A DNA stretch of 34,643 bases, from positions 1 through 34,643 of IMG/VR virus record IMGVR_UViG_3300042885_000661; one strand, given 5' to 3'. This document shows, in pieces, positions 1 through 34,643 of the stretch. The translations under genes were made by a program, and so were the position numbers. Origin of the DNA: a virus. Every line of letters starts with the position of its first letter. Within the stretch, counting starts at the first letter, position 1. The notes below the pieces were generated by a model. That model was not told the DNA's origin. It made no database searches and saw only the letters and a program-made list of their open reading frames with translations.

Positions 1-127
1 AATAAAGATAATTGGTTAATGTTTTTTTTGTCTCCAGGAAACCCTATGGTTTCTACTTTAGTAATTAGCATTTCTTTTGTATTCGGATCAAGAGTAAATA
101 AACCTATTACTGCTTTGTCTGAATACT
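1..127. repeat. Left copy of 127-bp terminal direct repeat (circular-assembly overlap)
   Basis: Bases 1-127 are identical to 34517-34643. An exact overlap of this length at both ends is typical of a circular contig closed on a k-mer of 127. A genuine short terminal repeat of a linear phage is possible but less likely, because a gene reads straight through the repeat when the ends are joined. Confidence 0.95.
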
Positions 128-257
128 TTTCGCTAATACATTCGATTGCATATTGCTTCGCTTCATTATAAGAAGAAAAAATCTTACCATCATGTTCTTT
201 AATTTTGCTATCAAGAAGAAACAAAATGTAACGAAGCGAAGTAATATCAGCTGTCAT
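1..257 (-). CDS. Small phage protein of 87 aa, split by the contig join (5' part)
   Basis: An ATG at 257 on the minus strand opens a frame that runs off the left edge and continues from 34643 to a TGA at 34510 when the ends are joined. The protein is 87 aa and begins MTADITSLRY. It is soluble-looking, with a helical N-terminus and a segment around 'VIGLFTLDPNTKEMLITKV' that looks like a beta hairpin. I do not recognise the family. Its start lies 2 nt after the stop of the upstream membrane-protein gene, and its stop overlaps the next start (34513) as ATGA, so it is a tightly coupled member of the leftward operon. The reading frame surviving the join is the best evidence that the genome is circular. 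Confidence 0.8.
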   Translation of the reverse strand, partial: MTADITSLRYILFLLDSKIKEHDGKIFSSYNEAKQYAIECISEKYSDKAVIGLFTLDPNTKEMLITKVETIGFPGDKKNINQLSL

Positions 258-259
258 AT

Positions 260-403
260 CTATTTTTTAAAGATTGCAAAAGCGATTCCAATTGCGATAC
301 CCAAAACAAAACTAAAAATAATAGTGTTGGTCATTTGAGTAAAGATAAATCCGCAGGCGATTCCAAGTAGCATACCTACAGCAAAGATAAAAAATGTTTT
401 CAT
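260..403 (-). CDS. Small membrane protein, 47 aa
   Basis: The frame can be extended upstream, but the start at 403 (MKTFFIFAVG) is chosen because its ATG overlaps the TGA of the preceding gene as ATGA. The product is nearly all hydrophobic, with two predicted membrane segments at about residues 3-21 and 27-44, several small-residue pairs (GxxxG-like), and a basic FKK end. The function is unknown. Small two-segment membrane proteins in phages can be holins, superinfection-exclusion factors or membrane anchors, and nothing in the sequence decides between these. It lies between a secreted SPOR-like protein and the 87-aa protein in the leftward operon. Confidence 0.7.
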   Translation of the reverse strand: MKTFFIFAVGMLLGIACGFIFTQMTNTIIFSFVLGIAIGIAFAIFKK

Positions 404-711
404 CTTGTTGTGTAGAATGGTTTTGAATACTGTTCGAATTGTTGTTTTGTGCGAACTGTGATGTATGCATCTTTGTGAGCTCGCTTCCAGGTGTAGAGCA
501 TAAACCATGCTTCATCATGAGAAGTATAAGGAATTAAGATTCTATGATAAGAACCTGCTTGTTCGACATAGGCTTGATCATATGCCATCGTAAGATGTTC
601 GGCACGTACTAAGTCAATGTTTTTGGTTGACATAATTTGGATGCAGTAAACTGAATCTTGTTGCTGTGCCATTGCAGTAACTGCAAATAGAAGAAAAAAT
701 AATACTCTCAT
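400..711 (-). CDS. Secreted SPOR-like protein, 103 aa
   Basis: The start at 711 (MRVLFFLLFAVTAMA) gives a clear signal peptide with a likely cleavage after AMA at residue 15. The mature part (about 20-88) starts with VYCIQIMST and later has SYHRILIPYTSHDEAWFML and AYITV. This matches the beta-alpha-beta-beta-alpha-beta pattern of SPOR domains, which bind denuded peptidoglycan glycan strands. The assignment is by pattern only. A longer frame reaches 801, but it would destroy the signal peptide and ignores the AACTACCA leader motif 3 nt before this ATG. It is followed by an ATGA overlap into the small membrane gene. With the lipoprotein hydrolase at 33693-34277 it forms an envelope-directed set in the same operon. 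Confidence 0.6.
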   Translation of the reverse strand: MRVLFFLLFAVTAMAQQQDSVYCIQIMSTKNIDLVRAEHLTMAYDQAYVEQAGSYHRILIPYTSHDEAWFMLYTWKRAHKDAYITVRTKQQFEQYSKPFYTTR

Positions 712-714
712 GAT

Positions 715-724
715 TGGTAGTTTT
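715..724 (-). promoter_or_regulatory. AAAACTACCA leader motif, 3 nt before start at 711
   Basis: The mRNA-sense sequence is AAAACTACCA followed by ATC and the ATG. The same motif occurs before four other non-structural genes and within the first codons of two more. It is perfectly complementary over 10 nt (AACTACCAAT) to the loop of the hairpin at 20193-20223. Confidence 0.6.
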
Positions 725-739
725 AAAATTGTTAAAAAA

Positions 740-1201
740 TTATTTAAGTGATTCGATTTTATTGATTGCCCAGTTAATACCTTCATCGCCTCCCCAAGCA
801 TCCCACATTAGTCCTCCGCATCCTTGATCATAGCTAACATCTTTGTTCTCTTGATGTCTTATGAATGCTGCCATACGTTTTACTGTTGTGAGGCTGATAG
901 GTTCTTTCTTGGCTAACTGATTTGCTCTCATCCATCCGACAAGAGTTCCGCAGTCATTCTTGTTTCCGTTTTCTTCTTTCCATTTGAGTGCACGTTTTGC
1001 ATTCTCGGTGGCTGCTTTAGGATAGTCTGTGAATGTTTCTTCGTTCTTTGGATTGGTTGCCTTGTCTTTGTTGCTGAACTTCATAGAACAAATGGCATAG
1101 CGTTGGTCTTGAGGATATTCAGAGACCATGTTCTCATCTGACATACAGCGTTCAATAAACTTGTCGAACTGCTCTCCTGGATTAGGTGTAGGAATCGGCA
1201 T
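740..1201 (-). CDS. Phage protein with KRMAAFxRH / WDAWGGDEG motifs, 153 aa
   Basis: The start at 1201 (MPIPTPNPGEQFDKFIERCM) is preferred over an upstream ATG because this N-terminus matches a recurrent phage pattern: a proline-rich opening, then FIERCM, then EYPQDQRYAICS. The C-terminal half has GWMRANQLAKKEPISLTTVKRM (residues 89-110) and CGGLMWDAWGGDEGINWA (128-145). From memory, both segments occur in Bacteroidota phages next to or fused to prohead proteases. The function is unknown. Here the gene is separate and on the opposite strand, diverging from the ClpP-like protease across a 142-bp promoter region. It is the first gene of the leftward operon. The product is cytosolic with no signal sequence. 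Confidence 0.7.
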   Translation of the reverse strand: MPIPTPNPGEQFDKFIERCMSDENMVSEYPQDQRYAICSMKFSNKDKATNPKNEETFTDYPKAATENAKRALKWKEENGNKNDCGTLVGWMRANQLAKKEPISLTTVKRMAAFIRHQENKDVSYDQGCGGLMWDAWGGDEGINWAINKIESLK

Positions 1202-1240
1202 AAATGTGATGTTTGAATTGTGAATTATTAAATGACCATA

Positions 1241-1270
1241 CAAAGGTAATAATAATATTTTATTATCAAA
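1241..1270 (-). promoter_or_regulatory. Bacteroidota-type promoter for the leftward operon
   Basis: On the minus strand TTTG (1270-1267), an 18-nt AT-rich spacer and TACCTTTG (1248-1241) match the TTTG/TAnnTTTG consensus. Transcription would start near 1234, just ahead of the gene starting at 1201. Confidence 0.65.
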
Positions 1271-1280
1271 ATATAAAACA

Positions 1281-1295
1281 ACATATTTTTGCACT
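1281..1295 (+). promoter_or_regulatory. Late promoter core ACATATTTTTGCACT (copy 1)
   Basis: It contains TATTTTTG (1284-1291), a good -7 element, about 50 nt before the protease start. No TTTG sits at the expected -33 position. The 15 nt are identical to 20156-20170, upstream of the terminase operon, so both rightward structural operons share this core. It may be read by the phage sigma factor (32935-33696). Confidence 0.65.
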
Positions 1296-1343
1296 AAAAT
1301 AATATTTTTTTATTGCTATAATTGTGCAAATTCGTTTTTTGGT

Positions 1344-2486
1344 ATGTACAAATTTAATGCTGAGGCTTCTGAAATGTCGATTAATGGTGAGATTGACGCT
1401 TACTATGGCGAAAATCTCCGATATATTGACTATGATTTAAAAGAAGCAAAAGATGTAAAGATTTTTCTTAATTCTGGTGGCGGACAAGTCACCGAAGGAT
1501 TCGCAATTGCAGAAAGATTGAAACGACACGGAGAAAATAACTCTGTTGCTATTACTGTTTCGGGCCTTTGTGCTTCCATCGCTACGATGATTCACGCATC
1601 AGGCACACCAGGTGAAAGAAAAATGACTGCCAATTCGTTCTATATGATACACAACACCGCTGTCTCTGCGGAGGGCGGATCTAAGACACTTCGCAGTTTA
1701 GCCGATACACTTGATACTATGACAGATCGTATCGCAGAAAACTATGTTGATGTTATTCAGTCTAACGGAAAACTTATCAATGGCTCCCGTGAAGAGACCA
1801 AAGAACAAGTTTTAGCCTGGATGGACAACGAAACGTGGTTTTCAGCACAGCAAGCATACAACGCTGGACTTGTTGATGCAATTGAAACAGCTCAAACATA
1901 TATCACACCGGAGACAGCTCCGAGTATTGTAAATCAAATTCGTAACTGTGTAAATGTTCCAACTGAACTTATGCAAGAGTTAAACAATAACATCACAGCG
2001 GAGGAAAAATCTTTCTTCCAAAAATTTTTGGCGTTCTTGGGTTTTTCGCCAAATAATGAATACAAAAAAACCGAAGAAGAAAACATTTCAAACATCGAAA
2101 AAATCGAAGAAACAATGACTGAAGAACAAATGATCGAAGCTCTTAAGGCTGCTGGATATAAAGTAGAAATCGAAGCACCGGAAGAGGAAAAAGTTATTAC
2201 TGAAGAGAAGGTAATGACTGAAGAGGAAATGATGGCAGCACTCGAAGCTAAAGGTATGAAAATTAAAAAACCTGAAGTCGAGAATGTAACCAACGAAATC
2301 AAAGCTTTGCGTGAGGAACTTGCTCGCTTGAAACAAGGCGAAAAGAAACCACAAGTAACTGCTCAATCTCAAAAAACTGAAACTCTTAGTCGCAGAGATG
2401 CAGCTTTAAGAAAATTCACAGACAAAAACGAAGGAATGCTCGTAAATGCTGCGAAATCTATTAAGGCTAAGTTGAACGGAGAGTAG
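1344..2486 (+). CDS. ClpP-like (S14) prohead protease with scaffold-like C-terminal tail
   Basis: Residues about 10-185 form a ClpP-type serine protease. The nucleophile is Ser78 in SGLCASIAT, the base His103 lies in FYMIHNT (spacing 25, as in ClpP), and the end is MDNETWFSA...AGLVDAI with Asp161 as the third-residue candidate. Proteases of this class cleave the scaffold and capsid during head maturation. Residues 190-380 are highly charged and probably coiled coil. They include a repeated unit (MTEEQMIEALKAAGYKVEIE and MTEEEMMAALEAKGMKIKKP) and probably serve as an internal scaffold, as in fused protease-scaffold proteins. The gene is first in the rightward head operon, has an AT-rich leader without Shine-Dalgarno, and lies two genes before the capsid protein. 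Confidence 0.88.
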   Translation: MYKFNAEASEMSINGEIDAYYGENLRYIDYDLKEAKDVKIFLNSGGGQVTEGFAIAERLKRHGENNSVAITVSGLCASIATMIHASGTPGERKMTANSFYMIHNTAVSAEGGSKTLRSLADTLDTMTDRIAENYVDVIQSNGKLINGSREETKEQVLAWMDNETWFSAQQAYNAGLVDAIETAQTYITPETAPSIVNQIRNCVNVPTELMQELNNNITAEEKSFFQKFLAFLGFSPNNEYKKTEEENISNIEKIEETMTEEQMIEALKAAGYKVEIEAPEEEKVITEEKVMTEEEMMAALEAKGMKIKKPEVENVTNEIKALREELARLKQGEKKPQVTAQSQKTETLSRRDAALRKFTDKNEGMLVNAAKSIKAKLNGE

Positions 2487-2520
2487 TTTATTTCAAAACA
2501 AATCCAAAAAATTTATAAAA

Positions 2521-3222
2521 ATGGAAAAGAATTTCAAAAAAGCGGCCGTAAATCCGTTTGTTAAGGCTAACAGCGGTGGCATTATTCTAAAAGGTATGAA
2601 TGTAGGTTACAGCACTGAAGCTCCTACCTTCAATGTTGTTATCGCATCAGGTGGTAACTCTGCAACTTTCACTCTAAACTCTGCTAACATTGCTCAGTTC
2701 GAGTTCGTTCGTTACAATATCACAGATTCAGCTGGCAACGGTAATGGTGCTGTTTATGCATCAGGTACTGAAACTTTGGATATCACTAATGTATCTAAGG
2801 CTTATAATGGTATCGGCCCGGATGCATCAATCGAAATCGTTTACAAGTTGGTAACTCAAGAGCAAGTGCTTTCTTACAGCATCAATCTTGATTCTGCTTC
2901 TTTGGTTGCAGGCATCACAGTTAACACAGCTAATGCTCTTAACAGCAATGCAAGAGGTGCTTACTTGGTAATTGATTCAGCAGTTTATCAATCAGGTGCA
3001 ACTCAATCTGTAATTGATGTAGTTGATGCTATCGGTCTTGTTGGTTTCACACTTGAAGCTAAGGTTAATGGTGTTACTGATACGGCAGTAGTTGCTGCTG
3101 ATGGTACTGCAACTCTTACTGTTGTTGGTGCCCTTTCTGCTGGTACTTATGCAGTAGTTGTACGAGTAACCAATGCAGGTTCTGAATATGGCAGTTTCAC
3201 AACTTCAGTAGTTGTAGCTTAA
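2521..3222 (+). CDS. Putative capsid decoration protein, 233 aa
   Basis: The gene sits between the prohead protease and the major capsid protein, where decoration or head-stabilising proteins are often found. The protein is rich in Ala, Val, Thr, Ser and Gly and lacks Cys. Residues about 30-110 and 140-233 read as beta-sandwich domains. The second ends 'GTYAVVVRVTNAGSEYGSF', which resembles an immunoglobulin-like fold. Codon choice is strongly biased towards common codons, as in the neighbouring capsid gene, which suggests high expression. The function is inferred from position and fold type only; a minor structural protein is an alternative. Confidence 0.55.
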   Translation: MEKNFKKAAVNPFVKANSGGIILKGMNVGYSTEAPTFNVVIASGGNSATFTLNSANIAQFEFVRYNITDSAGNGNGAVYASGTETLDITNVSKAYNGIGPDASIEIVYKLVTQEQVLSYSINLDSASLVAGITVNTANALNSNARGAYLVIDSAVYQSGATQSVIDVVDAIGLVGFTLEAKVNGVTDTAVVAADGTATLTVVGALSAGTYAVVVRVTNAGSEYGSFTTSVVVA

Positions 3223-3250
3223 TTTTTTCACTCAAAACAAAATTTCAAAA

Positions 3251-4246
3251 ATGGAATCTTTAAATATCAAACTTAATGCACAGGATGCAATCGACATTAT
3301 GTTCGAACCTGTGTTCGTGGACAAAGATATGATGGCAGATTTTGCTATCGTGAAAAACCTTTTCGCAGGAGAATACAAAATCGGTCTTCTTTCTGCAATC
3401 AAAAACGTAACTGGTAAGCTTCAAGCTTGTTCTCCAAAGTACAAAGGTACTTCAACTATGAGCGAGCGTTCACTTGTTGCTCAGTACGTTGAGGCAGGAA
3501 CAAAGATGTGCTATGAGGAGTTCATCAATACTCACTACGATCTACTTGCTCCATTGTACACAACTGCAAAGGGCAATCCTGATTTGACTATCCTTCTTAA
3601 CTTGCTTACTAAGCAGTTGGGCGAAGGTATCCGCAGAGACGTAAACAGAGTTGCTTGGTTCGGTGATGTTGCTGATGCTGATGACAACCTCAACTGGGCA
3701 GATGGTATTTTCAAATATCTTGACCAATTGGTTACAGCAGGCACAATCGGTGCTTACACTAACTCAAACCAAGGTACTGCATTGACTAACCAACAAGCAT
3801 ACGAATTGCTTCAAGATGTAGTTAACGCTGCTCCTGCTGCTCTTAAGACTATGCCTGCATCTGACAAGGTAATCCACATTAGCGGTTTGCTTTGGGATAA
3901 GGTAGTAACTTACTTGGAAGATAACGCTGTTACTTCAGGTTTCATCAGAATCTTCGAAGAGCAGATTCAAGGCCTTGTAGGTTCTTACAGAGGTATCAAG
4001 GTTAAGGCTCACTACGAGTGGGATGAAATCTCTAACGAATACTTCGGTTTGGTTGACCAAAACAAAATTGTGTACACACATAAATCAAACATGGTTATCG
4101 GTACTGACCTTAGACCTGATGCAACTGGTGGTGCTTCTTTCTTCAAGGTTTACCAAAACCCTGAGACAGATGAAATCACTCTTCGTGCAAAGTTCGTATT
4201 CAATACCAACTATGTATGGTCTGAGTTATTCTCAGTAGGTCTCTAA
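3251..4246 (+). CDS. Major capsid protein
   Basis: The product has 331 aa, the right size for an HK97-fold capsid protein without a long scaffold domain. It follows the protease and decoration candidate, has a polished codon choice, and is followed by a strong hairpin. Readable features include an N-terminal helix region (MESLNIKLNAQDAIDIMFEPVF), a region resembling the spine helix (LLNLLTKQLGEGIRRDVNRVAWFGD, about 117-140) and a C-terminal beta-rich part ending FNTNYVWSELFSVGL. The assignment rests mainly on context and general resemblance to capsid proteins of Bacteroidota phages. The N-terminus may be trimmed by the protease upstream, but no cleavage site can be fixed from sequence. Confidence 0.8.
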   Translation: MESLNIKLNAQDAIDIMFEPVFVDKDMMADFAIVKNLFAGEYKIGLLSAIKNVTGKLQACSPKYKGTSTMSERSLVAQYVEAGTKMCYEEFINTHYDLLAPLYTTAKGNPDLTILLNLLTKQLGEGIRRDVNRVAWFGDVADADDNLNWADGIFKYLDQLVTAGTIGAYTNSNQGTALTNQQAYELLQDVVNAAPAALKTMPASDKVIHISGLLWDKVVTYLEDNAVTSGFIRIFEEQIQGLVGSYRGIKVKAHYEWDEISNEYFGLVDQNKIVYTHKSNMVIGTDLRPDATGGASFFKVYQNPETDEITLRAKFVFNTNYVWSELFSVGL

Positions 4247-4256
4247 GAATATAATC

Positions 4257-4281
4257 GGGAGGTGTAACAGCCTCCCTATTT
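4257..4281 (+). terminator. Hairpin after the capsid gene
   Basis: GGGAGG (4257-4262) pairs with CCTCCC (4271-4276) around the loop TGTAACAG and is followed by TATTTTC. It is probably a partial terminator or 3' RNA stabiliser that sets capsid dosage relative to the genes downstream. A similar loop occurs in the hairpin after the next gene. Confidence 0.6.
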
Positions 4282-4305
4282 TCAAAAATATAAATTTTAA
4301 ACAAA

Positions 4306-4845
4306 ATGGCAATTACTCAAGGTTTAACAACATCTTGCGCAAAGTCTTGTGCTGGTGGTGTAAAAAGAATTTGGATAGCTAACTTCGATGATATTGCAAC
4401 TATCACTTTTGATGGTTCTGAACAAATTACAGCCATCACTATGAATGGTGCTGCTGTATTCTACGAAGTACAGTTGAAGCGTAACAGCAAATCTTTCACA
4501 GAGCAGTTTAATGTTTCTGATGATGGTTGTAACAACTCATTAACTCAGACATTCACCGGTAACGGACAATGTCGTGACCAGGATACTCGCCAGTTCTTGG
4601 TAGAAGCTGCAAAACAATCTTGCTGCGGTATCATTGTATTACACGAAGAAAACAACGGACAAGTTGTAGCTTGGGGCTTCTTTGATGACCTTAACGCTCG
4701 CCTTGGTGGTGGTACTCAAATCACTACAGGTACCAACTTGACTGACCCTTCACAAATCACATTGGAGCTTATCTGCGATACAGTTGTTGATGGTGCTGCT
4801 ACTGTCTTCACTCCTGGTGTTGCTGGTATCTTAGCTCTTACATAG
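4306..4845 (+). CDS. Putative major tail tube protein, 179 aa
   Basis: The gene lies directly after the capsid gene, is framed by hairpins, and shows the same high-expression codon style. The protein is beta-rich and of a size normal for a siphovirus tail tube subunit. It contains 'VKRIWIANFDDI', 'VFYEVQLKRNSKSFTEQF' and 'TQTFTGNGQCRDQDTRQFL', a pattern I associate with tail-tube-like proteins in Bacteroidota phages. It has seven cysteines, including SCAKSC at the N-terminus and an adjacent CC pair near residue 110, which is unusual for a tube protein and may indicate disulphide cross-links after assembly. No other gene in the genome is a better tube candidate. Confidence 0.55.
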   Translation: MAITQGLTTSCAKSCAGGVKRIWIANFDDIATITFDGSEQITAITMNGAAVFYEVQLKRNSKSFTEQFNVSDDGCNNSLTQTFTGNGQCRDQDTRQFLVEAAKQSCCGIIVLHEENNGQVVAWGFFDDLNARLGGGTQITTGTNLTDPSQITLELICDTVVDGAATVFTPGVAGILALT

Positions 4846-4882
4846 GATTAGTTTTTCATCAGTTTAGGAGGTATTTCAATCT

Positions 4883-4910
4883 AAGAGGCGGTGTAAAAGC
4901 CGCCTTTTTT
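4883..4910 (+). terminator. Intrinsic terminator or attenuator after the tail tube gene
   Basis: AGGCGG (4886-4891) pairs with CCGCCT (4900-4905) with loop TGTAAAAG, can extend by A-T and G-U pairs, and runs into a T tract (4905-4910). The loop differs by one base from the hairpin at 4257-4276. Transcription must partly read through, or restart, for the portal gene to be expressed. Confidence 0.7.
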
Positions 4911-4923
4911 AAACTTTTGCAAT

Positions 4924-5169
4924 ATGATTAAAGTAAAAGATTTCTGTAAAAATTACAATGTACCATACCAGGGCAAAAATCTCGGCACATTGGAAGGTGA
5001 TGACCTTAAAAAATACATCAAAGCACATCTTGAAAGCAAACATCCTGAGCAGTTGTTAAAGTATTTTGATAACACACTTGATGAATTAAAAGATTTTGCA
5101 TTTAGTTTACCTGCAAAGAAGATAAAAAAGCCTATTATTGCAGAGGAAACAACTGAAAAAGAAGACTAA
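4924..5169 (+). CDS. Small protein upstream of portal, 81 aa
   Basis: The start at 4924 lies 14 nt after the terminator T tract. The stop TAA shares one base with the portal start. The sequence begins MIKVKDFCKNYNVPYQGKNLG, is charged and helical, and ends in an acidic tail (AEETTEKED). I do not recognise the family. The N-terminal half has the feel of a short SAP- or Rho-N-like helical module, but this is weak. Position suggests a head-assembly role, perhaps an accessory to the portal. No signal peptide or membrane segment is present. Confidence 0.7.
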   Translation: MIKVKDFCKNYNVPYQGKNLGTLEGDDLKKYIKAHLESKHPEQLLKYFDNTLDELKDFAFSLPAKKIKKPIIAEETTEKED

Positions 5170-6680
5170 TGAGTAAAAAGAACAAGCCTAACAACTATTT
5201 TTCGATGCAGATAGGTACTACAGCAGATCAAATCGTTCTGCCTAAGGACTTATACTTCGAAAATTCAGACCCAACACGTGCGCTGTTTGGTTTGTTCGAC
5301 TATTTGCCGTTCGTTCGTGAGGGCGAATTGGAGCAGATTATTTCTCTGATAAATAATTCTCCAACTGCAAAAGCCATCTGCAACAAAATTGCTTACTATA
5401 CTGTAGGTGAAGGATTCTATATTCGCAAGGAAAAGTCTATCCTTGGCGAGAAATCTGCGCAGATTCTGACTCCCGAGCAAAAGAATAAGCTTTGGGCAGT
5501 ATTGTCAAGGCAGAATAGTGATGGAGATAACATCTTAGATATCTGTAAAAAGGCTGCATTTGACTATCAGGCAATTGGAAACGCATTTGTGCAGTTAGAT
5601 GTAGTCCAAGGATTTACTTTCGCTACACACCAAAATATTAACTTTGTAAGACCATTCAGAAGCTCTGACCTAAAGACTCGCTTTTATGGTATCTCAGCGG
5701 ATTGGGCAATTCTACCTTATGCCGGAAGAAGTAGGCATCAAGAAAGATATGAGTTATCAAATGTTCCTGCAACAGTAAAAGATATCGCTGCCTATCCTCG
5801 CTTTACTGATGAACTTGATGAACTTTTAGACTCAGACTATGGTCAAGGTGCAAACATTGCCGACCTTTACGGATTCGATAAGTCTTCAATGCTACAACTT
5901 AAGCAGTATAGTCCTTTGATGTACCAATGGGGAGTGCCGAACTGGATAGGTGCCAAACATTTTGTTGAGCTTGAATACAGAATTGCTAAGTTCAATGTTT
6001 CAAAATTCCGCAATGGCTTAACTACATCGGGTTTATTACAGTTGTTTGGTGACTTAACTCCCGAACAGCAGAAAGATTACCAGGAAGCCTTCATGGCTAA
6101 GATGACTGATACTGGTAATGACTTCAAAGTATTGTTTCAAATCCTTGAGAATCCCGAATTAAAAGCCAATTGGGTACCATTCGAGCAGTCATATAATGGC
6201 TATTTTATGGAATTGTCAACCATCGCAAAGGATAGAATAGCTACAGGCTTTGAAGTTCCATTAAGTTTAGTACAAGCGACACCAGGACAGCTTGGCAATA
6301 ATCAGCAAATACGTTCTGAGTTCGAAATCTTATATCGAACAAAGATTTATGATATACAGCAAACAATCTTGAGAGGCATTGTTAAGCCATATTTGGATAC
6401 AGTTGCTGAGACAGAAAATATGGAGTTCTTAAAATCTGTAGAACTTGATTTTATAAACATCGTTCCGGTAAGCTTTGCAGGAGAACTCGAAGTGAATATG
6501 CTTCTCACTAAAACTGAAGGAAGAGAACTTCTTGGTTATGGCCCAACATTGGAGCCTGCAATCAAGGAAGAGCAGATTCAAGCAGAAGCAGATGCCGAAG
6601 TGGATGCAGAGGAAGGAACAGATAAGCAGCAAAATATATTGGCAAAAATTAAAAACTTACTCGGATGGCGCAATTCATAA
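5169..6680 (+). CDS. Portal protein
   Basis: The 503-aa product has the size and order of a portal protein, the dodecameric ring at the packaging vertex. Early residues (NNSPTAKAICNKIAYYTVGEGFYIR, about 61-85) resemble the portal wing, and GNAFVQLDVVQGF follows. The C-terminal third holds ATGFEVPLSLVQA, GNNQQIRSEFEILYRTKIYDIQQ and LLTKTEGRELLGYGP, which fit the stem, crown-side helices and the conserved arrangement of phage portals. The start overlaps the previous stop by one base (TAATG). The gene follows the capsid and tube genes rather than the terminase, an unusual order. The acidic C-terminus overlaps the next gene by 16 nt. Confidence 0.8.
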   Translation: MSKKNKPNNYFSMQIGTTADQIVLPKDLYFENSDPTRALFGLFDYLPFVREGELEQIISLINNSPTAKAICNKIAYYTVGEGFYIRKEKSILGEKSAQILTPEQKNKLWAVLSRQNSDGDNILDICKKAAFDYQAIGNAFVQLDVVQGFTFATHQNINFVRPFRSSDLKTRFYGISADWAILPYAGRSRHQERYELSNVPATVKDIAAYPRFTDELDELLDSDYGQGANIADLYGFDKSSMLQLKQYSPLMYQWGVPNWIGAKHFVELEYRIAKFNVSKFRNGLTTSGLLQLFGDLTPEQQKDYQEAFMAKMTDTGNDFKVLFQILENPELKANWVPFEQSYNGYFMELSTIAKDRIATGFEVPLSLVQATPGQLGNNQQIRSEFEILYRTKIYDIQQTILRGIVKPYLDTVAETENMEFLKSVELDFINIVPVSFAGELEVNMLLTKTEGRELLGYGPTLEPAIKEEQIQAEADAEVDAEEGTDKQQNILAKIKNLLGWRNS

Positions 6681-7231
6681 AGGCTTTGGAAGTTGTGCGA
6701 GGTGGTTACATCCGCATAACTCCGACAGATACTCAGTTCGACCCGAATTTGTTGGCTCCATTCGTTGACAATGCAGAGCGAAGATACGTTCGCAATCTTA
6801 TCGGTGCAAAGTTCTTCGATGAACTGAAAGCCAATAGGACAGCAAATACTATTAACTACAATCCTGTTTTCGGTGCAATTGAGCCTGCCTTCACAGATAC
6901 AGACCTTGAAAATCTGTTTTTGGATGGTAAGCTATTCGATCTGATTGGATTCTCTGTCCTGGAAGAGTCAATGAGTTTTGCTCACTTTAAAATCACATCG
7001 GCAGGAGTTCAAGTTACACAAGCAAATTTTGCTACAGCTGCAACAGGTAATGATATGCGTTACCTAAAAGATACATTAAAAGATAAGATTCAATTTCTGC
7101 AACAAGAAGTTATCACGTATCTTTGTGATAACAGCGCATTGTTTGTTCCTTTCGATTTTGAACCCGAAGGAAAGTGCCTATGCTGTACACCAAAAAGTAA
7201 AAATATTTCAACATTTCCAATAATATACTAA
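6665..7231 (+). CDS. Head-tail adaptor-like protein (DUF6712-like), 188 aa
   Basis: The gene overlaps the portal gene end by 16 nt and lies where head completion proteins are encoded. The sequence starts MAQFIKALEVVRGGYIRIT and includes DPNLLAPFVDNAERRYVRNLIGAKFFDEL, LIGFSVLEESM and a C-terminal CLCC cluster. The helical pattern with a membrane-free amphipathic core resembles the DUF6712 family that I recall from Bacteroidota phages beside portals. The role is inferred to be docking on the portal ring to stabilise packaged DNA and receive the tail. Three cysteines (C-L-C-C) near residue 171 could bind a metal, but no second pair is visible. Confidence 0.6.
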   Translation: MAQFIKALEVVRGGYIRITPTDTQFDPNLLAPFVDNAERRYVRNLIGAKFFDELKANRTANTINYNPVFGAIEPAFTDTDLENLFLDGKLFDLIGFSVLEESMSFAHFKITSAGVQVTQANFATAATGNDMRYLKDTLKDKIQFLQQEVITYLCDNSALFVPFDFEPEGKCLCCTPKSKNISTFPIIY

Positions 7232-8268
7232 TGATGAATAAGCAATTTGCAGAATTACAAGTTTACCCAATCGGAGGTGGTATCGCCTTTGGATTGCCAG
7301 GTACTACAACTCCGTTCCTGGCACTTCCAAGAGGACAAGCAACAATCAAACCTTGGGGCACAAGTGGTTTCCTTTTTGAGAATATTCTCACAGGAGATGT
7401 TATTGCTTTTGTAGCTGAATACGATGATGTACTCGATAGCTCAGATGCTCCTTATGGTGCAGATCAGCCTACTGTATTTACTGCCTTAGCTGCTTTTTTT
7501 TTTGATGTAGCAGGCGGTGGTTCATCTGATTTACAAACTGTATTAGGTCTTGGAAATTATTCAGGGCCAAACGATATTGATTTTAGGGTAGGTAATGGAA
7601 TTGTGTTCTCAAATTTATCAAGATTAAAAGAGGGCACAATTGATGCAGGCCTTGGAGGTTCAAATGGTATCGCTCAAATCTGTGGACTTGGTTATGAGTT
7701 AAAGTGGGAAGCAGGGCGTTTGTATGTGATGGGCAGTTCTGGTAACACTATCCGACAGTCTTTGTATAACTTTACTACTACTCCTACATTAACCGATGAC
7801 GATACTTTAGGTTATGCAGTTGGCTCGCTTTGGACATTAGATGATGGAACTACTTATGTTTGCTCGGATGCTACAACAGGAGCAGCTGTTTGGGCATTGC
7901 AAACAAATCCAGTTGCTACTGAAATTCAACTCGCTGCATCTGATGAAACAACAGCATTAACAACGGGAACGGCAAAAATGACATTTAGAATGCCTTACGC
8001 AATGACATTGACTTCGGTTCGAGCAAGTTTAACAACGGCACAGGCAAGCGGTTCTATTTTTACTGTTGACATAAACGAGGGCGGTGCAACAATACTAAGC
8101 ACTAAGCTAACTATTGACAATACAGAAAAAACAAGTACAACGGCTGCAACTCCTGCGGTTATATCTGACACGGCATTAGCAGATGATGCAGAAATAACAA
8201 TTGATATCGACCAAATCGGAGACGGCACAGCAACAGGTTTAAAAATTACTCTAATCGGAACAAGATGA
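7231..8268 (+). CDS. Receptor-binding or tail-fibre protein A, 345 aa
   Basis: There are three parts. Residues 1-93 form an N-terminal attachment domain shared with the protein at 10676-11422. A variable middle (94-228) carries the linker GYAVGSLWTLDDGTTYVCSDATTGAAVW. The C-terminal domain (231-345) contains SDETTALTTGTAKMTFRMP, TKLTIDNTEKTS and DDAEITIDIDQIGDG. This last domain is, to my knowledge, widespread at the ends of phage tail fibres and spikes and is a probable trimerising or sugar-binding module. The start ATG overlaps the previous stop, and the stop overlaps the next start as ATGA. It likely sits at the tail tip or as a side fibre and determines host range. Confidence 0.7.
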   Translation: MMNKQFAELQVYPIGGGIAFGLPGTTTPFLALPRGQATIKPWGTSGFLFENILTGDVIAFVAEYDDVLDSSDAPYGADQPTVFTALAAFFFDVAGGGSSDLQTVLGLGNYSGPNDIDFRVGNGIVFSNLSRLKEGTIDAGLGGSNGIAQICGLGYELKWEAGRLYVMGSSGNTIRQSLYNFTTTPTLTDDDTLGYAVGSLWTLDDGTTYVCSDATTGAAVWALQTNPVATEIQLAASDETTALTTGTAKMTFRMPYAMTLTSVRASLTTAQASGSIFTVDINEGGATILSTKLTIDNTEKTSTTAATPAVISDTALADDAEITIDIDQIGDGTATGLKITLIGTR

Positions 8269-9065
8269 TAATAAATCCTTACGTTTATGCTGGCGGATTC
8301 GACCCCGATGCTCAGGCATTTTTTACAGCTTCAGGCTTAACAGGTGCCACAAATTTAAACGCTGTCAATCAGCTTGTTTTGGATTTAAAAGCAGCAAGCA
8401 TTTGGACAAAAATGAAAGCTATTTATCCGATGGTGGGTGGTACTGCTGCCTTGCACAAATGGAATTTGAAAGACCCGCAAGATTTAGATGCCGCTTACAG
8501 ACTTGTGTTTAATGGGGGTTGGACTCATAGCAGCACAGGTGCTTTACCAAATGGCACAAATGGATATGCTGATACTTTTTTAAATGCTAATACTGCATTA
8601 CAACGGTTTTCACATCACCATGCGTTTTATCATAATACTGATAATTCAGGTACAGCATTAAGAAGTATGGGTGGAGCGCAAAGTTCATCATCGTTTACTT
8701 TTAGAACAACAATAGAATCATCTGGAACAACATTAACATTTAGAGATTTAGGTATAACAAATTCTGAAACATCAGTTACAGCATCTTCATTAAAAGGGTT
8801 TAGAGCATCGTCAAGAACAGCTAATAACAATATGTTTATAGTTAAAGCTGATGGAACATCAACAACTTCAACTACAAGTACGACAAATCATAATTTGCCT
8901 TCTTTAACTTGCTATCTTGCTGCTCATAATAATGCTGGTACAGCTGCAAATTATGCTATTATGTCAATTGCTTTTCATAGTTTAGGAGATGGCTTATCAG
9001 CAGCAGAAGGGTTAAATTTAAGAAATGCAGTAGTAACATATAATACAACTTTAGGAAGATTATGA
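8265..9065 (+). CDS. Receptor-binding / appendage protein B, 266 aa
   Basis: The N-terminus (about 10-75) includes FDPDAQAFFTASGL, VNQLVLDLKAASIWTKMKAI and YPMVGGTAALHKWNLKDPQD. I recognise this conserved opening from tail-appendage proteins of Bacteroidota phages. The rest (90-266) is Ser/Thr/Asn-rich beta sequence, including a low-complexity TSTTSTTSTTN stretch near residue 205, and resembles a laminin-G-like sugar-binding sandwich. The base composition here is more AT-rich, with simpler repeats, than in the portal region, consistent with exchange of host-range genes between phages. It is translationally coupled to both neighbours (ATGA overlaps). Confidence 0.65.
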   Translation: MIINPYVYAGGFDPDAQAFFTASGLTGATNLNAVNQLVLDLKAASIWTKMKAIYPMVGGTAALHKWNLKDPQDLDAAYRLVFNGGWTHSSTGALPNGTNGYADTFLNANTALQRFSHHHAFYHNTDNSGTALRSMGGAQSSSSFTFRTTIESSGTTLTFRDLGITNSETSVTASSLKGFRASSRTANNNMFIVKADGTSTTSTTSTTNHNLPSLTCYLAAHNNAGTAANYAIMSIAFHSLGDGLSAAEGLNLRNAVVTYNTTLGRL

Positions 9066-9283
9066 CATACGTAGGACTTTTAACAGAATCGCAAAAAAAT
9101 GAGCTTGTCGGTCAACTTTATGATGAGGACAGCTATTTTAACCCAATACAGGATGCATATGGCGATTGGATAATTTCAGTTGAAGAGATTGACCAATGTG
9201 TGACTCCTGAGTTCCAATGGGTCAAATATTTGCCTTTGATTGAATATACACCAAAACCTGAGCCTCCATCACCAGAAAAATAA
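9062..9283 (+). CDS. Small tail-appendage accessory protein, copy 1 (73 aa)
   Basis: The start overlaps the previous stop as ATGA. The pattern is GLLTESQKNEL...YDEDSYFNPIQD...DWIIS...QWVKYLPLIEYTP. The gene at 9295-9489 encodes a clear paralogue. I recall similar short domains as separate genes or C-terminal tags behind Bacteroidota tail-fibre genes. They may be fibre chaperones or small tip subunits; the function is not established. Proline-rich end (PKPEPPSPEK). No signal peptide. Confidence 0.7.
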   Translation: MTYVGLLTESQKNELVGQLYDEDSYFNPIQDAYGDWIISVEEIDQCVTPEFQWVKYLPLIEYTPKPEPPSPEK

Positions 9284-9294
9284 AAATTATAACT

Positions 9295-9489
9295 ATGTTA
9301 GGCGGTTTATTAGATCAGGAGGAAAAGGACTTTTTGTCTAAAAAACAATATGAAGATGATAAGTTCTTCACTCCTCTACAAGATTCAAAAAACAATTGGA
9401 TAATCCCTCTCCATCAGATTTTTGATAATACAAATATCGATTGCTGGTGGGTTAAATATTTACCTTTAATCAATTACACACCAAGATGA
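9295..9489 (+). CDS. Small tail-appendage accessory protein, copy 2 (64 aa)
   Basis: A tandem paralogue of the preceding gene: both share LL-x(5)-K, Y-x(1)-D-D/E, FxPxQD, NWII/DWII and a nearly identical end WVKYLPLINYTP. The two are too diverged for a recent duplication. The start lies 12 nt after the previous stop, and the stop overlaps the next start as ATGA. The function is unknown and probably linked to the fibre genes upstream. Confidence 0.7.
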   Translation: MLGGLLDQEEKDFLSKKQYEDDKFFTPLQDSKNNWIIPLHQIFDNTNIDCWWVKYLPLINYTPR

Positions 9490-9788
9490 CTATACTATTA
9501 TTCCAAGAAGCAATCCCCGGATATCTTAACACACTCGCAAACTATGGAGTTCTTGGCATTTTTGCCATCCTAATGATTGCAATCATTTTTTTTATGGGCA
9601 AACAGTTCTTTGCTTGGCATAAGAAAAACGAACTAAGAATACAAGAGCTTGAAAAACGACATGATCAATATATGACAGAAGATCGTGCAAGACTTATTGA
9701 CACAGTAAACAGCAACAATAATGTCATTGAAAACAATACTGCAATGATGAAAAAACTTCTTAACCTTGTAGAAAAATTAGATAGATGA
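9486..9788 (+). CDS. Membrane protein with coiled coil, holin-like or lysis accessory, 100 aa
   Basis: One strong membrane helix spans about residues 18-40 (ANYGVLGIFAILMIAIIFFMG), followed by a basic turn and a long amphipathic, coiled-coil-like cytoplasmic region (KKNELRIQELEKRHDQYM...MMKKLLNLVEKLDR). It is directly coupled by ATGA to the amidase gene, so a lysis role is likely: holin, pinholin or holin regulator. The layout resembles small haemolysin XhlA-type proteins in reverse order. No signal-peptide cleavage site is seen. Confidence 0.55.
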   Translation: MTILLFQEAIPGYLNTLANYGVLGIFAILMIAIIFFMGKQFFAWHKKNELRIQELEKRHDQYMTEDRARLIDTVNSNNNVIENNTAMMKKLLNLVEKLDR

Positions 9789-10432
9789 AACAAACAATAT
9801 TATACATCGATGCCGGTCATGGTGGACTGGACCCACTAACAAAAAAATATTTAACACCTGAAACTATTGGGAAGAAAACACTTCATACAAATGGCAAAGC
9901 ATACCATGATAATGGATGGTTTTATGAGGGTCATTTCAATAGACAATTTGCAAATGAGTTTATGGAAAAAGCTATAGCAGCAAAATTTCATTGCATACCT
10001 GTATATCACCCTTGGGCAGATAACTCACTAAAAGATAGAACAGACTCTGCAAATCAGATTGCAGCAAAATATGGTACCAGGTCATTATTTCTTTCTTTCC
10101 ACGCTAATGCAGCAGGAATGACTACAGGCCCACAGACAGGTGCTGAAGGTGTTGGTGCTTTTGTGTACAAACTTAATTCAGAAACTGCTGGTCTTGCTTT
10201 ATCTATTTGCCAAGGACTTGAAAAGATATTCGATAGGTATGGCAGCAAGAGAAGGTCTTCATTAGTATTAGATACTCCATTGCATATCACAACTGCTACA
10301 GCCATGCCGGCAATTTTGTTTGAGCTTGGATTTTTCGATAATCCAAACAACGCAGATCTCTTAATAAACCCAACATTCAGAACTGCACTGATTACGTCAA
10401 TGATTGAAACTCTTAAAACTAAAGTCATCTAA
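9785..10432 (+). CDS. N-acetylmuramoyl-L-alanine amidase (Amidase_3), endolysin
   Basis: The 215-aa protein is a single Amidase_3 domain. Zinc ligands are His12 (YIDAGHGG), Glu48 (WFYEGHFNRQFA) and His106 (LSFHANA), with catalytic Glu180 in ILFELGFFDNPNNADLL. It cleaves the bond between N-acetylmuramic acid and L-alanine of peptidoglycan at lysis. No signal peptide or wall-binding domain is present, so export probably depends on a holin. The neighbours on both sides are small membrane proteins, which gives a compact lysis cassette. It is coupled to the upstream gene by ATGA. Confidence 0.9.
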   Translation: MKQTILYIDAGHGGLDPLTKKYLTPETIGKKTLHTNGKAYHDNGWFYEGHFNRQFANEFMEKAIAAKFHCIPVYHPWADNSLKDRTDSANQIAAKYGTRSLFLSFHANAAGMTTGPQTGAEGVGAFVYKLNSETAGLALSICQGLEKIFDRYGSKRRSSLVLDTPLHITTATAMPAILFELGFFDNPNNADLLINPTFRTALITSMIETLKTKVI

Positions 10433-10443
10433 AAACTAAAAAT

Positions 10444-10689
10444 ATGTTCGGTTTCTTAAAAGAAAGCACAGATGTCAGTTCGATGCGAGTAACATTGTTT
10501 ATAGGCACTTTGTGTGTATGCTTGTTGTGTATTGGTATTTTTATTTATCTTATCATTCACGCTACAAAATGCACAAATCTTGATTGGTCAGGGATGTCAA
10601 TATTCCTTACTTCCGTAGCAGCATTTACGGGAACACTATTGTACGGAAAAGTTCAGCAGAAAAAAGTAGAAAACAATGATGATAAATAA
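10444..10689 (+). CDS. Putative holin, 81 aa
   Basis: There are two predicted membrane helices at about residues 16-39 (VTLFIGTLCVCLLCIGIFIYLII) and 50-68 (MSIFLTSVAAFTGTLLYG), a short charged N-terminus and a hydrophilic end with KVQQKKVENNDDK. The opening MFGFLKES...S..R and the QKK tail are patterns I recall for holin-like proteins of Bacteroidota phages. It sits directly after the amidase. The end overlaps the next gene by 14 nt. Confidence 0.6.
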   Translation: MFGFLKESTDVSSMRVTLFIGTLCVCLLCIGIFIYLIIHATKCTNLDWSGMSIFLTSVAAFTGTLLYGKVQQKKVENNDDK

Positions 10690-11422
10690 GACTCTCAAGA
10701 TATATGCAGCAGGGAATATGGTAATTTTTACCGACCCTGACTATGGATTGATGCAAGCAGTTCCGAAAGGTGCTATCCGTATCTATCCTTTTCAATCTCC
10801 TAATATCGGTTTTCAGTTCATAGATATCAGAACTATGAACGTTATTGCTCAAATTAGAGATTGGGGCCAAGTACAAGACTCATCAGGTTCTGCCTGGGGA
10901 AGCGATTATAATGATACACTTGAAAAACTATGCTTATTTTTCGATGTAACTATCGGAGCTGATACTTTAGCAGTTATTTTAGCTTCCGGTAACAATGCTG
11001 GAGCCAATGACATCGATATGAATGGCAATAACATTCTAAATGTCGGAAACATCACAGGACTTACCTATAAACAAGTAATTCAACTCGCAGTTAGCGATGA
11101 GACTACAGCACTAACTACAGGCACAAGTAAGATAATATTCAGAATGCCTTTTGCTTTTACGCTCACAGCAGTTCGTGCAAGCTTAGGTGTAGCACAGACA
11201 AGTGGTAGTATTTTTACTGTAGATGTCAACCAAAGTGGTTCATCTATCCTGGGAACAAAACTGACCATTGATAACACCGAAAAGACATCAGTAACAGCAG
11301 CTACTCCTGCTACCATAGTAACTTCAAGTCTTACAGATGATGCAGAGATAACTATAGACATAGACCAGGTCGGTGATGGCACCGGCAAGGGATTAAAAGT
11401 CACTCTCATAGGCACTATATAA
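10676..11422 (+). CDS. Receptor-binding or tail-fibre protein C, 248 aa, paralogue of protein A
   Basis: The N-terminal 94 residues align with protein A (7231-8268): QAVPKGAIRIYPF with LALPRGQATIKPW, then DSSGSAWG with DSSDAPYG and LFFDV with FFFDV. The C-terminal 115 residues (134-248) match about three quarters of positions of protein A by eye, including SDETTALTTGT, SGSIFTVD, TKLTIDNTEKTS and DDAEITIDID. The middle is much shorter. The gene is placed beyond the lysis cassette at the end of the operon. It may be a second fibre type, an alternative receptor binder or a decoy tip. It ends at a bidirectional terminator. Confidence 0.7.
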   Translation: MMINKTLKIYAAGNMVIFTDPDYGLMQAVPKGAIRIYPFQSPNIGFQFIDIRTMNVIAQIRDWGQVQDSSGSAWGSDYNDTLEKLCLFFDVTIGADTLAVILASGNNAGANDIDMNGNNILNVGNITGLTYKQVIQLAVSDETTALTTGTSKIIFRMPFAFTLTAVRASLGVAQTSGSIFTVDVNQSGSSILGTKLTIDNTEKTSVTAATPATIVTSSLTDDAEITIDIDQVGDGTGKGLKVTLIGTI

Positions 11423-11426
11423 AAAA

Positions 11427-11457
11427 AGAGCATCTTAATCGGATGCTCTAATTTTTT
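11427..11457. terminator. Bidirectional terminator between converging operons
   Basis: AGAGCATC (11427-11434) pairs with GATGCTCT (11442-11449) around a 7-nt loop. A T tract follows on the plus strand (11452-11457), and seven A before it give a T tract on the minus strand. It ends both the rightward structural operon and the leftward SSB operon. Confidence 0.85.
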
Positions 11458-11950
11458 AGAATGGTAACTCATCATCATCTTCACCTTTGGGAACTTCAGC
11501 GTTCAATATTGCAAGTTCTTCGGTTGTTAGGTTAAACTTTTCTTTAATCTGCGAGAGTTTTAATTCTCCTTTCCTTACTTTTACTTTCATCGCTACCATT
11601 TGCGCTCCTGTAGGACTTGGTAAGTTGTTTTGAATTTCATCCTGCTCAACTATCTTTTCTCCCTTAGAATTGATTTTGCGAACATATGAGGCTATAATAT
11701 CGGTGTAATACTTTCCTTCGTGTTCTCTGTAGGTGATTTTACCTTCAAGATAGCACAAATCTCCTTTATCGGCTTTAAACTCTTTGAAGATAGTGCAGCG
11801 ATGCCATTCGGTTTTGTCCTGCCATTCGCCATTCTTGTCCTTGTAGCTTTCGGATGTTGCCAGGGATAAGCTTGTGAGCTTCTCTCCGCTCTTTGTATCC
11901 TTTACATCGATGTTGCCGATTCTTCCAATCAGCGAAACTTTGTTTACCAT
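11456..11950 (-). CDS. ssb: Single-stranded DNA-binding protein
   Basis: The 164-aa product opens with MVNKVSLIGRIGNIDV, the classic first OB-fold strand, and continues with SLSLATSESYKDKNGEWQDKTEWHRCTIF and YLEGKITYREHEGKYYTDIIA, the diagnostic SSB core (residues 1-90). The end, GEDDDELPF, is the acidic, Phe-terminated tail that recruits partner proteins. A linker of about 60 residues (95-150) is more structured-looking than the usual glycine-rich linker. It protects single strands in replication and annealing and probably works with the annealing protein at 19318-19845. It is last in the leftward cluster. Confidence 0.92.
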   Translation of the reverse strand: MVNKVSLIGRIGNIDVKDTKSGEKLTSLSLATSESYKDKNGEWQDKTEWHRCTIFKEFKADKGDLCYLEGKITYREHEGKYYTDIIASYVRKINSKGEKIVEQDEIQNNLPSPTGAQMVAMKVKVRKGELKLSQIKEKFNLTTEELAILNAEVPKGEDDDELPF

Positions 11951-11951
11951 T

Positions 11952-12086
11952 TTAATCGTTTTTAGGTTCGTAATACTTATACTTATTTTTTCGCTTTGGT
12001 TTCGGGGAATATGGCCCGAGACTTTCAGTCATCAGCAACAGGCCAAGACCTGTGCTGAGACAAAAGATTGATATCATTAAAACCAT
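11952..12086 (-). CDS. Small membrane-type protein, 44 aa
   Basis: An ATG at 12086 overlaps the end of the upstream gene by 10 nt, and the TAA (11954-11952) comes 1 nt before the SSB start, so the frame fills the gap exactly. The product is MVLMISIFCLSTGLGLLLMT, a hydrophobic segment of about 20 residues, followed by a basic tail (KPKRKNKYKYYEPKND). It may be a one-pass membrane peptide. The support is the packing with neighbours; codon evidence is weak at this length. Confidence 0.5.
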   Translation of the reverse strand: MVLMISIFCLSTGLGLLLMTESLGPYSPKPKRKNKYKYYEPKND

Positions 12087-12397
12087 ATTGAATCCTCCTC
12101 GATATCAGAGTCATAAGCCTCCATTAAAGTTTCAGAAAATAAGGTTTGAAGTTCAGATTTAGTACGCTCAAATAAGATAGCAGCCTCTTCGATTGTAACA
12201 GACTTGTCATAGTCAGTAATAAAGATGTCATCAAGTTCAAAATATGCATCATAATCGGGTTCCATTTGACATCCGTAGCTATCTCTTGAGCCTCTTTCCT
12301 CATCTACAAATGTTCCGAATAATTTTACATAAACTTCGTTAGTTGGGAAGTTGTCGCATTCCATAAAAATGCCTGTGCTGAATTTGTTGTTTGTCAT
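12077..12397 (-). CDS. Acidic protein of unknown function, 106 aa
   Basis: The start at 12397 (MTNNKFSTGIFM) follows an AAAACTACCA leader motif by 4 nt. The protein is strongly acidic, with many Asp, Glu and Tyr residues (EPDYDAYFELDDIFITDYD) and an acidic end DSDIEEDSIWF. Strong acidity in a small early phage protein can mean DNA mimicry, but that is a guess. There is no membrane segment. It is first of a three-gene unit ending with SSB. Confidence 0.65.
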   Translation of the reverse strand: MTNNKFSTGIFMECDNFPTNEVYVKLFGTFVDEERGSRDSYGCQMEPDYDAYFELDDIFITDYDKSVTIEEAAILFERTKSELQTLFSETLMEAYDSDIEEDSIWF

Positions 12398-12401
12398 AAC
12401 T

Positions 12402-12411
12402 TGGTAGTTTT
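12402..12411 (-). promoter_or_regulatory. AAAACTACCA leader motif, 4 nt before start at 12397
   Basis: The mRNA sense is AAAACTACCA, then AGTT, then ATG. Same motif and position as at 715-724 and 16596-16605. Confidence 0.6.
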
Positions 12412-12427
12412 AATTATTAATGATGCA

Positions 12428-12435
12428 CAAAGATA
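12428..12435 (-). promoter_or_regulatory. Possible -7 promoter element TATCTTTG
   Basis: The minus-strand TAnnTTTG element lies about 30 nt before the start at 12397. No good -33 TTTG is found upstream, so it is weaker than the element pair at 12582-12612. Confidence 0.4.
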
Positions 12436-12481
12436 ATATAATTTTATTACATTGTACATATTTTAATAATAATTTTAAAAA

Positions 12482-12520
12482 AAAATAAAAAAGGACTACA
12501 AACAGCGCGTAAGTAGTCCT
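12482..12520 (-). terminator. Intrinsic terminator, leftward
   Basis: On the minus strand AGGACTAC (12520-12513) pairs with GTAGTCCT (12499-12492) around a 13-nt loop, followed by a T-rich run (12491-12482). It ends the primase/helicase transcription unit, or a short RNA started at the promoter 12582-12612. Confidence 0.75.
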
Positions 12521-12581
12521 AATTTATCTTTTAACGTTCGAGTCGAATTAAGTTGGTCACCGAGAGCACCCGAACTGATTA

Positions 12582-12612
12582 CAAAAGTAATAAATTGATA
12601 TAATATTACAAA
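12582..12612 (-). promoter_or_regulatory. Consensus Bacteroidota promoter, leftward
   Basis: TTTG (12612-12609), exactly 19 nt, then TACTTTTG (12589-12582) on the minus strand. It lies at the 3' end of the primase/helicase gene and about 60 nt before a terminator hairpin, so its transcript may be a short RNA or an attenuated leader for the 12397 gene. Confidence 0.6.
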
Positions 12613-12615
12613 TAT

Positions 12616-14343
12616 TTACAGAACATTTTTTAAATTTATTTGCACGCATCTACCAATTAACCCTGCTGCAAATCTCGTTGTTGCCTTTTTCTCTGCTCCT
12701 TTATGCCTTAAAAGTACAGTTGAATAGGAGATTGCCCAAGGAGTTCGACTCAAAATCATCTTAACCCAGGTAGATGTATTCAGAATAAGCAAATATTTTT
12801 CTTTGTTATCTTGAACTACTTTCAATCCTAATCGCATCAGCCTCTCATTGGCTGCATTCTGTTTAATTTTGGCTTGTGGGTCATATTCTGAAGCATATTC
12901 GACCAACTCTCCAACTGTTACAGTTCCAATAAAATCGCCTTCAATCCTTGTTTCATTCTGTAAAATCGTTTGTAGGCATCTTTCCTCATCAGTCAAATCT
13001 GATATTTGATTCAATAGTCCTTTCATTTTAAGCAGTTCAATAGATTCCTCGCAAGCCTGCTCAAATGTAACAACATCATCATTCCAGGTGTGCCACCAAC
13101 CGCCCATTAGCGCACCAAACTGATCACCAGTTGCCCGATCTCCAACAGCCTCGGTAATAACTTCCGTAAATATTGCAATCGATTGCAAGATGTTTGGTAC
13201 AAGATTAACCATCCTGGCTATAAATCGAACGCCAAAATCTTTGTTAATTACTTCTTTCTTTTTCTTGTTCAGAATATTAAACTTCTCAGCATCTTGATGC
13301 TTTGCAAGTTCGAAGACTGTAAATCTTCGCTTGTCGCTGTCATTGACTAACTGCGGATTGATACTCACAAACAAGAAACAACTGCGGATAAAATAGTCCG
13401 TTGCTTTTCCATCCTTGCCGCCCTTCGGAATGGCCGGAGACTTCTCTGAGCTTCCTGCTCTTGCAAGTGCAATAACTTCCTGCATTCTCCTTGCTGCATT
13501 CTCATCGTTACCTTCCGACTCGTCAATCGTCACTGGCATAGCATCAGAATTAAGTTTTTGCCTTATCGCTGCCTCTGTCGCTGCTGTTCCTTGAGCATTG
13601 ATTGAAAATTCTCCTAAGACCTGGTGAATAATCTGTTCCAAGACATAGGTTTTTCCATTTCCACGAGGGCCTGTAATCCAACAATGAGGCCTCCAGGACA
13701 ATGCTCCGCAAATCGGTGCTATCGCTAACCATCCTGCTAACATTTTACCATCTGCTTCGGTCTGCCAATTGAGAGAAGACAAGATTTTTGTAAGCAGGGA
13801 ACATTCGATTCTATCCATTGAATTTTCTATCGGAATGCGGATGTTCTTTCGCATCTCATAAGTAAACTCCGTTTCAATGCTGCCAAGGTTATATCGAATC
13901 TTTTCGCTGAGTAACTGCATCCCGGAATGAAAGATAATTCTATCGGATTCTTTCCAGGCACCTCGACCTCTGATATTTTGTAAATCAAAATATCCTACTT
14001 TATTACAGCATTGAACTAAAAAGTTCGAGATGTTCTCCGACTTTGCAAAAACTTCATGATCCCAAAACTCCAATGGTGCCAAAGCAGTAACGTGCTGCTT
14101 GGTGAACTTTGCAGTTGAAAATGCCAATATCGCATTGCTTGTCTTTGAATAAAAGTAAAACCTTTGCGCTCTCGATTCTGTATCCCATCCAAGTGGTTTG
14201 AAGTATCCACCTATGAAGCCTCTTGCATCAGTAGTTACAGAGTTATCCGGTGCTGGCTCTGCTTTTGGCTTTCGGGTTCTTTTTGCTGGTAGTGGTGTTA
14301 CATCTTCGGGATTGTTATCCCATTTGATTGGTAGTTTTGTCAT
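12616..14343 (-). CDS. Primase/helicase-type ATPase for replication, 575 aa
   Basis: The central ATPase has Walker A GPRGNGKT (225-232), an acidic Walker B-like VTIDESEG (271-278), sensor SINPQ (328-332) and an arginine pair DKRRFT (338-342). The phrase WRPHCWITGPRGNGKT and the segment with GTAATEAAIRQKLNSDAMP resemble phage DUF927/D5-type helicase domains. The N-terminal 200 residues have no clear primase metal motif, so primase activity is uncertain. It probably unwinds DNA at the phage origin as a hexamer. The start at 14343 overlaps the previous stop as ATGA. Codons 3-6 contain the AAAACTACCA motif. The C-terminus (about 450-575) looks like a small winged-helix or regulatory domain. Confidence 0.75.
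   Translation of the reverse strand: MTKLPIKWDNNPEDVTPLPAKRTRKPKAEPAPDNSVTTDARGFIGGYFKPLGWDTESRAQRFYFYSKTSNAILAFSTAKFTKQHVTALAPLEFWDHEVFAKSENISNFLVQCCNKVGYFDLQNIRGRGAWKESDRIIFHSGMQLLSEKIRYNLGSIETEFTYEMRKNIRIPIENSMDRIECSLLTKILSSLNWQTEADGKMLAGWLAIAPICGALSWRPHCWITGPRGNGKTYVLEQIIHQVLGEFSINAQGTAATEAAIRQKLNSDAMPVTIDESEGNDENAARRMQEVIALARAGSSEKSPAIPKGGKDGKATDYFIRSCFLFVSINPQLVNDSDKRRFTVFELAKHQDAEKFNILNKKKKEVINKDFGVRFIARMVNLVPNILQSIAIFTEVITEAVGDRATGDQFGALMGGWWHTWNDDVVTFEQACEESIELLKMKGLLNQISDLTDEERCLQTILQNETRIEGDFIGTVTVGELVEYASEYDPQAKIKQNAANERLMRLGLKVVQDNKEKYLLILNTSTWVKMILSRTPWAISYSTVLLRHKGAEKKATTRFAAGLIGRCVQINLKNVL
14329..14338 (-). promoter_or_regulatory. AAAACTACCA motif inside the first codons of the primase/helicase gene
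   Basis: The mRNA-sense motif spans codons 2-6 of the gene starting at 14343 and continues ATC, giving the same 10-nt AACTACCAAT complement to the loop at 20204-20213 as the 711 leader. Confidence 0.45.
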
Positions 14344-14702
14344 TGTAGTGATTTTTGACTATATTTTGCTTCCTGATATTCCATAAAGTCATTGGCTCTC
14401 CTTAGACTTTCCGCTCTTGCTGCCTCCTTTCCGTGAATGCCATGTATCTTTCGGATGCTAAACTCATCCCGATTTTCAAGTTTAAGGGTGTGCAATGTAG
14501 GACTTTGTGCTGGAACTTCCAAAAATATCGTTTCTTTATTTTGAGTTTCTTCAATCAGTTCGTTTAAAACTGCTAACTGCCTTTCCTTTTTTTCTCGATA
14601 TGCTTTCTTGGTAACTTCATCCTTCAAAAATCCATCCATATACTTAGCTTCAGAGATTAACTCCTGGATAACTTTCTCTGCTTTTTCGATTAGTTCATTC
14701 AT
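14340..14702 (-). CDS. Helical protein of unknown function, 120 aa
   Basis: ATGA overlaps with both neighbours place it firmly in the replication operon. It begins MNELIEKAEKVIQELISEAK and is charged and coiled-coil-like to about residue 58, then has a beta-like stretch (TIFLEVPAQSPTLHTLKL) and a basic helical end. I do not recognise the family. It could be a helicase loader or nuclease partner by position, between VRR-NUC and the ATPase, but nothing in the sequence shows that directly. Confidence 0.75.
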   Translation of the reverse strand: MNELIEKAEKVIQELISEAKYMDGFLKDEVTKKAYREKKERQLAVLNELIEETQNKETIFLEVPAQSPTLHTLKLENRDEFSIRKIHGIHGKEAARAESLRRANDFMEYQEAKYSQKSLQ

Positions 14703-15043
14703 ACTCTTGTTATTTTGCCTATGCCACCTGCTTTGTTGACATTGTTAATGAAATTTTGTTGTTCCTTGCTTACCTTTCCGCTTTCGGTCTTGACTTCTAC
14801 AGCTGTGAATACTGCGACCTTGGTCCCGACCATCTGCGGAGTAATCTCTACCTCTGTCCATCCAATTAGATCGGAGCTTCCTTTGATTAATCCGAACTCA
14901 ATAATACGAGGCTGAGTAATAACGAGCTGCGAATTTATGTATTTTTTTATTCCCTGGTATGCGACTCCAGTATTGTTTCGAAACAAAACACCATTTTTGG
15001 AATGCTCCGCTCTTATTTTATTGTAATAGCCTTGCTCTTTCAT
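14699..15043 (-). CDS. VRR-NUC family nuclease, 114 aa
   Basis: The protein is a compact VRR-NUC domain of the PD-(D/E)XK superfamily. Visible elements are FRNNTG (21-26), FGLIKGSSDLIG with Asp58, AVFTAVEVKTESGKVSKEQQNFI with Glu83, Lys85 and Gln95, and GGIG at the end. Stand-alone versions of this length are common in phages and cut branched or flap DNA, so it may resolve replication or recombination intermediates. It is coupled by ATGA overlaps to genes on both sides. All expected catalytic residues are present. Confidence 0.88.
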   Translation of the reverse strand: MKEQGYYNKIRAEHSKNGVLFRNNTGVAYQGIKKYINSQLVITQPRIIEFGLIKGSSDLIGWTEVEITPQMVGTKVAVFTAVEVKTESGKVSKEQQNFINNVNKAGGIGKITRV

Positions 15044-15504
15044 TGCTGTTTGAATTTTTTAAGATAGCCTAAAGTTGATTCCTTCTTATAACCATTCGGG
15101 CCACCATTCCACATCCTTGCCAGTTCCTCATATGTAGGGTATTTGCCATGCTTCTGAGCGTAGGTATAACAATGCACTCCCATAGCTGCCCAAAAAACGT
15201 GCTCTGCTTTTACTGAATCTTGCATATCTTTGTGCTGATAGTTAAGTAGGTCTTTTAATCCCGATCCCTTCACGCAAATATCATGAATCTGATATCTGCC
15301 AATAGCTCTGCCACCATCCCCGATTGCACTATCTGTATTTTTGGACTCTATTTGTCCAATTGCTTTAATGAAATCAGAATCAGTATCGCAAGTGTCACGA
15401 GTAACGTAAATGGTTTTTACAATTACTTCGGGTTTCTGTTTTGGCTTAAATTCTGAATAGATTATTGCAGCTATTAACAGACTTATTAAAATTATATCTC
15501 TCAT
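15040..15504 (-). CDS. Membrane-anchored lysozyme-like (SLT-type) protein, 154 aa
   Basis: Residues 2-16 form a hydrophobic signal anchor (RDIILISLLIAAIIY). A short spacer leads to a lysozyme-like domain: FIKAIGQIESKN with catalytic Glu53 candidate, then GDGGRAIGRYQIH (63-75), and later EELARMWNGGPNGYKK. The GQIES...GRYQ pairing is typical of transglycosylase or goose-type lysozyme folds, which cleave the glycan strands of peptidoglycan. Its place within the replication operon, far from the lysis cassette, is unexpected. It may open the wall locally during infection, assist late lysis or block superinfecting phage. ATGA overlaps link it to both neighbours. Confidence 0.7.
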   Translation of the reverse strand: MRDIILISLLIAAIIYSEFKPKQKPEVIVKTIYVTRDTCDTDSDFIKAIGQIESKNTDSAIGDGGRAIGRYQIHDICVKGSGLKDLLNYQHKDMQDSVKAEHVFWAAMGVHCYTYAQKHGKYPTYEELARMWNGGPNGYKKESTLGYLKKFKQQ

Positions 15505-15731
15505 CCTATTAGCTTTTTTTCGACTGGTATGAATCCTGTTCCGGTACCTTCATTACCCATCATTTTTAAGAAATCGATTTCTACTTTTGCAGAGTTGATT
15601 ATTGTGTCTGCGAGTTTTGATATTGCCTTGGCTTTTGCTGTCTCTTTATCCACATCGGCATCATCATCCATTAACTTTTCAATCTGTTCGAAAAGCAAGT
15701 TCCGAAGGTCTTCAATTTTATTTCGTGCCAT
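15501..15731 (-). CDS. Small conserved phage protein, 76 aa
   Basis: The pattern is 'KIEDLRNLLFEQIEKLMDD', then KAKAISKLADTIINSAKVEIDFLK. I recall this arrangement as a small, common phage protein in recombination/replication clusters of unknown function. It is all-helical except a Gly/Thr-rich end. The start overlaps the end of the HNH-like gene by 14 nt, and the stop overlaps the next start. Confidence 0.75.
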   Translation of the reverse strand: MARNKIEDLRNLLFEQIEKLMDDDADVDKETAKAKAISKLADTIINSAKVEIDFLKMMGNEGTGTGFIPVEKKLIG

Positions 15732-16329
15732 TTTTTCTGATAGTTTTTTTCAATTTTGTTAATGCTCTGATTGTCTTCTTTAGTTCTTCGGGAAATCTAT
15801 GAACTGTGTTAAGCTTCATATGCTCTTCTTTGCTAATCAACATCAGATTGTTAATGTCGTACTTATCTTGTCTTGGGTCTTTTACTCTTAATATGCTTCC
15901 TTTTGGTATCTTTCCGTAAACTTCTTCCCAAATCAGAATCTCTTTTCGAATCCATTTTTTATCGGCCACCTTTACAAGTAAGAACATATCTTTGCCATCT
16001 ATCCTGGTAGATCCGATTTCTTTTGTATTGTGAGGCTTGCGTCCTTTCTTGAAGCTTGTTGAATTTGCTCCCATATAACCTTTCGTTCCTTTGTTCCAAG
16101 TTTTATGACCAGGTTGGAATCTTGATTGATTACCAACTTCTCTAAGCCTTTTTGCTTCAATCTGAAGAAGCATCTTTATGTATTCTTCTGACCTTTTTAA
16201 GCCTAAGAGATATGCTTGTGTATAAATACTTTTATCGGATCGGCCCAAGATTCTGCAAATCTCCTTTATGTCGGTATCAGAGTAAAGGGCACTTAATACC
16301 CTCCTCTCATCATCTGTCCACTTTCTCAT
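15718..16329 (-). CDS. HNH-endonuclease-like protein with N-terminal HTH, 203 aa
   Basis: Residues 1-47 (KWTDDERRVLSALYSDTDIKEICRILGRSDKSIY) look like a Myb- or GcrA-type helix-turn-helix. The C-terminal part has WIRKEILIWEEVYGKIPKGSI, then KDPRQDKYDINNLMLISKEEH, the familiar shape of phage HNH proteins. Where catalytic enzymes usually have HHxDG, this one has RVKDP, so the catalytic histidines seem lost, as in several phage relatives. It may be a DNA-binding protein derived from a homing-type nuclease, or a nuclease with altered residues. It is in operon with ATGA coupling upstream. Confidence 0.72.
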   Translation of the reverse strand: MRKWTDDERRVLSALYSDTDIKEICRILGRSDKSIYTQAYLLGLKRSEEYIKMLLQIEAKRLREVGNQSRFQPGHKTWNKGTKGYMGANSTSFKKGRKPHNTKEIGSTRIDGKDMFLLVKVADKKWIRKEILIWEEVYGKIPKGSILRVKDPRQDKYDINNLMLISKEEHMKLNTVHRFPEELKKTIRALTKLKKTIRKNGTK

Positions 16330-16592
16330 AGATTAAGTGTACTTCTATGTTGAAATATAATGTCTCTGACTTCACGATAATATTCGTAAACAGCTTTTGT
16401 GTGATTTGATAATACATCTGGACTTATTAGGACAGAGATTATATCACTAACGGCATTAGATGCATGGTGAAATGCAATCATCTTTTGGTATTCAGTTGCT
16501 TTTTCGAAATCTACTACTGAATATTTTTCAATAAATTGTTTTGCCTTTTCTTCAGGAGAAACGAGGTGCAATGAGCTTTGTAATGTTGACAT
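16326..16592 (-). CDS. Small helical protein, 88 aa
   Basis: The start at 16592 (MSTLQSSLHLVSPEEKAKQF) lies 3 nt after an AAAACTACCA leader motif and behind a near-consensus promoter at 16631-16661. It is therefore first in the long leftward replication unit that runs to 12616. The product is mostly helical and has a His-His pair (IAFHHASNAVSDII). No family recognised. ATGA overlap with the HNH-like gene. Confidence 0.75.
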   Translation of the reverse strand: MSTLQSSLHLVSPEEKAKQFIEKYSVVDFEKATEYQKMIAFHHASNAVSDIISVLISPDVLSNHTKAVYEYYREVRDIIFQHRSTLNL

Positions 16593-16595
16593 AAC

Positions 16596-16605
16596 TGGTA
16601 GTTTT
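16596..16605 (-). promoter_or_regulatory. AAAACTACCA leader motif, 3 nt before start at 16592
   Basis: The mRNA sense is AAAACTACCA, then GTT, then ATG. It matches the sites at 715-724 and 12402-12411 in sequence and position. Confidence 0.6.
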
Positions 16606-16630
16606 AAATAATAAATAATGATTACGGATA

Positions 16631-16661
16631 CAAAAGTATAATAAAATATTATTATCTCAAT
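16631..16661 (-). promoter_or_regulatory. Promoter for the replication operon
   Basis: On the minus strand ATTG (16661-16658), 19 nt, then TACTTTTG (16638-16631), one mismatch to the consensus. It overlaps the 3' end of the SF2 helicase gene and starts a unit beginning with the gene at 16592. Confidence 0.6.
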
Positions 16662-18279
16662 ACTTTTTGTAACTTTTTTTAAAATTATTTTTGTTTTGAA
16701 CTTGTTTCCAACTGTAAAATGAGTTCCAGGCCTTGTCGATTGCAGACTGAAAATCTGTTTCGCAAAGTGTTGTAGCGTTGATTTTATATTTGTTATTAAT
16801 TGTTTTTACAAAATCCATAATTTCTTTTATTAACAATTTTTCTTTCATAAGTGGTTCTAATTTTTTATTAGCATCTTTAACTTCTTTCAATACCCTACTT
16901 TCAAAAATACGCTTTACCCAGTAGTCTTGATGTCCTTTTCTTTCCTTGTACTGCCATAGTTCTTCAAATGTTATACATTCCCATTGTTCTTTCTGCTTGG
17001 CTCCTTGCTGCATATTCAAGAAATCATCCAACGACCTATTATCTTTGACAGCAACTGCATTCTCAATTTTCTTTTGTTCTCTCTGTTTTGATTCAGGTAT
17101 CAATCCGCATTCAGGGCAGCACTCCTCAGTCTTTTCAAAAACAGCATAACAGCCTTGGCAAACATTGTAGTTATCTTCGACTTCGTTCTTCTTTTTATTT
17201 TTCTTCTTGATGCCATTTAAATCCCATACACGAGGTGTGAGCGGATGCATATGCTTTACCATATTGTTCACGTGATCTAAAATGATGCACTTGTCTTTGC
17301 CCTCGCAAGGTCTCAATCCCCTGCCGACTATCTGAAGATACAAACTTAGCGATGCCGTTGGTCTGAGCATACCTACTACAGCAACAGCAGGAATATCTGT
17401 TCCCTCGCTGATTAGGTTACAAAATGTAACCACCTGGATAGTTCTATCCGCAAGACCTTTGAATATCCTATCAACTTCCTCATCTTTTTGCTCTCCGTGA
17501 ACTGCCTCAGATGTATATCCTGCATTCCTAAAAGTTTTGGCCATCTCCTGTGCGTGGTGAATCGTGGAGCAGGAATAGATTGCAGGCTCACCATCGGCAA
17601 GTCTTTTGTATTCCTTGACTATGTCTCCGCAAATCGCAGCATCGGTCATTACATCAGATATCTCTCCCAAGTCATATTCTCCAAAATTGTTTTGCTTTAA
17701 GTTATCCAAAGCTTCAATCTTCTTGAACATATAATATGCCGGCATAACAAGATTACCCATCTGAATCAGTTCCGCAATCGGAGGCCCAAGTACCATCTGT
17801 TGAAACATATCTCCAAGACCTTTGCCATCCAATCGCCAAGGTGTTGCAGTAACACCAAGCATAAAAGTTTCTGAATAGTATTCCATTATTGCTTTCCAAG
17901 TTCCTGCACTTGCATGATGAGCCTCATCAATAATAATAAGGTCAGGTACCGGAACTTCATCCAATCTGTTCTTCAATGTCTGAACACTGCAAACCTGTGC
18001 AGAATGTTGGTAGTTTTTTTTGTGTCCTCCTGCAATAATTCCGTGCTGCAAGTTATACTTATTGCATCGCTCAGAGATTTGCCTTACAAGGTTCTTTTTA
18101 TGCACCAGGAAGAATACTTTCTTATTTCGACTCATCGCCTGCTCTGCGATATGAATGAAAGTTTCAGTCTTGCCTCCACCAGTTGGAAGAACAAACAATA
18201 CTCTTTTGCTTCCTTGCTTGAAATGGCCTCGAATAGAATCTACTGCATCGGACTGGTATGGTCTAAGGTTTACACTCAT
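16657..18279 (-). CDS. SF2 DEAD/DEAH-box helicase, 540 aa
   Basis: Helicase motifs are complete and in order: LRPYQ (Q-like, 5-9), Walker A LPTGGGKT (31-38), DEAH (118-121), TAT (144-146), a motif V-like EGTDIP (292-297) and motif VI QIVGRGLRP (316-324). A four-cysteine zinc site (CQGC at 374-377 and CPEC at 388-391) lies in a basic region after the helicase core. The C-terminal 140 residues are helical and basic and look DNA-binding. The architecture is the ComFA/UvrB-like type common in phage replication clusters, with likely DNA-dependent ATPase activity and unwinding or remodelling. The start overlaps the HTH gene by 17 nt. The mid-gene AAAACTACCA at 18008-18017 is probably chance. Confidence 0.9.
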   Translation of the reverse strand: MSVNLRPYQSDAVDSIRGHFKQGSKRVLFVLPTGGGKTETFIHIAEQAMSRNKKVFFLVHKKNLVRQISERCNKYNLQHGIIAGGHKKNYQHSAQVCSVQTLKNRLDEVPVPDLIIIDEAHHASAGTWKAIMEYYSETFMLGVTATPWRLDGKGLGDMFQQMVLGPPIAELIQMGNLVMPAYYMFKKIEALDNLKQNNFGEYDLGEISDVMTDAAICGDIVKEYKRLADGEPAIYSCSTIHHAQEMAKTFRNAGYTSEAVHGEQKDEEVDRIFKGLADRTIQVVTFCNLISEGTDIPAVAVVGMLRPTASLSLYLQIVGRGLRPCEGKDKCIILDHVNNMVKHMHPLTPRVWDLNGIKKKNKKKNEVEDNYNVCQGCYAVFEKTEECCPECGLIPESKQREQKKIENAVAVKDNRSLDDFLNMQQGAKQKEQWECITFEELWQYKERKGHQDYWVKRIFESRVLKEVKDANKKLEPLMKEKLLIKEIMDFVKTINNKYKINATTLCETDFQSAIDKAWNSFYSWKQVQNKNNFKKSYKKY

Positions 18280-18451
18280 TTTCTATTTTTTTTAATTCAT
18301 GTTCGATTTTTTCAATAAATTCTAATGTTTGTGGTTCTTTTCTGCTCCACTTATCCAAGGTCTGCTTGTGGATTCCTGTTCTACGGCATAGCTCTGCAAT
18401 GCTAATTCCAATCTTGTCGGCACGTTGTTTAATTCTTTCGTAAGTCTTCAT
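18263..18451 (-). CDS. Small HTH transcriptional regulator (Cro/CI type), 62 aa
   Basis: The chosen start (18451, MKTYERIKQRADKIG) is the only one that fits a Cro/CI family protein. Residues 15-40 (GISIAELCRRTGIHKQTLDKWSRK) form a clear helix-turn-helix. A longer frame to 18526 would run through the promoter. At 62 residues it is a minimal DNA-binding protein without a separate dimerisation domain. It is first in the leftward helicase unit and faces the exonuclease gene across overlapping divergent promoters (18491-18518), which it may repress. No lysogeny genes accompany it. Confidence 0.8.
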   Translation of the reverse strand: MKTYERIKQRADKIGISIAELCRRTGIHKQTLDKWSRKEPQTLEFIEKIEHELKKIENECKP

Positions 18452-18490
18452 TTTTTTTACGTTTTTTGAAAAAAATATTATACAATGATG

Positions 18491-18518
18491 CAAAAGTAAT
18501 AATATTTTATTATCTTTG
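18491..18518. promoter_or_regulatory. Overlapping divergent promoters in a dyad
   Basis: A minus-strand -7 element TACTTTTG (18498-18491) and a plus-strand -7 element TATCTTTG (18511-18518) face away from each other 12 bp apart. The 28-bp block is a near-perfect inverted repeat with AT-rich arms. Each promoter's upstream element would overlap the other's -7 box, so the two should compete. It is a plausible operator for the adjacent 62-aa HTH protein. Confidence 0.6.
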
Positions 18519-18546
18519 TGTAACAATTCGTTAAAATTTTAAAAAT

Positions 18547-18554
18547 AACTACCA
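18547..18554 (+). promoter_or_regulatory. AACTACCA leader motif overlapping start codon at 18554
   Basis: The last A of the motif is the A of the ATG. This is a plus-strand gene, so the motif follows the mRNA sense rather than a fixed DNA strand. Confidence 0.55.
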
Positions 18555-19309
18555 TGACAAATCAAGAGTATCACTCAAAAACAGATTTTTTAAGCAAAAG
18601 CTTACTGGATCAGATTCGCAAATCTCCTGCTCATTTAAAAGCATATATCGAAGGAGAAAAGAAAACAGTTAGTTCAGCGATGAACTTCGGAAGCATTGTG
18701 CATTCTGTACTATTCGAACAGGATAACTTCGCAATTATGCCGAGCTGTGACCGCAGAACCAAGGAAGGTAAACTTCTTTATGAGGCATTCTTAGAAGATG
18801 CTCAAGGTGTTGAACTGATTGTTACAGAAGACCAACACGAACAAGCTTTAAAAATCGCAGCAGCAGTTCTACAGCATCCAAAAGCAGCAGCACTACTTAA
18901 AGATGGACAAGCAGAAGTGCCGGTATTCGGAGAAATCGAAGGTGTTAAATTCAAATGTAAACCCGATTTTCGTAATACCAAGTTCAATGTATTGCTTGAC
19001 CTTAAGAGCACTAACGATAGCTCACCATCAGAGTTCGCAAAATCTGTTTGGAAATACAGATATCACGTACAGGCAGCACTTTATATGGACTTGACAAAAG
19101 CAGAAAGGTTCTTCTTTATTGCTGTAGAAAAAGAATCTCCGTTCAATGTTGAGGTGTACGAACTTGACCAGGATGCAATACAGAAAGGCAGAGAAGATTA
19201 CCTGGCAGATATCGCAACTTACAAAAAATGTGTCGAAACAAACAACTGGCACGGATACACAGAAGACAAAAGCATCAATATTCTTTCACTCCCTAAATGG
19301 GTTAAATAA
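18554..19309 (+). CDS. RecE/exonuclease VIII-like PD-(D/E)XK nuclease, 251 aa
   Basis: The product has the RecE-type core: SAMNFGSIVHSVLFE with His50, an acidic pair in KCKPDF (Asp138), VLLDLKST with Asp149 and Lys151, and a downstream YHVQAALYMD with Gln173 and Tyr177. These are the catalytic and structural residues of phage exonuclease VIII domains, which resect double-strand ends 5' to 3'. The opening NQEYHSKTDFLSKSLLDQIRKSPAHLKAYIEG is also typical. It is paired with a single-strand annealing protein immediately downstream, giving a recombination module. It is driven from the divergent promoter region at 18511-18518. Confidence 0.85.
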   Translation: MTNQEYHSKTDFLSKSLLDQIRKSPAHLKAYIEGEKKTVSSAMNFGSIVHSVLFEQDNFAIMPSCDRRTKEGKLLYEAFLEDAQGVELIVTEDQHEQALKIAAAVLQHPKAAALLKDGQAEVPVFGEIEGVKFKCKPDFRNTKFNVLLDLKSTNDSSPSEFAKSVWKYRYHVQAALYMDLTKAERFFFIAVEKESPFNVEVYELDQDAIQKGREDYLADIATYKKCVETNNWHGYTEDKSINILSLPKWVK

Positions 19310-19315
19310 CTACCA
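19308..19315 (+). promoter_or_regulatory. AACTACCA leader motif, 2 nt before start at 19318
   Basis: The mRNA sense is AACTACCA, then CA, then ATG. A second copy (AAAACTACCA, 19332-19341) lies inside codons 5-8 of the same gene, so this gene carries two copies within 34 nt. Confidence 0.6.
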
Positions 19316-19317
19316 CA

Positions 19318-19845
19318 ATGTCAAATATCACAAAACTACCAACATTCCAAGAACTGATTACAGATTCTGAAGACAGCCTCAAGCAAAATGCATTAACTGT
19401 ACTGCTAAATCAAGACCCTCCGAAGGCTTGGTTAAGCGAACATCCAATGATAAAAGGCTATCGTTACATCTCAATTGAGAAAATTGAGTACCTTTTAACA
19501 CGAATTTTTACCAAATGGTGGGTTGAAGTAAAAAACGTGCAAGTAGTCGCAAACAGCGTTGTAGTCACGGTTAGACTCTTTGTAACGAATCCAATCACAA
19601 ATGAAATAATGTTTCAAGATGGCATCGGTGCAACAGCAATTCAAACAGACAAAGGAGCAGGCGCAACAGACTGGAATGCAGTAAAGACCGATGGTGTACA
19701 GAAAGCAGCACCCGCAGCTGAGACCTATGCAATAAAAGACGCAGCAGAGAAATTTGGCAAGATTTTCGGCAGAGATGTGAGCAGAAAAACAACAATGGAT
19801 TACAATCCGTTACTCAAAAAAAGCGATTTCAACGACTTTGTTTAG
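19318..19845 (+). CDS. Single-strand annealing protein, Rad52/Sak-like (putative)
   Basis: The gene follows the RecE-like exonuclease by 8 nt, the usual place of an annealing recombinase. The 175-aa protein has HPMIKGYRYISIEKIEYLLTRIFTKWWVEV, then a beta strand pair (VQVVANSVVVTVRLFV), then DGIGATAIQTDKGAGATDWNAVKTDGVQKAAPAAETYAIKDAAEKFGKIFGRDV. The central beta sheet, followed by a conserved alanine-rich helix ending in KxFGRD, is reminiscent of Rad52/Sak-type proteins, where the helix often ends LGxx(L/F)GR. The family is inferred, not certain; an Erf-like fold is an alternative. It would pair complementary strands coated by the phage SSB. Confidence 0.65.
   Translation: MSNITKLPTFQELITDSEDSLKQNALTVLLNQDPPKAWLSEHPMIKGYRYISIEKIEYLLTRIFTKWWVEVKNVQVVANSVVVTVRLFVTNPITNEIMFQDGIGATAIQTDKGAGATDWNAVKTDGVQKAAPAAETYAIKDAAEKFGKIFGRDVSRKTTMDYNPLLKKSDFNDFV
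19332..19341 (+). promoter_or_regulatory. AAAACTACCA motif inside codons 5-8 of the annealing-protein gene
   Basis: Same 10-mer and similar location just after the start codon as at 14329-14338. Confidence 0.4.
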
Positions 19846-19864
19846 TGTGTTAATAGTTTGTTTT

Positions 19865-19897
19865 AGAGTGCCTTATATCGGGGCACTCTTTTTTTTT
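19865..19897 (+). terminator. Strong intrinsic terminator after the recombination pair
   Basis: AGAGTGCC (19865-19872) pairs with GGCACTCT (19882-19889) around a 9-nt loop, followed by nine T (19889-19897). It separates the recombination unit from the origin/leader region. Confidence 0.9.
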
Positions 19898-19901
19898 GCC
19901 A

Positions 19902-20133
19902 TGTAACAGCCTTTTTTTTTGTAACGTTTACTGTTTCTTTTAACTTATTGATTCTCAATACGTGTAACAATGTAACGATTGTAACGGGAAAATATATATA
20001 TATATAAGAGAATTTATTATTATGCTATATGTATAGGTATATTATTGTTACATATGTTACATTATTATAATTATATTATTATTAAGTAGTTAGGTGTAAC
20101 AAAATTGCGTTACAGTAGTGTTACGGTTGTTAC
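19902..20133. repeat. GTAAC/GTTAC repeat cluster with AT-rich core, candidate replication origin
   Basis: Eleven copies of GTAAC (six forward at 19903, 19921, 19964, 19972, 19981 and 20096; five reverse as GTTAC at 20047, 20056, 20109, 20120 and 20129) lie within 231 bp. Many extend to TGTAAC. Forward copies are mainly left and reverse copies mainly right of an AT-rich core (about 19990-20045, with an AT dinucleotide run). There is no gene here. Iteron-like sites flanking an unwinding region beside recombination genes fit an origin; a binding array for a regulator is the alternative. Confidence 0.6.
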
Positions 20134-20134
20134 A

Positions 20135-20170
20135 TTTGATTTAGGTAAAAAAAAGACATATTTTTGCACT
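20135..20170 (+). promoter_or_regulatory. Late promoter for the terminase/tail operon (copy 2 of core)
   Basis: TTTG (20135-20138), 20 nt, then TATTTTTG (20159-20166) is close to the Bacteroidota consensus. Its core ACATATTTTTGCACT (20156-20170) is identical to 1281-1295. Transcription would start near 20173. Confidence 0.7.
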
Positions 20171-20359
20171 TGTTAAGTCATAGGGGTTTTTAGGGGGAAG
20201 GTTATTGGTAGTTCCCTTCCTCCTTTTTAAAATCTTCGATTTAAGACACTTTTTTTTCTTTTTGATAGTAGAGTACCACTTTAGAAAGATAATTGCTTAG
20301 AAGTGGTAAAGAATGTTAAATAAGATAGGATTAGTATTAAAATAATACAAAATAATAAG
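20171..20359 (+). promoter_or_regulatory. Structured leader of the terminase operon
   Basis: About 190 untranslated nt hold three hairpins: the terminator-like one at 20193-20228, TACCACTT/AAGTGGTA (20274-20281 with 20301-20308, 19-nt loop) and GTATTA/TAATAC (20334-20339 with 20343-20348, loop AAA), which ends 12 nt before the start codon. No reading frame of note lies here. The length and structure suggest control of read-through or translation. Confidence 0.55.
20193..20228 (+). terminator. Terminator-like hairpin with TTGGTAGTT loop (attenuator or small-RNA end)
   Basis: GGGGGAAGG (20193-20201) pairs with CCTTCCTCC (20215-20223; one G-U) around a 13-nt loop and is followed by five T (20224-20228). 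The loop contains ATTGGTAGTT (20204-20213), the exact antisense of the AACTACCAAT in leaders or early codons of other phage genes. It lies about 20 nt after the predicted transcription start. Confidence 0.65.
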
Positions 20360-20713
20360 ATGTCATTTACTCCAGGTCATAAATTAGCAACAGGAAGACC
20401 AAAAGGAAGCCAAAATAAAACAACAGCAGAAACAAAAGCCTTCCTTGCTCGAATCTCAAATAAACTCGGTGAACGTATCGAGGAAGACCTGGACTTAATG
20501 GACCCAAAGGACCGGGTAAAGATTTGGCTTGAACTACAGGAATACTTAATACCAAAGCTATCACGTACAGAGATAACTGGCGAAGATGGTGGAATGATAG
20601 AGATACAACAAACCCTTAAACTCGAAAACCTTGGCATTGATCAACTCAGAGAGCTTGAACGAATTGCTGAACTTGCAGCGTATTCGCCAACTGATAGCAG
20701 CGAAGGATTTTAA
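20360..20713 (+). CDS. terS: Terminase small subunit (putative)
   Basis: The 117-aa protein opens with SFTPGHKLATGRPKGSQNKTT, a basic Gly/Pro motif found at the start of many DUF5681-like phage proteins and small terminase subunits. It continues with RISNKLGERIEEDLDLMDPKDRVKIWLELQEYLIPKLSR, a helical pattern that I associate with TerS of Bacteroidota phages. It lies directly before, and overlaps by 83 nt, the large terminase gene in another frame. It would bind phage DNA to start packaging. It has no strong Shine-Dalgarno; the start follows an A-rich leader. Confidence 0.75.
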   Translation: MSFTPGHKLATGRPKGSQNKTTAETKAFLARISNKLGERIEEDLDLMDPKDRVKIWLELQEYLIPKLSRTEITGEDGGMIEIQQTLKLENLGIDQLRELERIAELAAYSPTDSSEGF

Positions 20714-22073
20714 GCGGTTCGTTTCTCACACCAAGCCTGACTACCATTTCAACTGGCATCACTTACTTTTGATTGACTATCTGCAAAAGTTTGCGGAAGG
20801 TAAGATTCGGAAGCTTATGGTATTCATGCCTCCGCAGCACGGTAAGTCCGAGTTAACATCCAGGAGATTGCCTGCTTACTTGCTTGGCATCAATCCAAAA
20901 CTGAAGATTGTCGGATGTTCTTATTCTGCCGATCTAAGTCGAAGTTTTAACAGAGATGTTCAGCGCATAATGGATGATGAAGTTTATATCGATGTGTTTC
21001 CGAACTCCAGGTTAAACTCTTCGAACATCAGAACAAGTGCTAAAGGTAGCTACCTTAGAAATGCAGATATCTTTGAGATAGTCGAGAATGTTGGTTTTTA
21101 TAAGTCCGTTGGTGTTGGTGGTAGCTTGACCGGTACAGCAGTTGACATTGGCATCATAGATGACCCTGTTAAGGATGTTGTTGAGGCGAATAGCTTAACG
21201 TATCGTGCCCGAGTATGGGATTGGTACAATGGCGTTTTTTCTACTCGCTTGCACAATAACTCACAAGTTCTTATCACACAGACAAGATGGCACGAAGATG
21301 ACCTTAGTGGTAGAATTCTGAAGCAAAAAGATGCACACGAATGGACAGTCTTAACGCTTCCTGGTATATTGATGTCAGCAGATAAACACGATAATGACCC
21401 AAGGCAGATTGGCGAAGCACTATGGGAGAACAGACATAGCTTATCGAAGTTATCTAAGTTTCAGGATAACTCACCAAGGCTATTCCAAGCAATGTACCAA
21501 CAAGACCCAAGACCATTCGAAGGTGGATTGGTTTATCCTCGTTGGAATGCAATCGAAGAGGCAGAGTATAAGCAGATCAACATTGAGCCTATCTATGGCC
21601 TTGACTTTGGTTATAGTACCAGTCCTGCTGCATTTGTGGAGATAAAACTCGATATGTCAAACAGAAAGATTTACCTAAAGCAGTTGATCTACAAGCGTGG
21701 AATGGGTATCGATGAACTGGGCGAAGAGATAAACAGAACCATTCAAACAAACAGAGGTAAGATAATTGCGGATTCTGCCGACCCTATTCTAATAGACCAT
21801 CTGAGAGGTAAGCATAGGTTGAACGTACACAAAGCAGAGAAGGGAAAGGACAGTATCTCCTATGGCATCTCAGCCATCAATGAATTCGAACTGGTGGTTA
21901 CAAGTGCAAGCAAAGATATTGCCATTGAACTTTCGAACTACCGGTACAAGGAGGATGCCGATGGGAATCCACTTGATGAGCCGATTAAGGAATATGATCA
22001 CTCGCTCGATGCTATGCGATATGCTGTTACATCTGTAATCTCAAAGAAAAATAATAAATTTGTACTAATATGA
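20631..22073 (+). CDS. terL: Terminase large subunit
   Basis: The 480-aa protein has the ATPase and nuclease parts of a packaging motor. Walker A is PPQHGKS (67-73) and Walker B is IGIIDDP (173-179), followed by a coupling-type segment ITQTRWHEDD. The RNase H-like nuclease has acidic residues at Asp325 (YGLDFGYS), Asp381 (IADSADP) and Asp460 (DHSLDAMRY). All key residues are present. It binds the portal, translocates DNA and cuts it. It overlaps TerS by 83 nt; no later ATG before the conserved region is in frame, so the long overlap seems real. The packaging genes are far from the portal and capsid genes here. Confidence 0.93.
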   Translation: MALINSESLNELLNLQRIRQLIAAKDFKRFVSHTKPDYHFNWHHLLLIDYLQKFAEGKIRKLMVFMPPQHGKSELTSRRLPAYLLGINPKLKIVGCSYSADLSRSFNRDVQRIMDDEVYIDVFPNSRLNSSNIRTSAKGSYLRNADIFEIVENVGFYKSVGVGGSLTGTAVDIGIIDDPVKDVVEANSLTYRARVWDWYNGVFSTRLHNNSQVLITQTRWHEDDLSGRILKQKDAHEWTVLTLPGILMSADKHDNDPRQIGEALWENRHSLSKLSKFQDNSPRLFQAMYQQDPRPFEGGLVYPRWNAIEEAEYKQINIEPIYGLDFGYSTSPAAFVEIKLDMSNRKIYLKQLIYKRGMGIDELGEEINRTIQTNRGKIIADSADPILIDHLRGKHRLNVHKAEKGKDSISYGISAINEFELVVTSASKDIAIELSNYRYKEDADGNPLDEPIKEYDHSLDAMRYAVTSVISKKNNKFVLI

Positions 22074-22309
22074 TAAATGCGAAAGATTTTAAAACACACC
22101 TTGACTTGATGATAAGCGAGGTGGAAGAAAAGACAGAGCGATGGAGCTTACAGACAAGGCAGTTGCTCAATAACTTGATAGCTGCTCGCAGGATATGTGA
22201 GCGCATTGTTACAGACCAGTCCATCCTGGATAAGCAAGGAAAGGATTATTTCGAATCCAAGATGCCGAGTGAAAAAAAGCCTGTTAAAATTCAAAAGCCA
22301 AAGAAATGA
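22070..22309 (+). CDS. Small helical protein between terminase and tail chaperone, 79 aa
   Basis: Start ATG overlaps the TerL stop (ATGA), and its stop region overlaps the next start. The sequence, MINAKDFKTHLDLMISEVEEKTERWSLQTRQLL, is charged and helical with a Lys-rich end. No family recognised. Position suggests packaging or tail assembly. No membrane segment. Confidence 0.7.
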   Translation: MINAKDFKTHLDLMISEVEEKTERWSLQTRQLLNNLIAARRICERIVTDQSILDKQGKDYFESKMPSEKKPVKIQKPKK

Positions 22310-22935
22310 TTGACATAAAAATAGAAGGTACAAAATTCTCCTTACCAAAATTGACAGAGATTAAACTATCTAAGTTTATTGATTACCTTGATTTGCTTGA
22401 TGAGAAAGAGCCGAAAGAGGAAGACTCACATACCAAATGGCTTCAATTTTATACCGAGCATATTGCTTTTTGGACTGGTGCCGATATCAAGTTGATTCGC
22501 AGATGTAAGGTTGAGGATATTGTCGGAGTTTACTCTTTGCATTGCAATTTTTTGATACCAACTGAAAATAAGACATATAATTGCTTTAAATGTTTGGATG
22601 AAATATATTATCTTCCGCAAAAATTTATGGAAAAAAGTACCATAGAGGATTTTGCAGAGGCTGATGAGTACGAAAAACAAATGTCTGAGATTATTCGTGG
22701 TAACTACAGAGTGCTTCCAAAAGTAGCAGCAGTTATCTGCCGAAAGGAAGGTGAGAAATTTGATGATTACGATGTAGAACAGCGTGCTGAGATGTTTGAG
22801 AGTGAGTTGAGTGCCGATGATTTTTTTCAGATAGGTTTTTTTTTGCAGAGACAAAGCGAGAAATTGCAGAAAGATTTCCAAATTTATATGACGAGCCAGA
22901 CCCTCGCCATGTTAAAGCAGGAGTCAAAGACTTGA
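22306..22935 (+). CDS. Tail assembly chaperone, short form (G-like), 209 aa
   Basis: Frame-0 product of the chaperone locus. It starts MIDIKIEGTKFSLPKLTEIKLS and is mostly helical with several cysteines (CNF, CFKC). Near its end, codons 174-180 run over two T tracts (22821-22827 and 22836-22844). In tailed phages the G-like short form is made in excess over a frameshifted GT form, and both fold the tape measure and recruit tube subunits. The last 30 residues after the slip site (RQSEKLQKDFQIYMTS...) are read only in the unshifted product. The identification rests on the overlapping out-of-frame second coding segment and on its place among the tail genes. Confidence 0.7.
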   Translation: MIDIKIEGTKFSLPKLTEIKLSKFIDYLDLLDEKEPKEEDSHTKWLQFYTEHIAFWTGADIKLIRRCKVEDIVGVYSLHCNFLIPTENKTYNCFKCLDEIYYLPQKFMEKSTIEDFAEADEYEKQMSEIIRGNYRVLPKVAAVICRKEGEKFDDYDVEQRAEMFESELSADDFFQIGFFLQRQSEKLQKDFQIYMTSQTLAMLKQESKT

Positions 22936-23096
22936 TCGAGCCGTACGGATGGTTCAATACTTTTGTAACGCTTGCCGGTGGAGATGTTTTGAAGATTAAG
23001 GAAGTAGCAAAATTACCGTTATACACAGCTTATGCGTTTTTGAGTTTACAAGCTGCAAAGAATGAGTTCGAACAAAATTTAATGAAAGAAAAATGA
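22306..23096 (+). CDS. Tail assembly chaperone, frameshifted long form (GT-like), about 263 aa
   Basis: A -1 shift on T TTT TTT in the 9-T run (22836-22844) fuses the first 179 codons to an 84-codon segment, read as FAETKREIAERFPNLY, then EPYGWFNTFVTLAGGDVLKI, KEVAKLPLYTAYAFLS and so on, to TGA at 23094-23096. The -1 frame opens only at a TGA (22818-22820) just before the first T tract. It has no ATG until the last four codons, so it cannot be a normal gene. Its protein sequence is well formed and resembles the T part of tail chaperones. The stop overlaps the next start as ATGA. The first T run (22821-22827) could also serve as the slip site. Confidence 0.75.
22821..22844 (+). promoter_or_regulatory. 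Programmed -1 frameshift site (two T runs)
   Basis: In frame 0 the codons GAT TTT TTT CAG and GGT TTT TTT TTG each contain the heptamer T TTT TTT. Slipping back one base at either gives the same downstream frame, which is open to 23096. Sequence gives no clear pseudoknot downstream; none was computed. Confidence 0.7.
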
Positions 23097-23935
23097 CAAT
23101 AACACAACTATCGAATCTGTTTAACCTTATCGTTCAGAACGATGCGGACTATAAGTTCTATCATTACGGATTCCCATCGGATATGAACATAAACATATCG
23201 AACAACTTCGACCCAACATCGGATACCGGAAGGCTTTATCCGTATGTTTTGTTGTTGCCACCATTATTAGCGAGCAGAGCAATGGAAAGCAGCGCATCTG
23301 CAATCTTCGATACTTACACAGTTGAGTTTCTTATTACAGATACCTATGCTTATAACCAAGGACTTCTGACATACAAGACTGATACTACTATCGAAGTTGA
23401 GCAGAGTCTCCAGGTGCTTGCTAAAAAAATGATTCAGTATTTGTTAGACTATTCTGCTGTCTCGTTTCCTCCGTTCAATGTTGGAGATTATCGCATTGAG
23501 TTCGACCCATACCGATTCACTAATGACACCAGGAGCATTCGAGTACAGTTAGACTTAGTGTTCCCTGCAATCTGTACAGATGATACATTAGACATATCTT
23601 TTTTACCTGTTGACCTGGAAGACATAGCTATTACCGATGAAGAGAATCAGCAAGTGAATGGCATAGCTCCATCCAACATTGATAAACCAGTAATAGCTGG
23701 TGATAATATTGTAGGCAGTATATTAGATGTTATTGATGACGGAACGTGGTCAGGAGATTTGCCAATAACATTCACTTATCAATGGAAAAAGAATGGTATT
23801 GACATTATAGGCGAAACGAGTAATCAGTACACAACTGTATTAGATGACTCAGGAAAATCTATAAGTTGTGCGGTTACAGCTACAAACATATCAGGTTCAG
23901 GAATCGCACCAAGCAATTTTATACACATTTTATAA
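23093..23935 (+). CDS. Tail/neck protein with C-terminal Ig-like domain, 280 aa
   Basis: The N-terminal 180 residues (VQNDADYKFYHYGFPSDM, YPYVLLLPPLL, TVEFLITDTYAY, DPYRFTNDTRSIRVQLDLVFPAIC) look like a phage tail-terminator or neck domain. Residues about 195-280 form a bacterial Ig-like module: IDKPVIAGDNIVGSILDVID, YQWKKNGIDIIGETSNQYT and DDSGKSISCAVTATNISGSG. Such domains on phage structural proteins are believed to bind surface sugars or aid attachment to host or mucus. Its start overlaps the GT stop. The Ig-like segment is more AT-rich than the head of the gene and may be an added domain. Confidence 0.6.
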   Translation: MTITQLSNLFNLIVQNDADYKFYHYGFPSDMNINISNNFDPTSDTGRLYPYVLLLPPLLASRAMESSASAIFDTYTVEFLITDTYAYNQGLLTYKTDTTIEVEQSLQVLAKKMIQYLLDYSAVSFPPFNVGDYRIEFDPYRFTNDTRSIRVQLDLVFPAICTDDTLDISFLPVDLEDIAITDEENQQVNGIAPSNIDKPVIAGDNIVGSILDVIDDGTWSGDLPITFTYQWKKNGIDIIGETSNQYTTVLDDSGKSISCAVTATNISGSGIAPSNFIHIL

Positions 23936-23969
23936 ATGAAACCTAAACAACGAACTTGCCCAAATATAA

Positions 23970-24467
23970 ATGGAAAGCAACGACCTTCTTCAGAGATTAG
24001 CCAATGTGCTGATAAAAGAAATGCAGATGCAATTGAGAATTGCAAATCACATAATGACAGGAACATTGAGCGACAGCATCGAGAGCAGAATCTTAAACAC
24101 GATAGAAGGAAGGAAGATAGAGATTTGGATTGAGCAGTATGGCATTGCATTGGACCAGGGAGTTCCGCCTGATAGGATTCCGTTCACAGAGCCATCGGGT
24201 AGAGGTGGAAGGAGTAAGTACATTGAAGGTCTTCAGAGATTTGCGCAGTTGAAATTGGGAGTGACTGACAATAGAGAAAGTTTAAGCATAGCGTTTGCAA
24301 TTGCGAGAAAACATAAGAAAGTCGGAATGCCTGTCAAAGGCCCGACAAAGTTTATAGATAAAACGTTGGAAGCCACAGAAGATGAGATTCAGAAATTTGT
24401 AGAGGAATGGAGTGAGGCGGTGTTTATAGCAAAAATTGAAAGTATAATTGAAAACATAAGAGCATAA
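23970..24467 (+). CDS. Head-tail joining / tail completion protein (HK97 gp10-like, putative), 165 aa
   Basis: The sequence has MTGTLSDSIESRI, then a basic EIWIEQYGIALDQGVPPDRIPF, SIAFAIARKHKKVGMPVKGPTKFIDKTLEATEDEIQKFV. This matches the pattern of gp10-like minor tail/neck proteins: LxxSI near the N-terminus, a YGxxLDxG loop and a C-terminal helix after 'KGPTKFI'. The start is set after a 34-nt gap. The TAA stop shares its last base with the next start (TAATG). It probably forms part of the neck between portal and tail tube. Confidence 0.6.
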   Translation: MESNDLLQRLANVLIKEMQMQLRIANHIMTGTLSDSIESRILNTIEGRKIEIWIEQYGIALDQGVPPDRIPFTEPSGRGGRSKYIEGLQRFAQLKLGVTDNRESLSIAFAIARKHKKVGMPVKGPTKFIDKTLEATEDEIQKFVEEWSEAVFIAKIESIIENIRA

Positions 24468-24754
24468 TGACTGAAAAAACATTTAAACTAATTCTGTTAA
24501 GCAATGCAGATAGCGAGACATTAACAAACGATTACCAAGATGCGATTGATGCGCAAGGTGGTGATCAAGTTGCTTTATCACTTGCTGTTTCTGCTTATGT
24601 ATCGTTTATTATCCCTGCAAGTTTATTAACTGCTTACAATGCAGCAAACCAAGCCAAGAAAGAAGTTATGGCAAATTTATGCCAAGAGACTTTTGCAAGT
24701 GGAGAGGTGTTCGATACTTATTACGTAAACAGATACAACGAACTATACCCATAA
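24467..24754 (+). CDS. Unknown tail-module protein, 95 aa
   Basis: The protein has no recognised family. It contains FKLILLSNADSETLTNDYQDAI, then an Ala-rich helix (ALSLAVSAYVSFIIPASLLTAYNAANQAKKEVM). The hydrophobic stretch may be a buried helix rather than a membrane segment. It is coupled to both neighbours by one-base stop/start overlaps (TAATG). Confidence 0.65.
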   Translation: MTEKTFKLILLSNADSETLTNDYQDAIDAQGGDQVALSLAVSAYVSFIIPASLLTAYNAANQAKKEVMANLCQETFASGEVFDTYYVNRYNELYP

Positions 24755-26001
24755 TGGCAGTTATAACAAGTCCAACGTATAACCCGGCATCGGCATACAG
24801 ACCAATAGTGTGGCAAGTAATGTACACTACTTTTCCACCTGATGTAATTACTAACTGCAAGTTCACGATTACTACAAATGGTGGAACTGAGCTCATTGCA
24901 GTCGGCAGAGTTGCTCCGTACTTAGAGACAGTTAGCTTGACTCCTCCTGCTGTTGAGTATTACTTTTATGTCGATGTTCAGCAGTACATACAAAGGTATC
25001 TCACAAAGCGAAGTCGGAGATCTACCTTCGGGAACTTGAATGCCGATACCAGGGTAGAGAATACTGATAGCTTTTTAGAGTTCGAAGTAACATTCGAGTA
25101 CGAGTACCGAAATGCTGCCAATGGCAAGATTGAAACCTATCCGATAAGCGATAGTTCTGGATTCCAATATGCTTGCATCACTACCAGGCAGAACGGAGAA
25201 GATATGTCGCTTGATGAGTTTTTAGGTGTGCCATTGGTTACAGGCCCGAAACGATTCTTAACGAATAGTCCTGAAGCGAGAACGATTAAAGAGGATGAGA
25301 ATATCTTCTTATCCTTTTTGTCGCAATGGAATCAGATAAGAATTGAGACATTTGATAGCACAGGCACGCTCATAAATACAGCATACCTTGCAACACTTGG
25401 CGGTCTTCCTGATGAGATGCACACCATCGGAGTTGGCAAGCCACAACTACAAGCTATACCGGCAGGAACATTTTTTAATAGTGTTGCTCCTGACTTTACG
25501 AACTGCGCTTACTATACAATAACAGCAGGATTAGGTATTAACCTATTTACTGCGATGCTGTTCTTCGTAAACTCTGAAATTCATACCTATACTTTTGGTG
25601 ATGCCTGCGGAAAACAGATTAGATTATACTGGACAAATGCTTTAGGTGGAGTTGATAATTACGACTTCAGTTATACCGAGCTTGGTATTGCAGTTACCGG
25701 AGAATTGTTTCAGAAGCCATTGAACTGGCCTCATACACAGGATGACTACGGCAGAGCAAAAACAAACATTCAAGCAAACAAAGCATACCAATGCAGTAAG
25801 CTGATGACAAATTCAGAGATGGCGTGGATTAAGGAATTATTTTACAGCGTTGAGGTTTATATGATTAACCCGAATGACAGCGGAGAATATTGGAGAGTTT
25901 GGATAGCAGATACTGAAATTTCAGAAAAAAGAAAGATAGGTTTATTCGAAGTGGACTTTGTTGTTAATCTTTCTCAAGATATAATCACGCACAGAATATG
26001 A
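24754..26001 (+). CDS. Putative distal tail (Dit-like) or tail-tip protein, 415 aa
   Basis: The start at 24754 (MAVITSPTYNPASAYRPIVWQV) is used because its ATG shares a base with the previous stop; the open frame extends further upstream. The product is beta-rich and has many short aromatic strands (EYYFYVDVQQYIQRYL, FEVTFEYEYRN, TYTFGDACGKQIRLYWTNALGG, GEYWRVWIADTEISEKRKIG). It ends EVDFVVNLSQDIITHRI. The pattern fits a tail-tip ring or hub component, and it lies in a run of four genes between the neck protein and the tape measure. No catalytic motif is seen. Confidence 0.5.
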   Translation: MAVITSPTYNPASAYRPIVWQVMYTTFPPDVITNCKFTITTNGGTELIAVGRVAPYLETVSLTPPAVEYYFYVDVQQYIQRYLTKRSRRSTFGNLNADTRVENTDSFLEFEVTFEYEYRNAANGKIETYPISDSSGFQYACITTRQNGEDMSLDEFLGVPLVTGPKRFLTNSPEARTIKEDENIFLSFLSQWNQIRIETFDSTGTLINTAYLATLGGLPDEMHTIGVGKPQLQAIPAGTFFNSVAPDFTNCAYYTITAGLGINLFTAMLFFVNSEIHTYTFGDACGKQIRLYWTNALGGVDNYDFSYTELGIAVTGELFQKPLNWPHTQDDYGRAKTNIQANKAYQCSKLMTNSEMAWIKELFYSVEVYMINPNDSGEYWRVWIADTEISEKRKIGLFEVDFVVNLSQDIITHRI

Positions 26002-26324
26002 CATTAGATTACGCAGGATACAGCACGCTTGCAAGTACAACTTGGAATATATCATCGGGAGAGTTTTATAGCAATGCCATTACTCCTCAGTTTACCGAAA
26101 AAATAATATTTGGTGCTGTTACTGTTGGTGTAGGTTTCAAGACCATCGCTTGTGAGTACCAGGTTAAGGATTCGATTCTGATAGGATATCTGTATGTGCC
26201 GGAAAGCTTAATCACAAAATTTGTGTTCAGTGGTGCTGAGAAGATTAACAGCTCATTCGATTTAACTGCTGGTGTTCTTACAATTTTTTCAAAAGATGTA
26301 AACGTAAGTATGTCCTATGTATAG
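25998..26324 (+). CDS. Small beta-rich tail protein, 108 aa
   Basis: Start overlaps the previous stop as ATGA, and the stop overlaps the next gene by 8 nt. The protein is beta-rich (TPQFTEKIIFGAVTVGVGF, YLYVPESLITKFVFSG, GVLTIFSKDVNVSMSYV), without signal peptide. Its place between two tail-tip proteins suggests a small tip component. No family recognised. Confidence 0.65.
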   Translation: MTLDYAGYSTLASTTWNISSGEFYSNAITPQFTEKIIFGAVTVGVGFKTIACEYQVKDSILIGYLYVPESLITKFVFSGAEKINSSFDLTAGVLTIFSKDVNVSMSYV

Positions 26325-28443
26325 AAGATTGACAATAGACAACGTAGTGGTAGATTTGCCACAAAGCGGATTGACATACTCATTGGTTTATGAGGTGGAT
26401 GATGAGGGTTTTGTTTCGGGTGCATATTCGAAGCGAAGCATTGAACTTCCAAGTACAGGTGTGAATGATACTTTATTTAATGATTGGTATGCAGCAGGCT
26501 CAGACAATACAGGTTCGGCACCATTATTAAAGCCTTTTGTTTTTGAGGATGGTGGTGTTCAGATTCTTTCGGGGCAGGCGGAGTTGCAATCTGCTATTTT
26601 GATGTCTGACAGATACCGATATAAGGCAAGAAACTACAAGGTTGACCTTTATGGTACCAATGCCGACTGGACTATTCGAATGAAGGACTTAAGAATCCGT
26701 GATTTGGATTTTACTGCTGCGGTATTAGATACTTCAACAGTATTGACAGGATGGAATGCGACATATGATTCGGGCGATTTCTTTGGATTCACGCTTATCA
26801 AGTGGAAGGAATGGAACATAGCAGGAGAGGTTGGTATTGAAGAGTTCACTCCGTTTTTGTTTATCCGCTCGATTCTCGACAAGGCATTCGACACGATTGG
26901 TTACAATTTTACATCTCAGTTTTTAGATACAGATATCTTCAAGCGGATGATTCTTCCATTACCGATGGCTGAGCGATACCCTGAAGAGTTTAGTCAGGAC
27001 TATATCAATGTTCAACTTGCGGAGCCTGGGACGAATGTATCGAGTACAAATATCACTTATGTATTCCCTGATTATAATCAACCAACTTTAGCGACACCAT
27101 ATAATCCAACGACAGGATATTATACAGTTCCGTTTACAGGTTATTATCAAATTCAACTATCTGCTACTGTAACAAGTACAATTGGTACTTGGGCAGCATT
27201 TTTTGCAGCGACAATAAATAACAATACACTACCTGTACTTACTTCAATATTAGATTTAAGTCCAGGTACACCAGGAACAGGTAATGCATCAGGAAATGTT
27301 ATATCTGAAGTTTTGTATTTAAATGCAGGCGATTTGATAAGTATGGTTCATATCATTGCGCCGAGTGATCCGAGTACAATCTATACTATCAATTTTAACA
27401 TCATCGGTGAGGCTGAATATGCATTCGGTTCAATATTGCAGTTTAGGTACTTAACAAAGAACTGGAAGGTACTTGATTTGATTAAGGGATTGCAGCATAT
27501 GTTTAATCTTAGGTTCGAAGCAAATGTACAAGCAGGAACTCTTACAATTGAGCCTGCCGACCCATATTTGTACAGACAAGACAATGCTCCAACTACAGTA
27601 ATTCAGACCTTAGAGCAAGGATTCTATTCAGTTCCAACGTTCGACAGCACCGATACATTAGATTTGGAAATAGATGCAGAGCTTATAAGCGTGAATGACA
27701 TCGATGAGAATACAATATTCAGTTACATAACAGATTCTCCGAGCGAAGAAGCAGTTGAAAAAGATGAGCCATTAGGTATTTTCTCAGCTCAGTACGCTTT
27801 GCCGCAGGATAGGTTCAACGAAAAAACAGAAACAAAAGAGAATCCTTTCTTTGCGAAGACAGTTCACACGAATGACAACAGCATTCAGGGTGCAAGTGCA
27901 GTAACATCTTTGCAGATACCTTTGATTTATCCGCAAGATTACTTTTTAGACCCTACAGCGACTGAGTTGGATGCCAATATCGAGCCACGAGTTCTTTATT
28001 TTGTTGGCTTTAGAGGACTATCGAAAGACAGCACTTTTAATTGTACCTTTACTCCTGGCTTTGACTTAGCTCCTCCGCTTAGCTTTATGGTAAACTATAA
28101 CAATGCTGCGGATTTTTCCATAGGTTTCGGGAGAGAGTTCATCGAGGGGCAGCAAGTACCTGGCTTATTCGAAGCTTTTTGGTTGCAGGAATATGCAAGA
28201 AAGCGAATTGGTAAGCGATTGGAGGCATATATGTTTTGGGATTTGCTTGCTATGAATAGCTTATCATTTAAAAACAAGCTTAAGATAGATGGTCTCGAAT
28301 GGATTCTGCAAAAGATTGATGGTTACTCGGCACAAAGTGACAGCAGCACAAAAACAATTCTTTTATTGGAACAGGGCCCGACAGATCTCGACCTTTCCAA
28401 CACAACTTATAGCAATATTTTAGGAATCATAAATCCAGTATAA
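26317..28443 (+). CDS. Tail hub/baseplate-like protein with inserted C1q-like domain, 708 aa
   Basis: The N-terminus (MYRRLTIDNVVVDLPQSGLTYSLVYEVDDEG) and YKVDLYGTNADWTIRMKDLRIRDLD (107-131), together with FTPFLFIRSILDKAFDTIGYNFTSQFL (177-203), are a pattern I recall in tail-tip proteins of Bacteroidota phages. Residues about 238-365 read as a C1q/TNF-like jelly roll: YNPTTGYYTVPFTGYYQIQLSATV, AFFAATINNNTLP, VLYLNAGDLISMV. This module is often sugar- or receptor-binding. The flanking parts continue one fold around it, so it is probably an insertion. The gene precedes the tape measure. Confidence 0.6.
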   Translation: MYRRLTIDNVVVDLPQSGLTYSLVYEVDDEGFVSGAYSKRSIELPSTGVNDTLFNDWYAAGSDNTGSAPLLKPFVFEDGGVQILSGQAELQSAILMSDRYRYKARNYKVDLYGTNADWTIRMKDLRIRDLDFTAAVLDTSTVLTGWNATYDSGDFFGFTLIKWKEWNIAGEVGIEEFTPFLFIRSILDKAFDTIGYNFTSQFLDTDIFKRMILPLPMAERYPEEFSQDYINVQLAEPGTNVSSTNITYVFPDYNQPTLATPYNPTTGYYTVPFTGYYQIQLSATVTSTIGTWAAFFAATINNNTLPVLTSILDLSPGTPGTGNASGNVISEVLYLNAGDLISMVHIIAPSDPSTIYTINFNIIGEAEYAFGSILQFRYLTKNWKVLDLIKGLQHMFNLRFEANVQAGTLTIEPADPYLYRQDNAPTTVIQTLEQGFYSVPTFDSTDTLDLEIDAELISVNDIDENTIFSYITDSPSEEAVEKDEPLGIFSAQYALPQDRFNEKTETKENPFFAKTVHTNDNSIQGASAVTSLQIPLIYPQDYFLDPTATELDANIEPRVLYFVGFRGLSKDSTFNCTFTPGFDLAPPLSFMVNYNNAADFSIGFGREFIEGQQVPGLFEAFWLQEYARKRIGKRLEAYMFWDLLAMNSLSFKNKLKIDGLEWILQKIDGYSAQSDSSTKTILLLEQGPTDLDLSNTTYSNILGIINPV

Positions 28444-28448
28444 AAATA

Positions 28449-31400
28449 ATGGCAAAAACAATAGCACTAAGTATTGAAATCGATGGCTTATCGGACTTAA
28501 CCAAGCAAGTAGTAGGTTTAGAGCAGGAACTCAAAAACTTAAACACAGAGCTTAAAGGAGTTGAGGTCGGCAGCGATGAATACATCAAGCTTCGCAATCA
28601 GATTGCAGCGACTAAAGAAGAACTCAGCAAAACAAAGAAAGAGCAGAAGGATTTCTTAAAATCTGCGAGTGCAACAAAAGAAGCTGAGGGCAGTTACTAC
28701 CAATTGAATCAGCAGTTAGTTGATTTGAGAAAGCAGTATAAAAGTTTATCAGCTGCGGAGAGAGATTCTGCCAAAGGTCAGCAGCTTAAAGATAAAATCA
28801 ATCAACTTGACACAGAGCTAAAAAAGATTGATGCAAGTACCGGTCAGTTTCAAAGAAATGTTGGTAACTATCCGAAGACATTTGCAATGATTAACCGATC
28901 GCTTACAAGAGCGATACCGGGATTTGAGGCATTCTCAGCACAATTAAAAGATAGTGAAGGAAGATTGAATCTATTTGGTAAGGCTTTGATTGGTGGTTTT
29001 GTGGCCTTTCAAGCTGCAAAGCTTATCGGCCAGGCAATCAAAAGACTTGATGAATTCATAACTAAAATCAATGAGACAAAACAAACGGTTGCGGAATTTT
29101 CGGGGGCGTATGGTCAAGACTTGGATAACATCACAGCGCAAACGACAGCACTTGCAGAAACGTTTGATACGGATGCGAAGACTATTTCGGAGGCAGCACA
29201 GAAGTTAGGTTCTTCTCTCGGTATTGGCTTTGAGGAGGCTCTTGGAAAATTAGAGGGTGCATTGGTTGAAGGACAAGGCAATGCAGGAGATTACTTAAAA
29301 ACAATTGCGGATTATCCTCAAGCATTTCAAGCAGCAAGTGGTGGAGTTACTGAATTTTCTGAGCGCAATAAAGATTTGCTTCAAACAAATAAAGAACTTG
29401 CACAATCTCAAGTTGATGTAGCAAGGCGTTTGCAAGGTGTGAATGATAGTTTTAAAGAAGCAGGCAAGCAGATTGAAACTGGTTTATTTTTGGTATTTGC
29501 TAAGCTGATTGAAATCTTTAGACCAGTTGGTCAGGCATTTAGCAAATTAGGACAAACATTGCAGAATTTATTTGCTGTTTTTAATAAGGGAGGCAAAGAA
29601 ACATCAATATTTACTAAGGCTATCAATATCTTGGTATTCCCGATTGAGTTAATTGCAAATCAATTGGTACTTTTAGCAAATGGTATTTCATATGTAGTTG
29701 CAGGATTTGCCGATTTTATCAATCAAAGTCCATTATTAAAGTCAGTATTTGATACAATTATATCTTCTGTCGCTGCTGTTTATGAAGGCTTTAGAAATTT
29801 GCCAGCGGTATTTTCGGGTATTGTTTCGTCATTAAAACAACTTGGAACTAATTTTGTAAATTTCTTCCAGTCTTTATATCTCGATGCACAGATTTTTGGA
29901 CAACAGGTTAAAGGAGTTTTCGGAGCAAATGTACAAGATGCAATCAATGAACTAAGAAGGCAAAAAAATGCTATAAATGCAGATGGAGCCACAATAGCTG
30001 AGGCTTTTTCCAAAGGTTATAATGATGCAAAGAAAAAGGCTGATGAACAAAGAGAAAAGGATGAAAAAGAAGCGCAGGCAAAACGCAAAAAAGTTGATGT
30101 TGATGCATTAAAAGCACAGCAAGATGCAGCTAAATCAGCAGCAGAAAAGCTTAGACAAGATCGTAAGAAATATGCAGAAGATGAGATTAAGGCAGCAAGA
30201 GAGAAAGCTGCATTGCTTTTGGAATTACAGACAAGGCTCCAGGAAGAGACCATTAAGAACATAAAAAATAATCAAGAGCGTGAAATAAAAGAAGTTGAAC
30301 TGAATGCTAAATTGCAACTTGAAGCACTCAAAAAGCAGTATGATGACTTGAAGATCGCACAGCAAGAGCGTGAGAAAGAACTTGCTGAAACATTCGGAAA
30401 AAAATCTCCGGAGTTACTTAAAGAACAACAGGCGAATGCCAAACAACTTGAAGAGGTAAGTAATGTACAGGCACAAATCGAAGTACAGATTGAGCAGAAC
30501 AAGGTTAACAAGAAGAAAGAAATTAACGATACATATAGCAAAGAAGAACTTGAAAAAGCAGAGGCGAACCTTGAACAGCTTAAGCAATGGAGAGATGAGG
30601 CATTGACTTCGGAACTTAATTTCATTGAAGAGGCTGGAGATATGCGACTCTTAAAAAATGAAGAGACACTCAATAAGCAATTGGCCCAAGAGAAGGATGC
30701 AAAGAAGCGTGAGTTGCTTATAAGATTAGCTGAAGAGAAAAAGATTCTCGATGAAATTGAAAAGCTTAAAGTTCAGCTTCGTGCAGTTGATGACCAGGAG
30801 GCATTCTTAAAAGACCAAGCTGCCAAAGGTGTGCAGATTCGACAAGAGGAATATGATGCTGTAGCTAAGGCAAAACAAGATCTAAACACCAAGTTATCGG
30901 CCGCAGAGTTACAGTATGTAGATATGGTTCAGAAAAACTCTGATGACTTAAAGAAAAAGAGACTTCAGGATATTGAAGAAATTGCCGGGTATGTTCAGCA
31001 AGGTCTTGAATTATTGGATACAGTTCTTTCTGCTATAAGTGCAAGAGCAGAGAAAGGTATTGAGGAGCAGTTGCAGAGAAGTTCAGAGAGACAAGAAAAG
31101 TTAAACGAAGAACTTCAGACAGCTACAGGTCTTCGCCGGCAATTTATACAGCAGCAGATTGACGCAGAAATTAAGAATGAAGAAATGCTTGCAAAGAAAC
31201 AGGAAGAGATACAACGTAAAGCAGCAAAAAGAGAAAAAGCTATTGCAGTAACACAAAGTATTATCCAGGGATTCTTAGCAATAAGTAAGGCAGTAGCTTC
31301 AGCACCACCACCGGCAAATATTCCTGCAATTATTACAGCATCTATACAAAGTGCTATACAAACAGCAGGCATCTTAGCACAGCCACTTGCCGAAGGTGGA

Positions 31401-31769
31401 GCGGTTACTCCAGTAGGTCTTCCTGATAGCGGTGGAAAAGTTGTAGGTGTTCAGAACATTCCGCAAACAACTAAAGGAGACAATGTCTTGGTAGCTGCAA
31501 GAGTCGGAGAAACCTTTTTGAATGCCAAGCAAACAAAGCTTTTGAGACCTGTGCTTAGTGCTGCAAGGATACCGGGCTTCGCAAATGGAGGATTGCTCGG
31601 TGCGCCAAATCTCGGTGGCTTAGACAATGGCTTAGTAAGAGCATTCAATGATAGAACTAATGCTATTAGCGGACAAGTGATGGAGAGTAAAGTATATTTG
31701 GTAACAGATGAGCTTCACAGAGATACAAAAGAAGGTGAGCGCATCAAAAGAAAAGTAACACTACGATGA
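28449..31769 (+). CDS. Tail tape measure protein, 1106 aa
   Basis: The longest gene in the genome. The first 110 residues are coiled coil (LTKQVVGLEQELKNLNTELKGVE). Hydrophobic segments follow at about 170-200 and 340-430 (for example PIELIANQLVLLANGISYVVAGF). A long Lys/Glu-rich coiled coil covers about 520-870, and the C-terminus has AEGGAVTPVG, ARVGETFLNAKQTKLL and GFANGGLLGAP, typical ends of tape measures. The length sets tail length; at about 0.15 nm per residue this suggests a tail of very roughly 165 nm. The start codon follows the previous stop by 6 nt. Confidence 0.9.
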   Translation: MAKTIALSIEIDGLSDLTKQVVGLEQELKNLNTELKGVEVGSDEYIKLRNQIAATKEELSKTKKEQKDFLKSASATKEAEGSYYQLNQQLVDLRKQYKSLSAAERDSAKGQQLKDKINQLDTELKKIDASTGQFQRNVGNYPKTFAMINRSLTRAIPGFEAFSAQLKDSEGRLNLFGKALIGGFVAFQAAKLIGQAIKRLDEFITKINETKQTVAEFSGAYGQDLDNITAQTTALAETFDTDAKTISEAAQKLGSSLGIGFEEALGKLEGALVEGQGNAGDYLKTIADYPQAFQAASGGVTEFSERNKDLLQTNKELAQSQVDVARRLQGVNDSFKEAGKQIETGLFLVFAKLIEIFRPVGQAFSKLGQTLQNLFAVFNKGGKETSIFTKAINILVFPIELIANQLVLLANGISYVVAGFADFINQSPLLKSVFDTIISSVAAVYEGFRNLPAVFSGIVSSLKQLGTNFVNFFQSLYLDAQIFGQQVKGVFGANVQDAINELRRQKNAINADGATIAEAFSKGYNDAKKKADEQREKDEKEAQAKRKKVDVDALKAQQDAAKSAAEKLRQDRKKYAEDEIKAAREKAALLLELQTRLQEETIKNIKNNQEREIKEVELNAKLQLEALKKQYDDLKIAQQEREKELAETFGKKSPELLKEQQANAKQLEEVSNVQAQIEVQIEQNKVNKKKEINDTYSKEELEKAEANLEQLKQWRDEALTSELNFIEEAGDMRLLKNEETLNKQLAQEKDAKKRELLIRLAEEKKILDEIEKLKVQLRAVDDQEAFLKDQAAKGVQIRQEEYDAVAKAKQDLNTKLSAAELQYVDMVQKNSDDLKKKRLQDIEEIAGYVQQGLELLDTVLSAISARAEKGIEEQLQRSSERQEKLNEELQTATGLRRQFIQQQIDAEIKNEEMLAKKQEEIQRKAAKREKAIAVTQSIIQGFLAISKAVASAPPPANIPAIITASIQSAIQTAGILAQPLAEGGAVTPVGLPDSGGKVVGVQNIPQTTKGDNVLVAARVGETFLNAKQTKLLRPVLSAARIPGFANGGLLGAPNLGGLDNGLVRAFNDRTNAISGQVMESKVYLVTDELHRDTKEGERIKRKVTLR

Positions 31770-32098
31770 AAATTTGGTTATATGGTCTTTTAATTTTGTT
31801 TGTTGTCTCGGTTGGTGTGTTGTCGTGGATATTCTACGACAGCACTACCAACTTACACAAAAAGATTTTGAAAAGTGAGCAGAAATACAAGGACAGTATT
31901 ATGCAAAATATTGTATCTTTGCAAAAAGAAAGGCAAGATTTGACAAAGCAGATTGATTCATTGCAGGAAACTTTGTCAGATAAGACCGAAAAAATTAGGA
32001 AACAGATTCAGAACATTAAAATAAATGTCAATGTACCTTCGGTTAATTACAATATTCTTACTGATACTGCTTTGGTTGCCCGTTTACTCGCAGATTAA
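31766..32098 (+). CDS. Inner-membrane spanin-like protein (Rz-like, putative), 110 aa
   Basis: One N-terminal membrane helix (about residues 4-24, WLYGLLILFVVSVGVLSWIFY) is followed by an amphipathic coiled coil (LHKKILKSEQKYKDSIMQ...KQIDSLQETLSDKTEKIRKQ) and a short end. This is the layout of inner-membrane spanins, which help fuse the two membranes at lysis. The last 74 nt overlap the next gene in another frame, as with Rz/Rz1. A structural tail or injection role is an alternative, because it follows the tape measure. Confidence 0.5.
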   Translation: MKIWLYGLLILFVVSVGVLSWIFYDSTTNLHKKILKSEQKYKDSIMQNIVSLQKERQDLTKQIDSLQETLSDKTEKIRKQIQNIKINVNVPSVNYNILTDTALVARLLAD

Positions 32099-32459
32099 GC
32101 CTCATCCTGATGGCTTTATTTGCAGTCGTACGTTTATGGAGTTGGTTGCTTCGAGATTTGACAGCCTAAAGCATTACAAGGTAGTTATTAAGGAGATGAG
32201 TGCAACGCTTGACAGCTGTTATGCTATAGTACAGACAGCGCAAAAACTAAACATTGCGCAAGTAAAAAAAATTGAAAGCCTTCAGCAGGAAACTGAAGAC
32301 CTTAGAGATATTATGGATGTCTATAAACGTGAGCAGTTAGTGTACAAAGACTATCAAAAGAAGTACACAGTTGAAACTCGCAGAAAAAAGACCTGGAAGA
32401 TTATCGGCATCGGAGTCGGTGCAGGATTGTTAACAGCATTATTATTATTTGCACTATGA
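32025..32459 (+). CDS. Membrane/periplasmic protein with signal peptide and C-terminal anchor, 144 aa
   Basis: Residues 1-22 form a signal peptide (LRLITIFLLILLWLPVYSQ) without a lipobox cysteine. Residues 35-115 are helical and coiled-coil-like with two cysteines (C33, near C68), and the end has a membrane helix (KIIGIGVGAGLLTALLLFAL). It is embedded in the +1 frame at the end of the spanin-like gene, the arrangement of Rz/Rz1, but it is not a lipoprotein. It could be the partner spanin with a helix instead of a lipid, or a tail-associated membrane protein. A second ATG at 32031 is possible. Confidence 0.6.
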   Translation: MSMYLRLITIFLLILLWLPVYSQIKPHPDGFICSRTFMELVASRFDSLKHYKVVIKEMSATLDSCYAIVQTAQKLNIAQVKKIESLQQETEDLRDIMDVYKREQLVYKDYQKKYTVETRRKKTWKIIGIGVGAGLLTALLLFAL

Positions 32460-32716
32460 AAAAAAGTTTTTATGATGTTCCTGAGGAAGATCGGGAAGAA
32501 CTTGTTCAGCTTAAACCTTGGCTTTTGGAATTACGGATGGGATTACCACAAGGCGATGACAGAACAAGATACTTATTTGAAATTTACAATGAGTATCTAA
32601 GTAAATCAAATGTCATCCAGGAAGAAACCTGTTCATCCTGTAGAGGTAAAGTATTCAAAAAAACAATGGAAGCAATCGAATTTTATGAGACTAATGGTAT
32701 CCACGGAGAATATTAA
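32456..32716 (+). CDS. Small protein with CxxC motif, 86 aa
   Basis: Start overlaps the previous stop (ATGA). It contains DREELVQLKPWLLELRMGLPQGDD, then NEYLSKSNVIQEETCSSCRGKVFKKTMEAIEFYE. The single CSSC site could bind zinc as half of a ribbon or act in redox. No family is recognised. Its end overlaps the next gene by 23 nt. Late operon position and small size suggest an assembly or accessory role. Confidence 0.65.
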   Translation: MKKSFYDVPEEDREELVQLKPWLLELRMGLPQGDDRTRYLFEIYNEYLSKSNVIQEETCSSCRGKVFKKTMEAIEFYETNGIHGEY

Positions 32717-32975
32717 AAAGGAATTCGCTCGCAGATTGGCAGAGCGCATAGAGCAGATGCAAAATATCACAGCTGAGTCTCTGTCTGAGATGCTTATTAG
32801 TTCCGGTATTCTCTCTGAGCGCAGGGTAATCCAGTACTGTGCCATATGTGAGTTCTATGATATGATAGGTCAGAAAACAAAAACGCAGACAATTAAGGAA
32901 CTGTCTGCGAAGTATAGTGTATCTGAAAGAGTTCTTATTGAGTTAACAGGTCGTGAACGGAGGTTTTCTGTCTAA
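32694..32975 (+). CDS. Small HTH-like protein at the end of the late operon, 93 aa
   Basis: The start at 32694 (MVSTENIKKEFARRLAERIEQ) overlaps the previous gene by 23 nt. An ATG at 32685 is possible; a still longer frame to 32610 would duplicate the upstream gene in another frame. The C-terminus has KELSAKYSVSERVLIELTG, which looks like a helix-turn-helix. The 3' end overlaps the end of the sigma-factor gene by 41 nt in convergent orientation, so transcripts from both sides would be antisense to each other there. Function unknown, possibly DNA binding. Confidence 0.6.
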   Translation: MVSTENIKKEFARRLAERIEQMQNITAESLSEMLISSGILSERRVIQYCAICEFYDMIGQKTKTQTIKELSAKYSVSERVLIELTGRERRFSV

Positions 32976-33696
32976 GCTTGTGTAGTGCTTGGAGATGCAG
33001 CTGTCTAATTCTTTCTTGTGAGTAGTTTAGTCTCTCTGCAATTTGAAAGGGCCTCAAAGGGAAGTCTACTAAGTACATATTTTCAATAATAAAGTATTCT
33101 TCTTTGCTAAGAGTTCTAAGAATTATCTTCATTTTTTTACTCATGCTTAGATTTTCTATTACTCTTGCAGTATCCTCATCGGATGCGAACTGCTTCTCTA
33201 TTTCATCTTCATCATTACTATCATTTTCAATGCTCATCACTTTCGGATAGTGGTGAAAATCTCTAATAAAGTATTTCGGGAAAAGATCCATTTCTTTAAT
33301 TTCTGCTTCATCGTACTTCGCTTTGAGTTCCAGGTAAGTTCTTATTAATTGATAGTTCTTTGCAGGAATCCTGATTGTGCTTTGCGTATCGTAAATGTAG
33401 GTAAGTATTGCCTGGCGAATATAATAAACAGCAAAAGAAATAAATTTAAATCCTCGTGTAGAGTCAAATCTATTAGCTGCCTTTATCAATCCGATCATGC
33501 CTTCTGAAATAAGGTCTTTAATGTCGGTTGCGCTATTATTGATTTTCTTGGCTTCCGATACTACGAAAAGCATATTGTGTTTTATGAGTTGTTCGGGTGT
33601 TGCTGTAGCTTCGGCATCAGGATGCAGCGGAGGATATTTTGAGGCTTCTTTTAAAAAGTGCTGTAGTGATTTATTGGTGAATCTTATTTCGTTCAT
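32935..33696 (-). CDS. Phage sigma-70 family RNA polymerase sigma factor, 253 aa
   Basis: Region 2 is plain: LIKHNMLFVVSEAKKI, then DLISEGMIGLIKAANRFDSTRGFKFISFAVYYIRQAI (61-97), with the aromatic-rich melting and -7 recognition helix. A region 3-like IRIPAKNYQLI follows at 108-118. Region 4 covers about 188-243, with the DNA-binding helix-turn-helix in RPFQIAERLNYSQERIRQLHLQALHKLRQ. There is no region 1. It would replace or compete with the host primary sigma factor and direct host RNA polymerase to phage promoters. It is last in the leftward operon, coupled to the lipoprotein gene by ATGA. Possible targets are the identical late promoter cores at 1281 and 20156. Confidence 0.9.
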   Translation of the reverse strand: MNEIRFTNKSLQHFLKEASKYPPLHPDAEATATPEQLIKHNMLFVVSEAKKINNSATDIKDLISEGMIGLIKAANRFDSTRGFKFISFAVYYIRQAILTYIYDTQSTIRIPAKNYQLIRTYLELKAKYDEAEIKEMDLFPKYFIRDFHHYPKVMSIENDSNDEDEIEKQFASDEDTARVIENLSMSKKMKIILRTLSKEEYFIIENMYLVDFPLRPFQIAERLNYSQERIRQLHLQALHKLRQKTSVHDLLTQ

Positions 33697-34277
33697 AGGT
33701 CGTACTGGTAGAGTTTATAAGTCTCAATGACTTTAATCAATGATTGGGCATAGTGCGGTGCCGTTGCGTATCCTGCTTTCTTTAGCCCATATGCCCACTT
33801 TTTATATTCGGTGCGCTTAAGTTTACGCAAGTGAGAATATCTTTCCATACAGAGTAATTTTGAATGGTCACGGTAGGAGAACCAAGCAGATTTATAAACT
33901 TGAAATCTGTCTCTTGGTGTGTCATCCCGGTAAACTGCAAATTTCCCTTTACCTCGGTGTTTTATTCCGAAGTGGTTGTTATGTTTGCGTGATAGGTCTG
34001 ACCTTCCTGCGCTGCTTTCAAGAATGCCTTGTGCGAGCTTTATGCTTACTGGTATGTTAAAGAGTTTAGCTTCTTGCTTTGCAGTTGCTAAGAAGCGTTT
34101 TATGTAAGAATCAACGTGAGGTGGTATAGTTGATTTTGTTTTGAGATTGCAGGGCGTGGCATAACTGATTGTTTCATCTTTGGAAACATCAATAATTTGG
34201 TAGTTCGGTTCGGGTTCAGATTGGTGTGCCTTGCATCCGATGATAAGTAGTGCTGTTAAGAATAGTAGGTTTTTCAT
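33693..34277 (-). CDS. Glucosaminidase-like (GH73/FlgJ type) lipoprotein, 194 aa
   Basis: Residues 1-15 form a lipoprotein signal peptide with lipobox LIIGC (Cys15), so the mature protein should be anchored in a membrane. Residues about 55-190 are a GH73-like domain: AKQEAKLFNIPVSIKLAQGILESSAGRSDLSRKHNNHFGIKH, with Glu87 as the catalytic residue, then AWFSYRDHS and YATAPHYAQSLIKVIETYKLY. It cuts glycan strands of peptidoglycan. A phage-coded lipoprotein hydrolase outside the lysis cassette is unusual; it could help lysis, remodel the wall early or interfere with other phages. It is followed by the sigma factor. Confidence 0.85.
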   Translation of the reverse strand: MKNLLFLTALLIIGCKAHQSEPEPNYQIIDVSKDETISYATPCNLKTKSTIPPHVDSYIKRFLATAKQEAKLFNIPVSIKLAQGILESSAGRSDLSRKHNNHFGIKHRGKGKFAVYRDDTPRDRFQVYKSAWFSYRDHSKLLCMERYSHLRKLKRTEYKKWAYGLKKAGYATAPHYAQSLIKVIETYKLYQYDL

Positions 34278-34279
34278 TT

Positions 34280-34513
34280 TTAAGGTTTTTTATAGGTTTC
34301 ATCGTAATATGTTTCAGGTTCGTATTGCTTTGGCTTAACTTCTATAGCTGAAGAATATCCATTATGATAAGCCATAATTATCTGCTGCTTTTCGACTTCC
34401 ATAAACTTATGAAACTCCCGAACAAAATCTCTACCTTCATTTGTATAGATGTCAAATAATCTTGGATGTAATTCTTCGAGGCGTGAGAATACTTCTTGCA
34501 ATGCTGTTTTCAT
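34280..34513 (-). CDS. Small conserved phage protein, 77 aa
   Basis: The pattern EKQQIIMAYHNGY followed by a C-terminal YYDETYKK is one I recall from many small proteins in Bacteroidota phages, usually near replication genes; its role is unknown. The N-terminus (LQEVFSRLEELHPRLFDIYTNEG) is helical. The start overlaps the previous stop as ATGA, and the stop lies 2 nt before the lipoprotein start. Confidence 0.75.
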   Translation of the reverse strand: MKTALQEVFSRLEELHPRLFDIYTNEGRDFVREFHKFMEVEKQQIIMAYHNGYSSAIEVKPKQYEPETYYDETYKKP

Positions 34514-34643
34514 TGGAATAAAGATAATTGGTTAATGTTTTTTTTGTCTCCAGGAAACCCTATGGTTTCTACTTTAGTAATTAGCATTTCTTTTGTATTC
34601 GGATCAAGAGTAAATAAACCTATTACTGCTTTGTCTGAATACT
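34510..34643 (-). CDS. 3' part of the 87-aa gene that crosses the contig join
   Basis: This segment continues the frame that begins at 257 and leaves the left edge. It ends with the TGA at 34510, overlapping the 34513 start. Bases 34517-34643 duplicate 1-127, so this is the same gene and not a second copy. Confidence 0.8.
   Translation of the reverse strand, partial: YSDKAVIGLFTLDPNTKEMLITKVETIGFPGDKKNINQLSLFQ
34517..34643. repeat. Right copy of 127-bp terminal direct repeat
   Basis: Exact repeat of bases 1-127. Removing one copy gives a circular genome of 34,516 bp. Confidence 0.95.

Follow-up and report, generated by a model that had tools for sequence, protein, structure and literature searches.

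A hairpin loop in the late leader of a phage with Bacteroidota-type promoters is complementary to a tag shared by early gene starts

In the virus record IMGVR_UViG_3300042885_000661, analysed over its whole stretch of 34,643 bases (the window), the loop of a hairpin in the 5′ leader of the late genes is complementary to a short tag, AACTACC(A), that stands 0-5 nt ahead of the ATG in five non-structural genes (starting at 711, 12397 and 16592 on the minus strand and at 18554 and 19318 on the plus strand). Comparative sequence evidence from this and related uncultured phages makes an RNA pairing between loop and tag well supported, and we give a somewhat better than even chance to the reading that the loop acts in trans as an antisense element of the late leader and blocks translation of the tagged early genes.

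The window carries a phage gene set (RecE-like exonuclease, Rad52-like annealing protein, helicase, primase, SSB, terminase, portal, head protease, tape measure and endolysin), and its promoters are of the Bacteroidota type, TTTG/TAnnTTTG; the Bacteroidota promoter consensus is TTTG/TANNTTTG (PMC6847099). Gene starts were taken from simple ORF rules, and the early or late class of a gene was assigned from gene content and promoters. From the elements of the late promoter, the transcript is expected to start near position 20171. The late region contains the following features.

20136-20166, plus strand: late promoter of the Bacteroidota type, TAttTTTG at 20159-20166 with TTG 20 nt upstream; conserved in relatives
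20193-20228, plus strand: hairpin in the late 5′ leader with a 9-bp stem and a short T-run; recognized by its fold and by compensated stem changes in relatives
20202-20214, plus strand: antisense loop TTATTGGTAGTTC, 13 nt, with the recognition segment at 20204-20213; core invariant in most relatives and changed jointly with the leaders in L012/L013
20360-22073, plus strand: first late genes, 3′ of the hairpin; a likely small terminase subunit, judged by its position, and the terminase large subunit

The hairpin consists of the 5′ arm GGGGGAAGG (20193-20201), the 3′ arm CCTTCCTCC (20215-20223) and a T-run at 20224-20228, and its loop contains ATTGGTAGTT, the complement of AACTACC(A). The fold and the motif counts confirmed the starting observation of a sequence-only reading of this DNA, namely that a hairpin with a 13-nt loop antisense to early gene starts begins about 20 nt after the predicted start of the late promoter. 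The folding energy of −16.1 kcal/mol is only mildly below that of shuffled sequences (z −1.1), and the predicted unpaired probability of the recognition segment is 0.57. Neither the window nor any of five related loci had a match when scanned against Rfam. Between the hairpin and the terminase genes sits a second inverted repeat, TACCACTT...AAGTGGTA (20270-20315), which is partly conserved and has variants in relatives. Immediately 5′ of the late promoter (19905-20135) there are many TGTTAC/GTAACA repeats, also present in the clade and in sister genomes; they are possible candidates for binding sites of a late activator.

The tags of the five genes, a candidate extra target and the early promoter elements are located as follows.

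713-722, minus strand: tag AACTACCAAT of the gene starting at 711; the ortholog is tagged in G001, G002 and G004
12401-12409, minus strand: tag AACTACCAA of the gene starting at 12397; every one of the 21 family members found, that of the window among them, has it
16596-16603, minus strand: tag AACTACCA of the gene starting at 16592; kept though the gene differs between lineages
18547-18554, plus strand: tag AACTACC(A) of the RecE-like exonuclease gene at 18554
19308-19315, plus strand: tag AACTACCA of the Rad52-like gene at 19318, which has no promoter of its own directly upstream
14327-14336, minus strand: candidate extra target, the 10-mer AACTACCAAT in codons 3-6 of the primase gene starting at 14343
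18511-18518, plus strand: early promoter −7 element TATCTTTG, ahead of the RecE/Rad52 genes
16631-16638, minus strand: early promoter −7 element TACTTTTG, ahead of gene 16592
12428-12435, minus strand: early promoter −7 element TATCTTTG, ahead of gene 12397

AACTACC is the most over-represented 7-mer of the 45 gene leaders (5 observed vs 0.075 expected). Outside the hairpin it occurs 11 times in the window, and five of these copies lie 0-7 nt before a start in the sense orientation (P = 1.9e-9). The 10-mer AACTACCAAT is found exactly three times (0.08 expected): in the loop, before 711 and in codons 3-6 of 14343. Thus the full-length copy reported before 711 is real, although it ends 1 nt and not 3 nt before the ATG, and both the copy inside the primase gene and the matches of 8-9 nt reported before 12397, 16592, 18554 and 19318 were found again. 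The primase stretch AAACTACCA is kept in all relatives covering it, L012 included, and the primase gene may be a further target of the loop. No structural gene start of the window carries the tag, as the sequence-only reading had also stated, and none does in the relatives; it is likewise absent from some early starts, those of SSB and of a small Cro/C1-type helix-turn-helix gene (18263-18451, minus strand) divergent from recE.

Duplexes between the loop and the five window leaders have calculated energies of −10.2 to −12.2 kcal/mol, and the tags are mostly unpaired in the predicted leaders (0.63-0.93). On the mRNA the tags span about −12 to −1, a stretch that is covered by the 30S footprint. 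When the loop was shuffled, 11 of 1000 versions (about 1%) matched six leaders of the window genome as well as the real loop. For this reason, loop complementarity on one genome is the weaker evidence, and it is the relatives that make it strong.

We scored hairpins without using the known motif. In phage loci of at least 9 kb, all hairpins with a stem of at least 7 and a loop of 6-16 were collected, and each was scored by how many gene leaders of the same locus have a 7-mer that is complementary to its loop. Each of the ten representative clade genomes has about 20 such hairpins, of which exactly one matched three or more leaders, and this was always the late-leader hairpin. The 113 other loci yielded 2,599 hairpins; five of these matched three leaders and none matched four; a second control set of 63 distant loci (at least 6.5 kb) gave 5 of 2,878 with three or more, that is, 10 of 5,477 hairpins in the 176 control loci together. 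Since the clade genomes are related, the ten matches document conservation and not ten independent origins. Taken with the placement of the tags, the scan and its controls show that complementarity to the start regions exceeds chance, as expected of an antisense RNA.

An ordinary terminator or leader hairpin, complementary to the leaders by chance or by shared ancestry, would be compatible with the unremarkable folding energy, with the shuffled loops that equal the real one and with the non-independence of the ten matches. It does not fit the contrast between the control hairpins and the clade, a loop that stays fixed while the stem and the surrounding leader change, or tags ahead of at least nine unrelated genes, and we regard it as very improbable.

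The relatives were collected by IMG/VR scans with TerL, Rad52, primase, helicase, RecE and the leader pattern, which yielded 26 contigs of one clade; a 27th clade fragment covers none of the informative leaders. The promoter and the hairpin are present in every clade contig covering that stretch. The RNA between them, 5′ of the loop, is divergent, and the stem varies with compensation (GGGGAAGG/CCTTCCCC, GGGGGAAGG/CCTTCCTCC, GGGGAAAGG/CCTTTCCCC and GGGACAGG/CCTGTCCC, and in addition a paired A-T insertion), while the loop core TTGGTAGTT is fixed with the exception of L012/L013. The recognition segment is thus exposed in a structure that is kept by compensating changes, another property of antisense RNAs.

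In these phages, at least nine early protein families that are unrelated to each other have the tag ahead of their starts: the 12397 family (21 sequences, counting the one in the window), RecE (16), Rad52 (15), an inserted gene of 130 aa, a gene of 97 aa, the 711 family, a glucosaminidase (in relatives) and, at the 16592 position, different families (65-67 aa and 88 aa; 82 aa in L012) with the tag retained when the gene is exchanged. The near-complete relative G001 has seven tagged starts, all in sense orientation and none structural. G002 has six starts with AACTACC and a seventh with AACTACA; the leader of its 67-aa gene (contig 011339) departs to ACTACAAAAG, which still has a 7-nt match to its ancestral loop. 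On both genome strands, the tag is invariably in the sense orientation of the mRNA, with the loop antisense in every case. Ahead of genes 12397 and 16592, conservation extends past the part complementary to the loop (AAGTT), which may point to a second role of the leader there.

The placement of the tags bears on two further explanations. In one, the tag is a DNA site of a phage regulator that also binds the late leader, and the complementarity merely reflects the two strands of one site. Three tags do lie about 20-30 nt past early promoters, the late copy lies about 30-40 nt past the start of the late promoter, and the Cro-like protein would be a candidate regulator. However, the position of the tag is tied to start codons, also at Rad52 and 711, which have no adjacent promoter, its orientation tracks the transcript, and the shared stretch stops at the stem, which is itself maintained by compensating changes; for these reasons a DNA-binding site is quite unlikely. 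In the other, the tag is a positive translation element that replaces the Shine-Dalgarno sequence; the late hairpin would then have no connection with it or act as a weak decoy. Bacteroidota mRNAs indeed lack Shine-Dalgarno sequences (PMC6847099), and tagged starts tend to have intergenic gaps upstream instead of overlapping the preceding gene. But the host favours A at −3, −6, −12 and −13 (PMC6847099) and not a C-rich core, and such an element leaves unexplained why all ten genomes have a complementary loop and why the loop and leaders of L012 changed together. We consider it improbable to much the same degree as the DNA site.

Outside the clade the search gave the following. In a sister family whose Rad52 is 76-80% identical, the leaders and downstream regions read contain neither the tag nor the hairpin. 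In L019-L024, whose TerL is more distantly related, the promoter-proximal hairpins are different ones (e.g. with the loop TTGTAAGGGAAG); the leaders read carry no complementary tags, and the loci long enough for the hairpin scan gave no match at the promoter-proximal hairpin, which leaves no sign of the system in what was read and scanned there. Among isolated phages there were no near-identical records, and TerL and Rad52 retrieved distant ones only; host genomes gave no TerL relative and one Rad52 relative, in a Bacteroidetes MAG. The bare 14-mer GGTTATTGGTAGTT has more than 100 matches in the viral collection, which by our estimate is about the chance level.

The altered loop of L012/L013 is TTGTAGTTTAT, with the changed stretch UUGUAGUUU (also given as TTGTAGTTT). 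All three tagged leaders of this lineage lack the second C (ACTACC to ACTAC[A/T]), whereas nearly all other contigs have ACTACC: in L012/L013, the RecE leader reads ACTACA directly before the ATG, and those of Rad52 and of the gene at 5817 read AAAACTACT in the same place. A 7-nt match to the altered loop is found in these three leaders and in no others, and 313 of 20,000 shuffled L012 loops (1.6%) matched three or more. The pairing is weaker (−6.8 to −7.2 kcal/mol), and two of the three leaders would pair equally with the ancestral loop. Because it is a single event with weaker pairing, we take the joint change as supportive, not decisive. The covariation that the sequence-only reading had proposed to look for in related phages thus came out favourably, although only one lineage has a changed loop, and independent variation of loop and leader, its refuting condition, was not seen; the comparative evidence supports its idea of RNA-RNA pairing between the late-leader loop and early start regions; the additional helicase, primase and RecE scans gave no further loop variant.

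Two candidates were rejected. A second L012 hairpin with TTGTAGTTT (about 5513-5553) has a 20-nt loop inside a coding frame and is probably a coincidence. GGUAGUC is also a universal stretch of 16S rRNA, in helix 24, but pairing of the tag with 16S rRNA was dismissed: this part of helix 24 is engaged in the rRNA structure, and the tag has changed in L012, where 16S rRNA would have stayed the same.

By the usual description of an intrinsic terminator, a G+C-rich stem followed directly by a T-run, the hairpins of the window and of the L012 lineage fit well, whereas other lineages with an unchanged loop have a weak AATTTT, GATTTT or ATTTT. The short RNA of about 55 nt that had been proposed to end at the hairpin is thus supported only in part, by the window and the L012 lineage. 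Where an unchanged loop is followed by such a weak T-run, it may often work as part of the complete late mRNA, at its 5′ end. The T-run also bears on the reverse direction of the same pairing, in which the tags of early mRNAs would titrate or melt the late hairpin and so time late transcription or translation. The pairing evidence is symmetrical and the hairpin is terminator-like in the window and L012; however, the poor T-run beside an unchanged loop makes melting of a terminator, raised earlier as an alternative, less likely, and tags right at many start codons fit the mRNA start, and not the hairpin, as the regulated side. We judge this direction unlikely.

Antisense control of early translation by the late leader would work as follows. 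AACTACC(A), 0-6 nt before the start codon, would label five to seven early or non-structural genes. Firing of the late promoter would produce the hairpin RNA, either as a short product ending near 20228 or as the 5′-terminal part of the complete late mRNA, and the loop would base-pair with the tags over 7-10 bp across the ribosome entry site, lowering early-gene translation while the untagged structural genes would still be made. We infer that the hairpin RNA is produced and pairs in the cell, as we infer the direction of regulation, repression of early translation being the likeliest effect. Because the late transcript carries the loop and the tagged genes are non-structural, a shut-off of early translation at the onset of late expression is the simplest reading. 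A loop annealed over the tag stretch should hinder initiation. Bacteroidota initiate translation without Shine-Dalgarno sequences, and unstructured leaders and adenines at −3, −6, −12 and −13 tune the process (PMC6847099).

The broader interpretation, that early genes of this phage family bear a shared leader tag of 7-10 nt as an RNA address in hosts without Shine-Dalgarno sequences, has in our view slightly less than an even chance. If true, any gene gaining the tag would fall under a single late-transcript loop, and late onset would be coupled to early shut-off without a protein. Phage early-to-late switches are usually explained by proteins such as repressors, sigma factors and antiterminators; a late leader silencing a tagged early set would be a protein-free switch. 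To our knowledge, it would be the first multi-gene antisense regulon within a Bacteroidota phage, and it would show that antisense control of initiation can be built without a Shine-Dalgarno sequence to block.

The closest known systems are phage antisense RNAs. In c4 RNA of P1/P7, an RNA loop pairs with the ribosome-binding region of an mRNA and blocks its translation (PMC12197685). The late-leader loop would likewise pair with start regions of phage mRNAs, but c4 controls the ant gene for immunity, whereas here one loop in a late operon leader faces five to seven separate starts, those of recE, rad52, glucosaminidase (in relatives) and genes of no assigned function. No homology to c4 was found by sequence or structure; Rfam at gathering thresholds gave no match in the window, L007 and L012, and a c4 model may be absent from it. 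In Stx phages, the terminated leader of the late promoter PR′ gives rise to StxS, which pairs in trans with mRNA start regions (PMC7873438); lambda 6S RNA is grouped with it here. The putative RNA would have a similar origin, with promoter and hairpin present and the T-run weak in several lineages. StxS differs in being made in lysogeny, bound by Hfq and processed by RNase E, with stx1B and rpoS as targets, and it is not known to control early genes of its own phage that share a tag. The sar RNA of P22 and the OOP and aQ RNAs of lambda exert antisense control of phage gene expression (PMC12197685), each on one target gene, whereas the loop described here is encoded apart from several presumed targets. 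VpdS and other trans-acting phage sRNAs influence several mRNAs; VpdS is Hfq-dependent and aimed at host and phage mRNAs, and no shared leader tag is described in that source (PMC12197685). Since our putative RNA is deduced from DNA and would have several separately encoded tagged targets, we assign the hairpin to neither c4 nor StxS.

The window also encodes a sigma-70-type factor with regions 2 and 4 (32935-33696, minus strand), which is conserved in G001, G002 and G004 and adjoins the glucosaminidase gene (33693-34277). Its leader has a weaker match to the loop with G-U pairs (−11.1 kcal/mol) that is not conserved in relatives.

Finally, the sister phages have an element of about 100 nt directly 3′ of the Rad52-like gene (L089, L105, L061, L059, L066, L081 and other loci), with its own TATATTT(G) promoter, two hairpins with mutually complementary loops and a terminator T-run. 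The complementary loop sequences are GGCACTAC/GTAGTGCC, GCAACCAC/GTGGTTGC, GACTTCAC/GTGAAGTC, GGCTTCAC/GTGAAGCC and GGTCTCAC/GTGAGACC; over nine sequences, all eight loop-loop pairs are kept in 100% of cases, and five of the eight have changed on both sides. Rfam gave no match in the scanned loci that carry the element, and it looks like a new kissing-loop RNA family.
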